Assembly: GCF_004367585.1 (NCBI RefSeq)
Contig: NZ_CP038015.1
Span: 2,796,001-2,860,000 of the forward strand
Direction of reading: 5' to 3'
From: Paenisporosarcina antarctica
GTDB lineage: Bacteria > Bacillota > Bacilli > Bacillales_A > Planococcaceae
DNA: 64,000 bases
Shown: positions 1-64,000 of the stretch, one piece after another
Layout of the letters: the number at the start of each line of letters is the position of its first letter
How positions within the stretch are numbered: position 1 is the first letter of the stretch
Notes under the pieces: generated by a model
What the model was told of the DNA's origin: nothing
What the model saw: only the letters and a program-made list of their open reading frames with translations
Database searches by the model: none
Position numbers and translations under genes: made by a program

Positions 1-565
1 CTTTAAGAATCATCGTTTTCCCCGCTTTTGGCGGTGCTACTATTAATCCACGTTGACCAAAACCTACGGGTGCAACTAGATCCATGATACGTGTCGAAAG
101 TTTACTTGAATCAGTTTCTAGTTTAATATGACGGTCTGGATAAAGCGGAGTTAACGCTGGGAAATGAACTCGATCTTTCGCTGAATCCGGATCCTCCCCG
201 TTCACTAATTCCACCTGTAATAAACCGTAATAGCGCTCATTTTCTTTAGGCGGACGGACTTTACCTGTTACTTTATCTCCGTTACGTAAGTCAAAACGTC
301 GAATTTGGGATGCAGAAATATAGATATCTTCTGAACTTGGAGAATAGTTGATTGGGCGCAAGAAACCAAAGCCTTCAGACTGAATGATCTCTAAGACACC
401 TTCCATGAAGAAAAAGCCTTCTTGTTCGGCTCGTGTTTTTAAAATCGAAAAAATTAGTTCTTTTTTCGTAAGTTTACTGTAGTAAGAGATTTTCAACTCC
501 CGCGCAAGCGCATACAGTTCTTTTAACGTCATACTTTCTAGGTCAGCAATCTTTAAAATTGACAT
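1..565 (-). CDS. rho: Transcription termination factor Rho (3' part missing, runs off window)
   Basis: This is the N-terminal part of the hexameric RNA helicase that terminates untranslated transcripts. About 188 residues are visible. They comprise an N-terminal helical region (MSILKIADLESMTLKEL), then the cold-shock-like RNA-binding domain with GFGFLRP and the YYGLLQVE strand, then the start of the ATPase domain ending in the Walker A run APPKAGKT at the window edge. The ATG at 563-565 is chosen because the homologous Rho N-terminus begins there; the upstream GAGTGG is a weak ribosome site. Gene order rho then glpX (both minus strand, glpX upstream) matches Bacillus subtilis. The identification is certain; the C-terminal half lies outside the window. 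Confidence 0.96.
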   Translation of the reverse strand, partial: MSILKIADLESMTLKELYALARELKISYYSKLTKKELIFSILKTRAEQEGFFFMEGVLEIIQSEGFGFLRPINYSPSSEDIYISASQIRRFDLRNGDKVTGKVRPPKENERYYGLLQVELVNGEDPDSAKDRVHFPALTPLYPDRHIKLETDSSKLSTRIMDLVAPVGFGQRGLIVAPPKAGKTMILK

Positions 566-645
566 GAAATGGCACCACTCTTTTACATATTTTGTTGTGT
601 CTACTCAGGATGGATGGTTTTGCAAGAATTGGTTTTAGTAGAAGA

Positions 646-670
646 TGCCTGACCAAGATGTGGTCAGGCA
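646..670 (-). terminator. Hairpin between glpX and rho
   Basis: Perfect 9-bp stem TGCCTGACC/GGTCAGGCA with a short loop lies just after the glpX stop. The U-tract is poor, so it may only attenuate read-through into rho. Confidence 0.5.
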
Positions 671-683
671 CAAATTATTGAAG

Positions 684-1652
684 TTAGACTTCCATCATAT
701 GATGAGGTTTTTTCTTCAAGCTGTGTCGTCCCTCTATGAAACGGACTGTACCTGATTTAGCACGCATGACTAATGAATGAGACTCTGCATAGGCTCCCTT
801 AAACTGAACACCACGCATTAGCTCACCATCTGTTACACCAGTTGCTGCAAAGATTGCGTCATCACCTTTTACAAGGTCTTCCATTCGAAGTACACGATTT
901 ACGTCTAGCCCCATACGAATACAACGTTGTAATTCTTGTTCGTTTTGAGGAACTAGTCTACCTTGAATTTCGCCACCTAAACACTTTAATCCTACTGCAG
1001 CTATAACGCCTTCAGGAGCGCCGCCAAGTCCGAATAAAATATCTACGCCTGTTTCATCAAATGCTGTGTTGATTGCTCCTGCTACGTCGCCGTCATCAAT
1101 CAATTTAATACGAGCACCTGATCTGCGAATTTCATCAATAAGTTTTTGATGACGTGGACGGTTTATTAGAGTTGCCACAACGTCTTCGATGTCTTTATTT
1201 TTTGCACGAGCAACCGCTAATAAGTTATCCGTTACAGAAGCGTTAATATCGACTTTACCTCTTGATTCAGGACCTACTGCTAATTTTTCCATGTACATAT
1301 CTGGCGCATGAAGTAAGTTGCCTCGGTCTGCAATTGCAAGCACTGCTAATGCATTCCAGCCACCAGATGCGACGATATTTGTTCCTTCTAATGGATCTAC
1401 TGCTATATCAACAGCTGGACCACCCAAGCCTAGTCCTAGTTCTTCACCAATATATAGCATTGGTGCTTCGTCCATTTCGCCTTCGCCAATTACGACAACA
1501 CCTTGCATAGGGATTGAATTAAAAACGTCACGCATAGCTGTAGTTGCTGCATCGTCCGCTTCAATTTTCAAGCCACGGCCCATCCAACGTGCCGAAGCGA
1601 TTGCTGCGGCCTCCGTAACACGTACTAACTCCATTGATAAACTGCGTTCCAT
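684..1652 (-). CDS. glpX: Class II fructose-1,6-bisphosphatase GlpX
   Basis: This gluconeogenic enzyme hydrolyses fructose 1,6-bisphosphate to fructose 6-phosphate in the cytosol. At 322 residues it has the usual GlpX length and aligns from the first residue ([16 protein letters not shown]). The metal and phosphate motifs GEGEMDEAP (about residues 56-64) and DPLEGT (86-91) are intact, as are [11 protein letters not shown] and [16 protein letters not shown] eight bases before the ATG supports the start. It sits between rho and murA as in B. subtilis (ywjI). An extended -10 promoter lies at 1706-1714. It belongs functionally with fbaA and the transaldolase gene nearby. Confidence 0.95.
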
Positions 1653-1690
1653 TTAAAGTGCCTCCCGTTATACGGTCAATTATTTATGTA

Positions 1691-1734
1691 ATTCTTCCAC
1701 CTGTCATTATATCATAGGAGGCAAGTGGAAGAAT
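1691..1734 (-). terminator. murA terminator hairpin
   Basis: ATTCTTCCAC (1691-1700) pairs with GTGGAAGAAT (1725-1734) around a long loop that carries the glpX -10 element. It lies directly after the murA stop codon. Terminator and next promoter appear interleaved. Confidence 0.5.
1706..1714 (-). promoter_or_regulatory. Probable sigma-A extended -10 promoter for glpX
   Basis: Reading the minus strand, TGATATAAT gives a perfect TATAAT preceded by TG, about 54 bases before the glpX ATG. No good -35 is visible, which fits an extended -10 promoter. Confidence 0.5.
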
Positions 1735-1741
1735 TTTTAAT

Positions 1742-3028
1742 TTAGAATTTTTCTTTAAATATAGGTTTTGCGTCTTCTAAAGTTTCACGACGAATATCTG
1801 CCCCTAGCCCACGCAATTTATCAATTATTGAGCTGTAGCCACGTTCGATATGGTAAATGTCGCGAATTTCCGTCTCGCCTTCAGCAATTAGTCCCGCTAA
1901 AACAAGAGCTGCCCCTGCTCGTAAATCAGATGCATAAACTGAAGCAGATTCTAATTTTGTTGGACCTGAAATAATCGCAGTTCGCCCTTCGACACGAGCA
2001 CTTGCATTCATACGTTTCAACTCATCGATATGTTTGAAGCGTGCTGAATAAATCGTGTCAGTTATAACAGAAGAGCCCGTTGCCTGTGACATCAGAACTG
2101 AGAAGGGTTGTTGTAAATCCGTTGGAAAACCAGGATACACGAGTGTTTTAACATCCACTGCCTGCAAGTTCTCTGATTTCGGAATAAAAATACTTTCTTC
2201 GCCTTCTTCAACTTTGACGCCCATTTCTCTAAGTTTCGCAGTTAATGCTTCGACATGGAATGGGATGACATTATCAATCGTAATGCCGTCACCAGCTACC
2301 GCTGCCATAATCATAAATGTACCTGCTTCAATTCGATCGGGGATAATGGTATGGTTCGTCCCGTGTAATTCCTCAACGCCATCTATACGAATGACGTTAG
2401 TTCCGGCACCTTTAATTCTCGCACCCATGTTGTTTAATAACGTTGCAACATCAATGATTTCTGGTTCTTTTGCTGCATTCTCAATCGTCGTTTGACCCTT
2501 TGCCTTTACAGCTGCAAGCATAATGTTAATTGTTGCGCCAACACTTACTACATCTAAATAAATTTTCGCTCCACGTAGTTCATCAGCACGCAAATAAATA
2601 GCACCATGTTCGTTGGTCACTTTCGCGCCTAGAGCTTCAAAGCCTTTGATATGCTGATCAATTGGACGTGGTCCTAAGAAACAGCCGCCCGGCAAGCCAA
2701 TGACCGCTTTTTTGAAACGGCCAAGCATGGCACCCATTAAATAATACGAGGCACGTAATTTTTTTACGTTGCCATTTGGTAATGGCATGTCTTGCATATT
2801 GGTTGGATCGATATACATGGTCCCAGCATCAAACCTTGCTTCCCCACCCAGTTCTTCAAGCAATTCTTTAAGAGTTCCAACATCCGATATTTCCGGTAAA
2901 CCTTCAATCGTGACAGGAGAGTTTGCTAAAATAGATGCTGGAATTAATGCTACCGCACTGTTTTTTGCACCACTTACTTTAATTGTTCCTTGTAATCTTT
3001 GTTGACCATTAATTTTAAAAACGTCCAT
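1742..3028 (-). CDS. murAB: UDP-N-acetylglucosamine 1-carboxyvinyltransferase (MurA2/MurAB type)
   Basis: This enzyme transfers enolpyruvate from PEP to UDP-GlcNAc, the first committed step of peptidoglycan synthesis. The 428 residues form the two-domain EPT fold. The N-terminus shows [15 protein letters not shown] and the catalytic loop [13 protein letters not shown] contains the PEP- and fosfomycin-reactive Cys. The start at 3026-3028 (MDVFKI) is preferred over the longer open frame because GAAGGTG precedes it and the extension overlaps the transaldolase gene. Its place between tal and glpX matches the second MurA paralogue of Firmicutes (murAB/murZ). Assignment to that paralogue rests on synteny. 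Confidence 0.93.
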
Positions 3029-3059
3029 TTTTACACCTTCATTCATTTCAAGAGTTAGC

Positions 3060-3710
3060 TTATTCTGCACTTTTTCGGCTATTCCAATCCGCCAAAAATG
3101 CATCAATTCCTTTGTCCGTTAAAGGATGTTTAAACATTTGTTTCATTACGTTAATCGGCATAGTGCCAATATGTGCACCTTGAAGCGCTGCGTCAGTCAC
3201 ATGTTGTGGATGACGAATTGATGCGGCAATTATTTCTGTATCAATATTGTGTATTTCAAAAATTTGAGCAATTGTACTAACTAAATCCATTCCGTTATGA
3301 CCAATATCATCTAAACGACCAACGAATGGTGAAACATATGTTGCACCAGCACGTGCTGCTAGGAGTGCTTGATTCGCACTGAAAATTAATGTGATATTTG
3401 TTTTAATACCTTCTTTTGAAAACACAGAACATGCTGCTAAACCATCAGGTGTCATCGGTAATTTCACTGTGATATTTGGCGCAATCTCAGCTAGTTCACG
3501 ACCTTCTTTAATCATTCCCTCTACGTCTAATGCAATAACTTCTGCACTCACTGAACCTTCAACAAGAGCAGTGATTTCACGTAAGCGATCATGGAAAGAA
3601 ATGTTTTCTTTTGCTACAAGGGATGGATTAGTGGTTACACCAGATACAATGCCCCATGCATGTGCTTCTTTTATTTCTTCAAAGTTTGCTGTATCGATAA
3701 AAAATTTCAT
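3060..3710 (-). CDS. tal: Transaldolase, small TalC/FSA-like type
   Basis: This 216-residue TIM-barrel protein belongs to the short transaldolase / fructose-6-phosphate aldolase group (B. subtilis YwjH). The N-terminus [28 protein letters not shown] and the Schiff-base lysine segment VKLPMT are visible, as are YVSPFVGR and [10 protein letters not shown]. It acts in the non-oxidative pentose phosphate pathway. AGGA precedes the ATG. It lies 31 bases upstream of murAB and downstream of fbaA on the same strand. Sequence alone does not separate transaldolase from F6P aldolase activity. Confidence 0.92.
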
Positions 3711-3730
3711 TTTTACTTTCCTCCATATGG

Positions 3731-3774
3731 AAAAAGAGGAGAAGGGCGCATTATTCTAAAATGGACTCTTCTCC
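3731..3774 (-). terminator. fbaA terminator
   Basis: On the minus strand GGAGAAG pairs with CTTCTCC and is followed by a CTCTTTTT tract, just downstream of the fbaA stop codon. Confidence 0.55.
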
Positions 3775-3800
3775 AAACATTTTCGTGTTTTATTTTGAAA

Positions 3801-4658
3801 TTACGCTTTTCCAGAACTTCCGAAATCACGCATTTTCCCTTGTACAGTATTTTTAATTGCATTACGAGCAGGAATTAAGTATTTACGTGGATCATAGACA
3901 TCCGGATCACTATTTAGTAAATCACGAATCGCTTTCGTCGCCACAATTTGATTTTCTGTATTCACATTAATTTTCGATGTTCCTAAAGAAATTGAACGTT
4001 GAATATCCTTTACTGGAATTCCAGTTCCACCATGCAATACAAGTGGCAAATCAGATAATTTCGAGATTTCTTCCATTTCAGCAAAGCCTATATTTGGTTC
4101 ACCTTTGTAAGGACCATGAACCGATCCTAATGCAGGTGCTAAACAGTCAATATCTGTACGAGAAACTAGTTCAGCACAATCTTGTGGATTTGCATAAATA
4201 ACGCCATCTGCAATAATGTCATCTTCTTGACCACCAACTGTTCCAAGTTCAGCTTCAACAGACACACCATGTGAATGTGCATATTCTACAACTTGAGAAG
4301 TGATTTCAATATTTTCTTCTAATGGGTGATGTGAAGCATCAATCATTACGGATGTGAAGCCAGCATCAATTGCTTCTTTACATTTGTCGAAACTTGAACC
4401 ATGATCTAAGTGAATAGCCACTGGCACAGTTATTTTGTAGTCGATCATTAAACCTTTTACCATATGAACAACGGTAATGAAACCGCCCATATATCTAGCT
4501 GCTCCTTCAGAAACTCCTAATATTACTGGAGACTTTTCTTCTTCAGCTGCTTGTAAAATAGCTTGTGTGAACTCTAAGTTATTTATGTTAAATTGTCCGA
4601 TTGCATAGCCTTCTTTTTTTCCTTTAATCATCATTTCTTTCATTGATACTAAGCCCAT
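3801..4658 (-). CDS. fbaA: Class II fructose-bisphosphate aldolase
   Basis: This zinc-dependent aldolase cleaves fructose 1,6-bisphosphate into dihydroxyacetone phosphate and glyceraldehyde 3-phosphate. The 285 residues show metal-ligand motifs [38 protein letters not shown] and VLHGGTGIP. The ATG at 4656-4658 (MGLVSMKEM) is chosen because GGAGGG lies nine bases before it. A longer frame from a TTG at 4673 would start inside that ribosome-binding site. Spo0F is upstream and tal downstream, as in B. subtilis. Confidence 0.96.
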
Positions 4659-4776
4659 TAAGAAGCCCTCCAATTTATCGTCTACTAGTTGGTTTTAAAT
4701 GTCACGCTTACTTTCTTTTTAATAGCTTCAGTCGTCGAGCTTAAAAGGCGCTTTGCGCATTTCTCTTAAATCATAC

Positions 4777-4805
4777 CAAAAACAGGCAGCGTTTGCCACT
4801 GCCTG
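4777..4805 (-). terminator. spo0F terminator
   Basis: CAGGCAG (4783-4789) pairs with CTGCCTG (4799-4805); on the minus strand the stem is followed by TTTTTG. It begins seven bases after the spo0F stop. Confidence 0.75.
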
Positions 4806-4811
4806 CGTGTT

Positions 4812-5171
4812 TCAATCTCTTAACATTTCATTTACAGCATCACGTAATTCATAAATGTCAAATGGCTTTGTGAAATAGTGAGAAGCACCCAAATCCATTG
4901 CCTCTTTTATTAAATCCAGTTCCCCGTATGCTGTCATCATCAATACTGGCACGTCTGGAGTGCGCGTTTTTATTCTTTTTAAAATTTCTATTCCATCCAT
5001 CCCAGGAATCTTCATATCTAAGAGAACACCATCCGGCTTAACTCTCTCAGCAATATCTAGTGCTTCAATTCCATTTGCAGCAAGAAATGTAGTGTATCCT
5101 TCTCGTTTAAAGACTTCGTTTAAAAGCAATCGAATTCCTTGTTGATCGTCCACAATCAGCAACTGTTTCAT
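4812..5171 (-). CDS. spo0F: Sporulation phosphorelay response regulator Spo0F
   Basis: This single-domain receiver (119 residues) takes phosphate from sporulation kinases and passes it to Spo0B on the way to Spo0A. The acidic pocket D8-D9, phospho-acceptor D52 within [11 protein letters not shown], switch T80 and K102 are all present. There is no output domain, which is typical of Spo0F. AAGGGGTAAG precedes the ATG. A sigma-H promoter lies upstream at 5212-5238. Close identity to B. subtilis Spo0F in the alpha1 and alpha4 regions ([16 protein letters not shown]) and its site between pyrG and fbaA make this secure. Confidence 0.95.
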
Positions 5172-5211
5172 GAAAACTTACCCCTTTTTTACTAATAGTA
5201 TTACTGTACTC

Positions 5212-5238
5212 ATTCTACAATGTTTTCCATATTCCTGC
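5212..5238 (-). promoter_or_regulatory. Sigma-H promoter of spo0F
   Basis: On the minus strand GCAGGAATA, an 11-base spacer and GTAGAAT match the sigma-H consensus RNAGGAWWW-N11/12-RNNGAAT without mismatch. It lies about 41 bases before the spo0F ATG. B. subtilis spo0F also has a sigma-H promoter. Confidence 0.8.
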
Positions 5239-5380
5239 ATAAAATAATTATTTTTAATACTTCTTTTATTTTTTAATGAGGATTAGAACATAGATTCTAC
5301 AATATAGTCTATATTTCTTGATTTTTTAACGTGAAACGATGCTTTCTTTTCTAATCGAAAACCTGAGAAGTACAAAAATC

Positions 5381-5550
5381 GGTTGTACAATATATGACGT
5401 TGGTTAAATAAAATCCCCTTCTCCATAAAACAGGAGAAAGGAATGGAATTTCACTAATGTCATTTTTTTATAAATATCTCTATGAAACTAAAAAAAGCCT
5501 GATACACGCTGAATCTAAAATTCTTCACCAACTTCATTTGACAAAGAACC
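5381..5550. mobile_element. MITE-like element, copy 1 (170 bp)
   Basis: The left end GGTTGTACAATATATGACG and the right end, read inverted as GGTTCTTTGTCAAATGAAG, both lead into TTGGT and form imperfect 24-bp terminal inverted repeats. The element is flanked by AAAAATC (5374-5380 and 5552-5558), consistent with an 8-bp target duplication carrying one mismatch. It contains no coding capacity. The end sequence GGTTCTTTGTCAA resembles ISL3-family ends (inference). It sits against the pyrG terminator. Related copies are at 25104, 46745 and 61621. Confidence 0.7.
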
Positions 5551-5551
5551 G

Positions 5552-5594
5552 AAAAATCTCGCTCCTTTATAAATTACAAAGGAGCGAGATTTTT
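5552..5594 (-). terminator. pyrG intrinsic terminator
   Basis: A perfect 17-bp inverted repeat, AAAAATCTCGCTCCTTT with its complement AAAGGAGCGAGATTTTT, is A-rich before and T-rich after the stem. It ends five bases past the pyrG stop. Confidence 0.9.
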
Positions 5595-5598
5595 TATA

Positions 5599-7206
<1,608 letters not shown>

Positions 7207-7284
7207 CTAAAGATAAATTTGAAACTATGTGTTTTTATAGGGATTCTTTTTCTAGCTAATATGCCCAGTTTCGGGCTTTTCAAA

Positions 7285-7360
7285 TAAAAAAGCGCTCCTC
7301 CTGCAGTGTTTGCAGGGGAGCGCATTATATATGCGTTTAATCTCCCTTTTTAGGGAGCCC
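7285..7360 (-). promoter_or_regulatory. pyrG leader: GGGC start and attenuator hairpin (CTP-sensitive)
   Basis: The predicted transcript starts GGGCTCCC at 7360. Further down is a stem GCGCTCCCCTGCA/TGCAGGAGGAGCGC (7292-7323) followed by TTTTTT. B. subtilis pyrG starts with the same GGGCTCCC: when CTP is low, polymerase stutters and adds extra G residues that pair with the C/U-rich side of the terminator and prevent termination. All required parts are visible here. The mechanism in this organism is inferred. Confidence 0.8.
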
Positions 7361-7367
7361 AAGTAAA

Positions 7368-7396
7368 AGAGTAATCGGAATGACTAAATAAGTCAA
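7368..7396 (-). promoter_or_regulatory. Sigma-A promoter of pyrG
   Basis: On the minus strand TTGACT (7391-7396), a 17-base spacer and TACTCT (7368-7373) are followed seven bases later by the GGGC start. The -35 lies immediately after the rpoE stop codon. Confidence 0.75.
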
Positions 7397-7402
7397 GACC
7401 TA

Positions 7403-7939
7403 TTAATTTTCGTCCTCTTCGTCTTCTTCGTCATCCTCGTCTTCGTCTTCGATTTCAAAATCGTCGTCCGTATTGAGAATATCTTTTGCATCATCCACAT
7501 CTTCATCATCTTCATCGTCATCTAAATCAAAGTCTTCCTCTTCGCCATCTTCAACGAATTCATCGAAGTCTTCTTCAAACGCGATTTCATTATCATCTGA
7601 ATCATCGAAATCATCGTCATCTTTAGATGCTTTTGTTTTCTTCTTGCGGACTTTAACAGTCGGTGCTGTTTCTTCTTCAATTTGTTCCACTGGGTACCAC
7701 TCGCGTAAGCCCCAACGGTTTTCCGAAATTGCAAGGAAGCGCCCGTCAATGTTCATATCTGTATAATACTGAAGTTTACGCTCTTTCATCTTCACTTCAG
7801 TAAATTTGTTTAGTTTTTTAATTTCATCTAGCAATTCTTGTAATGTTAAAGATTCATGTTTTTCTTCTAATATTGCATGTCCTAAATCGATAAACGATTC
7901 TTCACATAGTTGTTCTTTTGTCATTTCACGAAATTTCAA
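7403..7939 (-). CDS. rpoE: RNA polymerase delta subunit
   Basis: Delta promotes polymerase recycling and transcript release in Firmicutes. The N-terminal folded domain (about residues 1-90, with LTLQELLDEI, YYTDMNIDGRFL and WGLREWYP) is followed by a basic KVRKKKTKASK linker and a long, almost purely Asp/Glu disordered tail. The TTG at 7937-7939 is preferred: AAGGA lies nine bases before it and the protein then has the family length (178 residues). A longer frame reaching an ATG at 7996 adds residues not seen in the family. It is followed by pyrG. Confidence 0.92.
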   Translation of the reverse strand: MKFREMTKEQLCEESFIDLGHAILEEKHESLTLQELLDEIKKLNKFTEVKMKERKLQYYTDMNIDGRFLAISENRWGLREWYPVEQIEEETAPTVKVRKKKTKASKDDDDFDDSDDNEIAFEEDFDEFVEDGEEEDFDLDDDEDDEDVDDAKDILNTDDDFEIEDEDEDDEEDEEDEN

Positions 7940-8005
7940 ATCGTGCACGTCCTTTCTACATACGTTGGCATAGTACCCATTATATACAAACCTCATTCAA
8001 TTATG

Positions 8006-8179
8006 CTACCTTGATTTATTGTTTTTTCCTTCACTTAGCTTAAGTAGGGCAAAATAAAACAAGTAAATTGATAGTAATATTAATGGAATAGATCCCAATT
8101 GTTTATTATACAAGAAAAATGTTGCGATCAGGCATGTCAAAATCACGATAATATGTATAACATTTTTCATGCGTGACAT
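8006..8179 (-). CDS. Small membrane protein, unknown function
   Basis: I do not recognise this family. The conserved part would be about 54-58 residues: a short basic N-terminus (MSRMKN), two hydrophobic segments (IHIIVILTCLIATFFLY and SIPLILLSIYLFYFALL) and a basic tail. The frame stays open upstream to 8272, but a TATAAT (8204-8209, minus strand) and GGGGAGG (8183-8189) argue for a start at 8179 or 8170. It lies upstream of rpoE and divergent from the membrane protein at 8337. Confidence 0.5.
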   Translation of the reverse strand: MSRMKNVIHIIVILTCLIATFFLYNKQLGSIPLILLSIYLFYFALLKLSEGKNNKSR

Positions 8180-8336
8180 CAGCCTCCCCATTTCTCTTGT
8201 TCTATTATACCTAAATATGTGAAGAAGGTCGTCAATATCAATCATGATTCGGAATTTTTTTTTACTTAGCATTTCTCTAATTGGTAATGTATGTAATAAT
8301 TAAAGAAAATGCTCCCTCTAGAAAAGGATAAAATTG

Positions 8337-9875
8337 ATGACAAAAAAATTAAAACTATTTACTCTCGCGTTCTTTATTGTATTAATTGGTTTCCAATATT
8401 GGGTTACTCTCAATGAACAAAAAATACCACCTTCACCGGAGTGGAGTCGTTCAATTCAAACAGATGGACGTTTAGATGACTATGTAGATTTTCAAAGTTT
8501 ACCTACTGAGAATGGTTATGCCATTAGTTTGAAAACGTTTGACCAACTACATAATTTAGATTGCACGAAAACTTTTGATTGTGTACGTAATTGGTCATTC
8601 GGAGATTTGAATACACGTAAATCAATTTGGAGTGACGGGGATACGACGTATTTTATTGATGGAGACTCTCTCATTCGTTCGAGCACTTCTTCGTCCGATA
8701 ATAATGTGATTATTGCTAAAAATGTAGAAAATTTCGCTAAATCCGATGACACCTTAGTCTATTGGCAAACCAATCAAAAATTAATAGTTGAGCAAGATGG
8801 CAAGGAGGATATCACCCTTACCGTTGAACAGCCTGTATATGCAACACATATTGTGAATGATCATATTTATGTAATTTCGTATGATGTGTCGACCTATCTA
8901 TATACTGTGTACGAAGTAACAAATGATTTACAGCAACTTTTCCAATTTACTATTAATCCGAGTGAAATTATTCATTCATTTAATTTGGTTTCACTGCAAG
9001 ATGAGCGAGTCGGTATGTTAATAGAGTCTGAAATCATTTCCGGGGGCAATCGTAAAAAATCAGTTCGTACTGGATTTTTTAACTCGGTTTCTCCAGACCC
9101 CCCCTCCTTTTCCACTCTCGCTTTTATTGATAAGGAAACAGGCAGTGAGTTAAGTGATATTCGCTTTCCTAGTGTCTTTACTGGAATATCAGGGACATAT
9201 ATAACATTTTCAGCATCGATGTTCGATTCAACAGGAACAAAAGTGAATCAAGTTTTCGTTGGAGACTATGATGAAACGACGATAGAAGCTTCAGCTGTTA
9301 CGAAAACAGGAAATTATTTCATACGTCCACATATGATTAACGATAATACAGTGGCTTATTTTAAAACAAATGGTAAGCAACAAGAGCTAATGTTTTCTTC
9401 TTCAGCTAGTGAATACCGTGTGTTAAGTGCAAAAGGGCTAAATGGCGACGCCAAAGAAGCACTTTACACATTCATCACATTGTTATTTAATGGACTTTTG
9501 CTAGTCTTACTGTCGTTTACATGGATAATTCCAGCGTTTTTCGTTAGTTATGGTTCACTTGCATTAATGAGGAAATGGTATCAAAAAAATGTATTTATCA
9601 AAACCTACTTTATCCAGGTGGGTGCTTTATTACTTTTACAACTATGGTTATTTTCGAAGATTTTCAACTCGGAATCAATGGTCTCCAGAGCTCCTTATTT
9701 AACAGAAGTATGGCATGTTTGGATGGTGGTTTTTGTTTCAGCGTTTGGATGTATCTTGCCTGTTGTTTTATCACGCACAAAAATTACTGAAGACAATAGC
9801 CATTTAATGATTTTATATGCAACAGCTTTGAATTTAATGATTTTGTTCTTCTTACTCGGTCCGTATTTTATATAG
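8337..9875 (+). CDS. Large membrane protein with extracytoplasmic beta-rich domain, unknown function
   Basis: I do not recognise the family. The 512 residues begin with a signal-anchor segment (LKLFTLAFFIVLIGFQYWV), then about 350 polar residues with no Cys-rich or enzymatic motif but many regularly spaced strands (YFIDGD, VIIAKNV, YVISYDV), reminiscent of a beta-propeller-like domain. Four hydrophobic helices follow in the last 130 residues. The ATG at 8337 with AAAGGAT is used; a TTG directly before it is also possible. It is a single gene, closed by a strong terminator at 9967. A sensory or cell-envelope role is conceivable but unproven. Confidence 0.7.
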   Translation: MTKKLKLFTLAFFIVLIGFQYWVTLNEQKIPPSPEWSRSIQTDGRLDDYVDFQSLPTENGYAISLKTFDQLHNLDCTKTFDCVRNWSFGDLNTRKSIWSDGDTTYFIDGDSLIRSSTSSSDNNVIIAKNVENFAKSDDTLVYWQTNQKLIVEQDGKEDITLTVEQPVYATHIVNDHIYVISYDVSTYLYTVYEVTNDLQQLFQFTINPSEIIHSFNLVSLQDERVGMLIESEIISGGNRKKSVRTGFFNSVSPDPPSFSTLAFIDKETGSELSDIRFPSVFTGISGTYITFSASMFDSTGTKVNQVFVGDYDETTIEASAVTKTGNYFIRPHMINDNTVAYFKTNGKQQELMFSSSASEYRVLSAKGLNGDAKEALYTFITLLFNGLLLVLLSFTWIIPAFFVSYGSLALMRKWYQKNVFIKTYFIQVGALLLLQLWLFSKIFNSESMVSRAPYLTEVWHVWMVVFVSAFGCILPVVLSRTKITEDNSHLMILYATALNLMILFFLLGPYFI

Positions 9876-9966
9876 CTACTATGTTTACTGGAACACTTTT
9901 AGCATCAGCAGGGTTTTCGGCTCGCTATAGACGCCACAACCGCTGCATCATAACCTATGGAATAAG

Positions 9967-10004
9967 AAAGTAGCGATGTGACTCCGTCACATCGCTACTT
10001 TTCT
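9967..10004 (+). terminator. Intrinsic terminator after the 8337 gene
   Basis: Perfect 15-bp stem AAAGTAGCGATGTGA / TCACATCGCTACTTT with loop CTCCG and a following TTCTTT tract. Its core resembles the terminators at 25411 and 42461. Confidence 0.85.
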
Positions 10005-10149
10005 TTCTGACAGGCAATCATACAGCGGGTGTGCATCCCTCGCTCACCTGCACAGGTCTTTGGCTTTAGTTTACGAGGAAATAGACACTGATTTTATGGA
10101 AATAGGCAGCTGAAGATACATTTCAGCTGCTATTTCCTTGTTATAAGGG

Positions 10150-10260
10150 ATGGCTCTAGTGGCGAACGATGGCTCAGTTGTAATTATGGGCTGTCACGTT
10201 GTAATTTTGGACGGTGACGTTGTAAAAATTGCCTCCCACGTTGAAATAGTAAAATTATGG
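10150..10260 (+). repeat. 21-bp-period array A1
   Basis: The core GTTGTAA (last copy GTTGAAA) recurs at 10177, 10198, 10219 and 10240, exactly 21 bases apart. A leader, GGCGAACGATGGCTCAG, is shared with the array at 37438. In one frame it reads as heptads such as HVVILDG-DVVKIAS-HVEIVKL. It lies between the converging 8337 and icmF genes; the rest of 9876-10716 holds terminators and no gene. Confidence 0.85.
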
Positions 10261-10290
10261 ATATATATATATATCCATATCGTTTTCCAC

Positions 10291-10318
10291 CAAAAAAGCT
10301 GTCGGAGGCATCCGACAG
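10291..10318 (-). terminator. Orphan terminator-like hairpin
   Basis: CTGTCGGA/TCCGACAG with loop GGCA is followed, on the minus strand, by CTTTTTTGG. No gene ends here; the icmF terminator is 370 bases upstream. It may be a relic of a lost gene. Confidence 0.55.
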
Positions 10319-10673
10319 TACAAATCAAGTTTTTGCATTTGAATAATGGAATGCTAAAGAATTATAAAGTTTACACTCTGTTTTAGGGTGGACTTGAATG
10401 GTTTTGTTTACGCTACGCTCCTGTTTGGAAGAAGAAATCGCAAAGGACTGGTTCATTAGCTAATCAACTTGGTTCATGAGACGAATTTTGACAGCCTCTT
10501 TCAATCGTGAAACATTTATCGGTCAAATTAGAGATTTATGTCCAAACTTATTTCATAACTTAGTAGCCTTGGTGAGAAAACGTAATAAATGGAGCATTAT
10601 AGTTTTACACCCATACCACCGGGTTTGACACTGTCGAGGCGACTCGCAAATAGATCAAACACAGTACAACATG

Positions 10674-10702
10674 AAAAAGCGACCCGACAAAGTCGGATCG
10701 CT
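10674..10702 (-). terminator. icmF terminator
   Basis: Stem AAGCGACCCGAC / GTCGGATCGCTT with loop AAA and one mismatch, followed on the minus strand by TTTTTC. It lies 15 bases after the icmF stop. Confidence 0.85.
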
Positions 10703-10716
10703 TAAACAGCAAGCTA

Positions 10717-13700
10717 TTACATATTGCGACGATACTGTCCGCCGACAGAATATAGAGCGTTGGTGATTTGACCAAGTGAGGCCACTTTTACTGTGTCCAT
10801 CAGTTGTTCAAAGATGTTGCCTCCAGATACTGCGACTTCTTTCAAACGATCTAAAGCTGCTTGTGATTCTGCAGAATGTCGTTCTTGGAATGCCAGTAAA
10901 TTACGAATTTGCGTTTCTTTTTCTTCACTTGTTGCACGTGCAATTTCCATGTTATCAATATCATCTGAAGATGGTGGATTTGGATTCAAATACGTGTTTA
11001 CACCAATAATCGGTAATTCACCCGTATGTTTCAACATCTCATAATGCATAGATTCTTCTTGGATTTTACCACGTTGGTACTGTGTTTCCATAGCGCCAAG
11101 TACTCCACCACGGTCGTCAATACGATCGAATTCTGAAAGTACCGCTTCTTCAACTAAGTCCGTCATTTCTTCAATAATGAACGCACCTTGAAGTGGGTTT
11201 TCATTTTTAGTTAAGCCATGTTCTTTTGTAATAATCATTTGAATGGCCATTGCACGACGAACAGATTCTTCGGTCGGAGTTGTAATGGCTTCATCGTATG
11301 CATTTGTGTGAAGCGAGTTACAGTTATCTTGTAGCGCCATCAATGCTTGTAGTGTTGTACGAATATCGTTAAAATCGATTTCTTGCGCATGCAAGCTTCG
11401 ACCTGACGTTTGAACGTGATACTTAAGCTTTTGACTGCGATCATTTGCACCGTATTTGTCGCGCATGACAACTGCCCAAATACGACGTGCTACACGACCG
11501 ATTACTGTGTACTCTGGATCTAAACCATTCGAGAAGAAGAATGATAGATTAGGTGCAAAATCATCAATGTTCATTCCACGGCTTAAATAGTACTCTACGT
11601 ATGTGAAACCATTTGATAAAGTGAAGGCTAATTGCGAAATTGGATTCGCACCCGCTTCAGCAATATGGTAGCCAGAAATCGAAACTGAATAATAGTTACG
11701 CACTTTAGAATCGATAAAGTATTGTTGAATATCACCCATCATGCGAAGTGCGAATTCCGTAGAGAAAATACATGTATTTTGTCCTTGGTCTTCTTTTAAA
11801 ATATCCGCTTGAACAGTTCCACGTACAACTTGAAGTGTGTTTACGCGTACTTCTGTGAATTCTTCAACTGTCAATGTTCGACCTAATTTTTCTTCGTTTT
11901 GTTTAACTTGTTGATCAATGGCTGTGTTCATAAACATCGCCAAAATGATTGGCGCTGGACCATTAATTGTCATGGATACTGATGTAGCAGCTGCACATAA
12001 ATCAAAGCCATTATACAATTTCTTCATGTCATCAAGTGTACAAATACTAACGCCTGATTCTCCGACTTTCCCGAAAATATCTGGACGAGTATGTGGATCT
12101 TCGCCATATAAAGTTACAGAGTCGAATGCTGTTGATAAACGTTTTGCATCGTCATCTTTCGATAAATAATGGAAACGTCGATTTGTGCGCTCAGGTGTTC
12201 CTTCTCCTGCGAATTGACGTTTTGGATCTTCCCCTTCACGTTTGAATGGGAATACGCCCGCTGTGTATGGGAATGAACCTGGCACGTTTTCTTTATATAC
12301 CCAGCGAAGGATTTCACCGAAATCTACAAATTTAGGCAATACCACTCGTGGAATTTTCAGGCCACTTAAACTTTCCGTACGTAAAATCGTGCGGATTTCT
12401 TTATCGCGTGCTTTAGTGACAAATTCATCACCTGCATACGCTTCTTTTAACGCTTTCCAATTGTCTAAAATGCGTTTTGATTCAGCAGTTAATTCGTCAC
12501 GTACTCCTTGTGCTAGCGAAGTTAACGATTCAACTAATGCATCATTTGGTGCTTTTTCGTTGACCATTTCTATGGCACCTTCAAGTTGGAACAAGCGACG
12601 AGCGAAGTCTACTTGTTGGTCAGACTTTTTATGGTAACCACGAACGGCATCTGTAATTTCACGCAAGTAGTAGCGGCGATCATTTGGAATGATCACGTTT
12701 TGCTTTTGTGTTTTTATAAATTGCTCATACGATGTTTCCCAGTCTGTTTTACAAATCTCATTTACACGTGAAACTAATGCTGCAAATAAAGAGTTTGTCC
12801 CTATATCGTTAAACTGGCTTGCGATCGTTCCGTAAACAGGCATAGTATCTATGCTCTCATTCCATAAACCGCGGCTGCGTTGGAATTGTTTTTGTACTTG
12901 ACGAAGTGCATCTTCAGAGCCTTTGCGTTCGTATTTATTAATGACAATTAAGTCAGCATAATCAATCATGTCGATTTTCTCTAACTGTGAAGGTGCTCCG
13001 AATTCACTTGTCATAACATACATTGAAACGTCTGCTACGTTCGCTATTTCTGCATCTCCTTGACCTATCCCGCTCGTTTCCACGATGATTAAGTCGAAAC
13101 CGGCTACTCTCACTACGTCTAGCACGTCGCTAAGTGCACCTGATAATTCAGTACGAGAGCCACGTGTTGCTAGGCTGCGCATAAAGACACGTTTATTGAA
13201 AATCGCATTCATACGAATACGATCTCCAAGTAAAGCTCCACCTGTTTTTTGCTTCGTTGGGTCAATCGAAATAACGGCTACTTTTTTATCTCCTAATTCC
13301 GATAAAAAGCGACGAATTAATTCATCAGTTAAAGAAGATTTCCCAGCTCCACCTGTACCAGTGATTCCAAGTACGGGTGTGCCTTTTGAAAGTTCACGCG
13401 CTTTTTCAACTAACTTTTTCGCATCTGCGTTTTCGTTGTTAACCCCATCTTCAGCGACCGTAATTAGGTGCGCTAACACTTCAGGATGATCCGTATCCGC
13501 GTGAGTCAATTGATCAACTGCATTTTTTGTATTAATTGCAATATCACAGTCTTCAACCATGCGATTAATCATGCCTTGAAGGCCAAAAGTACGACCGTCA
13601 TCTGGTGAAAAAATCCATGCAATTCCGTAGTCATGTAGATCTTTAATTTCTTTTGGAATGATTACACCACCACCACCACCGTAAATGCGGATGTGTGGAG

Positions 13701-13977
13701 CTCCACGTTCAGCTAATAAATCATACATGTATTTAAAGTATTCAACGTGACCACCTTGATAAGAAGAAATAGCAATACCGTGTGCGTCTTCTTGAATTGC
13801 CGCATTCACGACTTCTTCTACTGACCGGTTATGGCCTAAATGTATAACCTCTGCACCCGTTGATTGTAAAATGCGACGCATAATGTTTATAGACGCATCA
13901 TGCCCATCAAAAAGGCTTGAAGCCGTAACAAAACGTACGTGATTGGTTGGACGATAAATTTCTACTGTAGTTGTCAT
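10717..13977 (-). CDS. icmF: Fused isobutyryl-CoA mutase IcmF (adenosylcobalamin-dependent, with G-protein chaperone)
   Basis: IcmF interconverts isobutyryl-CoA and n-butyryl-CoA (some members also isovaleryl-CoA and pivalyl-CoA) using adenosylcobalamin. The 1086 residues show the fusion order of the family: an N-terminal B12-binding domain with [10 protein letters not shown] and [11 protein letters not shown], a MeaI-like GTPase with P-loop [12 protein letters not shown] near residue 205, then the TIM-barrel mutase domain with PYTAGVFPF and [16 protein letters not shown]. The ATG overlaps the tetR stop by four bases, indicating translational coupling. It is the last gene of the acyl-CoA unit and ends at a clear terminator. 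Cofactor supply probably comes from the cobalamin operon at 25.5-36.2 kb. Substrate choice within the family is not certain. Confidence 0.93.
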
Positions 13978-14621
13978 GCTTTCCCTCCATTTCCTTGTAT
14001 CCCTTGTAAGAAAAATGTTGTTTGCACTTTGATAAATTCTTCGATTTTTATATCATGATGAAGTCCCCAACGTCTAAACGCCCACATCTGGCCTTGAACG
14101 ACTAAATGGTGTGCCGCTAGTTTTACGGCATCTTCAGACAATTTACATTCACCTGATTTGCGACAAGCATGAAGAATATTTTCAAAGATAGCCACCATTT
14201 CTAGCTCTTTATTTAATACATAATTAAGTTCATCTTTAGATAAGGATTTTGACTCTTGATACATAACGATGAACTCATCTTGCATTTCATCAACGAGCAA
14301 GTAGTAGTGTCGAATTGCTATCTTCAGTCCTTCTAGCGTGCCAGCCTGCGTAGGAAGTGCTGATAAACGCTCCAACACTTCTTCATAAATGCTGTCACAT
14401 ACTAAGTACAGGACGTCTTCTTTCGTGCGAATATATTCATAGAGTGTGCCTATGCTAAAGCCCGCTTCTTTTGCTATTTCTCGTGTTGTAGTTCGATGAA
14501 AGCCTTTTTCTTTAAAGAGCGCGACAGCCCCACGGATCATTTGATTCCGACGTTTAGATATAAGGCTTTCATCTTTTACGGACGACTCCACTTCGCGTTT
14601 GACTTTCACCACGTTCTTCAT
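13974..14621 (-). CDS. TetR-family regulator, probably acyl-CoA responsive
   Basis: This 215-residue regulator has a basic N-terminal extension, then the TetR helix-turn-helix (about residues 24-70: [33 protein letters not shown]) and a variable ligand-binding C-terminal half. Its ATG abuts the stop of the acyl-CoA dehydrogenase gene, and its own stop overlaps icmF, so it is co-translated with both. By context it should sense acyl-CoA and control this unit, like FadR or FadR paralogues. No operator was found next to it; the best candidate in the window is the palindrome at 23080. Confidence 0.85.
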
Positions 14622-15761
14622 TTACTTCGTAATCATTCGAGAGATTACAAGGCGTTGAATCTCTTGTGTACCCTCGTAAATTTGTGTAATTTTTGCGTCG
14701 CGCATGTAACGTTCTACTGGGTAGTCTTTTGTATAACCATAGCCACCGAATACTTGAACAGCATCCACTGTTACTTTCATCGCTGTATCTCCAGCCATTA
14801 ATTTTGCCATTGCTGATTCTTTACCGTAAGAAAGTCCGTTTGATTCTAACCAAGCTGCTTGGTAAGTCAGTAAGCGTGATGCTTCGATTGACGTTGCCAT
14901 ATCAGCTAATTTAAATGAAATCCCTTGGTTAGCAACAATTGGTTTACCAAATTGAACGCGTTCTTTCGCGTACTCAACTGATGCGTCAAGTGCCCCTTGA
15001 GCAATTCCGACAGCTTGTGCTGCGATTCCGTTACGACCGCCATCTAGCGTTTTCATTGCGATAAGGAATCCTTCGCCTTCTTCGCCAAGTAAGTTTTCTT
15101 TTGGAATGCGACAGTTATCGAATATGATTTCAGTTGTTGGTGAAGAACGAATACCAAGTTTTCTTTCTTTCTTACCAACTGAGAAGCCTTCGAAGTCAGC
15201 TTCAACGATGAATGCGCTTGTCCCTTTATGTTTTGAAGTTGGATCAGTTACAGCAAATACTACATAAATGTCGGCAATACCACCGTTTGTAATAAAGATT
15301 TTAGAACCGTTTACTATATAGTGGTCACCATCTAGTTTTGCAGTTGTTTTCATGCCACCTGCGTCAGAACCTGAACTTGCTTCTGTTAAGCCGTATCCAC
15401 CAATTTTTTTACCTTCTGCCATAGGACGAAGATATTTTTGTTTTTGTTCTTCATTGCCGTATTTGAAAATCGGCCATCCAGCTAAAGATGTGTGAGCTGA
15501 AAGAGTTACACCTGTCGATGCACAAACACGTGATAATTCTTCAACTGCGATACAGTAAGCTAAATAATCGGAACCAATTCCACCGTACTCTTCAGGCCAA
15601 GGTATTCCTGTTAATCCTAGTTCCGCCATTTTATCGAAAATGTCACGGTCAAAGCGCTCTTCTTCGTCACGTTCTGCAGCTGTTGGAGCTACTTCTTTTG
15701 TCGCGAAATCGCGAACCATTTTGCGAATCATTTCATGTTCTTCTGATAGTTTAAAGTTCAT
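14622..15761 (-). CDS. acdA: Short/branched-chain acyl-CoA dehydrogenase
   Basis: This FAD enzyme introduces the 2,3-double bond into acyl-CoA, handing electrons to ETF. The 379 residues cover the N-terminal helical domain, the beta domain ([27 protein letters not shown]) and the C-terminal helices with the catalytic Glu in YEGTQEIQR. The ATG at 15759-15761 follows GGGG and matches the family N-terminus ([15 protein letters not shown]). The frame is open 54 codons further upstream, but that stretch is translated GC-rich repeat and is not part of the protein. It is about 55-60 percent similar by eye to the dehydrogenase at 16573. The tetR gene begins directly after its stop. Confidence 0.92.
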
Positions 15762-15935
15762 TTTATTTTCCCCTTTACAATCATTATTTTTTAGAATTTG
15801 CTTGTGATTTCCGTTGCAAGCGGACGCTTTCCGTGGGGCGGGCAGTGAGCCTCCTCGGTCGCTCTCGCTCCACTGCGGGGTCTCACTTGTCCCGCTAATC
15901 CCACTGGAGTCGCCGCCTTCCACTTCAATCTCCTG
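15762..15935. repeat. GC-rich imperfect inverted-repeat element, copy near acdA
   Basis: The stretch begins TTTCCGTTGCAAGCGGACG and ends GGAGTCGCCGCCTTCCACTT. The same flanks occur at 40148-40328, where a hairpin module sits in the middle. The element lies directly upstream of acdA and carries no gene. Confidence 0.7.
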
Positions 15936-16014
15936 AATGTTTATAGACCATAAATAATATTAAACATAGCATGTTTTATAAAATGTTCCTGATTACATTA
16001 CTAATATTATTCAT

Positions 16015-16565
16015 ATAAGCGAGCAGAGGGTGGCGACTCCTAGGGAATCAGCAAGCTAATCAAGACCCTGGACTGAGTGTCACGAAGGAAGCGGCTTGAT
16101 TAGCTTGCCCCTTGGAAACCGTCCACCTGGAGCGACGCTAATCTCTAGTAGATTTTTAACTTAGTTAGTGCTTTCTAATAACAAAACATTGAATCTCATG
16201 GCCATAGTTATTACTTACCATTAACCATATAAGCTAGCGGAAGGTGGCGACTCCTAGGGAATCAGCAAGCTAATCAAGACCCTGGACTGAGTGTCACGAA
16301 GGAAGCGGCTTGATGCTTGCTCCCAGGAAAGCGTCCACCTGGAGCGACGCTAATCTATAGTAGATTTTCAACTTAGTTAGTGTTACCAATAACAAAACAT
16401 TGAATTTCATGGCCATAGTTATTACTTACCATTATAAGCAAGCGGCAGCTGGCGACTCCTAGGGGATTAGCAAGCCACTTAAAACCCTGGACTGAGCATC
16501 GCGAGGGAAGCGGCTTGATGCTTGCTCCCAGGAAAGCGTCAACCTGTAGCGACTCTAGTCTATAA
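16015..16565. repeat. Three tandem copies of a ~205-214 bp hairpin-rich repeat
   Basis: GGCGACTCCTAGGG recurs with starts near 16032, 16246 and 16451. Each copy has a GC-rich half (GACCCTGGACTGAG, GGAAGCGGCTTGAT, GTCCACCTGGAGCGAC) and an AT-rich half (TTAGTTAGTG, ATGGCCATAGTTATTACTTA). In copy 1 GCAAGCTAATCAAG and CTTGATTAGCTTGC form a perfect 14-bp inverted repeat. It fills the space between mmgC and acdA; no gene is present. Confidence 0.85.
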
Positions 16566-16572
16566 TAGACTC

Positions 16573-17709
16573 TTATTTAAGTAAATGTTTGCTAATAACT
16601 ATACGTTGAATTTCCGATGTACCTTCATAAATTTCCATTACTTTTGCGTCACGGAAATAACGTTCTACTGGATAATCTTCAGTGTAACCATACCCACCGA
16701 ATACTTGAACAGCTTCAATTGACGTATCTACTGCTGTTTTAGAAGCAAATAATTTTGCCATTGATGCTTCTTTTCCACATGCTAGACCACGCGTACGTAG
16801 ATCAGCTGCTTGATATACTAATAACCGTGATGCTTCAACAGCTGTAGCCATGTCCGCTAATTTAAATCCAATACCTTGTTGCAATGATATTGGTTTGCCA
16901 AATTGTACACGTTCTTTTGCGTAGGCTACCGCTGCTTCATAAGCCGCTTCAGCAATTCCTAAAGATTGCGCAGCAATACCAATTCGTCCAACATCTAAGT
17001 TGGCTAATGCAATTTTAAAACCTTCGCCTTCTTCACCTAATAAGTTTTCAGCAGGCACCATCATATCTTCAAACGTTAACTGAACAGTACGTGACCCGTG
17101 TAATCCCATTTTGCGTTCATCTTTACCAATAATGAAGCCAGGAGTATCTTTATCTACGATGAAAGCTGATACACCTCTTGAGCCTTTTGAAGGGTCTGTT
17201 GAAGCAAAAACAATATAGACTTGTGCTTCTCCACCATTAGTGATAAAAACTTTCGAACCGTTTATTTTATAATGGTCCCCGTCTTTAACTGCTTTTGACT
17301 TCATAGATCCTGCATCTGAACCAGCAGATGGTTCAGTTAGACAGAATGCACCTAAATATTCTCCAGAAGCTAATTTTGTAACATACTTTTGTTTTTGTTG
17401 TTCATTACCGAAGTACAAAATAGGATTTGTTCCAACAGATGTATGAACTGACAAAATGACCCCCACGACAGCGCTGACTTTCGATAATTCGTGAATTGCG
17501 ATGACGTAGCTCATATAGTCCATTTCAGATCCGCCGTACTTTTCAGGAATCGTGATGCCCATTAAGCCAAGCTCACCCATTTTTTTTACTATTTCACGTG
17601 GAAATTCGCCTTTTTCCATTTTTTCAATGTTTGGCTCGATTTCCGCTTTTGCAAAGTCTCGCACCATCGTGCGCATCATTAATTGTTCTTCAGTAAATTT
17701 CAGTTCCAT
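16573..17709 (-). CDS. mmgC: Acyl-CoA dehydrogenase (MmgC/butyryl-CoA dehydrogenase type)
   Basis: Second FAD-dependent acyl-CoA dehydrogenase of the unit, 378 residues. AFCLTEPSAGSDAGSM and GSKVFITNGGEAQVYIVF mark the FAD and substrate region, and the catalytic base is the Glu in IYEGTSEIQR. A ribosome site GGAGAA precedes the ATG. It follows mmgB by 11 bases and belongs to the thiolase-mmgB-mmgC run seen as mmgABC in B. subtilis. Substrate preference (butyryl versus branched short chain) cannot be read from the sequence. A repeat cluster separates it from acdA. Confidence 0.92.
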   Translation of the reverse strand: MELKFTEEQLMMRTMVRDFAKAEIEPNIEKMEKGEFPREIVKKMGELGLMGITIPEKYGGSEMDYMSYVIAIHELSKVSAVVGVILSVHTSVGTNPILYFGNEQQKQKYVTKLASGEYLGAFCLTEPSAGSDAGSMKSKAVKDGDHYKINGSKVFITNGGEAQVYIVFASTDPSKGSRGVSAFIVDKDTPGFIIGKDERKMGLHGSRTVQLTFEDMMVPAENLLGEEGEGFKIALANLDVGRIGIAAQSLGIAEAAYEAAVAYAKERVQFGKPISLQQGIGFKLADMATAVEASRLLVYQAADLRTRGLACGKEASMAKLFASKTAVDTSIEAVQVFGGYGYTEDYPVERYFRDAKVMEIYEGTSEIQRIVISKHLLK

Positions 17710-17720
17710 TTTTAATTCTC

Positions 17721-18572
17721 CTATTCGTACATATAAAAGCCGCGGCCTGTTTTCTTACCTAACCAGCCAGCTTTTACATATTTACGTAGTAACGGACATG
17801 GGCGATACTTACTGTCGCCAAAGCCTTCATGCAAGATTTCCATAATATATAAACAAGTATCAAGACCGATAAAGTCGGCTAATTGTAGAGGTCCCATTGG
17901 ATGATTCATCCCAAGTTTCATGACATCATCAATTGCTTCTTTTGTCGCGACACCTTCGTACAATGTGTAAATTGCTTCGTTAATCATCGGCATTAGGATA
18001 CGGTTTGAAACGAAACCTGGAAAGTCATTAACTTCTACCGGGACTTTACCTACTTTTTTAGTCATATCTTCAATCGATTTGTACACTTCATCAGTAGTTG
18101 CTAGCCCGCGAATGATTTCAACCAGCTTCATTACTGGTACCGGATTCATAAAGTGCATACCGATAACTTGTTCTGGACGCTTAGTTGAAGCGGCAATTTC
18201 AGTAATTGGTAATGAAGATGTGTTTGAAGCTAAAATCGCATGTTTTGGCGTAATTTCATCGAGTTGTTTGAAAATCTTCTGTTTAATTTCCATGTTCTCA
18301 ACTGCTGCTTCAATAACTAAATCAACATCAGATGCGTCATTTAGATCAAGTGATTTTGTAATACGTGATAATACTTGAGTTTTTTCATCTTCCGTCATTC
18401 GTCCTTTTTCTACGTTACGAGATAAATTTTTCGTGATATTTGCCAAACCCCGTTGGAAAAACTCTTCTTTCATGTCATTTAATTTTACATCAAATCCAGC
18501 TTGTGCACATACTTGTGCAATACCTGAACCCATTTGACCTGCTCCGATTACGAGTATTTTTTGAATATCCAA
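17721..18572 (-). CDS. mmgB: 3-hydroxybutyryl-CoA dehydrogenase
   Basis: This NAD(P)-dependent enzyme interconverts 3-hydroxybutyryl-CoA and acetoacetyl-CoA. The 283 residues start with the Rossmann motif [13 protein letters not shown], followed by [10 protein letters not shown], the catalytic His in [15 protein letters not shown], and the C-terminal domain with [11 protein letters not shown] and [12 protein letters not shown]. Translation starts at TTG (18570-18572) with GAGGGGGA nine bases before. It lies between thiolase and mmgC, probably in one transcript. Confidence 0.94.
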
Positions 18573-18623
18573 CTATAATGTCCCCCTCTAATTTACGCTT
18601 TCACATCTATCTAGCTTTTCTTT

Positions 18624-19817
18624 TTAAGCTTTAGGAACTTCGATCATAACCGCATCGCCTTGTCCGCCGCCAGAACAAATAGCCGCAATTCCAATTCCGC
18701 CACCACGACGTTTTAATTCATAAGCTAATGTTAAGATAACGCGGGCTCCACTTGCCCCAATTGGGTGACCAAGTGCAACAGCTCCACCGTTTACATTTAC
18801 TTTTTCTTTATCTAAGTTGGCAATTTGTGCAGATGCTAAAGCAACAGCAGCAAACGCTTCGTTGATTTCAAATAAGTCGATTTCTTCTAGTGACTTGCCT
18901 GTTTTTTCTAAAATCGAATTAATAACAAGGCCAGGTGTTTGTGGGAAGTTTTCTGGTTCAATTGCTACTTCCGCATGTCCAATAATATAAGCTAGAGGCG
19001 TTTTACCTTCTGCATTGGCCTTTTCTTCACTCATTAGCACTAGTGCTGCAGCTCCATCATTAACACCAGGTGCGTTACCCGCTGTAATTGTACCTTCTTT
19101 ACCAAATGCTGGTTTTAATTTTGAAAGTGACTCTAAAGACGACCCACGACGAGGACCTTCATCTTGGTCAAATATGATTGCTTCACCTTTACGTTGAGGA
19201 ATTTCGACGGGTGTAATTTCTTCAGCGAACGTCCCGTTGTCAATTGCTTTTAATGCTAAGTCATGGCTACGCAATGACCATGCATCTTGTGCTTCTCGTG
19301 ACAACTCGAATTTCTCAGCTGTTAAGTTACCATATGTGCCCATGTGTACATGCTTTGGATCGAATGAACAAGATAGACCATCATAAATCATGCCATCAAT
19401 CATTTGTGCATCGCCCATGCGTAAGCCAAATCGACCTTTAGGTAAGTAATATGGTGCATTTGACATGGACTCCATGCCACCCGCAACGATTGTTTGTTCT
19501 TCACCTAAACGAATGAGTTGATCACCTAACGTAACTGCGCGCATTCCAGATGCACATACTTTGTTAATCGTTTCTGTTTTGACACCCCAAGGAATTCCTG
19601 CTTTTGTAGCAGCTTGACGAGATGGAATTTGTCCTTGTCCAGCTTGAAGAACTGATCCCATAATGACTTCATCGACTGAATCTGGTGCAACGCCTGCGCG
19701 GTGTAACGCTTCTTTAATGGCAACGCCACCTAAATCGCTCGCTGTAAGTGAAGCCATTGCTCCTCCCATTTTCCCAAATGCTGTACGTGCTCCATCTAAA
19801 ATAACTGTTCTTGTCAT
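18624..19817 (-). CDS. mmgA: Acetyl-CoA C-acetyltransferase (thiolase)
   Basis: Biosynthetic/degradative thiolase acting on acetoacetyl-CoA. The 397 residues include the acyl-accepting Cys in NKVCASGMRAV (about residue 88), NEAFAAVALA, GGAVALGHPIGASGAR and the second active-site Cys in AAICSGGGQGDA. GGGGGAAA precedes the ATG. It heads the mmgA-mmgB-mmgC run and has its own promoter (19837-19865), overlapped by a cre-like CcpA site, so glucose should repress it, as known for B. subtilis mmgA. Confidence 0.94.
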   Translation of the reverse strand: MTRTVILDGARTAFGKMGGAMASLTASDLGGVAIKEALHRAGVAPDSVDEVIMGSVLQAGQGQIPSRQAATKAGIPWGVKTETINKVCASGMRAVTLGDQLIRLGEEQTIVAGGMESMSNAPYYLPKGRFGLRMGDAQMIDGMIYDGLSCSFDPKHVHMGTYGNLTAEKFELSREAQDAWSLRSHDLALKAIDNGTFAEEITPVEIPQRKGEAIIFDQDEGPRRGSSLESLSKLKPAFGKEGTITAGNAPGVNDGAAALVLMSEEKANAEGKTPLAYIIGHAEVAIEPENFPQTPGLVINSILEKTGKSLEEIDLFEINEAFAAVALASAQIANLDKEKVNVNGGAVALGHPIGASGARVILTLAYELKRRGGGIGIAAICSGGGQGDAVMIEVPKA

Positions 19818-19836
19818 TATTATTTCCCCCTTTTTT

Positions 19837-19865
19837 TGTATACGCTTTCAGTTTTCTGTTATCAA
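19837..19865 (-). promoter_or_regulatory. Sigma-A promoter of mmgA with overlapping cre (CcpA) site
   Basis: Minus strand: TTGATA (19860-19865), 17 bases, TATACA (19837-19842). TGAAAGCGTATACA (19837-19850) matches the loose CcpA cre consensus TGNAANCGNWNNCW and covers the -10, which predicts catabolite repression. Confidence 0.75.
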
Positions 19866-19920
19866 GAAATAAACCAAATGAGAGTGTTCGGTATAAGTTG
19901 TGTTGATAGATTGATTGTTA

Positions 19921-20000
19921 TGCTCTAGTTGTAATTTTAAGCTGTTTAGTTGTATTTATCTATGCTCTAGTTGTAAATATTCGAGTTGACGTTGTAATTT
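19921..20000 (+). repeat. 21-bp-period array A2
   Basis: GTTGTA recurs at 19928, 19949, 19970 and 19991, exactly 21 bases apart, with variable bases between (TTTAAGCTGTTTA, TATCTATGCTCTA). It lies between the mmgA promoter and the fadF terminator on the strand opposite the genes. In one frame it reads LVVILSC-LVVFIYA-LVVNIRV. Confidence 0.85.
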
Positions 20001-20058
20001 GACAATTCTAGCTACGAATCGACATTGACTGAACGCTCGCTCGACAAAACATTAAATA

Positions 20059-20084
20059 AAAAGGGAGCACAACGACTCCCTTTT
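20059..20084 (-). terminator. Terminator, probably of fadF
   Basis: AAAAGGGAG (20059-20067) pairs with CTCCCTTTT (20076-20084), with T-rich flanks on both strands. It is the first good terminator after fadF, so the fadF transcript probably runs through the 120-bp repeats. Confidence 0.7.
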
Positions 20085-20170
20085 CTATTTAATCTTATTA
20101 TACTTAGAATTCACAAATTTATCAAATTAATTATTCGCTATCTCAGAAGCCCAGCTCACACCTAAGCTTG

Positions 20171-20230
20171 GGCCCACACGATGTGGGTCAGGAAGGCGTT
20201 CCGACACGATGTCGGGCATTTAGCCTTCCT
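20171..20230. repeat. Two-hairpin structured module, copy 1
   Basis: Stem CCCAC/GTGGG with loop ACGAT, then AGGAAGGC (20190-20197) pairing with GCCTTCCT (20223-20230) around an inner stem CCGAC/GTCGG, again with loop ACGAT. A copy with different but still pairing bases is at 40200-40257. It adjoins the 120-bp array. Confidence 0.75.
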
Positions 20231-20299
20231 TCCGTTATCCGAGAAAACGAGTTTTCGATTCGTTTGCTCCTGCGGTTACTCGTCGCAAAGGAAACCTTG

Positions 20300-20828
20300 C
20301 TTCCAGCGCCTGTGATGAGCTTGAGTGGGCTTCTATGCTTTTCAGTGTTGTCTAGCTCCGAAGCCCAGCTCACACCTAAGCTTCAGAAACTCATTCGAAA
20401 ACGAGTTTTCGATTCGTTTCTTCCAGCGCCGGTGATGAGCTTGAGTGGGCTTCTATGCTTTTCAGTGTTGTCTAGCTCCGAAGCCCAGCTCACACCTAAG
20501 CTTCAGAAACTCATTCGAAAACGAGTTTTCGATTCGTTTCTTCCAGCGCCGGTGATGAGCTTGAGTGGGCTTCTACGCTTTTCAGTGTTGTCTAGCTCCG
20601 AAGCCCAGCTCACACCTAAGCTTCAGAAACTCATTCGAAAACGAGTTTTCGATTCGTTTCTTCCAGCGCCGGTGATGAGCTTGAGTGGGCTTCTACGCTT
20701 TTCAGTGTTGTCTAGCTCCGAAGCCCAGCTCACACCTAAGCTTCAGAAACTCATTCGAAAACGAGTTTTCGATTCGTTTCTTCCAGCGCCGGTGATGAGC
20801 TTGAGTGGGCTTCTACGCTTTTCAGTGT
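20300..20828. repeat. 120-bp tandem repeat array (four full copies plus a partial one)
   Basis: Units start CTTCCAGCGCC at 20300, 20420, 20540, 20660 and 20780. Copies are nearly identical: copies 1-2 read CTTCTATGC and copies 3-5 CTTCTACGC, and copy 1 alone has CCTGTGATG. Each unit holds the palindrome TCGAAAACGAGTTTTCGA. The last unit breaks off in TTTTCAGTGT, where it joins the 3' end of fadF. An open frame across the array is a by-product of the 120-bp (40-codon) period. Confidence 0.95.
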
Positions 20829-22975
20829 ATTACAGGTTCTACTTCTTCTTCTTCAACTGGCGGCAAATAATCTCCTAGTACTGAACGTTCTAGTAATTCG
20901 GCGATATCGTATGTGCCTACCGTCTCTTCTACTTCTTTTGCTTTCGTTCCATCTGAAAGCATCGTTAAACAGTATGGACATCCTGATGAAATCATCGTCG
21001 GGTTTACTTCAAGTGCTTGTTCTGTACGTGCAACGTTTACACGATTCCCAACATGTTCTTCCATCCACATCATTCCGCCTCCTGCTCCACAGCACATTCC
21101 TGTTTCGCGGTTACGTTCCATTTCCACAAGCTTAACACCTGGGATTGCACGTAAGATTTCACGTGGTGGATCGTACACATCATTGTAACGCCCTAAGTAA
21201 CATGAATCATGGAAGGTAATGGTTTCATCAATTGAATATTGTGGTTTTAGGCGACCTTGTTGCACTAAATCAAACAACATTTCTGTATGGTGAAGCACTT
21301 CTCCACTCCAACCGAAATCAGGGTATTCATTTTTGAAAATATTATAAGCATGCGGATCGATTGTAACGATCTTTGTGACGCCTGCTTTTTCAAACTCAGA
21401 AATATTTGCTGTAGCGAGTTCTTGGAATAAGAATTCATTTCCTAAACGACGAGGTGTGTCGCCAGAGTTCTTTTCTTTGTTTCCAAGAATTGCGAATTTA
21501 ACACCCGCTTCATTCATTAATCGTGCGAATGCTAAAGCGATTTTTTGTGAACGATTGTCAAATGAACCCATTGAGCCAACCCAGAATAAGAATTCAAATT
21601 CTTCGCCAGCTTTTGATACTTCTTTGACTGTTGGAATCTTCACATCTGGACGTACGTCACGCCATTTTTCTTTCTCTTTACGGTTAAGACCCCATGGATT
21701 TCCTTGACGTTCGATGTTTGTCATCGCGCGCTGGGCGTCCGGATTCATACGTCCTTCTGTCATTACTAAGTAACGGCGAAGGTCGATAATGTGGGATACG
21801 TGTTCAATCATTACTGGACATTGATCTTCACAGTTACGACAAGTCGTACAAGCCCAAAGTTCTTCTTCTGTAATGACCTCACCAATTAATGCTGGATTGT
21901 AAATGTCTTCAATAACTGCACCATCAACACGAGCAGCAACCGCTAGTTGGTTACCTTGCGTATTAGCAAAGGCCATTGCTGGTACCCACGGTTTTTGTTT
22001 CGTCAGGACAGCACCTGTATTTGTTAAATGATTACGAAGTTTCGTAATTAAGTCCATCGGTGACAGCATTTTCCCTGTTCCCGTAGCTGGACACATATTT
22101 GTACAACGACCACATTCTACACATGCGTAAAGGTCAATCATTTGTTTTTGACTAAAGTCTTGAATTTTACCGACACCAAACGTCGTTTCTTCTTCATCTG
22201 CTGCTTCTTCGTCCTCTTCCACTTCGAAATCAATTGGACGAAGTTTCCCAACATTATCAACACGGTTGAAGTACGTATTTGCAGGTCCAGTAATTAAATG
22301 GAAATGTTTCGACTGAGGTACATATACCAAGAATGCTAGCAAGAATAGTAAGTGAACCCACCACATTGCATAGAATATAGTGATGACAGCTGCCTCGGGT
22401 AATAAACTAAAGATCATGGCAATACCGGAAGCTACAGGTTCTGACCAAGTTGCTGCGTGGTCATGCCAAATCATACCCATTCCGTTTCCTACTAATACCG
22501 ATACCATTAATCCACCAATGAAAATAAGTACAAGACCTGATTTCCATCCGCGTTTTAAACGCACTAATTTTTCAATGTAGCGGCGGTAGAATGCCCATAC
22601 AACTGCAACTAGAATAGTTAACGTGACGATTTCTTGAAAGAATGTAAAAGCAGGATAAACCGCTCCAAGTGGTAAATGAGATCCAGGATTTAGCCCTTTC
22701 CATATGAAATCAATTGCTCCAAATTGCACAAGTAGGAATCCGTAGAAGAACATTACGTGTATAATTCCACTTTTCTTATCTTTCAATAATTTCTTTTGTC
22801 CAAATACATTCACCCAAATTTTACGCATACGCTCTTTCAAATTGTCCTCAAACTCGACTTTTTGTCCGAGTTTAATGAAATCGTAGCGAGTTTTCAGTAA
22901 ATAAGTAAATAAACCAAGTGCGTAAGCGGTTACAGCTAAAAATAAGACCCAGTTAATAATTAAAAGCAGGTTCAT
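20822..22975 (-). CDS. fadF: Membrane-bound Fe-S oxidoreductase (FadF/YwjF, heterodisulfide-reductase-like)
   Basis: This 717-residue protein probably passes electrons from acyl-CoA dehydrogenase/ETF to the menaquinone pool. The first about 220 residues hold several membrane helices (LLLIINWVLFLAVTAYALGL, ILVAVVWAFYRRY, LLFLLAFLVYV). Two [4Fe-4S] clusters follow (CVECGRCTNMCP and CTTCRNCEDQCP). The C-terminal half has CCG-type motifs (HDSCYLGRYN, GMCCGAGGG, GCPYCL). Its stop codon (20822-20824) lies in the edge of the 120-bp repeat array. It has a promoter with a FadR box (23073-23101) and stands upstream of mmgABC on the same strand, which fits a beta-oxidation role. B. subtilis ywjF lies in the same neighbourhood. 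Confidence 0.88.
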   Translation of the reverse strand: MNLLLIINWVLFLAVTAYALGLFTYLLKTRYDFIKLGQKVEFEDNLKERMRKIWVNVFGQKKLLKDKKSGIIHVMFFYGFLLVQFGAIDFIWKGLNPGSHLPLGAVYPAFTFFQEIVTLTILVAVVWAFYRRYIEKLVRLKRGWKSGLVLIFIGGLMVSVLVGNGMGMIWHDHAATWSEPVASGIAMIFSLLPEAAVITIFYAMWWVHLLFLLAFLVYVPQSKHFHLITGPANTYFNRVDNVGKLRPIDFEVEEDEEAADEEETTFGVGKIQDFSQKQMIDLYACVECGRCTNMCPATGTGKMLSPMDLITKLRNHLTNTGAVLTKQKPWVPAMAFANTQGNQLAVAARVDGAVIEDIYNPALIGEVITEEELWACTTCRNCEDQCPVMIEHVSHIIDLRRYLVMTEGRMNPDAQRAMTNIERQGNPWGLNRKEKEKWRDVRPDVKIPTVKEVSKAGEEFEFLFWVGSMGSFDNRSQKIALAFARLMNEAGVKFAILGNKEKNSGDTPRRLGNEFLFQELATANISEFEKAGVTKIVTIDPHAYNIFKNEYPDFGWSGEVLHHTEMLFDLVQQGRLKPQYSIDETITFHDSCYLGRYNDVYDPPREILRAIPGVKLVEMERNRETGMCCGAGGGMMWMEEHVGNRVNVARTEQALEVNPTMISSGCPYCLTMLSDGTKAKEVEETVGTYDIAELLERSVLGDYLPPVEEEEVEPVIH

Positions 22976-23072
22976 CTCCTTCTCCCCTTTTCTATATATT
23001 AAAATTATATTTGTTCTTATAGTAATACCATCATTTTAGTAGATTGTTGGTATGTTGTCGATGCTAACTTTA

Positions 23073-23101
23073 AGTTTAAGACTGAATGAGCATTCAGTCA
23101 A
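23073..23101 (-). promoter_or_regulatory. fadF promoter with FadR-type operator in the spacer
   Basis: Minus strand: TTGACT (23096-23101), 17 bases, TAAACT (23073-23078). The spacer is filled by the palindrome GACTGAATGAGCATTCAGTC (23080-23099), with perfect 9-bp arms. TGACTGAATGCTCATTCA agrees with the B. subtilis FadR consensus TGAATGAMTANTCATTCA at all but two positions. Repressor binding would block RNA polymerase. Confidence 0.8.
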
Positions 23102-23403
23102 TAGGAAAAATAAAGAAATTATACTGTATCTGATTTCTGCTATATCCCATATTAGCAACAATCTAACGGTTAGGACTTATCTCGCATTTATATGTATACT
23201 CCTGAATTTCATATACGCTTATTCTCGCATACTTTTTTAATATTCATCTTTTCCACACAATTTAATTTACTGAAATGTGTAGTGTAACCAATATGGCTGT
23301 CGATTTCCATTACAACTCACTTTCATGTTTCGAAGCTAGCAAAGCGATGCAGAAACAGAAACAGAAACAGGCGGGCGGTCCGTGACTCTCCTCGTCGCAA
23401 GAA

Positions 23404-23625
23404 AAACTGGGTAACCATGTTTCACGAGTGATTGATAAAACGATTGAGTCGATTGATCACAAAGTATTCTATTCTCACTATAAAGACGATTGAAGAGTAT
23501 CGAATGTAAGTTGAAAGAAAGCATCCGAAAATCGATTCATCAAATCAAGGACATAACAGAATCTGAATACATTCAATCTAGGATTGAAGAACTGGGCGAA
23601 TAGGTTACACCAGCACAATTAGAAA
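23404..23625 (+). pseudogene. Possible decayed coding fragment
   Basis: Two short stretches in different frames look protein-like: one reads NHVSRVIDKTIESIDHKVF and the next KLKESIRKSIHQIKDITES, broken by stops. I cannot name the source; a transposase relic is one possibility. A repeat scrap (CATGTTTCGAAGCTAGC, then three CAGAAA units) precedes it. The rest of 23100-23830 shows no gene. Confidence 0.25.
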
Positions 23626-23833
23626 AATAAGTAAATACCTTACCTATTTTAAGGACTTATTAGACAGCCCCATTTCTCTTTCCAGTTGGCCCACAAGGTA
23701 GATCTACATGGAAGCCATTTCGCCAGGTTCACTCCATGGCTCTTTTCTGTCGGGTTAGGTATCTTAACAAAATAACGGGTTTATTGTGCAGCAGGTTTGA
23801 GACAGAATGTTCTTCTATCACCAACCTTTCAAC

Positions 23834-25060
23834 CTATTTAAATGTTGAAAGGTCAACAGTCTCAGCCATTTTCTTATACCCAGCATCGTTGGGATGTAGA
23901 TGATCCCCAGCGTCATATTTTGGAAGGTAGCGTTCAGGCTCTTTAGGATCCCTCAGTGCTTTGTCAAAATCTATCACTCCATCAAACTCTCCACTATTCT
24001 TGATCCAGTGATTTACCTCCTGACGAGTTTTTTCCCCTTGTGATGTGTACATTCCTGAACCTTTAAAAGGAGTTAAAGTCCCACCATAAATTTTAAGGCC
24101 TTGATCATGAGTAGAATTAATGATTTGTACCATTCCCTCAATAACTTTTTCTGAATCATATTCCGGATAATGTCTAATATCATTCAAGCCTTGGTGCAAA
24201 ATCAGTGCCTTGACGCCTGTTTGACTAAAAACATCCCGCTCGAGCCTTTCCAATGCACTCTCACCATTATCTGGCCTATTGTTGATCAAATGATTGGCAG
24301 AGACTCCTGCATTCAAAACAGACATTTTGATATCCGAATTATTTTGATTTAATCGTTTCGCTAAATAATCAGGCCATCGACGGCTGGCATCCACTGTAGA
24401 ACGATTTCCATTAGCAATGGAACTTCCCAATACAACAATGGCACCCATTACAGAAGGATCTGGTATAACGTCCACCCCATCCAACCAAAACCATGCATCT
24501 TCTTTCGTTTTAAAAGCCGAAGCATCAGAGTCTGAAACATGCTTTCCAGTTGAAATATATGTAGTTTGCATAGAACGAGGATGCCATGTTGTAGGTCCTG
24601 TTTTATCACGAACATAAAGACTGACCGCCAGATTTTCTTCACTGTTAACCTCAAAGGATATTGGATCACTAAATTCTTTCGCACCAGGAGGGATTGTTAC
24701 ATTTTGTTCGCCCCCAAATGTAACCTGTTGATCTGTTCCAGGAACAATACCAGACCCACTTTTTGAAACCGCCACGTGTATCTCTTCGATAGACAGCGGT
24801 TCAGAACCAAATGTATTAGATAGACGTATCCGCATCTTTTTGCCATCTATATGAGGATGGATGATTGAACGAACGGTTTGATTTTCAAACCCTTTATGAG
24901 AAACTCCATCTTCATAAGATGCTTGCATACTTGCGCTCCATGTTCCTACCCAATTTCCTACAACCGGTTTTTTTTCATTTGAAGATTTCCACTCACTAAC
25001 TCCATACACGCTTAAGAAGATAATAATAATGGTGAAAAAAATATATAGTACACGCCTCAT
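23834..25060 (-). CDS. Secreted or membrane-anchored SGNH/GDSL-family esterase
   Basis: This 408-residue protein has an N-terminal signal or anchor (LYIFFTIIIIFLSVYGV), then a beta-rich segment (GTWSASMQ, RLSNTFGSEPLSI, HPRSMQTTYIS) and an SGNH hydrolase domain. The catalytic blocks are VVLGSSIANGN (nucleophile Ser; the usual GDS is GSS here), LHQGLNDIR (block III) and DHLHPNDAGY (D386 and H389). Similar two-part proteins act as secreted acyl or acetyl esterases on lipids or polysaccharides. It stands alone between a decayed region and a MITE copy, suggesting acquisition, though base composition is not obviously different. The substrate is unknown. Confidence 0.82.
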   Translation of the reverse strand: MRRVLYIFFTIIIIFLSVYGVSEWKSSNEKKPVVGNWVGTWSASMQASYEDGVSHKGFENQTVRSIIHPHIDGKKMRIRLSNTFGSEPLSIEEIHVAVSKSGSGIVPGTDQQVTFGGEQNVTIPPGAKEFSDPISFEVNSEENLAVSLYVRDKTGPTTWHPRSMQTTYISTGKHVSDSDASAFKTKEDAWFWLDGVDVIPDPSVMGAIVVLGSSIANGNRSTVDASRRWPDYLAKRLNQNNSDIKMSVLNAGVSANHLINNRPDNGESALERLERDVFSQTGVKALILHQGLNDIRHYPEYDSEKVIEGMVQIINSTHDQGLKIYGGTLTPFKGSGMYTSQGEKTRQEVNHWIKNSGEFDGVIDFDKALRDPKEPERYLPKYDAGDHLHPNDAGYKKMAETVDLSTFK

Positions 25061-25103
25061 AATTATCTCTCCCTTTATATTGATGTCAGATATTGCTCCT
25101 TAT

Positions 25104-25370
25104 GGTTCTTTGTCAAATGTCGTTGGTAAAGAATTTTAGTCGGCTATAATTGATTTATTAATTTGTCGAGGGACTGTCCAGAAAGTCAGTATATCCCGTT
25201 GCTTTCCGTTCTAGATGGACGCTTTCCGCGGACACGGCTCACCGCACGCCCCACGGAACGCGTCCGCTCGGAACGGAAATCAGCGTGTAGAAGGATTTTT
25301 TTAGTTTCATAGATATTTATAAACACTTTTCTTAATGTGAAACTTTACTTCGGTTTTCATTTTAACATTC
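25104..25370. mobile_element. MITE-like element, copy 2 (one end decayed)
   Basis: It starts with GGTTCTTTGTCAAATGTCG, leading into TTGGT, the right end of copy 1 inverted. It carries the GC-rich core (GGACGCTTTCCGCGGACACG, GGAACGCGTCCGCTCGGAAC) and the internal run TTTTTTTAGTTTCATAGA. The second terminal repeat cannot be recognised. No gene is present in 25061-25537. Confidence 0.6.
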
Positions 25371-25404
25371 TTCAGCATATCCCCACCAGTTCCTTTAAAG
25401 AAAG

Positions 25405-25445
25405 CAAAAAAGAATCGCGAAGTGATGTTGTCACTTCGCGATTCT
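25405..25445 (-). terminator. Terminator of the cobalamin operon
   Basis: Perfect 15-bp stem AGAATCGCGAAGTGA / TCACTTCGCGATTCT with loop TGTTG. On the minus strand it is followed by TTTTTTGC. It lies about 93 bases after cblS. Confidence 0.88.
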
Positions 25446-25537
25446 CTTTTCATTCTTTAGGCTATCGTGTAGCAGGTTTGCAGTCCATACATAGCGAACC
25501 AGAAACCTAGTTAATGCAAATTGGAATAGCATTTATC

Positions 25538-26212
25538 TCACACAACTAAATCTCGAAATTCATCTCCAAAATATTGCCTTGCTAATTCGACTGATTCACG
25601 CTGAACTCCTAAAAGAACAACAGTACTCGGTCCCGCAGACTTTCCCACATCTAACTCCGAAATCACAACTATTGTATCATCTGCAAACAAAGCTCCAACC
25701 TCTGATTGAATCCCTTTTGAACCGACTGGCCAAACCTTCTTCACCCAACCTTGGCCAATTGCTTCCTTCAACTTTTTCAAATCCGCGAAATTTTTGGCAT
25801 TTTCAAGTACTTCACTACCTACGCAAGGTTGACCATAAATAAACCAGGTAACGTCACAATCCTCAATTTCTTTGCTACTACCAATCATCGTGACTGACAT
25901 AGCTGACTGTAAAAGCTCCATATTAGTTTCACTACTGCCAATTATTAAGATTTGCCCTAAATTAACTTCATCAAATAGACGTTGCACCCCATCCATGTAA
26001 GCTTGCCACGCGGCTTCACCTGAAAAATTATGGATAATGACAGACTGCACTTGTGCATTCGCTGCCCATTGCTCGAGTAAAGCAACACGAGCTGCAAAAT
26101 AACTGACGACATGATTCGGCGCATACACGACGTCGGCTTGTTTTTCACCAATACCACCAGCGTTGTCAGTAGTTACCACAAAACCATTCGGCAATTTCAT
26201 GGCATTTCTCAT
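25538..26212 (-). CDS. cblS: Alpha-ribazole kinase CblS
   Basis: CblS phosphorylates alpha-ribazole to alpha-ribazole 5'-phosphate, replacing CobT in the assembly of the cobalamin lower ligand (route described in Listeria and Geobacillus). The 224 residues resemble AIR-synthase/ThiL-type ATP-binding proteins. Visible motifs are PNGFVVTTDNAGGIGEK near the start, YFAARVALLEQWAA and a GPSTVVLLGV strand near the end. Its start overlaps the cblT stop by four bases; MKLPNG at 26200 is an alternative start. The pairing with an S-component gene, together with cobS and cobC in the same operon and no cobT, makes the call convincing. It is the last gene of the operon. Confidence 0.82.
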   Translation of the reverse strand: MRNAMKLPNGFVVTTDNAGGIGEKQADVVYAPNHVVSYFAARVALLEQWAANAQVQSVIIHNFSGEAAWQAYMDGVQRLFDEVNLGQILIIGSSETNMELLQSAMSVTMIGSSKEIEDCDVTWFIYGQPCVGSEVLENAKNFADLKKLKEAIGQGWVKKVWPVGSKGIQSEVGALFADDTIVVISELDVGKSAGPSTVVLLGVQRESVELARQYFGDEFRDLVV

Positions 26213-26691
26213 TTAACGACTACTACTCTCTTGTAAACTCGTTTCACTAAGGGTGCCAACATAATGGCAATTCCCGCGTTTAAACAAGAAGCTATTAATA
26301 ATGAAGGGACAGCCACGTAAAAGAACGCTGGTCCGATCAGGAAGTAAAACGGCAATGGTGCAAGTACTCCATTTGCTAACACAAAAAATATCCATTTCCA
26401 CATGTTTTTTCCTGTACGATGTAGCAACCCAAAGACCCATAAAATCACGAACATTTCAGCAGCTATCAACACATGGAATGGACCAAATGGCATCCCTGCC
26501 GATAATGCAGATACTAAATGGCCAATTAATGCAGCTATACCTGAAAATACTGGTGGCAAAAACATTACGGAAACTAGAGCTGGCACTGCGTCTAAAGCTG
26601 CCGTACCAATTCCAACAGGCAATTTCACGAGTGCACCTAACGCGCATAATGTTGCAATCATCGCTGTTAACGTCAATAAACGTACATTCAT
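26209..26691 (-). CDS. cblT: Alpha-ribazole transporter CblT (ECF S-component)
   Basis: This 160-residue integral membrane protein has about five hydrophobic segments, beginning LLTLTAMIATLCALGALVKL, and looks like an ECF-transporter substrate-binding S component. In Listeria and Geobacillus CblT imports alpha-ribazole for the adjacent kinase CblS. The translational overlap with cblS (ATGA) and the three-base gap after the adenosyltransferase gene support this role. The ECF energising module is not in this window and is presumably encoded elsewhere. Confidence 0.8.
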   Translation of the reverse strand: MNVRLLTLTAMIATLCALGALVKLPVGIGTAALDAVPALVSVMFLPPVFSGIAALIGHLVSALSAGMPFGPFHVLIAAEMFVILWVFGLLHRTGKNMWKWIFFVLANGVLAPLPFYFLIGPAFFYVAVPSLLIASCLNAGIAIMLAPLVKRVYKRVVVVK

Positions 26692-26694
26692 CGT

Positions 26695-27285
26695 TTACTC
26701 CTCCACTTTTTTCGCTCGTCCACCATTTCGAAATACCTTAGCGGAACGTACGTATTCGTTGTCGCGAATATTTATCCGTGAATTGGCGACTCGTGAAGCT
26801 GCAAATAAATAATCAGATAAACGATTTAAATAACGTTGCACGACTGTCGGAATGTCCTCTTCTACTTTCATCAAAGTTACCATTAGTCTCTCCGCTCGTC
26901 GTGTAACCGTCCGCGCGATGTGCAGTGTTGCTGCAGCTGGCGATCCCCCTGGCAAAATAAATCGTTCGAGCAATGGAGCTTCTTCCATTAATTCATCAAT
27001 ACGCTTCTCAAGTACTTCTACTGGCTCTTCTGACATTTTATATGTTCGACTTGGCTTGACGTTTGATAAATCTCCACCACAATCGAATAATTCATTTTGA
27101 ATTGCTTCTAAGTCTGTCAGTAAATCACTGAAGATCGCTGAATCCAGTTCCGTCATTGCTTTGCCAATAAACGAGTTCACTTCATCAATCGTGCCATACG
27201 TCTCCACACGCGGTGCATCTTTATCTGTGCGAGCACCGACTAAACTTGTTTGTCCCTTGTCCCCAGTACGTGTGTATATTCTCAT
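26695..27285 (-). CDS. pduO: ATP:cob(I)alamin adenosyltransferase, PduO type
   Basis: This enzyme transfers the adenosyl group of ATP to the cobalt of cob(I)alamin or cob(I)inamide, making the coenzyme form used by IcmF. The 196 residues show the N-terminal TRTGDKGQTSL, YGTIDEVNSFIG, RRAERLM and RYLNRLSDYLFAASR, all typical of the PduO family. The ATG follows AAGGGGGAAA. It lies 45 bases after the mini-CobU gene and three bases before cblT. Confidence 0.93.
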   Translation of the reverse strand: MRIYTRTGDKGQTSLVGARTDKDAPRVETYGTIDEVNSFIGKAMTELDSAIFSDLLTDLEAIQNELFDCGGDLSNVKPSRTYKMSEEPVEVLEKRIDELMEEAPLLERFILPGGSPAAATLHIARTVTRRAERLMVTLMKVEEDIPTVVQRYLNRLSDYLFAASRVANSRINIRDNEYVRSAKVFRNGGRAKKVEE

Positions 27286-27330
27286 TATATTTCCCCCTTT
27301 TAATATAGTTTAAAAGTCTGCTCAATCCTT

Positions 27331-27729
27331 CTATTTTAATGTTTCTGTTAAGCCATACCAAATGCGCGTTACTTCAGTTGCTTCCTTGAAAATCTGTTGT
27401 GATAATCTGCCACAGCGATCCCGAAGTTCACGTGTTTCTGCTACTATCGGCACGATTCCCCGTCCATTTTCAGTCACAATCACAATGACATCACTATGCT
27501 CTCGATATGAAGTTAATTTCCTCATAACATCTTCAATCACAACTTCTTCTGGTCTTTCTAAATGGCGCTCCACAAAATTTTCTAAGCCTACAACTACAAT
27601 CGTTTTCGAAACTGCTTGAGGTAAATCGTCCACTTCTGCACATTCAATCCATTGCTCATCTCGATCCATTACGAGCTGCTTTACATATGTCCGCTTTCCA
27701 TTAAACGCTCCACCGACAAAGACTCGCAT
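27331..27729 (-). CDS. Short CobU-like protein (second CobU paralogue of the operon)
   Basis: This 132-residue protein begins MRVFVGGAFNGKRTYV, whose GGAFNGKRT (residues 6-14) looks like the CobU P-loop, and continues with KTIVVVGLENFVERHL and VIVIVTENGRGIVP, like the central CobU strands. In the latter, NGRGIVP corresponds to the NEVG.GIVP region of CobU. It is about two-thirds of CobU length and lacks the region after the P-loop that carries the guanylylation His in CobU. GAGGGAAAG precedes the ATG. It overlaps the 3' end of cobC by 49 bases. A partial or regulatory function is possible. A full CobU is at 29846. Confidence 0.7.
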   Translation of the reverse strand: MRVFVGGAFNGKRTYVKQLVMDRDEQWIECAEVDDLPQAVSKTIVVVGLENFVERHLERPEEVVIEDVMRKLTSYREHSDVIVIVTENGRGIVPIVAETRELRDRCGRLSQQIFKEATEVTRIWYGLTETLK

Positions 27730-28277
27730 CGCTTTCCCTCCTCAAAACATTGCCTACTCGACCAGCTTAAAGTCCACTGGTCACCATGCTTGACATCCCA
27801 TGACCAAAAATCATCTTCTTGTGGTGCAAACTTCGTGAGTACATAGCGAATTGGTCCACCATGCGTCACCACAACTGAATGCTCGTGCAGTAAACTCTTC
27901 AATCCGATATGAACGCGTGAAGCCATTTCATGTAAAAACTCTCCATTTGGAGGTGCTGTACCATCTGGATTACATAACCACTTTTGATAAGTAGGATCAT
28001 CCTTCAAATCCTCATACGTCTGTAACTCCCAGTCTCCAAAAGACATTTCTCGAAATGCAGGTGAACCTTGGTAGGGCGTTTTCGGGTAAAATAGTACGGC
28101 AGTTTCTTGACAACGTTGAAGATCGCTGCCATTAATAACGGCTGGGCCCCAAGTGGCTTTATCGTAAACCCGTGACGACTGAATAATCGATTCATCGCTC
28201 CAGCCTATGTATCGACGCTCATGATTCGCTAAGGTTGGTAAGTGACGGATTAAAGTAAGCTGAAAATCACGAGCCAT
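27681..28277 (-). CDS. cobC: Alpha-ribazole phosphatase / adenosylcobalamin phosphatase CobC
   Basis: Histidine-phosphatase-fold enzyme of 198 residues. The phospho-His motif LIRHLPT, the second basic motif SDLQRCQETA, and VVVTHGGPIRYVL with the second catalytic His are present. It removes the 5'-phosphate from adenosylcobalamin 5'-phosphate (or alpha-ribazole phosphate), the last step of nucleotide loop assembly. It overlaps cobS by 28 bases and the mini-CobU gene by 49. Confidence 0.85.
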   Translation of the reverse strand: MARDFQLTLIRHLPTLANHERRYIGWSDESIIQSSRVYDKATWGPAVINGSDLQRCQETAVLFYPKTPYQGSPAFREMSFGDWELQTYEDLKDDPTYQKWLCNPDGTAPPNGEFLHEMASRVHIGLKSLLHEHSVVVTHGGPIRYVLTKFAPQEDDFWSWDVKHGDQWTLSWSSRQCFEEGKRCESLSVERLMESGHM

Positions 28278-29005
28278 AAGACAACTTCCATCCCTTCAAC
28301 GAAAGCACCAGATACATCACCTGTGACGCCTCCAAAATGTTTCTTTGTCCAATACTTATATGCATGGGCACAAATGAATAAAGCAACTAAACTACTAACG
28401 GCAACTGCTATATTCCCAGCAACAACGATGATAAATCCTGCACCTATTACCATTGAAAGAAGCGTGGTGACTAGCAATACTCGATGATCAAAACGTTTTT
28501 TAAAGAATGCAGCCAGTCCTCGGTCCCGCGCTGCAGATGTATTGATGAAGTAGTACAACATTCCTGCCCTCGCTAAAAACGGTAAGACAACTAACCATTC
28601 CCATCTCATACCGTTGTGCGAAATTATCTCTGCCAATAATAATATTTTTCCAACAATAAAAAATAGTAAAGCCATTGCCCCAAAAGCACCGATGCGTGGA
28701 TCAGCTAAAATTTCGTGACGTTTGTCGATACGTCGATATGAAAAAAAGGCATCACTTGTATCCACGAATCCATCGAGATGTAGTCCCCCGGACACAATAA
28801 TCCCAATTAACACAATAATAAACGCTAAGAAAAGTGAACTCGCGTCAAAAAATAACCAAACACTTGAGGTGAATATCCCGACTAACACCCCAATCCACGG
28901 GAGTGTTGTAAACATTGCAGTTACTGACTTGGGATCCATTTCTAGTTCTTTATTCACTGGTAAAATAGTGAAAAATTGCAGGGCAAGAAATATCCCACGC
29001 ATCAT
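28250..29005 (-). CDS. cobS: Adenosylcobinamide-GDP ribazoletransferase CobS
   Basis: Membrane enzyme joining adenosylcobinamide-GDP to alpha-ribazole (or its phosphate). The 251 residues have several hydrophobic helices and the family signature GGLHLDGFVDTSDAFF with its Asp-rich motif, then RIGAFGAM and RAGMLYYF. The frame opens at 29068, but the ATG at 29003-29005 is chosen because it overlaps the cobQ stop (coupling) and gives the usual N-terminus (MRGIFLALQFFTILPV). Confidence 0.92.
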   Translation of the reverse strand: MMRGIFLALQFFTILPVNKELEMDPKSVTAMFTTLPWIGVLVGIFTSSVWLFFDASSLFLAFIIVLIGIIVSGGLHLDGFVDTSDAFFSYRRIDKRHEILADPRIGAFGAMALLFFIVGKILLLAEIISHNGMRWEWLVVLPFLARAGMLYYFINTSAARDRGLAAFFKKRFDHRVLLVTTLLSMVIGAGFIIVVAGNIAVAVSSLVALFICAHAYKYWTKKHFGGVTGDVSGAFVEGMEVVLWLVIFSLL

Positions 29006-29835
29006 CGTTTTTCTACCATATCCTTTATTTGTGGCCAATCGAGATGAGCTGCCACGTGGTAAGCCCATTCATCATATTTATCTTCGCCTGACGTCTTGGA
29101 TGCTACATCATGATGAGTAATAAATGAGTCTTCCTCTTCAATTTCATGGTTATCCATAAATGGGATCACTCCGAGAACAGGAATTTTTGTATAGGACTCT
29201 ATAAATGACACTCCTGAATTAAACAAACCTATATCACCACGAAATTTATTAATAATAATGCCCCTTACACGATTTCGATGAGCTTTTGGAAGTAATTCAA
29301 GTGTCCCAACGATTGAAGCAAAAACGCCACCTCGTTCAATATCAGCGACCAAAATAACCGGTACATCCGCTAAATCAGCGATGCTCATATTGACAAGTTC
29401 GCGATCGGTTAAGTTCATTTCAACCGGACTTCCTGCTCCTTCTAAAACTACGACGTCATAGTTTTGATCAACAAATTCGAGCGATTTCTTAATGACCTGT
29501 AACCCAACATCATAAAAGGTTTCTCGGTAAGCGATTGCTTGCATATCGTTTACTTTTTTACCAAGCAACCAAACTTCCGAAGACATATGTCCAGAAGGCT
29601 TTAATAAAATTGGGTTCATTTGTGGAAGTGGCTCGACTTTAGCGGCCTGTGCTTGTGCAAATTGGGCCGTACTAAGTTCTAATCCATTAGCTATCTTTGT
29701 CGAAAAGGTCGACATATTTTGGGATTTAAATGGTGCTACATGAAAACCTTCATTTGCAAATAAACGGCAAAGTGCACTACATATCATGCTTTTCCCAACA
29801 TTTGATGCTGTTCCTTGAATCATGATTCCGTTCAT
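29002..29835 (-). CDS. CobQ-like cobyric acid synthase lacking the glutaminase domain
   Basis: The 277 residues match the ATPase half of CobQ: P-loop MIQGTASNVGKSMICSA, FKSQNMSTFS, then EVWLLGKKVNDMQA, VVLEGAGSPVE and DIERGGVFASIVGTLELL. After GVIPFMDNHEIEEEDS, where normal CobQ (about 490-510 residues) continues into its class I glutamine amidotransferase domain, the sequence jumps to YDEWAYHVAAHLDWPQI, which resembles the extreme CobQ C-terminus. The roughly 220-residue glutaminase with its Cys and His is absent. The ATG at 29833-29835 follows GAGGAGATA. It might use ammonia, act on other corrinoids, or be vestigial. Reading frame and overlaps are intact, so decay is not evident. Confidence 0.8.
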   Translation of the reverse strand: MNGIMIQGTASNVGKSMICSALCRLFANEGFHVAPFKSQNMSTFSTKIANGLELSTAQFAQAQAAKVEPLPQMNPILLKPSGHMSSEVWLLGKKVNDMQAIAYRETFYDVGLQVIKKSLEFVDQNYDVVVLEGAGSPVEMNLTDRELVNMSIADLADVPVILVADIERGGVFASIVGTLELLPKAHRNRVRGIIINKFRGDIGLFNSGVSFIESYTKIPVLGVIPFMDNHEIEEEDSFITHHDVASKTSGEDKYDEWAYHVAAHLDWPQIKDMVEKR

Positions 29836-29845
29836 ATGTATCTCC

Positions 29846-30412
29846 TCATTTCCACTTCTTTGCGAGTCCATACGTCAGTTCAAATGCATGATCGCTCTGT
29901 TGGACAAGCCACTGATGAAGCCTACCTAGCCATTGTTGATAGAGTAGTACATCTGATATGTTTGACAGTGGTTCATCTAATACTTCATTGGAGATGACTA
30001 CTACATCTGCTCCGTTATGTAGCCATGAAGAAATCGTTTTATGAAATTGCTGTTGTTTCTCTTCCATGCAGTTATTACGTTTAAAACAAGGGTTTTCAGT
30101 TGCCCACCCTTCGTATAATTCATTCGCCAACCAAGTCGTGACGCAATCGAAAAGTACACCGTCACCAGGCAAGATGTGTGGTATGATTTCTTCGATTTTA
30201 CGAGGTTGTTCAATCGTCGTCCATTTTTCTTTATAAGCGATTCGGTCTTGTTGATGACGATTGATGCGAAGTTGCATTTCATCGTCAGATGCCACGCCCG
30301 TTGCGAGGTAAATCAATCGAGAACAATTTCGATCCATTAACCAATTTTCGGCAAATGCCGTCTTCCCGCTTCTAACTCCACCAGAAATAAATGTTAATGT
30401 GCCTCGAACCAT
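29846..30412 (-). CDS. cobU: Adenosylcobinamide kinase / guanylyltransferase CobU
   Basis: Bifunctional enzyme that phosphorylates adenosylcobinamide and adds GMP to give adenosylcobinamide-GDP. The 188 residues show the P-loop SGGVRSGKTAFAE (residues 10-22), IYLATGVASDDEMQLRINRH with the region of the guanylylated His, LFDCVTTWLANEL, and VVISNEVLDEPL. The ATG at 30412 follows AAGGGAG and overlaps the cobD end by 19 bases. An upstream extension of the frame runs into cobD and is not used. Confidence 0.9.
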   Translation of the reverse strand: MVRGTLTFISGGVRSGKTAFAENWLMDRNCSRLIYLATGVASDDEMQLRINRHQQDRIAYKEKWTTIEQPRKIEEIIPHILPGDGVLFDCVTTWLANELYEGWATENPCFKRNNCMEEKQQQFHKTISSWLHNGADVVVISNEVLDEPLSNISDVLLYQQWLGRLHQWLVQQSDHAFELTYGLAKKWK

Positions 30413-31464
30413 GCTGTTAACTCCCTTTTTAGGATTTCCATTTGCGCTTCGCTTTTCATACCAATTCGAAACCACTGACCATCTAGTTCACGGAAATTCT
30501 CTGTATGTCTAAGGACAATGCCTTTCCGTAAAAAATATGGAAAAAACCCCTTGTTTAATTGTGGTAATTTAAACAATAAAAAATTGGCCTGTGATTGCGT
30601 TACTTCACATCCTTGAGCTTTTAGGAAGGCAGTCATGTCTTTACATGTCTTCAAACTGTGTTGAATCGCTTTCTTACGGAACGTCTCATCATTTAATACG
30701 AGCGAACCTACTTCAGCTGCTAACCTATTAACATTCCAATGCGGTGCTAGACGCTGAATTTCTTCTACAATATGAGGTGCTGCTGCCATGTATCCTAGTC
30801 GCAGCCCTGGCATTGCGTACATTTTTGTCATCGAGCGAACAATAATTACATGTGCCGAATCAATATCAGAAATAAACGATGCTTCCTCTGAAATGAAATC
30901 AATGAATGCTTCGTCTAACACGATGTCACAGTTTGAAATCTTGGCGTATTGGATTAACTCACGTATCACACTACGTTTTGGCAAAGTACCTGTTGGGTTA
31001 TTTGGTGTACATAAATAAAGAACATCCGCATGGTGCATATGTTCTTTCATGTCAGCAATCGGCAATTCGCCTGTTACAATATTAGGCATTTTCAAGTTCA
31101 CTATTTCCACATGACGAGCTTTTAAAGTCGCTCCATATTCGGAGAAAGTTGGATGAATTAAAATGGCTTGCTTCCCCATGTATTTCTCTGCAAGCAATGA
31201 AAATACTTCTGAAGCTCCGTTTGAGACGAAAATAGAATCGGGTGAAATATTGTGATATTGCGCTATTTTTGTGCGAAAAGGTTCCCCTACTGGATCTGGA
31301 TAAACCTTCATGAACTTTTGGAAATTATTCCAGGCAGATTGTATTGAATCAGGTGGTCCTAATGGATTGACGTTTTCACTAAAGTCGATAATACGACATG
31401 GCGGCGTAATTCCAAGGCTGTTATAGACATGTTGCGGATTTGCACCATGATTAGGCAATGACAC
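30394..31464 (-). CDS. cobD: Threonine-phosphate decarboxylase CobD
   Basis: PLP enzyme (aminotransferase fold I, 356 residues) that makes (R)-1-aminopropan-2-ol phosphate, the linker joined to cobyric acid by CbiB. Visible are HGANPQHVYNSLG at the N-terminus, DFSENVNPLGPP, CTPNNPTGTLP, VLDEAFIDF and the PLP lysine in VRSMTKMYAMPGLRLGY. This distinguishes it from HisC mainly by context and by the N-terminal segment. It overlaps cbiB by 14 bases. Confidence 0.9.
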   Translation of the reverse strand: MSLPNHGANPQHVYNSLGITPPCRIIDFSENVNPLGPPDSIQSAWNNFQKFMKVYPDPVGEPFRTKIAQYHNISPDSIFVSNGASEVFSLLAEKYMGKQAILIHPTFSEYGATLKARHVEIVNLKMPNIVTGELPIADMKEHMHHADVLYLCTPNNPTGTLPKRSVIRELIQYAKISNCDIVLDEAFIDFISEEASFISDIDSAHVIIVRSMTKMYAMPGLRLGYMAAAPHIVEEIQRLAPHWNVNRLAAEVGSLVLNDETFRKKAIQHSLKTCKDMTAFLKAQGCEVTQSQANFLLFKLPQLNKGFFPYFLRKGIVLRHTENFRELDGQWFRIGMKSEAQMEILKRELTAWFEAH

Positions 31465-32407
31465 GTAAAATACCTCCTATCGACATCATCCACAACCAGA
31501 ATAGGAATACGGCGATATGCATTTGTCGAATGGTATGTAAAATGTGAATCGCTCGGAGCGGGTTTTCTGGGATTCCCATACGTGCACGCTTAGATGTAAT
31601 GCCTTTATATGTACTTTTACCCCCGAGTTGTACGCCAAGTTGATAGGCAGTTGCAGCTTCTAAGTAACCACTATTTGGACTAGGATGCTTTTTCGCATCT
31701 TGCCACCAGCCGTTCAAGCGTGACCGAAATGTTTGCTTACTGAAATTTTTTGTCCACGTAATGATGATATACCCTGTGATACGGCTTGGAATATAGTTCA
31801 AGATGTCATCCATTTTGGCAGAAGCTTTGCCGAACTCTCGGAATTCTTCATTTTTATAACCCACCATCGAATCGAGAGTGTTTACTGCTTTATATACCCA
31901 AAGTCCAGGCGCGCCTAATAGAAAAGCAAAAAATAAGGGTGCTGTAATACCATCACTCGTATTTTCTGAGACTGTTTCTACGGCAGCTCTTGTCACTTCT
32001 GATTCAGACAACTTCGCGGTATCACGACCGACAATTTCCGACACTTTCAATCGAGCTTCTTTTAAGTCACCTTTAACTAGCGGTTTGTAAACGGACAATG
32101 CTGCGACTCTCAAGCTTTTTTGCGCAAAACCGGCTGCACACATCATACTTTCGACAGCGATACCTAAAAAAAAGTTAACTGTGTATGCTGCAGACAAAAC
32201 ACCTAATACAAAGGTGAATGTGAAAGTCACAACCGTCATTAAAAGTACAATCCCCTTGAACTTACGATGTTTTCCCCTGTTTAACAAAGTCGTTAATTTG
32301 GAAATGAAGCGACCCATCCAGCGGACCGGATGTGGCCATTTAGGGGGATCGCCGATTATTCTATCTAGTAGTAATCCAATTGTAAGAGCGATGATATGAG
32401 CAGACAT
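31451..32407 (-). CDS. cbiB: Adenosylcobinamide-phosphate synthase CbiB
   Basis: Integral membrane protein of 318 residues that attaches aminopropanol (phosphate) to adenosylcobyric acid. GDPPKWPHPVRWMGRFI near the N-terminus, RDTAKLSESEVTRAAVETV, SENTSDGITAPLFF and NTLDSMVGYKNEEF are family hallmarks. It reassembles cobinamide phosphate after CbiZ has opened salvaged corrinoids to cobyric acid. It starts two bases after the btuD-cbiZ stop. Confidence 0.93.
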   Translation of the reverse strand: MSAHIIALTIGLLLDRIIGDPPKWPHPVRWMGRFISKLTTLLNRGKHRKFKGIVLLMTVVTFTFTFVLGVLSAAYTVNFFLGIAVESMMCAAGFAQKSLRVAALSVYKPLVKGDLKEARLKVSEIVGRDTAKLSESEVTRAAVETVSENTSDGITAPLFFAFLLGAPGLWVYKAVNTLDSMVGYKNEEFREFGKASAKMDDILNYIPSRITGYIIITWTKNFSKQTFRSRLNGWWQDAKKHPSPNSGYLEAATAYQLGVQLGGKSTYKGITSKRARMGIPENPLRAIHILHTIRQMHIAVFLFWLWMMSIGGILRVIA

Positions 32408-32409
32408 AC

Positions 32410-33876
32410 TTACATTCCTTTCGCTACTTTATAGCGTTTAATGGCAAGGGTTGTACATTCGAAAACGCCACGCCCTATACATTTCCCGAGTTCAGTAATA
32501 GGTCCTGCATACTGTAAAAACTCCCCTTTTTGAGTAGCCGCTACGAGTAAACTATCTGTGGACGTCCCAGTCGCAAGTGTATTTGTTAAAGAATCTCTTA
32601 CATCTTCGTGTTGAAGCGCTTTTGTTTTCGCCTCTGTTGCGGTAATCATCGCTTGGATAAATGCTTCATCTGAAATTTTCCCATTGATGATAATCCATGT
32701 ATTAATTGTGCCGACGTAAGGTATATCCTCGCGTTCAAATGCTTTTGACACATCAACCGCATTTCCAATACCTGCTGTAACTGCAATAATAATGGATCCA
32801 AATGTTCCTTTGTATTCTTCAATGACTACATGTTTCGTTTGAACGGCCGTCATCATACCCACTGTATCCGTCGTAGAAAAACCATGTTGATGTAAAAATT
32901 CGAACATCTCTTGTGTGCTATCATCACATGCATAATCCGCTTTTACATGACGATTTACAAATGAACGAAACCAACCGGAACCTGCATTTACGACAGCAGA
33001 AGAGACTGATTTTAATGGCATTTTGGCTTGTAGAACGACGTAGTCATTTGACACTGTAAAATTATCTTTTGTAATATAGCTATCCACCTGTAATTCACCT
33101 AAATTAGGCAATAAGGTGATTTGTGGTTTTGGTTGTTCCGGATGTGGATAGCTGCTTATTCGAGCCTTATAAACACTTTCTATTTGTTTTTCTTTAAGTA
33201 CTGCATGCGGTTCTCCCATTATTTTAATGCTTCCATTATCCATTAATAATAGACGATCACAATATAAAGAAGCCAAGTTCATATCATGAAATACAGAGAT
33301 AATGGTCAATCCTTTTTCAATGGCTTGCATTTTAATGGTGTCGAGTAATTGCTTTTGGTGTGCAATGTCTAAATGGTTTGTCGGTTCATCCAGCAGTAAT
33401 ATTTTCGCTTGCTGAGCAAGTGCTTGTGCTACAAAAACACGCTGTTGTTCTCCTCCTGAAAGTTCATCAAGATAGGCATTCTCATAAACTTTCACTTCGG
33501 TTAATTGCATCGCATCTTGAATCGCCTTCTCATCTTTATCAGACCAAGAAGAAAAGAATCCACTTTGATGTGGGTATCTTCCAAGTGATACTGTGTCTCG
33601 AACTGTATGCGAAAAAGCATGCGTGTGTAATTGAGGGAGCACTGCCATATGTTTAGCGAGTTCTTTTGAAGCATATGTTTTAATTGGCTTGCCATCTAAT
33701 TCAACCGTACCTGTTTTTAAAGGAAGTACGCCACTAATGATTTTCAGTAAAGTGGACTTGCCACTCCCATTCGGACCTAAAATCCCTAGCATCTCACCTT
33801 TATTTACTTGAAATGACACATTTTTCACGACAGGCACTTCGTGGTAACCACCTGTTAACCCTTGAACTTTTAACAT
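32410..33876 (-). CDS. Fusion: corrinoid ABC ATPase BtuD with adenosylcobinamide amidohydrolase CbiZ
   Basis: One 488-residue protein joins two activities. Residues about 1-255 form an ABC ATPase: Walker A GILGPNGSGKSTLLK, signature LSGGEQQRVFVAQAL, Walker B KILLLDEPTNHLD, and a switch His in ISVFHDMN. Residues about 270-488 form CbiZ: VVLQAKMPLKSVSSAVVNAG, VGMMTAV, AVTAGIGNAVDVSKA, GTINTWIIING and a C-terminal ATGTSTDSLLVAA. It would energise uptake through BtuC and cleave imported cobinamides to cobyric acid. Such fusions are known in Bacillus halodurans relatives. It lies three bases after btuC. Confidence 0.9.
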   Translation of the reverse strand: MLKVQGLTGGYHEVPVVKNVSFQVNKGEMLGILGPNGSGKSTLLKIISGVLPLKTGTVELDGKPIKTYASKELAKHMAVLPQLHTHAFSHTVRDTVSLGRYPHQSGFFSSWSDKDEKAIQDAMQLTEVKVYENAYLDELSGGEQQRVFVAQALAQQAKILLLDEPTNHLDIAHQKQLLDTIKMQAIEKGLTIISVFHDMNLASLYCDRLLLMDNGSIKIMGEPHAVLKEKQIESVYKARISSYPHPEQPKPQITLLPNLGELQVDSYITKDNFTVSNDYVVLQAKMPLKSVSSAVVNAGSGWFRSFVNRHVKADYACDDSTQEMFEFLHQHGFSTTDTVGMMTAVQTKHVVIEEYKGTFGSIIIAVTAGIGNAVDVSKAFEREDIPYVGTINTWIIINGKISDEAFIQAMITATEAKTKALQHEDVRDSLTNTLATGTSTDSLLVAATQKGEFLQYAGPITELGKCIGRGVFECTTLAIKRYKVAKGM

Positions 33877-33879
33877 TGA

Positions 33880-34875
33880 TTACGCACTCACCTTTCTTCG
33901 TTGTTTCCAAAAAATAAAAGCAAAAACTGGTGCGCCTATGAAGGCTGTAATGACGCCTATTGGCAGCTCCGATGGTGAAATAATGGTGCGTGACACTAAG
34001 TCACAAACAATGAGTAGAGTTGCTCCATTAATAAACGATAAAGGCAATACATGCCGGTGATCCGAACCCCATAACATTCGTGTCATATGTGGAACGACTA
34101 GACCTACAAAGCCAATGGTTCCAGAAACTGAAACCGCTGCACCAGTTAAAATTGAGCCACCTGTTAATATCATCATTTTACGTCGCTTTACATCTACACC
34201 TAGATGGGAGGCACGTTCTTCTCCAAAAACCAGTGCATTTAGTTCTCTACGATTAAGCCATAATAAAAGAAAACCGAAAATCATAAATGGTAATGCCATT
34301 GTGACATACGGCCAACCTCGCATAGAAACACTGCCTAGTAACCAACCAATAATTTGTCGTAGTTCTTCCCCTGATAGTGCAATCATTAGAGATAAAACAG
34401 ATCCTAAAAATGAACTAAAAATAATTCCTGTAAGAATGATGGTTTCCATTTTCATCGCACGATCAATGAGCTTGGCAAAACTCATGACGACGATTATCGT
34501 TAAAAAAGCGCCTATCATACTAAGTACTGGTAGTGTGAACAAGCCGAGAAAGGGGATTGATATTCCAAAAAAGAGCGTCACCACGGCACCCACTGAGGCA
34601 CCGGACGACACTCCTAAGGTATACGGATCGGCTAACGGATTTTTCAACAATCCTTGGAAAGCCGCCCCTGCCATAGCAAGTGAGGAGCCAACTAAACCAG
34701 CTAACACCACACGTGGCAGGCGAATATTCCAAAGGATATTTGACGCCGCTTCATCCAAGTTAGGATTCCACAAAACTTGTATTGGAATCCGTACAGTTCC
34801 AACCGTTACCCCTATCAACACTGCAGCAATCAGTACAAAGATAGAAGCCACATATGCAAATACTGTTTTATTCAC
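33880..34875 (-). CDS. btuC: Corrinoid/iron-siderophore-type ABC permease BtuC
   Basis: FecCD/BtuC-family permease, 331 residues with about ten membrane helices. Visible motifs are NIRLPRVVLAGLVGSSLAMAGAAFQG, from which the family signature is clear, NPLADPYTLGVSSGA, VGLVVPHMTRML and the C-terminal ELPIGVITAFIGAPVF. The substrate is taken to be corrinoids because of the riboswitch and operon context. It overlaps btuF by eight bases. Confidence 0.9.
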   Translation of the reverse strand: MNKTVFAYVASIFVLIAAVLIGVTVGTVRIPIQVLWNPNLDEAASNILWNIRLPRVVLAGLVGSSLAMAGAAFQGLLKNPLADPYTLGVSSGASVGAVVTLFFGISIPFLGLFTLPVLSMIGAFLTIIVVMSFAKLIDRAMKMETIILTGIIFSSFLGSVLSLMIALSGEELRQIIGWLLGSVSMRGWPYVTMALPFMIFGFLLLWLNRRELNALVFGEERASHLGVDVKRRKMMILTGGSILTGAAVSVSGTIGFVGLVVPHMTRMLWGSDHRHVLPLSFINGATLLIVCDLVSRTIISPSELPIGVITAFIGAPVFAFIFWKQRRKVSA

Positions 34876-35833
34876 TGAAAACCTCAGGATAAATTGCTTT
34901 TGCCATTTCTTCTAAACCTTCTGTTAAACGTGGACCTGAACGGCCTGTCTTATCACCATCCACATCAAAAACTTCTTTATTTTTAATAGCCGTTACTGTG
35001 CCAAAACCAACGCGAGTTAACACTTGCTCAGTTGCATCTGGCGTGTACCCACCATAAGTCGTTATGATGACATCAGGATTACGATTGACAATTTCTTCAG
35101 GGTCCATTTTAACCCAACCCTCTTGGTCTCCTGCAATATTTTCCGCATTCAACAACTGGATCATTTCATTCATGAACGTGTTATTACCAGCTGTATAAAT
35201 TTCTGGAGCTGGAGATACTTCTATAAATACGGACTTCTTAGCTTCTACTGTTGAAGCTTTTTCTTGAATTGCTGCTACTTCGTCCTTCATCGTTTGTACC
35301 ATTTCTTCAGCTTCTGTAATCGCACCAGTTGCTTGTCCTATGGTAATCATCGTGTCATACACTTCTTCAAAGTTCATAGCGGTTTTCACTACATAGACAT
35401 TTACTCCTGCGTCACGCAGTTGTTGAAGGCCAGCTTCACCCATTCCAAGTCCTGACTCATGTGCAAGTACTAGGTCAGGATTTAAAGAAATGATTTTCTC
35501 TACATTGAATTCTTGTCCACCTATTTTTTCTTTTGTTGCAGCTTCTTCTGGAAAGTTGTCAAAGTCAGAAACTCCAACTACTTTATCGCCTAAATCTAAA
35601 CCAAATAGGATTTCTGTATTACTAGGAATCATTGATACAATTGCCTTCGGTGCCTCTTTAAGTGTAATTTCATTATCCGTCACGTCTGTTAGTGTAACTG
35701 GGTATGCCGATTCTACTGCTTCCGTTTTTTCTGTATCCTTTTGTTGTGCCGGTGTCGCTTCTTCTTGCCCACATGCCGTTAATAGTATTGCTACGAGCGC
35801 CGTTGCGAGCCATAATTGCCAAATCTTCTTCAT
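34868..35833 (-). CDS. btuF: Corrinoid-binding lipoprotein BtuF
   Basis: Periplasmic-binding-protein-like lipoprotein (321 residues) that delivers corrinoids to BtuC. It has a type II signal peptide with lipobox LLTAC (Cys21) and a long charged linker. The class III binding fold follows, with IVSMIPSNTEILFGLDLGDKVVG (its start matches the SLAPSNTE pattern), NVEKIISLNPDLVLAHES and NPDVIITTYGGY. It is the first gene after the cobalamin riboswitch. Confidence 0.9.
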   Translation of the reverse strand: MKKIWQLWLATALVAILLTACGQEEATPAQQKDTEKTEAVESAYPVTLTDVTDNEITLKEAPKAIVSMIPSNTEILFGLDLGDKVVGVSDFDNFPEEAATKEKIGGQEFNVEKIISLNPDLVLAHESGLGMGEAGLQQLRDAGVNVYVVKTAMNFEEVYDTMITIGQATGAITEAEEMVQTMKDEVAAIQEKASTVEAKKSVFIEVSPAPEIYTAGNNTFMNEMIQLLNAENIAGDQEGWVKMDPEEIVNRNPDVIITTYGGYTPDATEQVLTRVGFGTVTAIKNKEVFDVDGDKTGRSGPRLTEGLEEMAKAIYPEVFSE

Positions 35834-35899
35834 GAATGTGTTCCTCCTCGATCTGTTGGGTGTGACTTGAGCGTTTAATAAACACTCATTTTAATGCAT

Positions 35900-35929
35900 A
35901 AAAAAATCCTCCGCGTATAGTCGGAAGAT
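35900..35929 (-). terminator. Riboswitch-controlled terminator before btuF
   Basis: On the minus strand ATCTTCCG pairs with CGGAGGAT and is followed by TTTTTT, between the riboswitch core and btuF. It is the likely expression platform: cobalamin binding should favour this hairpin. Confidence 0.75.
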
Positions 35930-36004
35930 GGTTGGGAGAATATAAGCTTTTGCTAAAGTGAGCATGAGCTGATTCACACCATTCCTATCCTCGTAGGGTT
36001 GCGG

Positions 36005-36178
36005 GCGTTACGCACGTAGGCAGGTCTCCTGGCTTGTGATCAATGGAATGGCGCGTCTTCCCAAAGCAAATGCTTCAGTGACATGATGCGCTTTCCTCTC
36101 ACATACAGTGGCGGGACCGCGTCGGAGTTGAACCGACTTCCCTTTTAACTCTGCGATTAAAGCAGAGCACCTTCGTGT
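36005..36178 (-). ncRNA. Cobalamin riboswitch
   Basis: The minus strand contains the exact B12 box AGCCAGGAGACCTGCCT (36018-36034) and the upstream core elements GGTGCTCTGC, AAAAGGGAAGTCGG, GACGCGGTCCCGCCACTGT. The order and spacing match the AdoCbl riboswitch class. A terminator lies about 90 bases downstream and btuF begins after that, so adenosylcobalamin should shut off the 13-gene salvage operon. Confidence 0.96.
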
Positions 36179-36200
36179 TGAAACTATGTAATTCAACTTT

Positions 36201-36228
36201 ATTATACAGTATTTCCTTTGAGTGTCGA
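36201..36228 (-). promoter_or_regulatory. Promoter of the cobalamin operon
   Basis: Minus strand: TCGACA (36223-36228), 16 bases, TATAAT (36201-36206). Transcription would start about 15 bases before the riboswitch. The remaining stretch to 36472 holds nothing else recognisable. Confidence 0.65.
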
Positions 36229-36472
36229 GAACTCCTTTAAGAAATAAAGAAAGGTCCTTTTATGAAAGTACAATTAATTTGGTCAGTCGATCAGAGTTTC
36301 GCTTTAGGGAATTACAGGATGGTTTATTTGTATTAGTTGTTAACCCCCTCCTATTTGAATAAAAATAAGGTACGATTGCGGTTCATTATTATAAATATTT
36401 GAATGGTTGTATTTTTTTCATAATGGGGTATATAGATTGTCATACAGGAAAGTCTGAATATGAGGTGTTCAT

Positions 36473-37252
36473 GTGAACGTATTTGAATCGAATGGTGTTT
36501 CCTTAGTCTATGAAGAGTTTGGTGAGGGTGAGCCGCTATTGCTATTGCATGGATTGACAGGTAACCGACATATGTTTGACGAGGATGTAAATGTATTTAG
36601 GAAGTATTTTCGTACGATTGTCCTGGATGCCCGTGGTCATGGGGACTCCGACAAACCCGTTGCTTATACATTAGATGATCATATTGCCGATGTGTTGCGC
36701 TTACTTGACCATTTGGAAATTGATGCGAGCTATTTGATTGGCGTATCGATGGGCAGTTATATTGCACAGGGAGTTGCAATTGCTTCCCCTGAACGTGTGA
36801 AGCAGATGATTTTAGTTGCTACTAAACCAGAAGGAAAAACATCTTCCTTGCAAGCGTTGTTTCTGAAGTATCAGAACCAATTAGAAGGTCTGTCATTTTC
36901 CCAGAAAGTAATGAAAGTATCTCCGTATATGTTTCACGATTTGGGAGCAATCGGTGAATGGAGTAAAGAAGCTGCGAAAAAGAGTTCTCCTCTACAAGCT
37001 GATCAGATTGTAGCAGCAAATGCAGCTTTAGAAGGGTTTGATTTCCGTCATGATTTGCACTTAGTGACAGCTAAAACACTTGTAATTAGCGGGAATCATG
37101 ATGAGTTAAATCCACCAGAAGTTGGACGTGAAACCGCTCGCTTAATTCCACATGCTACGTTTGTTGAATTTAATCAATCTGGACACGCACCGAATGTAGA
37201 GCAACATTTATTATATATGGATTTTGTTTTAGAGTTTTTAAATAAGAAATAG
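36473..37252 (+). CDS. Alpha/beta-fold hydrolase
   Basis: This 259-residue protein has the alpha/beta hydrolase fold: oxyanion region LLLHGLTGNRHMF, nucleophile elbow GVSMGS, acidic residue in ISGNHDELNPPEV and catalytic His in QSGHAPNVEQ. Translation starts at GTG (36473) after AGGTG. Substrate is unknown; similar proteins hydrolyse esters or C-C bonds. It is a single gene, read away from the cobalamin operon, with a hairpin directly downstream. Confidence 0.85.
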   Translation: MNVFESNGVSLVYEEFGEGEPLLLLHGLTGNRHMFDEDVNVFRKYFRTIVLDARGHGDSDKPVAYTLDDHIADVLRLLDHLEIDASYLIGVSMGSYIAQGVAIASPERVKQMILVATKPEGKTSSLQALFLKYQNQLEGLSFSQKVMKVSPYMFHDLGAIGEWSKEAAKKSSPLQADQIVAANAALEGFDFRHDLHLVTAKTLVISGNHDELNPPEVGRETARLIPHATFVEFNQSGHAPNVEQHLLYMDFVLEFLNKK

Positions 37253-37269
37253 TTGATTCAAAGATAAAC

Positions 37270-37310
37270 ATAACAATACCCGCCAAGCAACAGCTGGCGG
37301 GTATTGTTAT
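37270..37310 (+). terminator. Hairpin after the alpha/beta hydrolase gene
   Basis: Perfect 16-bp stem ATAACAATACCCGCCA / TGGCGGGTATTGTTAT. There is no clean T-run, but the stem flank is T-rich. Confidence 0.7.
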
Positions 37311-37437
37311 GAGGGTCTTCAACAACTTAATTGGTGTGGTCGGATTTCTCAGATGTAACACGCAGGGAAGGATTATCGTGATGAAGTTGTTTAAATTTCA
37401 CGCTACAATCGACTAAATAGTTTTCATTATTTAACTA

Positions 37438-37530
37438 TTAAAACGTGAAGCTTAATATTTACAACGTGAAGACTTATTTTTACAACGTCAACCTCCATAA
37501 TTACAACGTGATACCGAATAATTACAACTG
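37438..37530 (-). repeat. 21-bp-period array A3
   Basis: TTACAAC (first copy TTAAAAC) recurs at 37438, 37459, 37480, 37501 and 37522, exactly 21 bases apart. The complementary strand reads GTTGTAA. The leader on that side, GGCGAGCGTTAGCTCAG, is shared with array A1. On the minus strand it reads heptads HVVIMEV-DVVKISL-HVVNIKL. Confidence 0.88.
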
Positions 37531-37607
37531 AGCTAACGCTCGCCTAGATTTAATGTACGATAGAGTGTGACATAGGGCTCTATATAGAAGGTTTGGCACC
37601 GTGACAC

Positions 37608-37735
37608 TTGTTATCTCGTATTTTCGCGGGTGGATATCAAGCATTCGCTTTGGTTTATCTCGAATTCGATGAGAGATATGTAGCATTTGCTGTCTTTTAT
37701 GTGAAATTACTACACACTTATCTAGCATTCTCGCG
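37608..37735 (+). repeat. 21-bp-period array C (different core)
   Basis: TATC or TATG, with partly conserved flanks, recurs at 37635, 37656, 37677, 37698 and 37719, exactly 21 bases apart, with a first related copy at 37612. The core is unrelated to array A. In one plus-strand frame it reads as heptads (VYLEFDE, RYVAFAV, FYVKLLH, TYLAFSR). It lies between array A3 and the argS terminator. Confidence 0.75.
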
Positions 37736-37830
37736 TTTAACACAAAATTTAAACGCGCAAAAATGGTGTCAGTTGGCATGCCAACTGACACGTTTTCTGT
37801 TAGTAACATCTCGAAATCACTTAAAATAAA

Positions 37831-37866
37831 ATAGCCATCCCATGTAAAATCGGGATGGCCATTTTT
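37831..37866 (-). terminator. argS terminator
   Basis: AGCCATCCC pairs with GGGATGGCC (one G-U) around a ten-base loop, followed on the minus strand by ATTTTATTTTA. It lies directly after the argS stop. Confidence 0.8.
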
Positions 37867-37873
37867 AAATTTA

Positions 37874-39541
37874 TTACATTTTTTCAGGAGCGCTTACACC
37901 GATTAAACGAAGTGCGTTGGCAAGCGTAGTGCGGACTGCTGTGATGAGAGTAAGTCGAGCACGTGTCATGTCTTCATTGGTCGGGTCTAACACTTTTTCT
38001 GCATTGTAGAAACTATGGAAAGTTGCTGCAAGTTCTTGAATATACGTCGCTACTCTATGAGGCGAGCGGTTTTTCGCTGCTTCTGCCACGACTTGTGGGA
38101 AATCGCCCATCTTCTTCAAGACATCAATTTCTTTTTCAGCTTGCAATAAATTCAAATGCTCCTCTGACGCACTGAACCCTTGCTCTTTTCCAGCACGCAA
38201 AATCGAGCTGATACGAGCATGAGCATATTGTGCGTAGTATACAGGGTTTTCATTTGATTGTGAAACAGCTAAATCTAAATCGAAATCCATATGTGAATCG
38301 CCAGAACGCATGGCAAAGAAATAACGCACAGCATCTAAGCCTACTTCCTCTACAAGTTCACGCATCGTTACAGCTTTACCTGTACGTTTACTCATCTTCA
38401 TTTTTTCGCCGTCTTTGTACAATTGCACCATTTGAATAACACTTACTTCAAGCGTTTCACGATCATTTCCAAGTGCTTGGATAGCCGCTTTCATGCGCGG
38501 GATATAACCATGGTGGTCAGCACCCCAAATATTAATTAACCGATCAAAACCGCGTGCAATTTTATTTTCGTGATACGCGATATCTGGAGTTAAATAAGTG
38601 AATGTACCATCATTTTTTATAAGTACACGGTCTTTGTCGTCTCCAAATGTTGTTGAACGGAACCAGGTTGCTCCTTCTTCTTCAAACACGTGACCATTCG
38701 CACGTAATTTATCTAAAGCGACTTCAATCTTGCCATCTTCGTATAAAGAAGTTTCTGAATACCACTCATCAAAACTAACACGGAAATCAGCTAAATCTTG
38801 TTGAAGTTTAGCAAGTTCGATTTTAAGACCATGTGAACGGAAATGTGCAAAACGTTCTTCAGCAGTTTTGTGAAGTAAAGCGTCACCGTGCTCATTCGCC
38901 TGAGCTTGTGCAATGTCAATAATATCTTGGCCATGATAGCCATCTTCCGGCATTTCTGCCTCTTGACCTAAAGCTTGCTTATAACGCGCTTCTAACGAAT
39001 ACGCTAAGTTGTTAATTTGCTTTCCTGCGTCATTAATATAGTATTCACGTGAAACATCATAGCCTGCAAAATCTAAGACATTACATAGAGAATCTCCAAC
39101 CGAAGCACCACGAGCGTGTCCTAGATGCAAATCACCAGTTGGATTCGCTGAAACAAACTCAACTTGAATTTTTTCGCTAGCGTCTGATTTAGAACGACCA
39201 TAATCTGCACCTTGTTTTAATACAGCTTTTACAACATCCGCGAGGTAGTCCTTACGAGTTGAAATGTTTATAAATCCAGGACCAGCAATCTCGACTTTCT
39301 CAATAACGGTACCTGCTGTTTCTAGGTTATCTAGAATCGCTTGCGCAATAGCGCGAGGTGGTTTCTTCGCTAGCTTTGTCAGTTGCATGGCAATATTCGT
39401 TGCGTAATCACCGTTTGCTTTGTCGCGAGGAGTTTCTAATTGAATAGCCGGCATACCTTCTGCATCCGTTAATTGCGATTTCAAGATGGCTTTTTGTACA
39501 GCTTCTTTTATAGATTGTTGAACTTGTTCTACTGCGTTCAT
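37874..39541 (-). CDS. argS: Arginyl-tRNA synthetase
   Basis: Class I synthetase of 555 residues. The N-terminal tRNA-recognition domain is followed by the HIGH-like motif [30 protein letters not shown], the KMSKS-like [15 protein letters not shown] and the C-terminal DALR anticodon-binding domain ending [20 protein letters not shown]. It overlaps ywiB by four bases; argS after ywiB matches B. subtilis. Confidence 0.97.
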
Positions 39542-39960
39542 TGCGATTCCTCCATGTAATGAAATTCGAGTGTGTATTCGCCAACGGATTGTCCGCTAAC
39601 GTTTAAATCATATTGAACAATAAATTGTCCGTCTTGTTTATTTTTTTCGAACATTATTTTTCGTGTCATCGTTTTGACCATTAATACACCATATTCACTT
39701 TCATAACTTCCTGTCTGCTCTGTTTCTTTCACTAATGGAAGGCGCATATTGATGCCACCACTTCGTAAAATTAGTGCTTCCGTTTCACCCATTTTGACAA
39801 TGGTTTTTATGTTTTTATCGTCTTGTACTTCTTCGTACTTTAAATAGGCACTCTCACCTTTTTCAATATAAGTGCCAGTTACCCACAGTTCATAAATTTC
39901 TGGTTGTTCATTTGGTTGCTGGATGGTCGTTTTCAATTTTACTTTTACTTGCTTATTCAT
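39538..39960 (-). CDS. ywiB: DUF1934 beta-barrel protein (YwiB)
   Basis: This 140-residue cytosolic protein is predicted all-beta and calycin-like. [18 protein letters not shown], and [24 protein letters not shown] are visible. Function is unknown. It is translationally coupled to argS through an ATGA overlap, the arrangement found in B. subtilis. Confidence 0.85.
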
Positions 39961-40147
39961 GATCAGTCCACCCGCTTCCTTTTGTTTTTCAGTATAACCT
40001 TTTTATTATATGTCATAGTAGCACTTGATTTCAAATTCCCTTACGAAAAACCTGGAAAATTGACGTAAATTACTTTTTAGAAAAACCAGACAAAGTGCGC
40101 CCTGCCCTTTAAGTGAGTCACAGTATCAACTTTGGTTTCCAGTATGA

Positions 40148-40328
40148 TTTCCGTTACAGGCGGACGCGTTCCGCGGGGCGATCGCCAAGCCTCCTCAGGC
40201 CAACAGGATGTTGGTCACAAAGGCGTTGCCACACGAGGTGGCGTTTTTAGCCTTTGTTCCCACTGTTCGCTACCTGCGGGGTCTCGTCTGTCTCGCTTTT
40301 CCCGCGGAGTCGCCGCCTTCCACTTCAA
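40148..40328. repeat. GC-rich imperfect inverted-repeat element with structured insert
   Basis: The left edge ATTTCCGTTACAGGCGGACG and the right edge, inverted, GATTGAAGTGGAAGGCGGCG, are imperfectly complementary. The same flanks occur near 15800-15930. Between GCCTCCTCAGG and CACTG this copy carries the two-hairpin module (40200-40257) that the other copy lacks. Confidence 0.75.
40200..40257. repeat. Two-hairpin structured module, copy 2
   Basis: Stem CCAAC/GTTGG with loop AGGAT, then ACAAAGGC (40217-40224) pairing with GCCTTTGT (40250-40257) around the inner stem GCCAC/GTGGC with loop ACGAG. All three stems also pair in the 20171 copy with different bases. Confidence 0.75.
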
Positions 40329-40599
40329 TCATTCACCTGTATAAAATATCCGTGATCAAATATAGTTTATAAATATTAAAAATCGTCCTATCTTGTAAAA
40401 GGAAAGTACCCACACCCATATATGTGAAATCTAAAGATTACTAAACAAGAATAAATCACTGAAAAAAATTCACTTCTACTGAGAGGGAGGGAACTTGCGT
40501 TTCTAAAAAAGGAAATCATGACTTCACATGAATCGAATAAACGAGAGTCACATCATAGAAATTCAGATTTAGCATGTTAGTCTTCATATACTAAAAACA

Positions 40600-40735
40600 C
40601 TGGGTTGTTGGTAGATCAATTTTATATACTTTCTGGTGTTCTAAAAAGTAGAAGCCATATCTTGAGTTTTCGGATAGCTTTGGATGGAAATCTGCGTCAC
40701 CATAACCTCTAGAATAATATTCGCTAACTGGTAAT
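40600..40735 (-). pseudogene. Possible gene remnant
   Basis: On the minus strand about 44 codons read like a real protein tail (SEYYSRGYGDADFHPKL, SRYGFYFLEHQKVYKIDL) and then stop, with no start codon or upstream frame. The family is not recognised. The rest of 39961-40814 holds the GC-rich repeat and AT-rich sequence without genes. Confidence 0.35.
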
Positions 40736-40774
40736 TAACTGTAAATATATATACAACTTGATTAATAGATATGC

Positions 40775-40780
40775 TATACT
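40775..40780 (+). promoter_or_regulatory. Possible extended -10 promoter of the GGDEF gene
   Basis: TATACT preceded by TGC lies 35 bases before the ATG at 40815. The -35 region (TACAAC) is weak. Confidence 0.4.
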
Positions 40781-40814
40781 GACGCTAGAATTTTTGTCTT
40801 AGGGGAGAAAAGTA

Positions 40815-41906
40815 ATGCTTTTGGAATTGCTTATTAATTTTTGTATATTATTTACCTTTGCTGTCCTATCTTATTGGCCCTTCCAAGATGTAGCCCGTTC
40901 TACCTATCCTTTTCCAAAAACTCATCCCTATATCATTGGGATTATTGCTGGATTTGCAGGATTTGTTTTAATGCAAACATCCGTTCAATTGTCAGATACG
41001 ATAAAGGTTGACGCAAGACATGTAATTATAATATTTGCTGGAATTTTTGGTGGACCGATAGCTCCGATTGTTACAGGGTTTATTATTGGGTTGACTCGTA
41101 TGTTAATGTATGATGTCTTCACGACTTCGGGATTTTTAGCGGGATTAAACGTGATTATTTTAGGAATTGTCATTGGCGCATTTTCTTTTAAATACCCTAT
41201 GACCTTTAAAAATGCGCCATATTATTTTTATTATGCAACTGCTCAAACTGTATTACTTATCAGCTATTTATTTTATCAATATAGTGGAACTCTATTGCAA
41301 ATTGTTTACTTTATATTATTCTCAACTTTTTCATTCTTTATGGTGTTATTTATATTAATCGAATTAAGCGGGCATTTTAAGAAAATTCGGCATACCGAAT
41401 TATTGGCAGAAACCGATTATTTGACTGGTGTTTATAATAACCGCAAGTTTCAGCAACTTACTCGATCGTTCATCACAGATTCAACTAAACCCTTCTGCAT
41501 GATTTCGATTGACATTGACCACTTCAAAAAAGTAAACGATGTGTATGGCCACCCTGTTGGGGATGAAATATTGAAGGAGTTAGGAGAACGGCTAAAAAAC
41601 CTGGTGTCACCAAAAGAAGGGCATGTTACTCGGAGTGGTGGAGAACAGTTTGTTTTATTAATTCCTAATTTCCCACCTGCAATGGGGCTTGATTTAGGTG
41701 AACAAATTCGCTCAAGTGTGGAGCGTAGTTCTTTTAATGTTTCGAACAACCAAGAAGTATCGATTACCCTATCCGTTGGTGTAAGTTCGTATCCTGATAA
41801 TGGGTCAACCATCCATGAGTTGTATAGTGCAGCAGATACTGCCCTGTATGAAGCAAAAGCAACTGGTCGTAATCGTGTCTTCCATTACACCAATATAAAA
41901 GTGTGA
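40815..41906 (+). CDS. Membrane GGDEF-domain protein with 5TMR-LYT sensor, degenerate active site
   Basis: The 363 residues start with a membrane sensor of the 5TMR-LYT type (LytS/YhcK): VDARHVIIIFAGIFGGPIAP and GFIIGLTRML. Then follow further helices and a GGDEF domain from about residue 195 (ETDYLTGVYNNRKFQQL, SIDIDHFKKVNDVYGHPVGD, YSAADTALYEAKATGRNRV). The signature GGDEF reads SGGEQF, and no RxxD inhibitory site precedes it. Diguanylate cyclase activity is therefore doubtful; it could bind nucleotide as a receptor. GGGGAGA precedes the ATG. It is a single gene. Confidence 0.85.
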   Translation: MLLELLINFCILFTFAVLSYWPFQDVARSTYPFPKTHPYIIGIIAGFAGFVLMQTSVQLSDTIKVDARHVIIIFAGIFGGPIAPIVTGFIIGLTRMLMYDVFTTSGFLAGLNVIILGIVIGAFSFKYPMTFKNAPYYFYYATAQTVLLISYLFYQYSGTLLQIVYFILFSTFSFFMVLFILIELSGHFKKIRHTELLAETDYLTGVYNNRKFQQLTRSFITDSTKPFCMISIDIDHFKKVNDVYGHPVGDEILKELGERLKNLVSPKEGHVTRSGGEQFVLLIPNFPPAMGLDLGEQIRSSVERSSFNVSNNQEVSITLSVGVSSYPDNGSTIHELYSAADTALYEAKATGRNRVFHYTNIKV

Positions 41907-41943
41907 TGTCTTCTCTCTCAAGAGAAAGCATCACGCTTTTTTT
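41901..41943 (+). terminator. Terminator of the GGDEF gene
   Basis: GTGTGATGTCTTCTCT pairs imperfectly with AGAGAAAGCATCACGC, followed by TTTTTTT. The stem includes the stop codon. Confidence 0.85.
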
Positions 41944-42105
41944 ATGATTAACAAGTCTATTTTACATTTTAGGGGCGTTACGGACCTCTCTTTAACTAGA
42001 GAATGGACACTTACTATTCAAAAAATGATACGGGAAGAATTTTGCAACACTTTAAAGTGCCTAGCATGGTCAAAAAAGCTAAAGCCCTAGTCATTATTAT
42101 CTATC

Positions 42106-42320
42106 TCGAGTTAATTATGGAAGGTGACGTCGGAAAAATCGTAATTAACGTTAGAAAAGTGAAATTTTATTTTCAATTCATGGGTTTATTCCCATTCACT
42201 TTAAGTTTATTCCCGTTCATGCTTGGATTAATCTCGTTCGAACGCAGTTTATTCCCGTTCAAATTGATTTAATCCCGTTCAAACACGTTTTATTCCCGTT
42301 CACCCTATTATTCCCAATAA
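42106..42320 (+). repeat. 21-bp-period array B (FPF-type core, with A-like units before it)
   Basis: The core TTTATTCCCGTTCA has its CCC (CTC in the third unit) at 42191, 42212, 42233, 42254, 42274, 42295 and 42313, so periods are 21, 21, 21, 20, 21 and 18. Upstream, ACGTCGGAAAA (42127) and ACGTTAGAAAA (42148) are 21 apart and resemble array A. One frame reads LFPFTLS-LFPFMLG-LISFERS-LFPFKLI. It lies between converging genes. Confidence 0.85.
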
Positions 42321-42454
42321 ATAACCTGTTTCAAAGGTATTGAGGTTACTGAAACAGGTTTGAATAGTACATCTCATTTTTGCGCGTTCATAATATAATT
42401 TTCTTTAAGCATCATAACGAACTATATAAACGAAGCTTTCTGAGAGCCTACGAA

Positions 42455-42500
42455 AAAAACAGACTAGCGAAGTGACAAAGTCACTTCGCTAGTCTGTTTT
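42455..42500 (-). terminator. speB terminator
   Basis: AGACTAGCGAAGTGA (42461-42475) pairs perfectly with TCACTTCGCTAGTCT (42481-42495); T-rich on both sides. The core is shared with the terminators at 9967 and 25411. Confidence 0.88.
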
Positions 42501-42530
42501 ATTTTTATCGGACATTCACGAGACGTCTTA

Positions 42531-43403
42531 CTATTTAACCCAACCTAGAAGCATTTCACGAATTAGTTTACTTGCTGTGTTGACTGTTTGTTCAGAGGGG
42601 TCGTAAACTGGCGCCACTTCGACTAAATCGAAACCAACTACGTTTATGTCTGAGCCTGCAATCGCGTGGATTGAAGCTAATAATTCACGAGTTGTAATAC
42701 CACCGCAGTCTACCGTTCCGGTTCCTGGTGCATGAGCTGGGTCGAGCACATCGATATCAATCGTCACGTAAACAGGACGCCCTGCAAGTGTTGGCAAAAT
42801 TTCTTTTAGCGGCTCAAGCACTTCAAATTTTGATAGGTGCATGCCGTTTTCTTTTGCCCACACGAACTCTTCTTTCATACCTGAACGAATGCCGAATGAA
42901 TAGACATTTTTCGGTCCGATATGTTCGGCTATTTTTCGAATTGGCGTGGAGTGAGAAAGTGCTTCCCCTTCATACGACTCACGTAAATCAGTATGCGCAT
43001 CCATGTGAATAATAGCTAAATTCGGATGTTTTTCGGCTACAGCTTTCATTACTGGCCACGATACTAAATGTTCGCCACCCATACCAACTGGAATTTTTCC
43101 ATCAGCCAATAATTTCGTTACGTAAGCTTCGATTTCGTCGATACTTTTTTGGGGATTGCCAAATGGTAACGGAATATCTCCTGCATCAAAGTATTTTACG
43201 TCGTCAAGGTCACGATCTAAATATGGACTGTATTCTTCTAAGCCAATAGATGCTTCGCGAATACGTTGAGGTCCAAATCGAGAACCTGGACGATAGCTGA
43301 CCGTCCAGTCCATAGGCATACCATAAATAACAGCTTGTGATTCATCGTAATTGGGATGGCTTTTAATAAAGACTTTACCTGAATAAGCATCATCAAATCT
43401 CAT
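42531..43403 (-). CDS. speB: Agmatinase
   Basis: Arginase-family Mn enzyme (290 residues) hydrolysing agmatine to putrescine and urea. Metal ligands are visible in GMGGEHLVSWP, IHMDAHTDLRE and TIDIDVLDPAHAPGTGT, with GFDLVEVAP near the end. It starts three bases after speE, so the two form a polyamine operon as in B. subtilis. Confidence 0.95.
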   Translation of the reverse strand: MRFDDAYSGKVFIKSHPNYDESQAVIYGMPMDWTVSYRPGSRFGPQRIREASIGLEEYSPYLDRDLDDVKYFDAGDIPLPFGNPQKSIDEIEAYVTKLLADGKIPVGMGGEHLVSWPVMKAVAEKHPNLAIIHMDAHTDLRESYEGEALSHSTPIRKIAEHIGPKNVYSFGIRSGMKEEFVWAKENGMHLSKFEVLEPLKEILPTLAGRPVYVTIDIDVLDPAHAPGTGTVDCGGITTRELLASIHAIAGSDINVVGFDLVEVAPVYDPSEQTVNTASKLIREMLLGWVK

Positions 43404-43406
43404 CTG

Positions 43407-44240
43407 CTATTCCCCCGTTAAATCTTTCACGAACTTCGGTAACACGAAAGCTGCTTTATGCAATTCTTTCGTATAGTACTTCGTGTCGATTTCATGGAAA
43501 CGTGCATCTTCCACTTCAAGTGGATCGTATTTTTTCGAACCTAATGTGAAGCACCACAGACCACTTGGATAAGTAGGAATGTTCGCCGTATACAGACGAG
43601 TGATAGGGAAAATTTCTTTTACATCACTTTGAACTTGCTTGATTAAATCTGGTGTAAACCAAGGGTTGTCCGACTGTGCAACAAAGATCCCATCTTCTTT
43701 TAACGCTTTTGAAATGCCTGCATAGAAACCTTTTGAGAACAAGTTCACGGCAGGTCCTACAGGTTCAGTTGAATCCACCATGATGACATCGTATTCATTT
43801 TCAGCTTTAGCAATATGCATAAAGCCGTCGCCTACTTGTACATCTACACGTGGGTTTTCTAATTCAGATGCGATTGTTGGTAAATATTTTTTAGAGTACT
43901 CAATTACTTTTCCATCAATATCGACAAGTGTTGCTTTCATCACTTGTGGGTGTTTCATGATTTCGCGAATTACTCCACCATCTCCACCGCCTACAACTAA
44001 TACGTTTTTAGGATTTGGATGAGTGAATAATGGGACGTGCGCAACCATTTCATGATAAACAAATTCATCTTTTTCAGAAGTCATTACCATACCGTCTAAA
44101 AATAACATATTGCCCCATTCAGCAGTTTCCGCCATTTCAAGCAATTGAAAATCCGTTTGCTCCGTATGTAAGGTGCGGTTCACCTTTATCTTAATGCTAA
44201 AATTCTCGGTTTGTTTTTCTGTAAACCAAAATCCAGCCAT
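43407..44240 (-). CDS. speE: Spermidine synthase
   Basis: Aminopropyltransferase (277 residues) making spermidine from putrescine and decarboxylated S-adenosylmethionine. [16 protein letters not shown] opens the protein; the nucleotide motif [26 protein letters not shown] and the catalytic Asp region [10 protein letters not shown] are intact. AGGAG precedes the ATG. Upstream member of the speE-speB pair. Confidence 0.96.
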
Positions 44241-44434
44241 GTTTTTAATCTCCTTTATTTACGAGGTTATTGTATCCGTTCTTGGCATGTAGCCGAAAAA
44301 CAAATACAGAGAAAGTATAGACGTTTTTAGCAAAAGTGCAACTGTTTTGTCATGACAATTGCACTTTTTCTTTCATAAAAGCATTGTTTTTGATTTAAAT
44401 ATTCATCATATTTGTTGGTTTCTTAAATCGGTGC

Positions 44435-44464
44435 GTTTAATCCCGTCATGAATTTACCATACTA
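44435..44464 (+). promoter_or_regulatory. Possible sigma-F/sigma-G promoter of the PBP gene
   Basis: CATACTA (44458-44464) is a full match to the sigma-G/F -10; GTTTA (44435-44439), 18 bases before, is a weak -35. The -10 overlaps an inverted repeat CCATACT/AGTATGG. B. subtilis pbpG is sigma-F dependent. Confidence 0.45.
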
Positions 44465-44496
44465 CTGTAAAGTATGGACGAAACGGAGATGTCAAA

Positions 44497-46590
44497 ATGG
44501 GACGAGCTGATTACCAACTTCAAAAACGAAAGCGACTAAAACTTCGAATCGCTATCTGGCTTCTCATTGTTTCAATAAGTGCCATGGGTACTATTCTCAT
44601 TTCATTACGTATTTATGCGCAAATTCTTGGCCCACCTTCTCTAGCGGTAGCTAAAGCCACAGAGTTTTTAGATAGCAACGGTCATTCAATTGGAGACCGT
44701 TTTGCTGAACAACGCCGTTATTGGGTGAATTTAGATGAAATGTCTCCTTTTATAAGCAAGGCCATTCTAGCAGTGGAAGATCAACAATTTTACAAACATA
44801 ACGGATTTGATTACAAACGAATTGCTGCAGCTTTATTAAAAGATGTAAAAGCAATGAAAAAAGTAGAAGGTGCTAGTACTATTACCCAACAGTACGCACG
44901 TAATTTATATTTATCTCACGACAAAACTTGGACGCGTAAAGCAAAAGAAGCTTTGTATGCTTATCGTATGGAAATTTTTTATGAAAAAGATGAATTGTTA
45001 GAAGGCTATTTAAATACCGTGTATTTTGGTCATGGCATGTACGGTATCGAAGCGGCAAGTCGTTACTATTATGGAAAACCAAGCAAAGAGTTAACCCTTG
45101 CTGAATCTGCGTTACTTATTTCAATTCCAAAAGGACCTAGTTATTATTCACCTTTAATTAATGAAGACAATGCATACAGAAGACAAAATATCGTTCTCGG
45201 ATTGATGGAATCTGAAGGCATGGCGACTAGTGAAGCTATCGTTCGTGCACGTGATGAGAATATTGTCTTTAAAAACGAAGAATGGAAAGCAACGAAAAGT
45301 GTAGCTCCTTACTTTCTGAATGAAGCTTGGAATGAAGCAGAGCGTATTTTGAAATCAAAAGGTCGTATGATCGCTGAAGGTGGCTGGACCATTGAAACGA
45401 CATTGAACACTCAACATCAAAAAGTGGCTGAAGAAGTTGTTGCTGATTGGATGCCGAATAACGACCTTGAAGTAGGTTTTATTAGTATGGAACCAAAAAC
45501 GGGCTACGTGACCGCTTTAATTGGTGGTCGTTCCTACTCAGAAAGTCCTTTCAATCGTGTCACCCAAGCGAAACGTCAACCCGGGTCAACTATCAAGCCC
45601 TTATTGTATGCAGCAGCACTTGAAAAAGGTTTCTCACCATTGACTTTTCTAGAAAGTGAGCAAACCATTTTCACATATGACAATGGCCGTTCAGAATACA
45701 CACCTAATAATTTTAACGGGGAGTTCGCAAATCACCCTATATCATTAGCACAAGCATTGGCGATTTCAGACAATATTTACGCCGTCAAAACACTTGAAAA
45801 AATCGGTTACAAACCATTTAGCTCAATTTTAAAGCGATTAGGTGTAAAAGCTTCCGTTCAAGAAACACCATCCATGGCACTTGGGACGTCTGAAGTAACT
45901 TTAGAAGACTTGACCAGTGCTTTTAACAAAATTGCAAGTGGTGGATTAGATCGACAACTACAGACAGTTTTATCCATCAAGGATAGTAATGGGGATGTGG
46001 TTTTTGAGGTAAGTCCTAATGAACGAGAAGACGATGACCCCGTGATGTCTGCGGATGATGCATTTATTTTAACCCACTTAATGACAGGCATGTTTGATCC
46101 TACTTTTAATGATTATGCGCCTGCAACCGGATTGTCCATTCGCGGAAAACAAACTAGACCGTATGCAGCAAAATCTGGAACCACTATTTCCGACCAAGTG
46201 TTGATTGGTTACACGCCAACATTAACAGCTGGCGTGTGGAATGGTTATGACGATGGCAAGCAATTACAATTAGCTGTAGACAAACAAGCGACAAAAAATA
46301 TTTGGATTGATTTTATGGAAAGAGTTCATCAAGGACAAGCGGCTAAACCATTCTTACCTACAAAAGGTGTGTATGGGGTAGTCGTAGATATAGAAAATGG
46401 TGGTTTGGCCGTAGCAGAATGTACGAAACAACGCTTGGTGTACGTAAAAAAATCTGATGTACCAAGACGTTTATGTACTGATCCCAAGTTACAGAAACAA
46501 TTGGTGGAAGACGTGGAAGAAAATGAAATGATAGAAATGGAAGGCGATGATCCGTGGTCACTCTTCCCATTTTCATTCTTTAGAAATTAA
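44497..46590 (+). CDS. pbpG: Class A penicillin-binding protein, PbpG (PBP2d) type
   Basis: Bifunctional peptidoglycan glycosyltransferase/transpeptidase, 697 residues. A basic N-terminus and one membrane anchor (IAIWLLIVSISAMGTILIS) are followed by the glycosyltransferase domain (AVEDQQFYKHNGFDYKRI, GASTITQQYARNLYLS, YGIEAASRYYYG). The transpeptidase domain has nucleophile PGSTIKPL (SxxK), SDN and KSGT motifs (AISDNIYAVK, AAKSGTTISD). The position next to speE matches B. subtilis pbpG, which acts in spore cell-wall synthesis; the sporulation role is inferred from synteny and the possible forespore promoter. Confidence 0.9.
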   Translation: MGRADYQLQKRKRLKLRIAIWLLIVSISAMGTILISLRIYAQILGPPSLAVAKATEFLDSNGHSIGDRFAEQRRYWVNLDEMSPFISKAILAVEDQQFYKHNGFDYKRIAAALLKDVKAMKKVEGASTITQQYARNLYLSHDKTWTRKAKEALYAYRMEIFYEKDELLEGYLNTVYFGHGMYGIEAASRYYYGKPSKELTLAESALLISIPKGPSYYSPLINEDNAYRRQNIVLGLMESEGMATSEAIVRARDENIVFKNEEWKATKSVAPYFLNEAWNEAERILKSKGRMIAEGGWTIETTLNTQHQKVAEEVVADWMPNNDLEVGFISMEPKTGYVTALIGGRSYSESPFNRVTQAKRQPGSTIKPLLYAAALEKGFSPLTFLESEQTIFTYDNGRSEYTPNNFNGEFANHPISLAQALAISDNIYAVKTLEKIGYKPFSSILKRLGVKASVQETPSMALGTSEVTLEDLTSAFNKIASGGLDRQLQTVLSIKDSNGDVVFEVSPNEREDDDPVMSADDAFILTHLMTGMFDPTFNDYAPATGLSIRGKQTRPYAAKSGTTISDQVLIGYTPTLTAGVWNGYDDGKQLQLAVDKQATKNIWIDFMERVHQGQAAKPFLPTKGVYGVVVDIENGGLAVAECTKQRLVYVKKSDVPRRLCTDPKLQKQLVEDVEENEMIEMEGDDPWSLFPFSFFRN

Positions 46591-46744
46591 GTGGTTTCCT
46601 TTTATTTTGAGAGTAATACCATATTAGCCTTCCGGTATGCTTCCCTGAAGAACAAGACATATTTGGCGCTTGAAGCTAGACATAACAACTCCTAGTGCGA
46701 AGGTATTGCTCGAAAAATATTATCACTTCATTTCACATAAAAAA

Positions 46745-47022
46745 TGGTTGTACAATATATGACGTTGGTGAAATAAATCCTCTTGGATGGAATTTCACTA
46801 ATGTCATTTTTTTATAAATATCTATGATAAAAGCCTGATACACGCTGATTTCCGTTTCGAGCGGACGCGTTCCGTGGGGCGTGCGGTTAGCCGTGCCCGC
46901 GGAACGCGTCCATCTGTTTCTGTTTCTGTTTCTGTTTCTGTTTCTGTTTCTGCATCGCTACGCTAGCTTCGAAACATGAAAGTGCGTTGGAACGGAAAGC
47001 AACGGGATACTTGACAAAGAAC
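46745..47022. mobile_element. MITE-like element, copy 3, with hexanucleotide repeat
   Basis: The left end GGTTGTACAATATATGACG is identical to copy 1 and the right end is TTGACAAAGAAC. The exact 10-bp direct repeat ACATAAAAAA flanks it (46735-46744, 47021-47030). Inside lies a GC-rich core and about 6.7 units of TCTGTT (46913-46952), followed by GCATCGCTACGCTAGC. It separates pbpG from the next terminator. No gene occurs in 46591-47282. Confidence 0.72.
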
Positions 47023-47024
47023 AT

Positions 47025-47076
47025 AAAAAAGCTTTCTCTTCCACGGATATGTCCGTTGGAACAGAAAGCTTTTTTC
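47025..47076. terminator. Bidirectional terminator between pbpG and ywhD
   Basis: AAAAAAGCTTTCT is complementary to AGAAAGCTTTTTT, with an inner TTCCACGGA/TCCGTTGGAA. It can serve both the PBP gene and ywhD. Confidence 0.8.
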
Positions 47077-47282
47077 TTGGTTGGCGCTGACATGAGAAAC
47101 ATGAGGCATTTGGCTTGGGTTTGACACAAATGTCGCATGGCGCTCATGTACAGACGCGTTCCAATTGTCCTAGCTCACCTTTTGTAAGCTATATTTAATA
47201 GTTTACTTGCTTTTTTCGACAGATTCAACCATAGATAGTACATGGAGTAAAATGTCACATTTTGTACAACTGTTTGTAAATT

Positions 47283-47798
47283 TCAGGAATTTAATTCACT
47301 ATGCAATTTTTCATCACTACGTACCCACATTTCTGAGTTGTGTGCTTGTAAAAAATCGCGCAATATTTCTTTTGACGCATCGTCCATATGATCGACGATA
47401 ATTTGGCGTTTCATCGATTTGTCCATTCTATTTACATGGTCTGCTAGATTTTTGAAGCCACGGCGTTTTTCACGGTTAATGACCATTTCACACCCTGTAA
47501 CACCTGCGTAGTAAGGTCCACTCGCTTTGTAATCAATGGTTACCCATACGAGCCAAAATAATTTTCCACCTTCAGAGTCTACACGATTCTTTGTGAATTT
47601 GATTCCTCGTTCGGTATCACTTCGTGCATGCATAGCACCTATTTCAATCTTCGCTATTTTTTCCTCGACGTCAATGATGACAGGCGACACATGTTCAAGT
47701 GTTAAAGAACCTATTCCGAAACCGCCGTGACCATCTGTTGGATCATTTTTTATTATGGTAAATCCAAGTTTTTGTTTTGGTTTTTCTTCATTTGCCAT
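47283..47798 (-). CDS. ywhD: YwhD family protein, unknown function
   Basis: This 171-residue soluble protein has no recognisable catalytic motif. FTIIKNDPTDGHGGFGIGSL near the start, VEEKIAKIEIGAMHARSDTE, and YYAGVTGCEMVINREKRRG are visible, suggesting a mixed alpha/beta fold. Assigned by likeness to B. subtilis YwhD and by place between pbpG and ywhB; ywhB is divergent from it here. Confidence 0.8.
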   Translation of the reverse strand: MANEEKPKQKLGFTIIKNDPTDGHGGFGIGSLTLEHVSPVIIDVEEKIAKIEIGAMHARSDTERGIKFTKNRVDSEGGKLFWLVWVTIDYKASGPYYAGVTGCEMVINREKRRGFKNLADHVNRMDKSMKRQIIVDHMDDASKEILRDFLQAHNSEMWVRSDEKLHSELNS

Positions 47799-47865
47799 AC
47801 GTTATCAGCCTCCATTCTGTTATTATAACCAATATACAAAATTTTGTGAAAGAGGAGGAACTCAA

Positions 47866-48051
47866 TTGCCATATGTAACTGTAAAAATGCTCGAAGGTCG
47901 TACAGACGAACAAAAACGTGCGCTTGTAGAAAAAGTAACAGCTGCTGTTGTTGAAACAACAAATGCCCCTATTGAAAACGTAGTTGTATTCATTGAAGAT
48001 ATGCCAAAAAACCACTACGCAGTAGCTGGAAAATTATTTAGCGACAACTAA
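47866..48051 (+). CDS. ywhB: 4-oxalocrotonate tautomerase family protein (YwhB)
   Basis: Small 61-residue tautomerase subunit, normally a hexamer. Translation starts at TTG (47866) after GAGGAGGAA; the next codon gives the catalytic N-terminal proline (M-PYVTVKMLEG). Arg residues at positions typical of the family (GRTDEQKRALV) are present. B. subtilis YwhB is an orthologue of uncertain physiological role. A strong terminator follows. Confidence 0.9.
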   Translation: MPYVTVKMLEGRTDEQKRALVEKVTAAVVETTNAPIENVVVFIEDMPKNHYAVAGKLFSDN

Positions 48052-48107
48052 GGTTCGAAGACTTAATTGCGAGGCTGCATGACCCAACTAGGGTAAAAGA
48101 TTAAAGC

Positions 48108-48142
48108 AGGACGGCTCATTCCTAAGCGAGCCGTCCTTTTTT
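48108..48142 (+). terminator. ywhB terminator
   Basis: Perfect stem AGGACGGCTC / GAGCCGTCCT followed by TTTTTT, lying between converging ywhB and ywgA. Confidence 0.88.
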
Positions 48143-48647
48143 AATTTACTCCCGCTGTTTGTAGCTCATCAATAAAAGCAAATGCTTCCTCAACTTCCTT
48201 CTCAGAAAATTTCAGTTTACCTTTGATGACATGTAACTTCTCTACTTGTGCCAGTCGCTCTATATGATCAAAGTATAATAACGTTGAAACCATCTCGAGA
48301 AATCGTGAACTTTTTTCATTCAAACGTTCGATGCATTGATCTAGCTTCATATTCGTATTCTCCATTGTTGATAAAAATTGCCGTCCTTCTTCGGTACATG
48401 CATATGTGTATTGCACGTAAGACCCCTTATCCTCCATCTTTTCAGATAAGAAAGCCATGTTACACAATTCCTCAACACGCAGAGTTAGCTCTTCTGAATA
48501 AGGCCCATACATGTGAAATTGGTATTTTTCTTGAAAAGGAAAATTCATTTTCTTTGCAATGTACACCATTTTTTGCAGCTTTTTACGTCCTGTTACTTCA
48601 CCAGCAAGCGTAATAAACTGCACGATTTTTGCGTGCCCTTCTAACAA
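48141..48647 (-). CDS. ywgA: YwgA family protein
   Basis: This 168-residue protein is all-helical in appearance (KLQKMVYIAKKMNFPF, FHMYGPYSEELTLRVEEL, SEKEVEEAFAFIDEL) and recalls antitoxin-like Panacea/YwgA domains (GYxxKLQK-like start). Function is unknown. It follows ywfO by 18 bases and so is probably co-transcribed, as in B. subtilis. Confidence 0.78.
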   Translation of the reverse strand: MLEGHAKIVQFITLAGEVTGRKKLQKMVYIAKKMNFPFQEKYQFHMYGPYSEELTLRVEELCNMAFLSEKMEDKGSYVQYTYACTEEGRQFLSTMENTNMKLDQCIERLNEKSSRFLEMVSTLLYFDHIERLAQVEKLHVIKGKLKFSEKEVEEAFAFIDELQTAGVN

Positions 48648-48665
48648 ATCTTCACACCTCCAAAT

Positions 48666-49970
48666 TCAAGATTCTCCGAGTAATAACTGTAAAATTTGCT
48701 TCTTCACCGCTTTTTTCTTTGTATCTTGTCTTAATAAATCTTCTGGGAAATACAATTTATGGTCCGTTCTACGTTTACCTGAAATGGCTTCGACAATGTC
48801 AGACGACCTTGAAAGTTCACGTAATTCGTCACTCGGCATTAGCAAATGGATGGGTACACGTTCGCCTTCTTCTCCCGCTCGATAAAAATCATAGGGTAAA
48901 TCTGATGACGAATCGAATACTAAATAATAGGCAGGATTAATTCCAGCTTTTTTAAACAGATGCTCGAGTTCCGCTAGTTTTCGATAATCCTTCGCTGGGT
49001 CAAATTCAATGTACTGAAATAAGCGGCGATTAATAAAACGATCGCATAAATCAGCCAGAATTCCGTCTTCTTCGTGCACCCACTCTTGGAAATATGTCAT
49101 GACAATGCCTTCATCCAATGCGATGTAATCGGCTAGTGAAAATGCTTGATCAAAAAACGGTTTAAAGTGACGCGGTTCATAAGCGAATTTGTAGCCACTT
49201 GAACTTAGCTCTTTTGCACGGTGAAGTGCTTTGGTCAAAATCACTTCCGCACTTCGTGATACCGGATGAAAATACACTTGCCAGTACATTTGGTAGCGAC
49301 TCATGATGTAGTCTTCAACAGCATGCATACCACTTTGTTTAATAACGACTTGATCTTCACGCGGACGCATCACACGCAAAATACGCTCCATATCAAAATG
49401 ACCGTAACTTACCCCCGTGTAATACGCATCCCGCTGTAAGTAATCCATGCGATCGGCATCGATCTGACTAGAAATTAAGCTAACTGCTAGTTTATTCCCA
49501 TAGGTTTTTGCTATTACATCCGACACATATTGCGGAAATTCGGGTGAAATACGTTGTAAAATTGCGTTTACTTCTGTATCTCCTAGCAAAATGTCTTGGG
49601 TTAATTTCTCGTGGTCAAGATTAAAAACATTTTCAAAAGCATGGGAAAACGGTCCGTGACCAAGATCATGAAGGAGAGCTGCACAAAGAACGACCAGTCT
49701 TTCAGATTCATCCCATTCCGGGCGCCCTTTAAAAATATCATCAATTATGCGCCTTACGATTTCGTAAACACCTAGCGAGTGGCTGAAACGGCTGTGTTCG
49801 GCACCGTGGAAAACGAGATAAGTCGTACCGAGTTGTTTAATTCTACGTAATCGCTGAAATTCACGTGCTCCGATCAAATCCCAAATGACTTGATCCCGAA
49901 CATGTATGTAGCGGTGTACTGGATCCTTGAAAACTTTTTCCTCAGCCAACTTTTGTGTTGCATAAGTCAC
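48666..49970 (-). CDS. ywfO: HD-domain phosphohydrolase (YwfO, dGTPase-like)
   Basis: The 434 residues contain the HD metal motif: HSRFSHSLGVYE, LLHDLGHGPFSHAFE and the later Asp in SQIDADRMDYLQRD. They belong to the deoxynucleoside triphosphate triphosphohydrolase-like family; B. subtilis YwfO and Enterococcus EF1143 relatives hydrolyse dNTPs. Translation starts at GTG (49970) with GAGGTG upstream. It lies before ywgA. Confidence 0.88.
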   Translation of the reverse strand: MTYATQKLAEEKVFKDPVHRYIHVRDQVIWDLIGAREFQRLRRIKQLGTTYLVFHGAEHSRFSHSLGVYEIVRRIIDDIFKGRPEWDESERLVVLCAALLHDLGHGPFSHAFENVFNLDHEKLTQDILLGDTEVNAILQRISPEFPQYVSDVIAKTYGNKLAVSLISSQIDADRMDYLQRDAYYTGVSYGHFDMERILRVMRPREDQVVIKQSGMHAVEDYIMSRYQMYWQVYFHPVSRSAEVILTKALHRAKELSSSGYKFAYEPRHFKPFFDQAFSLADYIALDEGIVMTYFQEWVHEEDGILADLCDRFINRRLFQYIEFDPAKDYRKLAELEHLFKKAGINPAYYLVFDSSSDLPYDFYRAGEEGERVPIHLLMPSDELRELSRSSDIVEAISGKRRTDHKLYFPEDLLRQDTKKKAVKKQILQLLLGES

Positions 49971-50126
49971 ATTAACACCTCATTTCATTAGAGCGGAGAA
50001 CACTACTCAAACCATAAAAATATATAAGTCCTTCAAAACTTTTTAATTCGTTTAAAGAAAAAACCCCCCTTTAGGAAAGGCGGCGAAAGTATGAATATCT
50101 ATATTGAAGCGGTCTTTTCTGAGAGA

Positions 50127-50351
50127 TTATCCTTTTAGCTTAGCCCGTACTTTATTCATTAATTCGTCTTCAGTAAGCGCAGCAACGGGCCGGTTGTTTA
50201 CAAACACGAATGTTTTTTTACGCCCTGGTCCGCAGTATGAATGACACGCAATATCAATCGATGCGTTTGGATCGATTTCTTTTAACTTAGGAATTAATGT
50301 TTTTAAATTTACGGCCTGACAATCATCACAAACTCTAAATGCGTTTGCCAT
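50127..50351 (-). CDS. DUF1450 small protein (YuzB-like)
   Basis: A 74-residue protein, [20 protein letters not shown] with a CxxC-like pair, [20 protein letters not shown] and [13 protein letters not shown]. It resembles thioredoxin-fold proteins with four conserved Cys, possibly metal binding. Function is unknown. The ATG at 50349-50351 is used; an upstream ATG in frame lacks a ribosome site. It is a single gene, divergent from rsfA. Confidence 0.8.
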
Positions 50352-50441
50352 TTGTCTACAACCCTTTCTATTTTCAATCATATTCTATAGATTATTGTAC
50401 CGTATATTTCCTCTTTGATTCAAGCACATCATATTATTCAA

Positions 50442-50472
50442 TGAATAAAACCTGTGAATCTTGTACAAACTT
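50442..50472 (+). promoter_or_regulatory. Possible sigma-F/sigma-G promoter of rsfA
   Basis: TGAATA (50442-50447), 18 bases, CAAACTT (50466-50472), compared with sigma-G TGAATA-N17/18-CATACTA. In B. subtilis rsfA is transcribed in the forespore by sigma-F and sigma-G. Confidence 0.5.
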
Positions 50473-50515
50473 AAAATAGAACACCAAAACTATTAACAAA
50501 TCAGGAGGGAAATTT

Positions 50516-51148
50516 ATGGTTAAAATAAGACAAGATGCATGGTTAGATGAAAATGATGAATTGCTAGCACAAACCGTGCTACGACACGTGCGCGAAGGCA
50601 GTACACAGCTAAATGCATTTGAAGAAGCGGGAGACTCTTTAAGTAGAACTGCCGCAGCTTGCGGATTTCGTTGGAACGCGGTTGTAAGAAGAGAATACGA
50701 GAAAGATTTAAGAGAAGCAAAGAAAGATCGCAAACAAAAATTGCGTGTGCTTGGTAAAGAATATCGTCGCAGAGGACAATCTCTGTTTCTCGTAGGCAGC
50801 GAAGAACAATCACAAGAACGGGTTCAAATCCCACTTTCTTCTCTATCACTTGATGTGGTCATAGCTTATTTATTACGTATGCAACAAAATGGCGGGGGCG
50901 AAGAAGAATCACATCGCTGGCGTGCATTGCTAACTCACTCTCAAGAAAAAATTAAGCAACTTGAACGCGATTTGGCTAGACTAGAAATTGAAAACACAAC
51001 GATTCGAGAAGATTATGAACAGTTCGTTCATATCATGAATCGGGCTCGTCGTTTAGTGACGCTAAATGATGATGCTGAAAATATTTCTCCTGTATTCCAA
51101 ATGGAGAAAAACGGAAATTTAGTTGTAAAAGAACCACCAATCAATTGA
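50516..51148 (+). CDS. rsfA: RsfA-family forespore transcription regulator
   Basis: This 210-residue protein has an N-terminal Myb/SANT-like DNA-binding region ([40 protein letters not shown]) and a C-terminal coiled coil (about residues 145-180, [20 protein letters not shown]). RsfA modulates the sigma-F regulon in the prespore of B. subtilis. GGAGGG precedes the ATG. Its place after ywfO matches ywfN/rsfA. Confidence 0.88.
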
Positions 51149-51194
51149 GAAGACACTGAAAAAGTTAATTTATAATTTCTTTGCTTATGGACTA

Positions 51195-51295
51195 GTAGAA
51201 GTGATTTCCATTGCAGCGCACTTTCATGTTTCGAAGCTAGCGTAGCGATACAGGAGCAGGTGTTTTTCCCGCCTTCCATTTCAATCACTTGTAAA
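51195..51295. repeat. Repeat scrap shared with the MITE-like elements
   Basis: CACTTTCATGTTTCGAAGCT continuing into AGCGTAGCGATAC is the same module (inverted) found at 46950 and 61735-61800; the flanks TGATTTCCATTGCAG and CCGCCTTCCATTTCAATCA match the GC-rich element. No gene is present in 51149-51540. Confidence 0.65.
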
Positions 51296-51542
51296 TATTG
51301 TTTCTTTCATCTAAAAAAGGCGGGGTTCCTTTATCTGTTCAAAATCTAACAGAATGTACTGGCTAATGAATTACAACACTTTTTCTTTAAGGAAAGATCG
51401 TCAAATTGATGGTCTTTTTTGTTTTTCAGAAGGGCAGCACCACTAGAATTGCCCACGGTAAATGTCTGACTGGAACGCTAGTGGAAGGAATTTAAGGAGT
51501 GGATACGTGAGATTATTCTTCACCCTGTTTTTGGTTCTCATA

Positions 51543-51815
51543 TTAATATAATTCCTTCCCTACGACCCCAAAATTAATTTCTTCATGGCGATTTTCTGGT
51601 GTGTATTTTGATAATAATTCTTCTAATGTTGGTTTGCTCTTCTTCGGAACTATCGTAATTCCTTGAAGTCCAACATTCATGTCCATTTCAGAACCTTGTT
51701 GGATATCAAATTGTTCGGCAACTCCTGCAGGAATACGAATCGCTAAACTATTACCCTATTTTTGAACGGTTGTCGTCATAGAGCGTACTTCCTCTTCTCT
51801 TTGATTCTTTTTCAT
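51543..51815 (-). pseudogene. MazE/AbrB-type antitoxin gene with internal stop
   Basis: Starting at ATG 51815 the frame reads 19 codons (ending MTTTVQK), then TAG (51756-51758), then GNSLAIRIPAGVAEQFDIQQ and 50 further residues to a normal stop. Intact MazE proteins read VQKWGNSLAIRIP, so a Trp codon TGG has become TAG. Downstream only a hint of the partner toxin start (EPKTG in another frame) remains. This is a decayed mazEF-type module. Confidence 0.85.
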
Positions 51816-51907
51816 TGTATCCCCTCTCCGTTCACGAAGTTCCGTAAGCTTCGTTTTCAAGACGTGAACTTACTACACATGCTCTGGTGATTTTCTTATA
51901 AGTTAGT

Positions 51908-52753
51908 TTATTCGAATTTATTAAGCATTTTTTTGTTACGATCGACAACGCGGGTTAAATAATACATATATAAATCAGTTTCGTCTGGTTGTAGTGACTG
52001 CATATGTACATTTTGCATCATATGATTCATTAAGCGTTGAGCATGAATAACAGTGTCATACACCGTTATTGTTTGTCCCAATATTTCACTTACAGAAGCC
52101 ATCACTTCGGGCACAATGACTGGATAAACGAATTTCGTTTGTTCCCCTTGCAGCCCTGCTTCATAAAAATCACGAATATATGCTGCGCGCTCTGCCCCGC
52201 TACCTTCTATACATAAGTATACTTGTATCGCAATTCCATGACGTAATCGTCTCTGTGAGATACCTGCAAATTTCTTTCCGTTTACGCTCAAGTCATAAGA
52301 TCCCGGACAGTAGGATCCAATAATTTCATGTGCTTCTATTCGACCTTCCATTTGCGGAAATAAGTGTCTCACAAAATCCACCATGATATCATACCCTTCA
52401 CTTATATCAATCGCATTATTATGTTCTGATACAACAAGAGAGATATTTAAGACTCCGCTGTCTAAAACGACTGCAAGTCCACCCGAGTTTCGAACGATTG
52501 ATTGAAATCCGTGTGATTTTAATACATCACGACCTGCTTCGATATGCGGGAGTCGATGATCTTGAATGCCTAGGACCACAGTTTTTTCGTGAACCCATGT
52601 ACGAATAGTCGGAAGTGAACCTTCTTTTCCCACCAGTTCACAAAGCATGTCGTCCGCTGCGAATGATTCGAGAGCGGATTTTGTTCTACCACTCATAGAT
52701 TGGTCCCAAAATCGCCATTCTTTATTTATAAATATATCTTTTATACTAGACAT
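51908..52753 (-). CDS. lipL: Octanoyl-[GcvH]:protein N-octanoyltransferase LipL
   Basis: Moves octanoyl from GcvH to the E2 subunits of 2-oxoacid dehydrogenases during lipoate assembly. The 281 residues have the lipoate-ligase fold. The nucleophile Cys149 lies in GSYCPGSYDLS, followed by the conserved lysine K161 in NGKKFAGISQRR; RNSGGLAVVLDSGVLNISL is also typical. It overlaps the 3' end of pta by 13 bases. B. subtilis ywfL lies in the same neighbourhood. Confidence 0.9.
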   Translation of the reverse strand: MSSIKDIFINKEWRFWDQSMSGRTKSALESFAADDMLCELVGKEGSLPTIRTWVHEKTVVLGIQDHRLPHIEAGRDVLKSHGFQSIVRNSGGLAVVLDSGVLNISLVVSEHNNAIDISEGYDIMVDFVRHLFPQMEGRIEAHEIIGSYCPGSYDLSVNGKKFAGISQRRLRHGIAIQVYLCIEGSGAERAAYIRDFYEAGLQGEQTKFVYPVIVPEVMASVSEILGQTITVYDTVIHAQRLMNHMMQNVHMQSLQPDETDLYMYYLTRVVDRNKKMLNKFE

Positions 52754-53739
52754 CTTTCTTCTCCTGCGATAACGCTTTGTGCAGCAGTAATTAATACTAG
52801 TTTATACACATCGTCTGCTGAACAGCCACGGGATAAGTCATTAACTGGCATGTTTAATCCTTGTAAAATAGGACCAATTGCTTCAAACCCACCGAGTCTC
52901 TCCGCTAATTTATAGCCAATATTCCCTGCTTCAAGCGAAGGAAAAACAAACACATTTGCATCACCTTGTATGACTGAACCTGGCGCCTTTTTCTTGGCAA
53001 CAGCAGGTACGAACGCAGCATCAAATTGAAACTCTCCATCAATAATAAATTGAGGCGCTTTTAATTTTGCTAGCTTCGTCGCAGTTTCTATTTTTCTTGT
53101 TTCAGGAGACACAGCTGAACCTTTTGTGGAAAAAGATAGCATCGCTACTTTTGGTTCAATGCCGAATGCTTTCGCTGTTTTCGCACTTTCCACAGCTATT
53201 TCAGCCAGGTCCTCACTCGTCGGAGCAATATTAATGGCACAATCAGCAAAGACGTATCTTTCTTCCCCACGTACCATAATAAAAGCACCACTGGTTTTGG
53301 AAACATCTGGTTTTGTTTTAATGATTCGCAAAGCTGGTCGCACGGTTTCAGCGGTTGTATGAGCTGCACCACTTACTAGCCCTTGTACATACCCCATATA
53401 GACAAGCATGGTTCCAAATGTGTTGAGGTCTTTTAGTTGAATGCGTGCTTGCACTGGTGTTGCTTTGCCATTGCGTCGATCTACGAATTGTTCAATCATT
53501 TCATCTAACTTTTCAAATTGCACGGGATCTACCACTTCTATTTCAGTTAGTTCTACCCCCGCTTGCTTCGCTGCTACTTTCACAAGGTCACGAGACCCTA
53601 TTAAAACAGGTGTAACAATTCCTTCTCTTTGCAATTTGACAGCAGCTTGAAGCACACGTTCGTCGGTTCCTTCAGGTAATACGATTTTTATATGTTTACC
53701 AGTAATAGTTTGTTTGATGTTGTCAAAAAAGTTAGTCAA
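52741..53739 (-). CDS. pta: Phosphate acetyltransferase
   Basis: Converts acetyl-CoA and phosphate to acetyl phosphate. The 332 residues include KIVLPEGTDERVLQAA, GLVSGAAHTTAETVRPALRI, GNIGYKLAERLGGFEAIGPI and NDLSRGCSADDVY. The TTG at 53737-53739 (TNFFDNIKQTI) with GGGAGG upstream is chosen as start; a longer open frame upstream runs into repeat-derived sequence around 53800-53870. It is translationally coupled to lipL. Confidence 0.95.
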   Translation of the reverse strand: MTNFFDNIKQTITGKHIKIVLPEGTDERVLQAAVKLQREGIVTPVLIGSRDLVKVAAKQAGVELTEIEVVDPVQFEKLDEMIEQFVDRRNGKATPVQARIQLKDLNTFGTMLVYMGYVQGLVSGAAHTTAETVRPALRIIKTKPDVSKTSGAFIMVRGEERYVFADCAINIAPTSEDLAEIAVESAKTAKAFGIEPKVAMLSFSTKGSAVSPETRKIETATKLAKLKAPQFIIDGEFQFDAAFVPAVAKKKAPGSVIQGDANVFVFPSLEAGNIGYKLAERLGGFEAIGPILQGLNMPVNDLSRGCSADDVYKLVLITAAQSVIAGEERCLV

Positions 53740-54004
53740 GTTTTTCTGTCCTCCCCTGATAGATAAGCATTTTATTTTAGTATCGGTCTCGTCATAGATT
53801 TTTAGCCTTCTAACCTCATGCGAAAGCAGACTTTCGATTCGGTCCTTCCAGCGTCGACCTAAAGTGGTGCTTTTCACTTTTCATTTAATCATACACGAAT
53901 TCGACTTAGTTCGACATGTCAGAATGATGACATTGTGGGTTTCTTTAAGGGTTTGTGCTACACTGATTTTGACTATTTATTAATCATGAAGGAGTGTCCT
54001 ATAC

Positions 54005-54754
54005 ATGAATACAGCAGCAGAAACTTTAGATGGCTGGTACGCTTTACACGAATTCCGCTCGATGGACTGGGCATCTTGGAAACAACTATCAAGTGAAGAT
54101 CGAACAGTAGCAGTAAATGAATTTTTAGGGTTTTTAGAAGAATTAAATGTTGCACATGAAGCAAAAACAGGAAGCCATGCTTTCTACACAATCGTTGGTC
54201 AAAAAGCAGATTTCATGTTGATGACACTGCGTGAAACAATGGATGAATTGCAACAACTCGAAGCGAAGTTCAATAAATTAACGATTGCTGAATACACCGT
54301 TCCAACGTATTCGTATGTTTCGGTAGTTGAGCTTTCAAACTACTTAGCCGGCGAATCGAATGAAGATCCTTATCAAAATCCACATGTTCGCAGTCGCTTA
54401 TACCCTGAGCTTCCACGTTCACAGTATGTTTGTTTCTACCCAATGGACAAGCGTCGTGACGGCAATGATAACTGGTATATGTTATCAATGGAAGACCGTA
54501 AATCAATGATGCGCAGCCATGGCATGATAGGCCGTGGGTACGCAGGAAAAGTTAAGCAAATTATCAGTGGTTCAATTGGATTTGACGATTATGAATGGGG
54601 CGTTACCTTATTCGCTGATGATGTACTTCAATTCAAAAAATTAATTTATGAAATGCGTTTTGATGAAGTGAGTGCTCGTTTTGCAGAGTTCGGTTCATTC
54701 TTCGTAGGTACTCTAGCGGATGCTGAGAAAACAACTGAATTTTTAAAGATATAA
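54005..54754 (+). CDS. hemQ: Coproheme decarboxylase HemQ
   Basis: Last enzyme of the coproporphyrin-dependent haem pathway of Gram-positive bacteria; chlorite-dismutase fold. The 249 residues contain the proximal haem ligand His172 ([12 protein letters not shown]), catalytic Tyr145 and Lys149 in [24 protein letters not shown] precedes the ATG. Divergent from pta, as in B. subtilis ywfI. A strong terminator follows. Confidence 0.94.
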
Positions 54755-54764
54755 GTTTACGGGG

Positions 54765-54793
54765 CTACGCATTAAATGCGTAGTCTTTTTTTT
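54765..54793 (+). terminator. hemQ terminator
   Basis: CTACGCAT pairs with ATGCGTAG around TAA, followed by TCTTTTTTTTT. Confidence 0.9.
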
Positions 54794-54893
54794 ATGGTAA
54801 AACGCACTCGATAGATGGATAATCCCTCACGTAATAAGTTAACAGGTCTATATGTGTTGGACCTTTCATATATTTTTTTGAGGAGGTTGTGCT

Positions 54894-55313
54894 GTGGCAG
54901 TTATCCGCGCAACTGAAAAAGATGTGGAAACGTTGGCTCGTTTAATGAGAGCAGAAGCTGAAGGAGATGGAACTCTCGGTATGCTGTTGGCTGGGAATGT
55001 TGGCGTCAACCGTGTCCGAAACGATTGTCTCGATTTTAGAGATATTCGCACTGTTCAGCAAATGGTGTTCCAGAGTCCTGGTGGTTTTGAAGCTACCACA
55101 AAACCATATTTTTATCAGCGTGCTCGACCACAAGATATAGCACTTGCTCGACGTCTAATAGCAGGCGAGCGTTTTCATCCCGCCGAGCATTCTCTATGGT
55201 TTTTCGAACCAACAGGAGCTTGCCCAAACCAGTGGTATAACCAATGGAATGTAGGTCGTTTCAAAGCACATTGTTTTTACTCTCCAACTGCCGTAGATTG
55301 TCCCCGACTTTAA
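54894..55313 (+). CDS. cwlJ: Spore cortex-lytic enzyme CwlJ
   Basis: Cell-wall hydrolase (Hydrolase_2 family, 139 residues) that degrades spore cortex during germination. VIRATEKDVETLARLMRAEA with the likely catalytic Glu21, GVNRVRNDCLDFRDI, GGFEATTKPYFYQRA and HSLWFFEPTGACPNQWYNQW are visible. Translation starts at GTG (54894) after AGGAGG. gerQ follows 18 bases later; CwlJ requires GerQ for localisation in B. subtilis, so the pair makes functional sense. Confidence 0.92.
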   Translation: MAVIRATEKDVETLARLMRAEAEGDGTLGMLLAGNVGVNRVRNDCLDFRDIRTVQQMVFQSPGGFEATTKPYFYQRARPQDIALARRLIAGERFHPAEHSLWFFEPTGACPNQWYNQWNVGRFKAHCFYSPTAVDCPRL

Positions 55314-55331
55314 ATTTGAAAGGATGATAAA

Positions 55332-55658
55332 TTGGTACAATATTATTGGAATCCAGCTTACCAACAACAACAAATGACACCTCCGGCAATCCCTGCTGGT
55401 ACTCGACCTCAGCAACCGCCAACACAAGAAGAATCGTATATAGAAAATATTTTAAGACTCAATAAAGGAAAGGTTGCAACATTTTACTTAACGTTTGCAA
55501 ATAACCGGGAATGGAATGCAAAAGTTGTTACAGGAGTTATTGAAGCAGCAGGCCGTGATCATGTCATTGTAAGCGATCCAAAAACAGGAAAACGCTACTT
55601 ACTTCTAATGATTTACTTAGATTATGTAACGTTTGATGAGGAAGTTCTATATTTTTAG
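55332..55658 (+). CDS. gerQ: Spore coat protein GerQ (short form)
   Basis: Coat protein needed for CwlJ-dependent germination. The 108 residues consist of a short Gln/Pro-rich N-terminus (YYWNPAYQQQQMTPPAIP) and the conserved C-terminal domain (YIENILRLNKGKVATFYLTF, ILRLN core; VIEAAGRDHVIVSDPKTGKR). B. subtilis GerQ is 181 residues; most of the Gln-rich region is missing here. Start is TTG (55332) after AAAGGATG. Confidence 0.9.
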   Translation: MVQYYWNPAYQQQQMTPPAIPAGTRPQQPPTQEESYIENILRLNKGKVATFYLTFANNREWNAKVVTGVIEAAGRDHVIVSDPKTGKRYLLLMIYLDYVTFDEEVLYF

Positions 55659-55697
55659 GTAGCCTATTTTTCCAGTTATCCAATTTTACTCAACAAC

Positions 55698-55733
55698 AAA
55701 TGCCCTTCCAATGTATGTTATGGAAGGGCATTT
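55698..55733. terminator. Hairpin between gerQ and the acetamidase-family gene
   Basis: Perfect stem AAATGCCCTTCCA / TGGAAGGGCATTT between converging genes; usable in both directions. Confidence 0.75.
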
Positions 55734-55745
55734 AGCTGTAAATCA

Positions 55746-56648
55746 TTAAATTAAAGTTATTGCTAATTGTGTGAGAAGCCATTTTGGCACGACAAATCTT
55801 ACAGTAACTAAAGGATCGACAACTTGGCAAATTTCTAATTGACCTACTGCACTCATGAGCATCGTCATCTCACTAACGGTCATGTGAGTTTGTTCAACAA
55901 GTCGATGAATCATTAGCTGTGTAGCTATCTTTGATGCTTCATCCAATGTCAAAGCGGACGCAATTTGAGTAAAGCTTTGTTCATTTTCGAGCATGGGTTG
56001 CTCTACAGTAACCCCCTTTATCACTTCAAGTGTTACTGTTGCCGCTCCAGCTACTTCGACACCAGAAATACTAACTTCTCCGTCCCCCATCGCTGCATGG
56101 AAATCTCCTAGCCCAAACAAAGCACCTTCAACAGCTACGGGAAAATACATGGTTGCTCCTTGTGTCACCATTTTATTGTCCATATTGCCACCGTGCGGTC
56201 CAGGTGTCCCGCAGTTAATGCCTTTTCCACTAGGTGCGACTCCAATAACTCCAATCATTTTATTAAGGGGTAATTGTAAATCATTAAATAGAATTTTATC
56301 GTTTTCAATTGGTAAAATTTTCGCGGTCATTTGTTTAATAAATTTACCCATAACGCCTAAATCTGGACCAACTAGCATAACACCTTGTGACTCGATTTCA
56401 ATGGCATGAATAGATACTTTCAAAACGTCACCTGGACATGCTTCTTCTACATAAATCGGTCCCGTTGCAGGATTGATTTGATTCCAATCTAGATCAACAA
56501 GCTCCATACCTTCAGAGACAATTTGATTTTTAAAGCAATCGTATGTTTCAATGCGTAACGTGGTCCCTGATTTTACAGTTGCAATCGGTTCATTCATCTC
56601 GTTAAATTCATAAATAATTCCAGACTCACGCGTAATATTCTCCACCAT
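55746..56648 (-). CDS. Acetamidase/formamidase family protein
   Basis: The 300 residues match the FmdA/AmdA family: GTTLRIETYDCF, NPATGPIYVEEACPGDVLKV, GPHGGNMDNKMVTQG and GDFHAAMGDGEVSISGVEV with metal-binding His and Asp residues. The enzyme probably hydrolyses formamide or a short amide to ammonia. The ATG at 56648 follows GGGAGGGC; the frame is open 11 codons further upstream. It stands between spore genes and a lipoprotein gene without an evident pathway partner. Confidence 0.85.
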   Translation of the reverse strand: MVENITRESGIIYEFNEMNEPIATVKSGTTLRIETYDCFKNQIVSEGMELVDLDWNQINPATGPIYVEEACPGDVLKVSIHAIEIESQGVMLVGPDLGVMGKFIKQMTAKILPIENDKILFNDLQLPLNKMIGVIGVAPSGKGINCGTPGPHGGNMDNKMVTQGATMYFPVAVEGALFGLGDFHAAMGDGEVSISGVEVAGAATVTLEVIKGVTVEQPMLENEQSFTQIASALTLDEASKIATQLMIHRLVEQTHMTVSEMTMLMSAVGQLEICQVVDPLVTVRFVVPKWLLTQLAITLI

Positions 56649-56732
56649 TAGCCCTCCCAGAAGTTTACTTTTTGTCATCACTTAACTTTTTCGCTGCTAG
56701 TTCATAATGTTCCTTTAAACTTACTGTTTCAT

Positions 56733-57242
56733 TTATTGTGGAATCACTTCATATTTTAGTGCTTCTACATTGATTGTAGCAAAATAAACTTCATCTGGTT
56801 TAGAAAAATCTTTGAATTGAATGATTAACTCTTCACCTTCTAACGAAACCAATTGTACACCAATAAAATCGCTCATATCATAGTCATTCAGAAAATACGC
56901 AATTCCTTTTTCAAGTCTTCTACTGAGTTCATCGTCATACAAAGTTAGTTGTTTAATCGTCCCTTGCATTGGATAAGACTCCATAATTTCCCCAGTATCT
57001 TCATACCAAATTAAACTACCCTTTTTAATATTTGTTGGTTTTATGCGTTCACCTTGATTCGTTCGCAGTTTGACATTTTCTATGTATTTAAAGGAAGTAT
57101 AGTTAACAAAAACACCCTCTTCAGTGGTACTTTCTACAATATAGGCATGATCCTTCAGTTCTTCAAACGTAGGTTCTTTCATCCCACTACCACAAGCACT
57201 TAGCAGCAAGAGTATCCCAATTAATAGACTGATTTTTTTCAC
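56733..57242 (-). CDS. Lipoprotein of unknown function
   Basis: A signal peptide with lipobox LLSAC (Cys17) is followed by about 150 residues predicted to be beta-rich (HAYIVESTTEEGVFVNYTSF, GSLIWYEDTGEIMES, DEVYFATINVEALKYEV). No family recognised; small DUF3221-type lipoproteins look similar. GGGGGAGTTACTG lies before the ATG. It is a single gene. Confidence 0.75.
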   Translation of the reverse strand: MKKISLLIGILLLLSACGSGMKEPTFEELKDHAYIVESTTEEGVFVNYTSFKYIENVKLRTNQGERIKPTNIKKGSLIWYEDTGEIMESYPMQGTIKQLTLYDDELSRRLEKGIAYFLNDYDMSDFIGVQLVSLEGEELIIQFKDFSKPDEVYFATINVEALKYEVIPQ

Positions 57243-57526
57243 AGTAACTCCCCCTATCCTCTAATTATTTAGACGAATTATTAGGTAGATAGTTTCATGT
57301 TTCTGGGTCATTTTCAATAACAGGACTACTGCAGCATAACCTCAAAATGGTTGCCATATGGTATCTGCTTAGTTCGTTATGAACGGCAAACACACTGCTT
57401 CAACTTTAATCAACTCTGTGAGAGTGTCACACCAAACCAATTAATACCTTATTTAATAGAAATTTAGTTCAAAATACCGCTAAGTGTTAACATTATTACC
57501 GGCTAATGATTAACATAAATTCACAA

Positions 57527-57620
57527 TTACAACGTGGATCGCAATTTTTACAACGTGAAGCTTTATTTTTACAACGTCAACTCCAAGAATTACAACGTGA
57601 CAGCCAATAATTACAACTGA
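57527..57620 (-). repeat. 21-bp-period array A4
   Basis: TTACAAC recurs at 57527, 57548, 57569, 57590 and 57611, exactly 21 bases apart. Minus-strand heptads read HVVILGV-DVVKIKL-HVVKIAI-HVVIVNL. It lies in the gene-free stretch 57243-57984. Confidence 0.9.
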
Positions 57621-57715
57621 GAACTATCTCCCGACAAAATTTATCGCTCAAACACGTTTCAAAGCCTAGTTAACTTGATGAAACAACAGCGAAGTTGCTC
57701 CTATTTAGGCATTTC

Positions 57716-57770
57716 CACTCTGTTTTTCAGAAGGAGATTAGATAGTTTTGTTTTCGCTGCGCTCCTGAAA
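57716..57770. repeat. Short dispersed repeat (copy also at 10373-10425)
   Basis: ACTCTGTTTTTCAGAAGGAG leads into TTTTGTTTTCGCTGCGCTCCTG; the other copy reads ACTCTGTTTTAGGGTGG and TTTTGTTTACGCTACGCTCC. Both lie near a 21-bp array. Confidence 0.5.
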
Positions 57771-57822
57771 ACCCTGCTATCCAGTTCTATAATAATGGGA
57801 TTGAAGGTACTTTAAAACGAGC

Positions 57823-57863
57823 AGAAATCGACCGAAATTGTATCTTCGGCCGATTGTTTTTCC
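57823..57863 (+). terminator. Orphan plus-strand terminator-like hairpin
   Basis: AATCGACCGAA pairs with TTCGGCCGATT (one mismatch), followed by GTTTTT. No plus-strand gene lies upstream. Confidence 0.5.
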
Positions 57864-57954
57864 AGGCAGCTAGAGTGCATTCTCCAGTTAACCCAAAATC
57901 AACTTGTAGGAGAGCAACGGACCCACACCTGACGCAGAATTGCTTTGCTTCATA

Positions 57955-57978
57955 AAAAAACGCCCTCATTAAGAGGAC
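57955..57978 (-). terminator. ywdK terminator
   Basis: On the minus strand CGCGTCCTC and GAGGGCG form an imperfect stem followed by TTTTTTATG, just after the ywdK stop. Confidence 0.7.
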
Positions 57979-57984
57979 GCGAAG

Positions 57985-58365
57985 TTAATTCATATGTTTT
58001 ACTGCAGCCACGATAACGAGTAGCCACGCTGTAAGGAAGGCTACTCCTCCGATTGGTGTAATGGCTCCTAATATACCAATTCCACTTAAGCTTAGTACAT
58101 AAAGTGAGCCGGAGAAAATCACGATGCCAGTTAACATTAAGTAACCTGCCCAGCTAAGTTGTGATACATTGCCGATGATGTTTGTGCTCATTAAAATTCC
58201 AATCACAATTAATCCAATTGCATGATACATTTGGTATTGGACTGCAGTTTCCCAAATAGCTAAATATTTTTCCGATAATTTTTCTTTCAGCGCATGTGCA
58301 CCGAATGCTCCAAAAGCAACGGCTATAAATGCGTTAATTGCACCTGCAATTATAAAAAATGGCAT
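57985..58365 (-). CDS. ywdK: DUF423 membrane protein (YwdK)
   Basis: Small integral membrane protein, 126 residues, four hydrophobic helices. The family signature FGAFGAHALKEKLSEKYLAI and the segment WETAVQYQMYHAIGL are visible. Function is unknown. It lies 29 bases after ywdI on the same strand, as in B. subtilis. Confidence 0.88.
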   Translation of the reverse strand: MPFFIIAGAINAFIAVAFGAFGAHALKEKLSEKYLAIWETAVQYQMYHAIGLIVIGILMSTNIIGNVSQLSWAGYLMLTGIVIFSGSLYVLSLSGIGILGAITPIGGVAFLTAWLLVIVAAVKHMN

Positions 58366-58394
58366 CTCTTTATTCCTTCTTTCATTTATAATAG

Positions 58395-58652
58395 TTAAAA
58401 ATCAAACAACGAATCGCCGTTTGCGTCTTCTTCTTTTATACGCTCTCCTACTGTAATAGATTGCGCAGCAGAAGTTGGTTGTGCAATTTGCATAGGTAAG
58501 TGCGGATTTATGTCAGGCTGTTCGCTTAATACCACATCGCATAGTGCTCGAATAGCGAGTAGGGATTCACGAATACTTTGATCGTCGCCTTTTCCCTTTG
58601 CTACAGTTACGTACTTTTCTATTTCGGTGACAACTCGACTTAGTGGTATCAT
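58395..58652 (-). CDS. ywdI: YwdI family protein (DUF5327)
   Basis: This 85-residue soluble protein opens MIPLSRVVTEIEKYVTVAKG and ends in an acidic DANGDSLFDF. The function is unknown. Assigned from its position between ung and ywdK and its N-terminal likeness to B. subtilis YwdI. AAGGAGGGTG precedes the ATG. Confidence 0.75.
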   Translation of the reverse strand: MIPLSRVVTEIEKYVTVAKGKGDDQSIRESLLAIRALCDVVLSEQPDINPHLPMQIAQPTSAAQSITVGERIKEEDANGDSLFDF

Positions 58653-58709
58653 GTTGAGTCACCCTCCTTTTCCAAATTCTCCATGTCAGCCTTCACTTTA
58701 CCATGAAAT

Positions 58710-59393
58710 CTACTTCAAACAAAAGTCTATGGGTTGTATCCCCCATTGTGTCAGTTGCTCATTAATTTTGGAATAGGGTTTACTCCCGAGGAATCCTCGG
58801 TATGCACTGAGTGGACTAGGATGAACAGATTCGACGATGGCATGACGAGAAGTGTCGATCAACCTTCTTTTCAATTGCGCCGGTTTCCCCCACAAAACGA
58901 AGACTACTGGTGTTTGGCGCTGGGAAAGCTTTCGTATCACTTCATCTGTAAATAGTTCCCATCCTTGTCCTTTATGTGAATGTGCAGCACCAGCCCGAAC
59001 GGTAAGAACTGTATTTAATAGGAAGACGCCTTGTTGTGCCCATTTGGTCAACATGCCTTCTTCTGGGAGTTCGCATCCGAGATCATCGTTCAGTTCTTTT
59101 AACATGTTTCGCAAACTCGGTGGATGCTTAATTCCTGCTTTAACCGAAAAACTCATGCCGTGTGCTTGACCTGGACCGTGGTATGGATCTTGTCCCAGGA
59201 TCACTACTTTGACGTTTTTAAATGAGGTTTTCTCAAAAGCGCTCCATAAATCATCCTTAGGAGGATACACGGTTTCGTTTGCGTATTGTTGTTCTAAAAA
59301 TTCATGTAACTGGGTATAATAGGGTTTGTCGAATTCTGTCTTGAGTACTTGTTGCCAATCATGATCAACCATCTTTTTTCCCACAACTTTCAC
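58710..59393 (-). CDS. ung: Uracil-DNA glycosylase
   Basis: Base-excision repair enzyme removing uracil from DNA. The 227 residues contain the catalytic water-activating motif VVILGQDPYHG (Asp69), GVFLLNTVLTVRAG and the second catalytic motif HPSPLSAYRGFLG. Its start overlaps the stop of the DUF4230 gene by four bases. Confidence 0.96.
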   Translation of the reverse strand: MKVVGKKMVDHDWQQVLKTEFDKPYYTQLHEFLEQQYANETVYPPKDDLWSAFEKTSFKNVKVVILGQDPYHGPGQAHGMSFSVKAGIKHPPSLRNMLKELNDDLGCELPEEGMLTKWAQQGVFLLNTVLTVRAGAAHSHKGQGWELFTDEVIRKLSQRQTPVVFVLWGKPAQLKRRLIDTSRHAIVESVHPSPLSAYRGFLGSKPYSKINEQLTQWGIQPIDFCLK

Positions 59394-60124
59394 TCCTTAA
59401 ATTCAACGGTTACATCATATTCTACTAATGCAAACATATCAGAAACGGAGCGCGCCGCATTTTCTTCAGCTAGTTCTAGTACCCCTTGCCCCGTAGTTTC
59501 TTCCATCATCAGTATTTTCGCTTCTTCAGCTAATTCATAAGCTTCTGACAAGTTAGCTTCACCTCGGAACAACCCTTCATATGAATACACTTTGACTTGT
59601 TCAAAGAAAATTTCTGGTCCCCCTAAAAATTGTGCTTTGGGCAATGTAAGCTTAGCTGTTTTCGCTTCTTCATCGAGCACAATATCATTCTCAGTTAGCG
59701 TTGAAAAATCAATTCCCGCTTTTACGGACCCAGGAATGACTACCAATAAATTACGCTTTGTTCCAGGTAAATTCAGACCAATTTCTTTTCCTAAAATCGC
59801 ATTATCTTGACGTTCAATCATGACTTTTGTGTAAGCTTGCGCAGTTGCCAATTCATTTAATGATTGAATTTGTTCTAAGAAAGCCCCTTTATTCTCTGTA
59901 AAGGTGCTGCCATTAATTATCCAAAAAGCTGAAAGAGGAACGATTAATAGGAGTGCTATAACTGCGGTGAGGAACCATAAGAATTTGCTACGCATAAAAG
60001 AGACAACTTGGCTAAATCCAGATGAACGTGGTTGAACACTTTCTACAGTTACAGCTACTTCTTCTTGTGCTTTTAATTCTTCAAGTAATTTTTCAATTTC
60101 TCTTATTCTCTGATCTTTTAACAT
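59390..60124 (-). CDS. DUF4230 membrane-anchored protein
   Basis: The 244 residues start with a helical, probably coiled-coil region (QRIREIEKLLEELKAQEEVA), one membrane segment (FLWFLTAVIALLLIVPLSAFW) and an extracytoplasmic DUF4230 domain (ELATAQAYTKVMIERQDN, VVIPGSVKAGIDFSTLTEND). Function is unknown. The ATG at 60124 follows GGGGAGAACG; an upstream ATG in frame is not used. It is coupled to ung. Confidence 0.82.
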   Translation of the reverse strand: MLKDQRIREIEKLLEELKAQEEVAVTVESVQPRSSGFSQVVSFMRSKFLWFLTAVIALLLIVPLSAFWIINGSTFTENKGAFLEQIQSLNELATAQAYTKVMIERQDNAILGKEIGLNLPGTKRNLLVVIPGSVKAGIDFSTLTENDIVLDEEAKTAKLTLPKAQFLGGPEIFFEQVKVYSYEGLFRGEANLSEAYELAEEAKILMMEETTGQGVLELAEENAARSVSDMFALVEYDVTVEFKE

Positions 60125-60239
60125 CGTTCTCCCCTTCTCTATCAATTGTTCAATGATTCTATTAAGTTTACGATAAGGGAAATATGCAAATTGTACAACC
60201 TTCAGTCGAATGATAGGATATTTACAGAGGTGATGACAA

Positions 60240-60503
60240 ATGTCAGATTTTCAATGGAGAGAAAAAATGCGTAAAGTAGAGCTTTCAACAAAGGAAGAAA
60301 GTAAAGTGCCTGAACGTGCGAAGGTACTCGGGTTTGGTTGCTTTTCGATGGGAATGTTGGTTGTTATTTTGTTATTCGCTTTTATTAGTTTCGGGCTCAT
60401 CTCTCAAAGTTACTGGATTGCAGGTGGAATTTCTTCGATTTTCACACTCGGTTTAGTATTTATTTCTATTCAACTGTTACGTGCGGATAAGCTTCCTAAT
60501 TGA
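60240..60503 (+). CDS. Small two-helix membrane protein (possibly DUF5325 group)
   Basis: An 87-residue protein with a charged N-terminal 25 residues and two membrane segments (FSMGMLVVILLFAFISFGLI, IAGGISSIFTLGLVFISIQL). No function can be given. AGAGGTGATGACAA precedes the ATG. It lies 60 bases before pdxK on the same strand and may be co-transcribed. Confidence 0.7.
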   Translation: MSDFQWREKMRKVELSTKEESKVPERAKVLGFGCFSMGMLVVILLFAFISFGLISQSYWIAGGISSIFTLGLVFISIQLLRADKLPN

Positions 60504-60563
60504 ACTTTCATCAATTTTTGGTAATATGGAATTCAGATACTTATTGAAATGAGGAATTCGAAT

Positions 60564-61391
60564 ATGAAAAAAACGTTAACTATCGCAGGTTCTGATACTT
60601 CAGGTGGAGCAGGAATACAAGCAGATTTAAAAACGTTCCAAGAGCACGGCACATATGGAATGAATGCCTTAACAGTCATCGTAACAATGGATCCAGAAAA
60701 TGGTTGGAGCCACGGAATCTATCCGATTTCAGTTGAAACGTTGCAGGCTCAATTGAAGACCGCCCTTTCAACTAATGTGGATGCTATCAAAACAGGCATG
60801 TTACCGACCGTTGAGATCATTCAAACAGCTGCCGAAGCAATTGATCAATCAGCCGTTAAGAATGTTGTCATTGATCCTGTACTCGTTTGTAAAGGTGAAG
60901 ATGAGGCCTTATTTCCTGAAAATGTAGATGCTATGGTGAAATTATTGCTACCTCGCGCTTTGGTTGTAACGCCAAACTTATTCGAAGCGGGTCAACTTTC
61001 TGGACTTGAGACATTACACACTATTGACGATATGAAACGTGCTGCAGCAAAAATTCATGAAGCTGGCGCAAAAAATGTCGTTATTAAAGGCGGCAAACAA
61101 TTGCAACATGACAAAGCAGTCGACTTATTCTTCGATGGGTCTACTTACACCCTACTTGAATCACAAAAAACAGATACTACTTACAATCACGGTGCTGGTT
61201 GCACATTTGCAGCTGCTATCACAGCTAACTTAGCGAACGGTCTAGCTGTAAAAGAATCAGTTATTGAAGCAAAGAAATTTGTCTCAGCTGCTATTGCGAA
61301 TGGCTGGAAGTTAAATCAATATGTTGGACCCGTGATGCACGGAGCGAAAAATCGCTTTGGCGCACCAGAAGTCACAACATCTGAAATATAA
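60564..61391 (+). CDS. pdxK: Pyridoxine/pyridoxal kinase PdxK (ThiD-like)
   Basis: Ribokinase-fold enzyme of 275 residues that phosphorylates B6 vitamers and possibly hydroxymethylpyrimidine. TIAGSDTSGGAGIQADLKTF, KTGMLPTVEII, VVIDPVLVCKG, VVTPNLFEAGQLSG and the catalytic NHGAGCTFAAA with the Cys found in B. subtilis PdxK (YwdB) are visible. The ATG at 60564 (GAGGA eight bases before) is used; an upstream ATG adds five residues. A strong terminator follows. Confidence 0.9.
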   Translation: MKKTLTIAGSDTSGGAGIQADLKTFQEHGTYGMNALTVIVTMDPENGWSHGIYPISVETLQAQLKTALSTNVDAIKTGMLPTVEIIQTAAEAIDQSAVKNVVIDPVLVCKGEDEALFPENVDAMVKLLLPRALVVTPNLFEAGQLSGLETLHTIDDMKRAAAKIHEAGAKNVVIKGGKQLQHDKAVDLFFDGSTYTLLESQKTDTTYNHGAGCTFAAAITANLANGLAVKESVIEAKKFVSAAIANGWKLNQYVGPVMHGAKNRFGAPEVTTSEI

Positions 61392-61399
61392 TCTTACGA

Positions 61400-61434
61400 A
61401 AAGTCATCCGAAATCACTTCGGATGACTTTTTTT
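61400..61434 (+). terminator. pdxK terminator
   Basis: Perfect 13-bp stem AAAGTCATCCGAA / TTCGGATGACTTT with loop ATCAC and a run of seven T. Confidence 0.92.
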
Positions 61435-61471
61435 GTTCGATTTAAGGGTTTTTATAGGGTGAGAAGTCGCT

Positions 61472-61580
61472 TAGTTGTAATTTTCGCGGGTTTAGTTGTA
61501 AAAATTGAGCATTTAGTTGTAATTTTGAGCACTTTAGTTGTAAAAATAGCCACTTTAGTTGTAATAGTAAAATTATGGAA
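61472..61580 (+). repeat. 21-bp-period array A5
   Basis: TAGTTGTAA (or TAGTTGTAAAAAT) recurs at 61472, 61493, 61514, 61535 and 61556, exactly 21 bases apart, with TAATTTT and TAAAAAT alternating in the first four. The array ends GTAATAGTAAAATTATGG, as array A1 does. Plus-strand heptads read LVVIFAG-LVVKIEH-LVVILST-LVVKIAT. Confidence 0.92.
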
Positions 61581-61620
61581 CAATATAATAGGCTACCGAT
61601 TTCATCCGGAAGCATTTATG

Positions 61621-61957
61621 GGTTGTACAATATATGACGTTGGTGAATTAAAATCCCACAGGAGCGTGTTTTTCGCGACGAGGAGGCTGAAGCCGAGCCC
61701 GCGGAAAGCGTCCATCTGTTTTTGTTTCTGTTTCTGCATCGCTACGCTAGCTTCGAAACATGAAGGTGCTGCATCGCTTTGCTAGCTTCGAAACATGAAA
61801 GTGCGCTGGAACGGAAAGCAACTGGATACTTGACTAATCGTAAGAAAAGACTGCCGTAAAAAGTCAGTTTTACTGACTTTCTGGACAGTCCGCGATAAAT
61901 AAATCAATCAATTATAGCCAACTAAAATTCTGTACCAACGTCATTTGACAAATAACC
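61621..61957. mobile_element. MITE-like element, copy 4 (337 bp)
   Basis: The left end GGTTGTACAATATATGACG and the right end, inverted, GGTTATTTGTCAAATGACG both continue into TTGGTA. A possible target duplication is CATTTATG / CCTTTATA (6 of 8). The interior has the GC-rich core, a short TCTGTT run and two copies of the module CTAGCTTCGAAACATGAA. No gene is present in 61392-61970. Confidence 0.72.
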
Positions 61958-61970
61958 CTTTATAAACGAA

Positions 61971-63001
61971 TTATTTAGACGATGTCGAATCCTTTTTTAA
62001 CAAAATCATCTTGGTCTTAAGTTGTTGTTGGTTCCATTCAATCGTTTCTTCAGAGACGAAGGCCATTCTTTTGCGTTTTGGTATTTTGGCTTGGCTATTT
62101 TTCGCTCTTGTGTAACCTTCAATCATAGCGGCAATGGCTAGAATGACGAGCGCAAAGCTTATGGCTGGACCTAATGGAAGCCACGGTGCTCCTTGTAGAT
62201 AGCGGAAGGTGTTGCCAAAAATCCCTGCCCATTCATAAGAAATCGATTTAGGTGGATCTCCAAACATGGGGTCATAGTCTACATCTGTTCCCCCTATGAA
62301 TAATTGCAGCAATCCTAAATGGGCAAATACAATGAGAGATTCAACGACTTGTTGACCGTATAGCACCAACATTTTCTCGCGTAGTTGAGGAAATAAATGT
62401 CGAATTATAATGCGTCTGCGACTAGCACCGAGTGTCCGTGAAGCTAATATATATTCTTGATGGTACAAAAGATTGGCTTCGTTTCCAATTAATGTTACTA
62501 CGATTGGTACCGTTATCAGTGCCATAATGACAACTTGGATGACGATTCTTTCGTTAATCGTCGTAGAAAATCCTTCCTCAGGCATCCACAACACAGGAGT
62601 TAGTAAGATGACAGCAAAAATCGTCATAGGTACGTAATGCATGGGATCAATCAATGCATTAATCCAAGAGCGTTGACGTTGTAAATACGTACCATCACAA
62701 AGCCTAAAGGAATGGCAATCAGCATACGTAAAGCAGCAACGGCCATGGCGGCGAAGATGGTGTACTTTGCTCCTAGCATGATTTTCGCTAACATATCATA
62801 ACCGAATTGATCTGTTCCAAGTGGATGCATCAAGCTTGGAGAAATCGGTGGACCTTCAACGGCACGACCGTTTTCTTCAATGAAAAATGTTTGCTTTGGC
62901 ACGTTGCCAAAGATCCATTCAAATACAAAGCTCCCACCTAAAAAGAATGCGATGATGCTAAATCCAATGAGAAATAATGGTTGTCTCCATACTGATTTCA
63001 A
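61971..63001 (-). pseudogene. ABC permease (OppC/DppC type) split by a frameshift
   Basis: Two overlapping frames make one permease. The upstream part (62651-63001) has a membrane anchor and MHPLGTDQFGYDMLAKIMLG, typical of OppC N-termini, and ends in YNVNALGLMH. The downstream part (61971-62654) continues with ALIDPMHYVPMTIFAVILL, the EAA loop ASRTLGASRRRIIIRHLFPQ and more helices. In the second frame YLQRQRSWINALIDPMH joins directly after GFVMV, so a single-base loss near 62688-62693 explains the break. Function would be peptide or related solute uptake. Sequencing error is an alternative. Confidence 0.82.
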
Positions 63002-63885
63002 AGTGTGGCACCTCCCCTATTCATTCGGCGCAAGAAGTACCATTCTCCTAAACTATATAATAAGAAAACGGGTAAGAAGAAGCTCAAGACAGTGACTAAA
63101 AACAAAATTCCGCTCAAGTTTTCGAACATGTAATACATAATGCCAGGAATGTTAAACATTAATTCGAGAATGAAGAGATTTGATAACATGAACCACATTG
63201 TTTTTTTAGATTGGAAAAACACACTGATAATGGCGTTACGCAAGATATGTAGGAATAAGATAAATGCTTTGCTAAATCCTAATGATTTTGCAAGCTCCAC
63301 ATACATTTGACGTTCTTCTGCTTCAAACGTCAGCATGCTTAAACGATACAGTTGAATCATTGGTAGAATCATTAAACACAATACTGGAAGCCAGTAGATC
63401 CTGTCGTCACCGATTGCCGCAATTTTAGATACCAAGACGCCGGTTTGTTGAAAAATGATGACGATGGACAATTGGGCTAATAAAATAATTAAGATATCCG
63501 GAAATGACTCCAAAAAATATAAAAATAGTTTCACGCGTGACCGGGATTTTTCACTCAATAACATCGTAATAAAAGTGCCAATTAACATGAAAATAATCGC
63601 AGCTGCTAGTGCTAAAAATAAAAGTTGCAAAGAGTAGCTAATATTTTCAAAGAGTTGCGGAAATACAGATACTTGGCGTACTTCCCCTCGTCCAATGTAA
63701 TAGTCGACACTTAGCTCTCGAAAATTCCAAAGAGACTTCACATGAAATTGGAGCGTTTCTATGTATTCTTTCCATAACAATTCACCTTGTTGGAAACCTG
63801 TAATTAAAAGTGGAGCACCACTTATAAGGAGAATGCTAAACAGCGCAACAACAAATTGAATCACCCATTTAAAAATGCCTTTCAT
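62998..63885 (-). CDS. ABC transporter permease (OppB/DppB-like)
   Basis: Integral membrane protein of 295 residues. An N-terminal membrane segment and a long extracytoplasmic loop are followed by five helices and the EAA-like cytoplasmic loop YVELAKSLGFSKAFILFLHI, which contacts the ATPase. It overlaps the OppC-like gene by four bases. The ATPase and binding-protein genes are not in the window. AGGAGGTTTG precedes the ATG. The stretch 63886-64000 contains no gene. Confidence 0.82.
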   Translation of the reverse strand: MKGIFKWVIQFVVALFSILLISGAPLLITGFQQGELLWKEYIETLQFHVKSLWNFRELSVDYYIGRGEVRQVSVFPQLFENISYSLQLLFLALAAAIIFMLIGTFITMLLSEKSRSRVKLFLYFLESFPDILIILLAQLSIVIIFQQTGVLVSKIAAIGDDRIYWLPVLCLMILPMIQLYRLSMLTFEAEERQMYVELAKSLGFSKAFILFLHILRNAIISVFFQSKKTMWFMLSNLFILELMFNIPGIMYYMFENLSGILFLVTVLSFFLPVFLLYSLGEWYFLRRMNRGGATL

Positions 63886-64000
63886 AGAACAAACCTCCTA
63901 CTGTGCTAAAATTCAGATATTTCGATAATACCATATTTCATTTCGAGTGACGAAAAAAAAATGATCTACTTATGATTGCACTATAACAAAGTCCCCGTAT

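Follow-up and report, generated by a model that had tools for sequence, protein, structure and literature searches.

Phased 21-bp repeat arrays of Paenisporosarcina antarctica as candidate DNA docking platforms

Within a 64,000-nucleotide stretch of the Paenisporosarcina antarctica genome (hereafter, the window), short GTTGTAA-type cores recur between genes at a strict interval of 21 bp, one array of this kind lying near position 61,472. A reading made from the letters alone suggested that such arrays could be protein-binding platforms on one face of the DNA, a mobile repeat or relics of a gene encoding seven-residue repeats. Which of these options, if any, fits the arrays, and whether they act as DNA, as RNA or as a coding sequence, is the question that this locus raises.

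Phased arrays in the window and across the genome

The five loci with four or five GTTGTAA-type cores proposed in that sequence-only reading are all real: GTTGTAA-N14-GTTGTAA with at most one mismatch occurs 18 times in the window, compared with a mean of 0.07 and a maximum of 1 in 100 dinucleotide shuffles, and the spacing of 21 bp holds, as had been counted, at every step in all five arrays, some cores of which carry one mismatch (Table 1). The leaders of A1 and A3 are indeed similar and A1 and A5 do share an end, AATAGTAAAATTATGG, but the first core of the focal array A5 begins at 61474 and not at 61472 as initially given; its match to the profile model described below covers 61459-61580 (57.6 bits). 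The sixth, decayed copy in the window has mutated cores (e.g. GTCGGAA and GTTAGAA), while one of its spacers, TTATGGAAGGTGAC, equals the consensus, as expected once constraint on the cores is lost, this being a single case. Directly 3' of it lies an array with a different core (class B), of which one more exact two-core place was found in the home genome and two in P. indica. Other repeats and RNA elements in the window comprise a 120-bp unit repeated 4.4 times with 99% matches (20300-20828), adjoining a Bacillaceae-1 RNA match (20173-20239); a 205-bp tandem repeat of 2.7 copies with 88% matches (16013-16569); a second Bacillaceae-1 RNA (40200-40266) and a cobalamin riboswitch (36002-36189), both on the minus strand; and two copies of a 35-bp direct repeat (61734-61804) about 170 bp 3' of the focal array.

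Table 1. Coordinates of the arrays and neighbouring features in the window
Feature	Coordinates	Strand	Basis or score
A1 leader (GTGGCGAACGATGGCTCA)	10159..10176	+	sequence comparison
Array A1, four cores (one unit fewer, phase kept) and tail	10177..10260	+	73.8 bits
Array A2, four cores, divergent, without typical leader or tail	19928..19998	+	33.1 bits
Array A3 (37438), leader, five units and tail	37421..37546	-	107.5 bits
Decayed class A copy, sixth in the window	42088..42169	+	profile search, 27.9 bits, E 1.7e-7
Class B array, core TTTATTCCCGTTCA, 21-bp period with one 20-bp step	42184..42310	+	limits by eye
Array A4 (57527), leader, five units and tail	57510..57636	-	103.0 bits
Gene upstream of and co-oriented with A5, phosphomethylpyrimidine kinase family	60549..61391	+	Pfam PF08543, E 8.3e-82
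Intrinsic terminator of the upstream gene (hairpin and T-run)	61401..61434	+	read from sequence
Focal array A5, TTTA-GTTGTAA subtype	61474..61564	+	cores at 61474, 61495, 61516, 61537, 61558
A5 tail, running on from the fifth core (AATAGTAAAATTATGGAA), alike in other copies	61565..61580	+	sequence comparison

The home genome (G000) consists of two contigs, and all array clusters lie on the main one, of 3.89 Mb. A search for exact GTTGTAA pairs at 21 bp gave 81, compared with 1 for the reversed control, and these form 28 clusters corresponding to 27 arrays, one array being divided by an insertion. With the spacing left free between 10 and 40 bp, 86 pairs were obtained (reversed control, 3), of which 81 are at exactly 21 bp and the remaining five at 18, 36, 38, 38 and 39 bp; genome-wide copies that had lost their phase, which had been named as evidence against a phased family, were thus not found. 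The genome search with a 21-bp profile that had been recommended was made with a profile built from the 19 five-unit copies and gave 50 matches at E <=1, 35 of them below 1e-4. With the divided array counted twice among these, they amount to at least 34 loci, a lower bound because 150 of 1997 candidates were scored, namely the 27 exact arrays and 7 divergent ones. Two divergent copies (3231599 and 2594762) have mostly GTTGGAA cores together with a leader and tail similar to those of the GTTGTAA copies, and six of the nine exact GTTGGAA pairs in this genome are at 21 bp. The insertion falls between two units at L010 (main contig, approximately 2078510-2079940) and carries two transposase-like ORFs, from whose products we take it to be an IS3-family element. 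The 27 arrays leave 1.20-2.08 Mb of the main contig empty; before this gap 8 of 9 arrays are on the plus strand and after it 13 of 18 are on the minus strand, as if the arrays were co-oriented with replication.

The consensus module consists of the leader TGTCGAGCGATAGCTCA, units 1-4 of 21 bp each and a fifth core that runs into the tail AATAGTTAAATTATGGAA. Units 1 and 2 mostly contain AATTAT and units 3 and 4 mostly AAAAAT, from which it follows that unit order is inherited. Spacer identity reaches 0.70 for same-numbered units of different arrays, compared with 0.466 for different units within one array and 0.477 for different units of different arrays; copying thus involved the entire module, without later homogenisation of its units. 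Beyond the module, flank comparison revealed a left arm of about 70 bp common to about a dozen copies and a weak right arm. The flanks of the home arrays (L001-L021 and the window) are a patchwork of other repeats dispersed between genes, among them GCTGTCGGA..TCCGACAGC hairpins.

The claim that spacing is kept while the bases between the cores drift held up. Compared pairwise, the 19 home copies differ on average by 0.026 in the core, by 0.204 in the A/T stretch, by 0.423, 0.289 and 0.134 at unit positions 12-17, 18-19 and 20-21, respectively, by 0.352 in the leader and by 0.268 in the tail. The conservation of the core is inflated here, because matching cores served to find these copies. The pheT orthologues described below, the only comparison that avoids this bias, at one locus in three species, agree.

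The further claim that one frame stays open everywhere failed. By eye, A2 and A3 reach a stop in the last unit, and of the 19 five-unit home arrays, 13 keep the GTT GTA frame open and 6 have a stop in it. A coding signal seemed significant when spacers were shuffled (15 arrays with a stop expected, hence about 4/19 open), but this null breaks column composition, and a column permutation that preserves it gave 5.12 arrays with a stop; the signal was dropped. The recommended check of codon drift likewise spoke against the frame, since position 3 changes no faster than position 1 (0.335 and 0.346, respectively).

Orthologous loci and exchange of the core

The region 3' of pheT was fetched by the gene alone from nine members of the genus, including the home genome, pheT identity to the latter being 81-86% for six of the eight relatives. 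A five-unit array is present there in G000, G004 and G006. In the three comparisons among these species, the cores agree at 35/35, 32/35 and 32/35 positions and the spacers at 30/56, 33/56 and 37/56 (Fisher p 1.8e-7, 7.6e-4 and 6e-3, respectively), the excess of the core being smaller with G006. Within the 620 bp read, no array follows pheT in G008, G002, G005 and G007, so that no one site can be essential. In G001, the array is of other sequence (GATCGATTCTC type, by eye), and the contig of G003 does not reach the site.

The gatB locus, also fetched by gene, was found in eight of the nine genomes. In G005, GTCTGAA is the core of the units that come after the leader TGAGCGGATGCTCA; by eye, G002 and G008 carry an GTTTGATTGATAAA-type array of approximately 20-21 bp 3' of a terminator, and G001 an AACCC-type array. 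No array was seen at gatB in G004 and G006, the latter having a single GATTGATAAA word, and the contig of G007 ends about 300 bp behind the gene.

From the gatB units of G005, GTCTGAA was predicted to be common in that genome, and 36 pairs were found, together with 24 in G004 and 11 in G006; across these three genomes, 67 of 71 pairs are at 21 bp, 3 at 20 and 1 at 24 (control, 5). The home genome has a single GTCTGAA pair, not at 21 bp, and G001, G002, G007 and G008 have 1, 2, 1 and 3 pairs, respectively, one of them at 21 bp in each of G002, G007 and G008. GTTGGAA pairs number 177 in G007 (control, 0), all but one at 21 bp among the pairs listed, 52 in G004 and 35 in G195. The dominant core accordingly is GTTGTAA in G000, GTTGGAA in G007 and GTCTGAA in G005, and all three occur in G004. 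The scaffold is nevertheless shared between cores: among the loci scanned, with leaderless arrays uncounted, five distinct arrays with the core GTTGTAA and five with GTCTGAA have the TGAGCG..CTCA leader directly next to them.

Arrays with three GTTGYAA cores, identified by a pattern that fixes the 21-bp spacing, occur in 13 of 261 genomes of the family, the home genome included; the reversed control pattern also matched other genomes, and those matches are repeats with other cores. Outside the genus, the free-spacing test was run in G103 only, where the word ACGTTG gave 102 pairs (control, 15), and among the pairs listed only five depart from 21 bp; the unit of this genome reads AACGTTGtgTATCT..g..gA (76 distinct units). 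Further phased repeats, by eye of GAGTGTCAACTTC, TCTAATTGCAAAT and TATTGTAAATCTGC types, stand beside the ACGTTG arrays at the G103 loci L251, L257 and L262. At L081, L082 and L148 (Bacillus sp. FJAT-22090; genus label as Psychrobacillus sp. NEAU-3TGS), entire arrays recur in tandem as super-repeats, many of which end in an GGATATTTTATCC-type palindrome.

Beyond the family, six of the nine non-viral loci read (L030, L062, L080, L048, L026 and L028) are homogeneous 21-bp repeats that contain GTTGTAA, such repeats occurring in Fischerella, Nostoc and Bacteroidetes records; in L087 the core takes many forms, and L083 mixes 7-bp steps. Among the viral loci, three of 25 stretches were read, and L185 and L174 are homogeneous, whereas L188 is not.

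Position and relation to described repeats

Mapping of the arrays relative to genes, another check that had been recommended, places them mostly in gaps behind terminators. The first core of A5 begins about 40 bp behind the terminator of the upstream gene, and the terminator scan scored a site 46 bp before this core. Among 95 array entries from five groups, 58 of 190 flanks have, within 200 bp, a terminator-like site directed towards the array (38 upstream and, in mirror image, 20 downstream) and 17 have one directed away from it (15 and 2, respectively), in raw counts; a forward site thus follows the array in only 2 of the 95 entries. Sites pointing at and away from the array number 20 and 3 in the home genome (28 entries), 13 and 6 in other members of the genus (18), 8 and 3 in the Psychrobacillus group (15), 11 and 2 in the Planococcus group (14) and 6 and 3 in G103 (20), so that the tendency of arrays to occupy such gaps is weak in G103. 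In the home genome, 22 of the 27 arrays lie 3' of a co-oriented gene when ORFs of at least 90 aa are considered (binomial 7.6e-4); a minimum ORF length of 110 aa gives 23 of 27. The rule that arrays always stand behind a co-oriented gene, strong in the home genome, was dropped as a general one, since it does not hold in G103: of 22 arrays there, 10 follow it, 10 contradict it and 2 are undetermined.

Constant-size tandem repeats of 20-21 or 52 nt have been described in Bacillus and other bacteria by Subirana and Messeguer in 2021 (PMC8161180). According to the available text of that paper, these repeats are mostly non-coding, have species-specific sequences, form several families per genome and in most cases contain a short conserved signal; its authors note the correspondence to two helical turns and propose either a protein polymerising on DNA or a small RNA. 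As far as this text describes it, the arrays reported here belong to the same 20-21-nt class: their size is constant (81/86 GTTGTAA pairs, 67/71 GTCTGAA pairs in three genomes, and G103), their sequences are species-specific with several families per genome (GTTGTAA, GTTGGAA, GTCTGAA and class B), they have a short conserved signal (core difference of 0.026 among copies found by core match), and they do not code for protein. Unlike the repeats as described in that text, they combine diverging spacers with constrained cores, have a recurring palindromic leader, differ in core between sister species on one scaffold and lie mostly behind terminators. What is added here to the class is therefore evidence of selection on the core, the exchange of cores on one scaffold, and the position. 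Exchange of the core on a shared leader was not found in the available text of PMC8161180, whose main text, supplements apart, has zero occurrences of Planococc-, Paenisporosarcina, "intergenic" and "terminat-". No paper joining Paenisporosarcina, repeats and intergenic location was found in the literature searched.

Several other systems resemble the arrays in part. Plasmid iterons are direct repeats of about 17-22 bp bound by Rep initiators and are alike in having several direct repeats at about two helical turns, but the arrays are dispersed over the chromosome in dozens of copies, and no initiator gene is found among the seven genes with Pfam matches of the ten window genes near arrays, the other three having no match. 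ParR-type centromeres, which are tandem repeats of about 20 bp, plasmid-borne and adjacent to a par operon, offer phased direct repeats on which a small protein assembles. The repeat-spacer units of known CRISPR loci are longer than the 21-bp units, as are the internal repeats of pneumococcal BOX elements, the layout of which, with two end modules enclosing internal repeats in variable number, is similar to that of the arrays. BOX elements are, in the available text of PMC3049150, dispersed intergenic modules as well.

A candidate docking platform and its rivals

Helical phasing, constrained cores with free spacers, the lack of RNA covariation and of frame constraint, and the position of the arrays outside transcription units together speak for arrays that function as double-stranded DNA and for a protein binding along one face of it. 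Among the three options first proposed, a protein-binding platform fits best the 21-bp phase, the constrained cores and the free spacers; this fit is the part of the proposal that stood, and the protein we infer from it. We give an approximately even chance to the reading that the arrays are docking platforms, at the level of DNA, for a cooperative DNA-binding protein. In this genus, a palindromic leader of the TGAGC-NNN-GCTCA type would be followed by usually five direct recognition sites at 21 bp, that is, two helical turns, which would place all sites on the same face of the helix. In each unit, a sequence-specific protein would recognise every base of a 7-bp core but ignore about 6 bp, the unit also containing an A/T-rich stretch, and its binding to the units would be cooperative. 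The modules would spread by copying, and most would come to lie in the gap after a transcription terminator; there, an array with protein bound could serve as a transcription roadblock or a local nucleoid anchor. Since the core differs in concert between sister species while the leader and the period persist, the specificity of such a protein would have to change. In this picture, the period, the constraint on the core, the similar leader, the exchange of cores and the position are observed, and the protein, its cooperativity and its purpose are inferred.

A more specific and more tentative proposal, which we regard as possible but doubtful, is that a fast-evolving DNA-binding protein co-evolves with its dozens of chromosomal arrays, which would act as roadblocks or anchors behind terminators, the core switching within the genus between GTTGTAA, GTTGGAA and GTCTGAA on a common scaffold. 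If true, this would be a bacterial parallel to the co-evolution of eukaryotic satellites and centromere proteins. How a 20-21-nt period is kept while the sequence changes is a question already posed in print (PMC8161180), with the mechanism unsettled, and the genus provides a tractable case, with related species, different cores and the same scaffold. A binding protein should hence be findable, either through matched and mismatched arrays or through a changed recognition surface.

The rival that survives best, although we consider it unlikely, is a non-autonomous mobile repeat whose phased cores are sites for a trans-acting transposase or copying enzyme, with no gain for the host. Leader, unit order and tail are largely common to the 19 five-unit copies, with a same-unit spacer identity of 0.70, and about a dozen copies also share the left arm; such spread as modules fits a selfish repeat as well, as do the patchy distribution (13/261 genomes) and the sister species without arrays at some loci. 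Flank comparison, however, shows no clear inverted ends, and the one transposase noticed beside an array belongs to the element that interrupts it. Moreover, the cores have stayed intact in copies with diverged spacers, although a selfish repeat, once inserted, would have no need of this, and the pheT site has the same core type in three species. The earlier suggestion of a mobile or dispersed repeat is thus partly right, as far as spread as a module is concerned.

Neutral minisatellites generated by replication slippage, with 21 bp as a mechanical preference, are a considerably less probable explanation than docking platforms or a mobile repeat. The homogeneous GTTGTAA repeats of Fischerella, Nostoc and Bacteroidetes and the tandem super-duplications of whole arrays in Psychrobacillus-group genomes are what slippage would produce. 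It would, however, homogenise whole units, whereas the spacers differ as much within as between arrays and only the cores are uniform; with no homogenisation of units inside an array, the uniformity of the cores is not accounted for by slippage, and the period remains 21 bp through the exchange of the core.

Slightly less probable again is a structured or repeat-type small RNA with GUUGUAA units as its active part. Transcription of such repeats as small RNA was raised by Subirana and Messeguer (PMC8161180, available text), UUGUAA can self-pair through G-U pairs, and the leader pairs better within than between arrays with unit 1 (p 0.010) and unit 5 (p 0.045), but neither value survives correction for the 15 unit pairs tested. 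The consensus fold of -1.29 lies within column shuffles (-0.52, sd 0.77, lowest -2.93), the best 7-bp helix is only 0.057 above expected pairing, and facing units show no covariation (units 2/3, z -0.43; units 1/4, z -0.07). A hairpin of units 2 and 3 seen by eye (GGAAGGT with ACCTCC) was discarded, its pairing being no better within than between arrays and its covariation negligible. Covarying conserved helices were thus not detected in the folding, pairing and covariation tests, the arrays of the window have no Rfam match at gathering thresholds, and the near absence of forward terminator-like sites downstream of the arrays also speaks against this RNA.

A relic of a gene for seven-residue repeats, suggested by 21 bp being seven codons and by the frame that appeared open under the spacer shuffle, is refuted for the GTTGTAA family by the frame tests, in which stops match the column-permuted null and codon positions drift alike, and the sister-species core GTCTGAA in addition puts TGA in the supposed frame.
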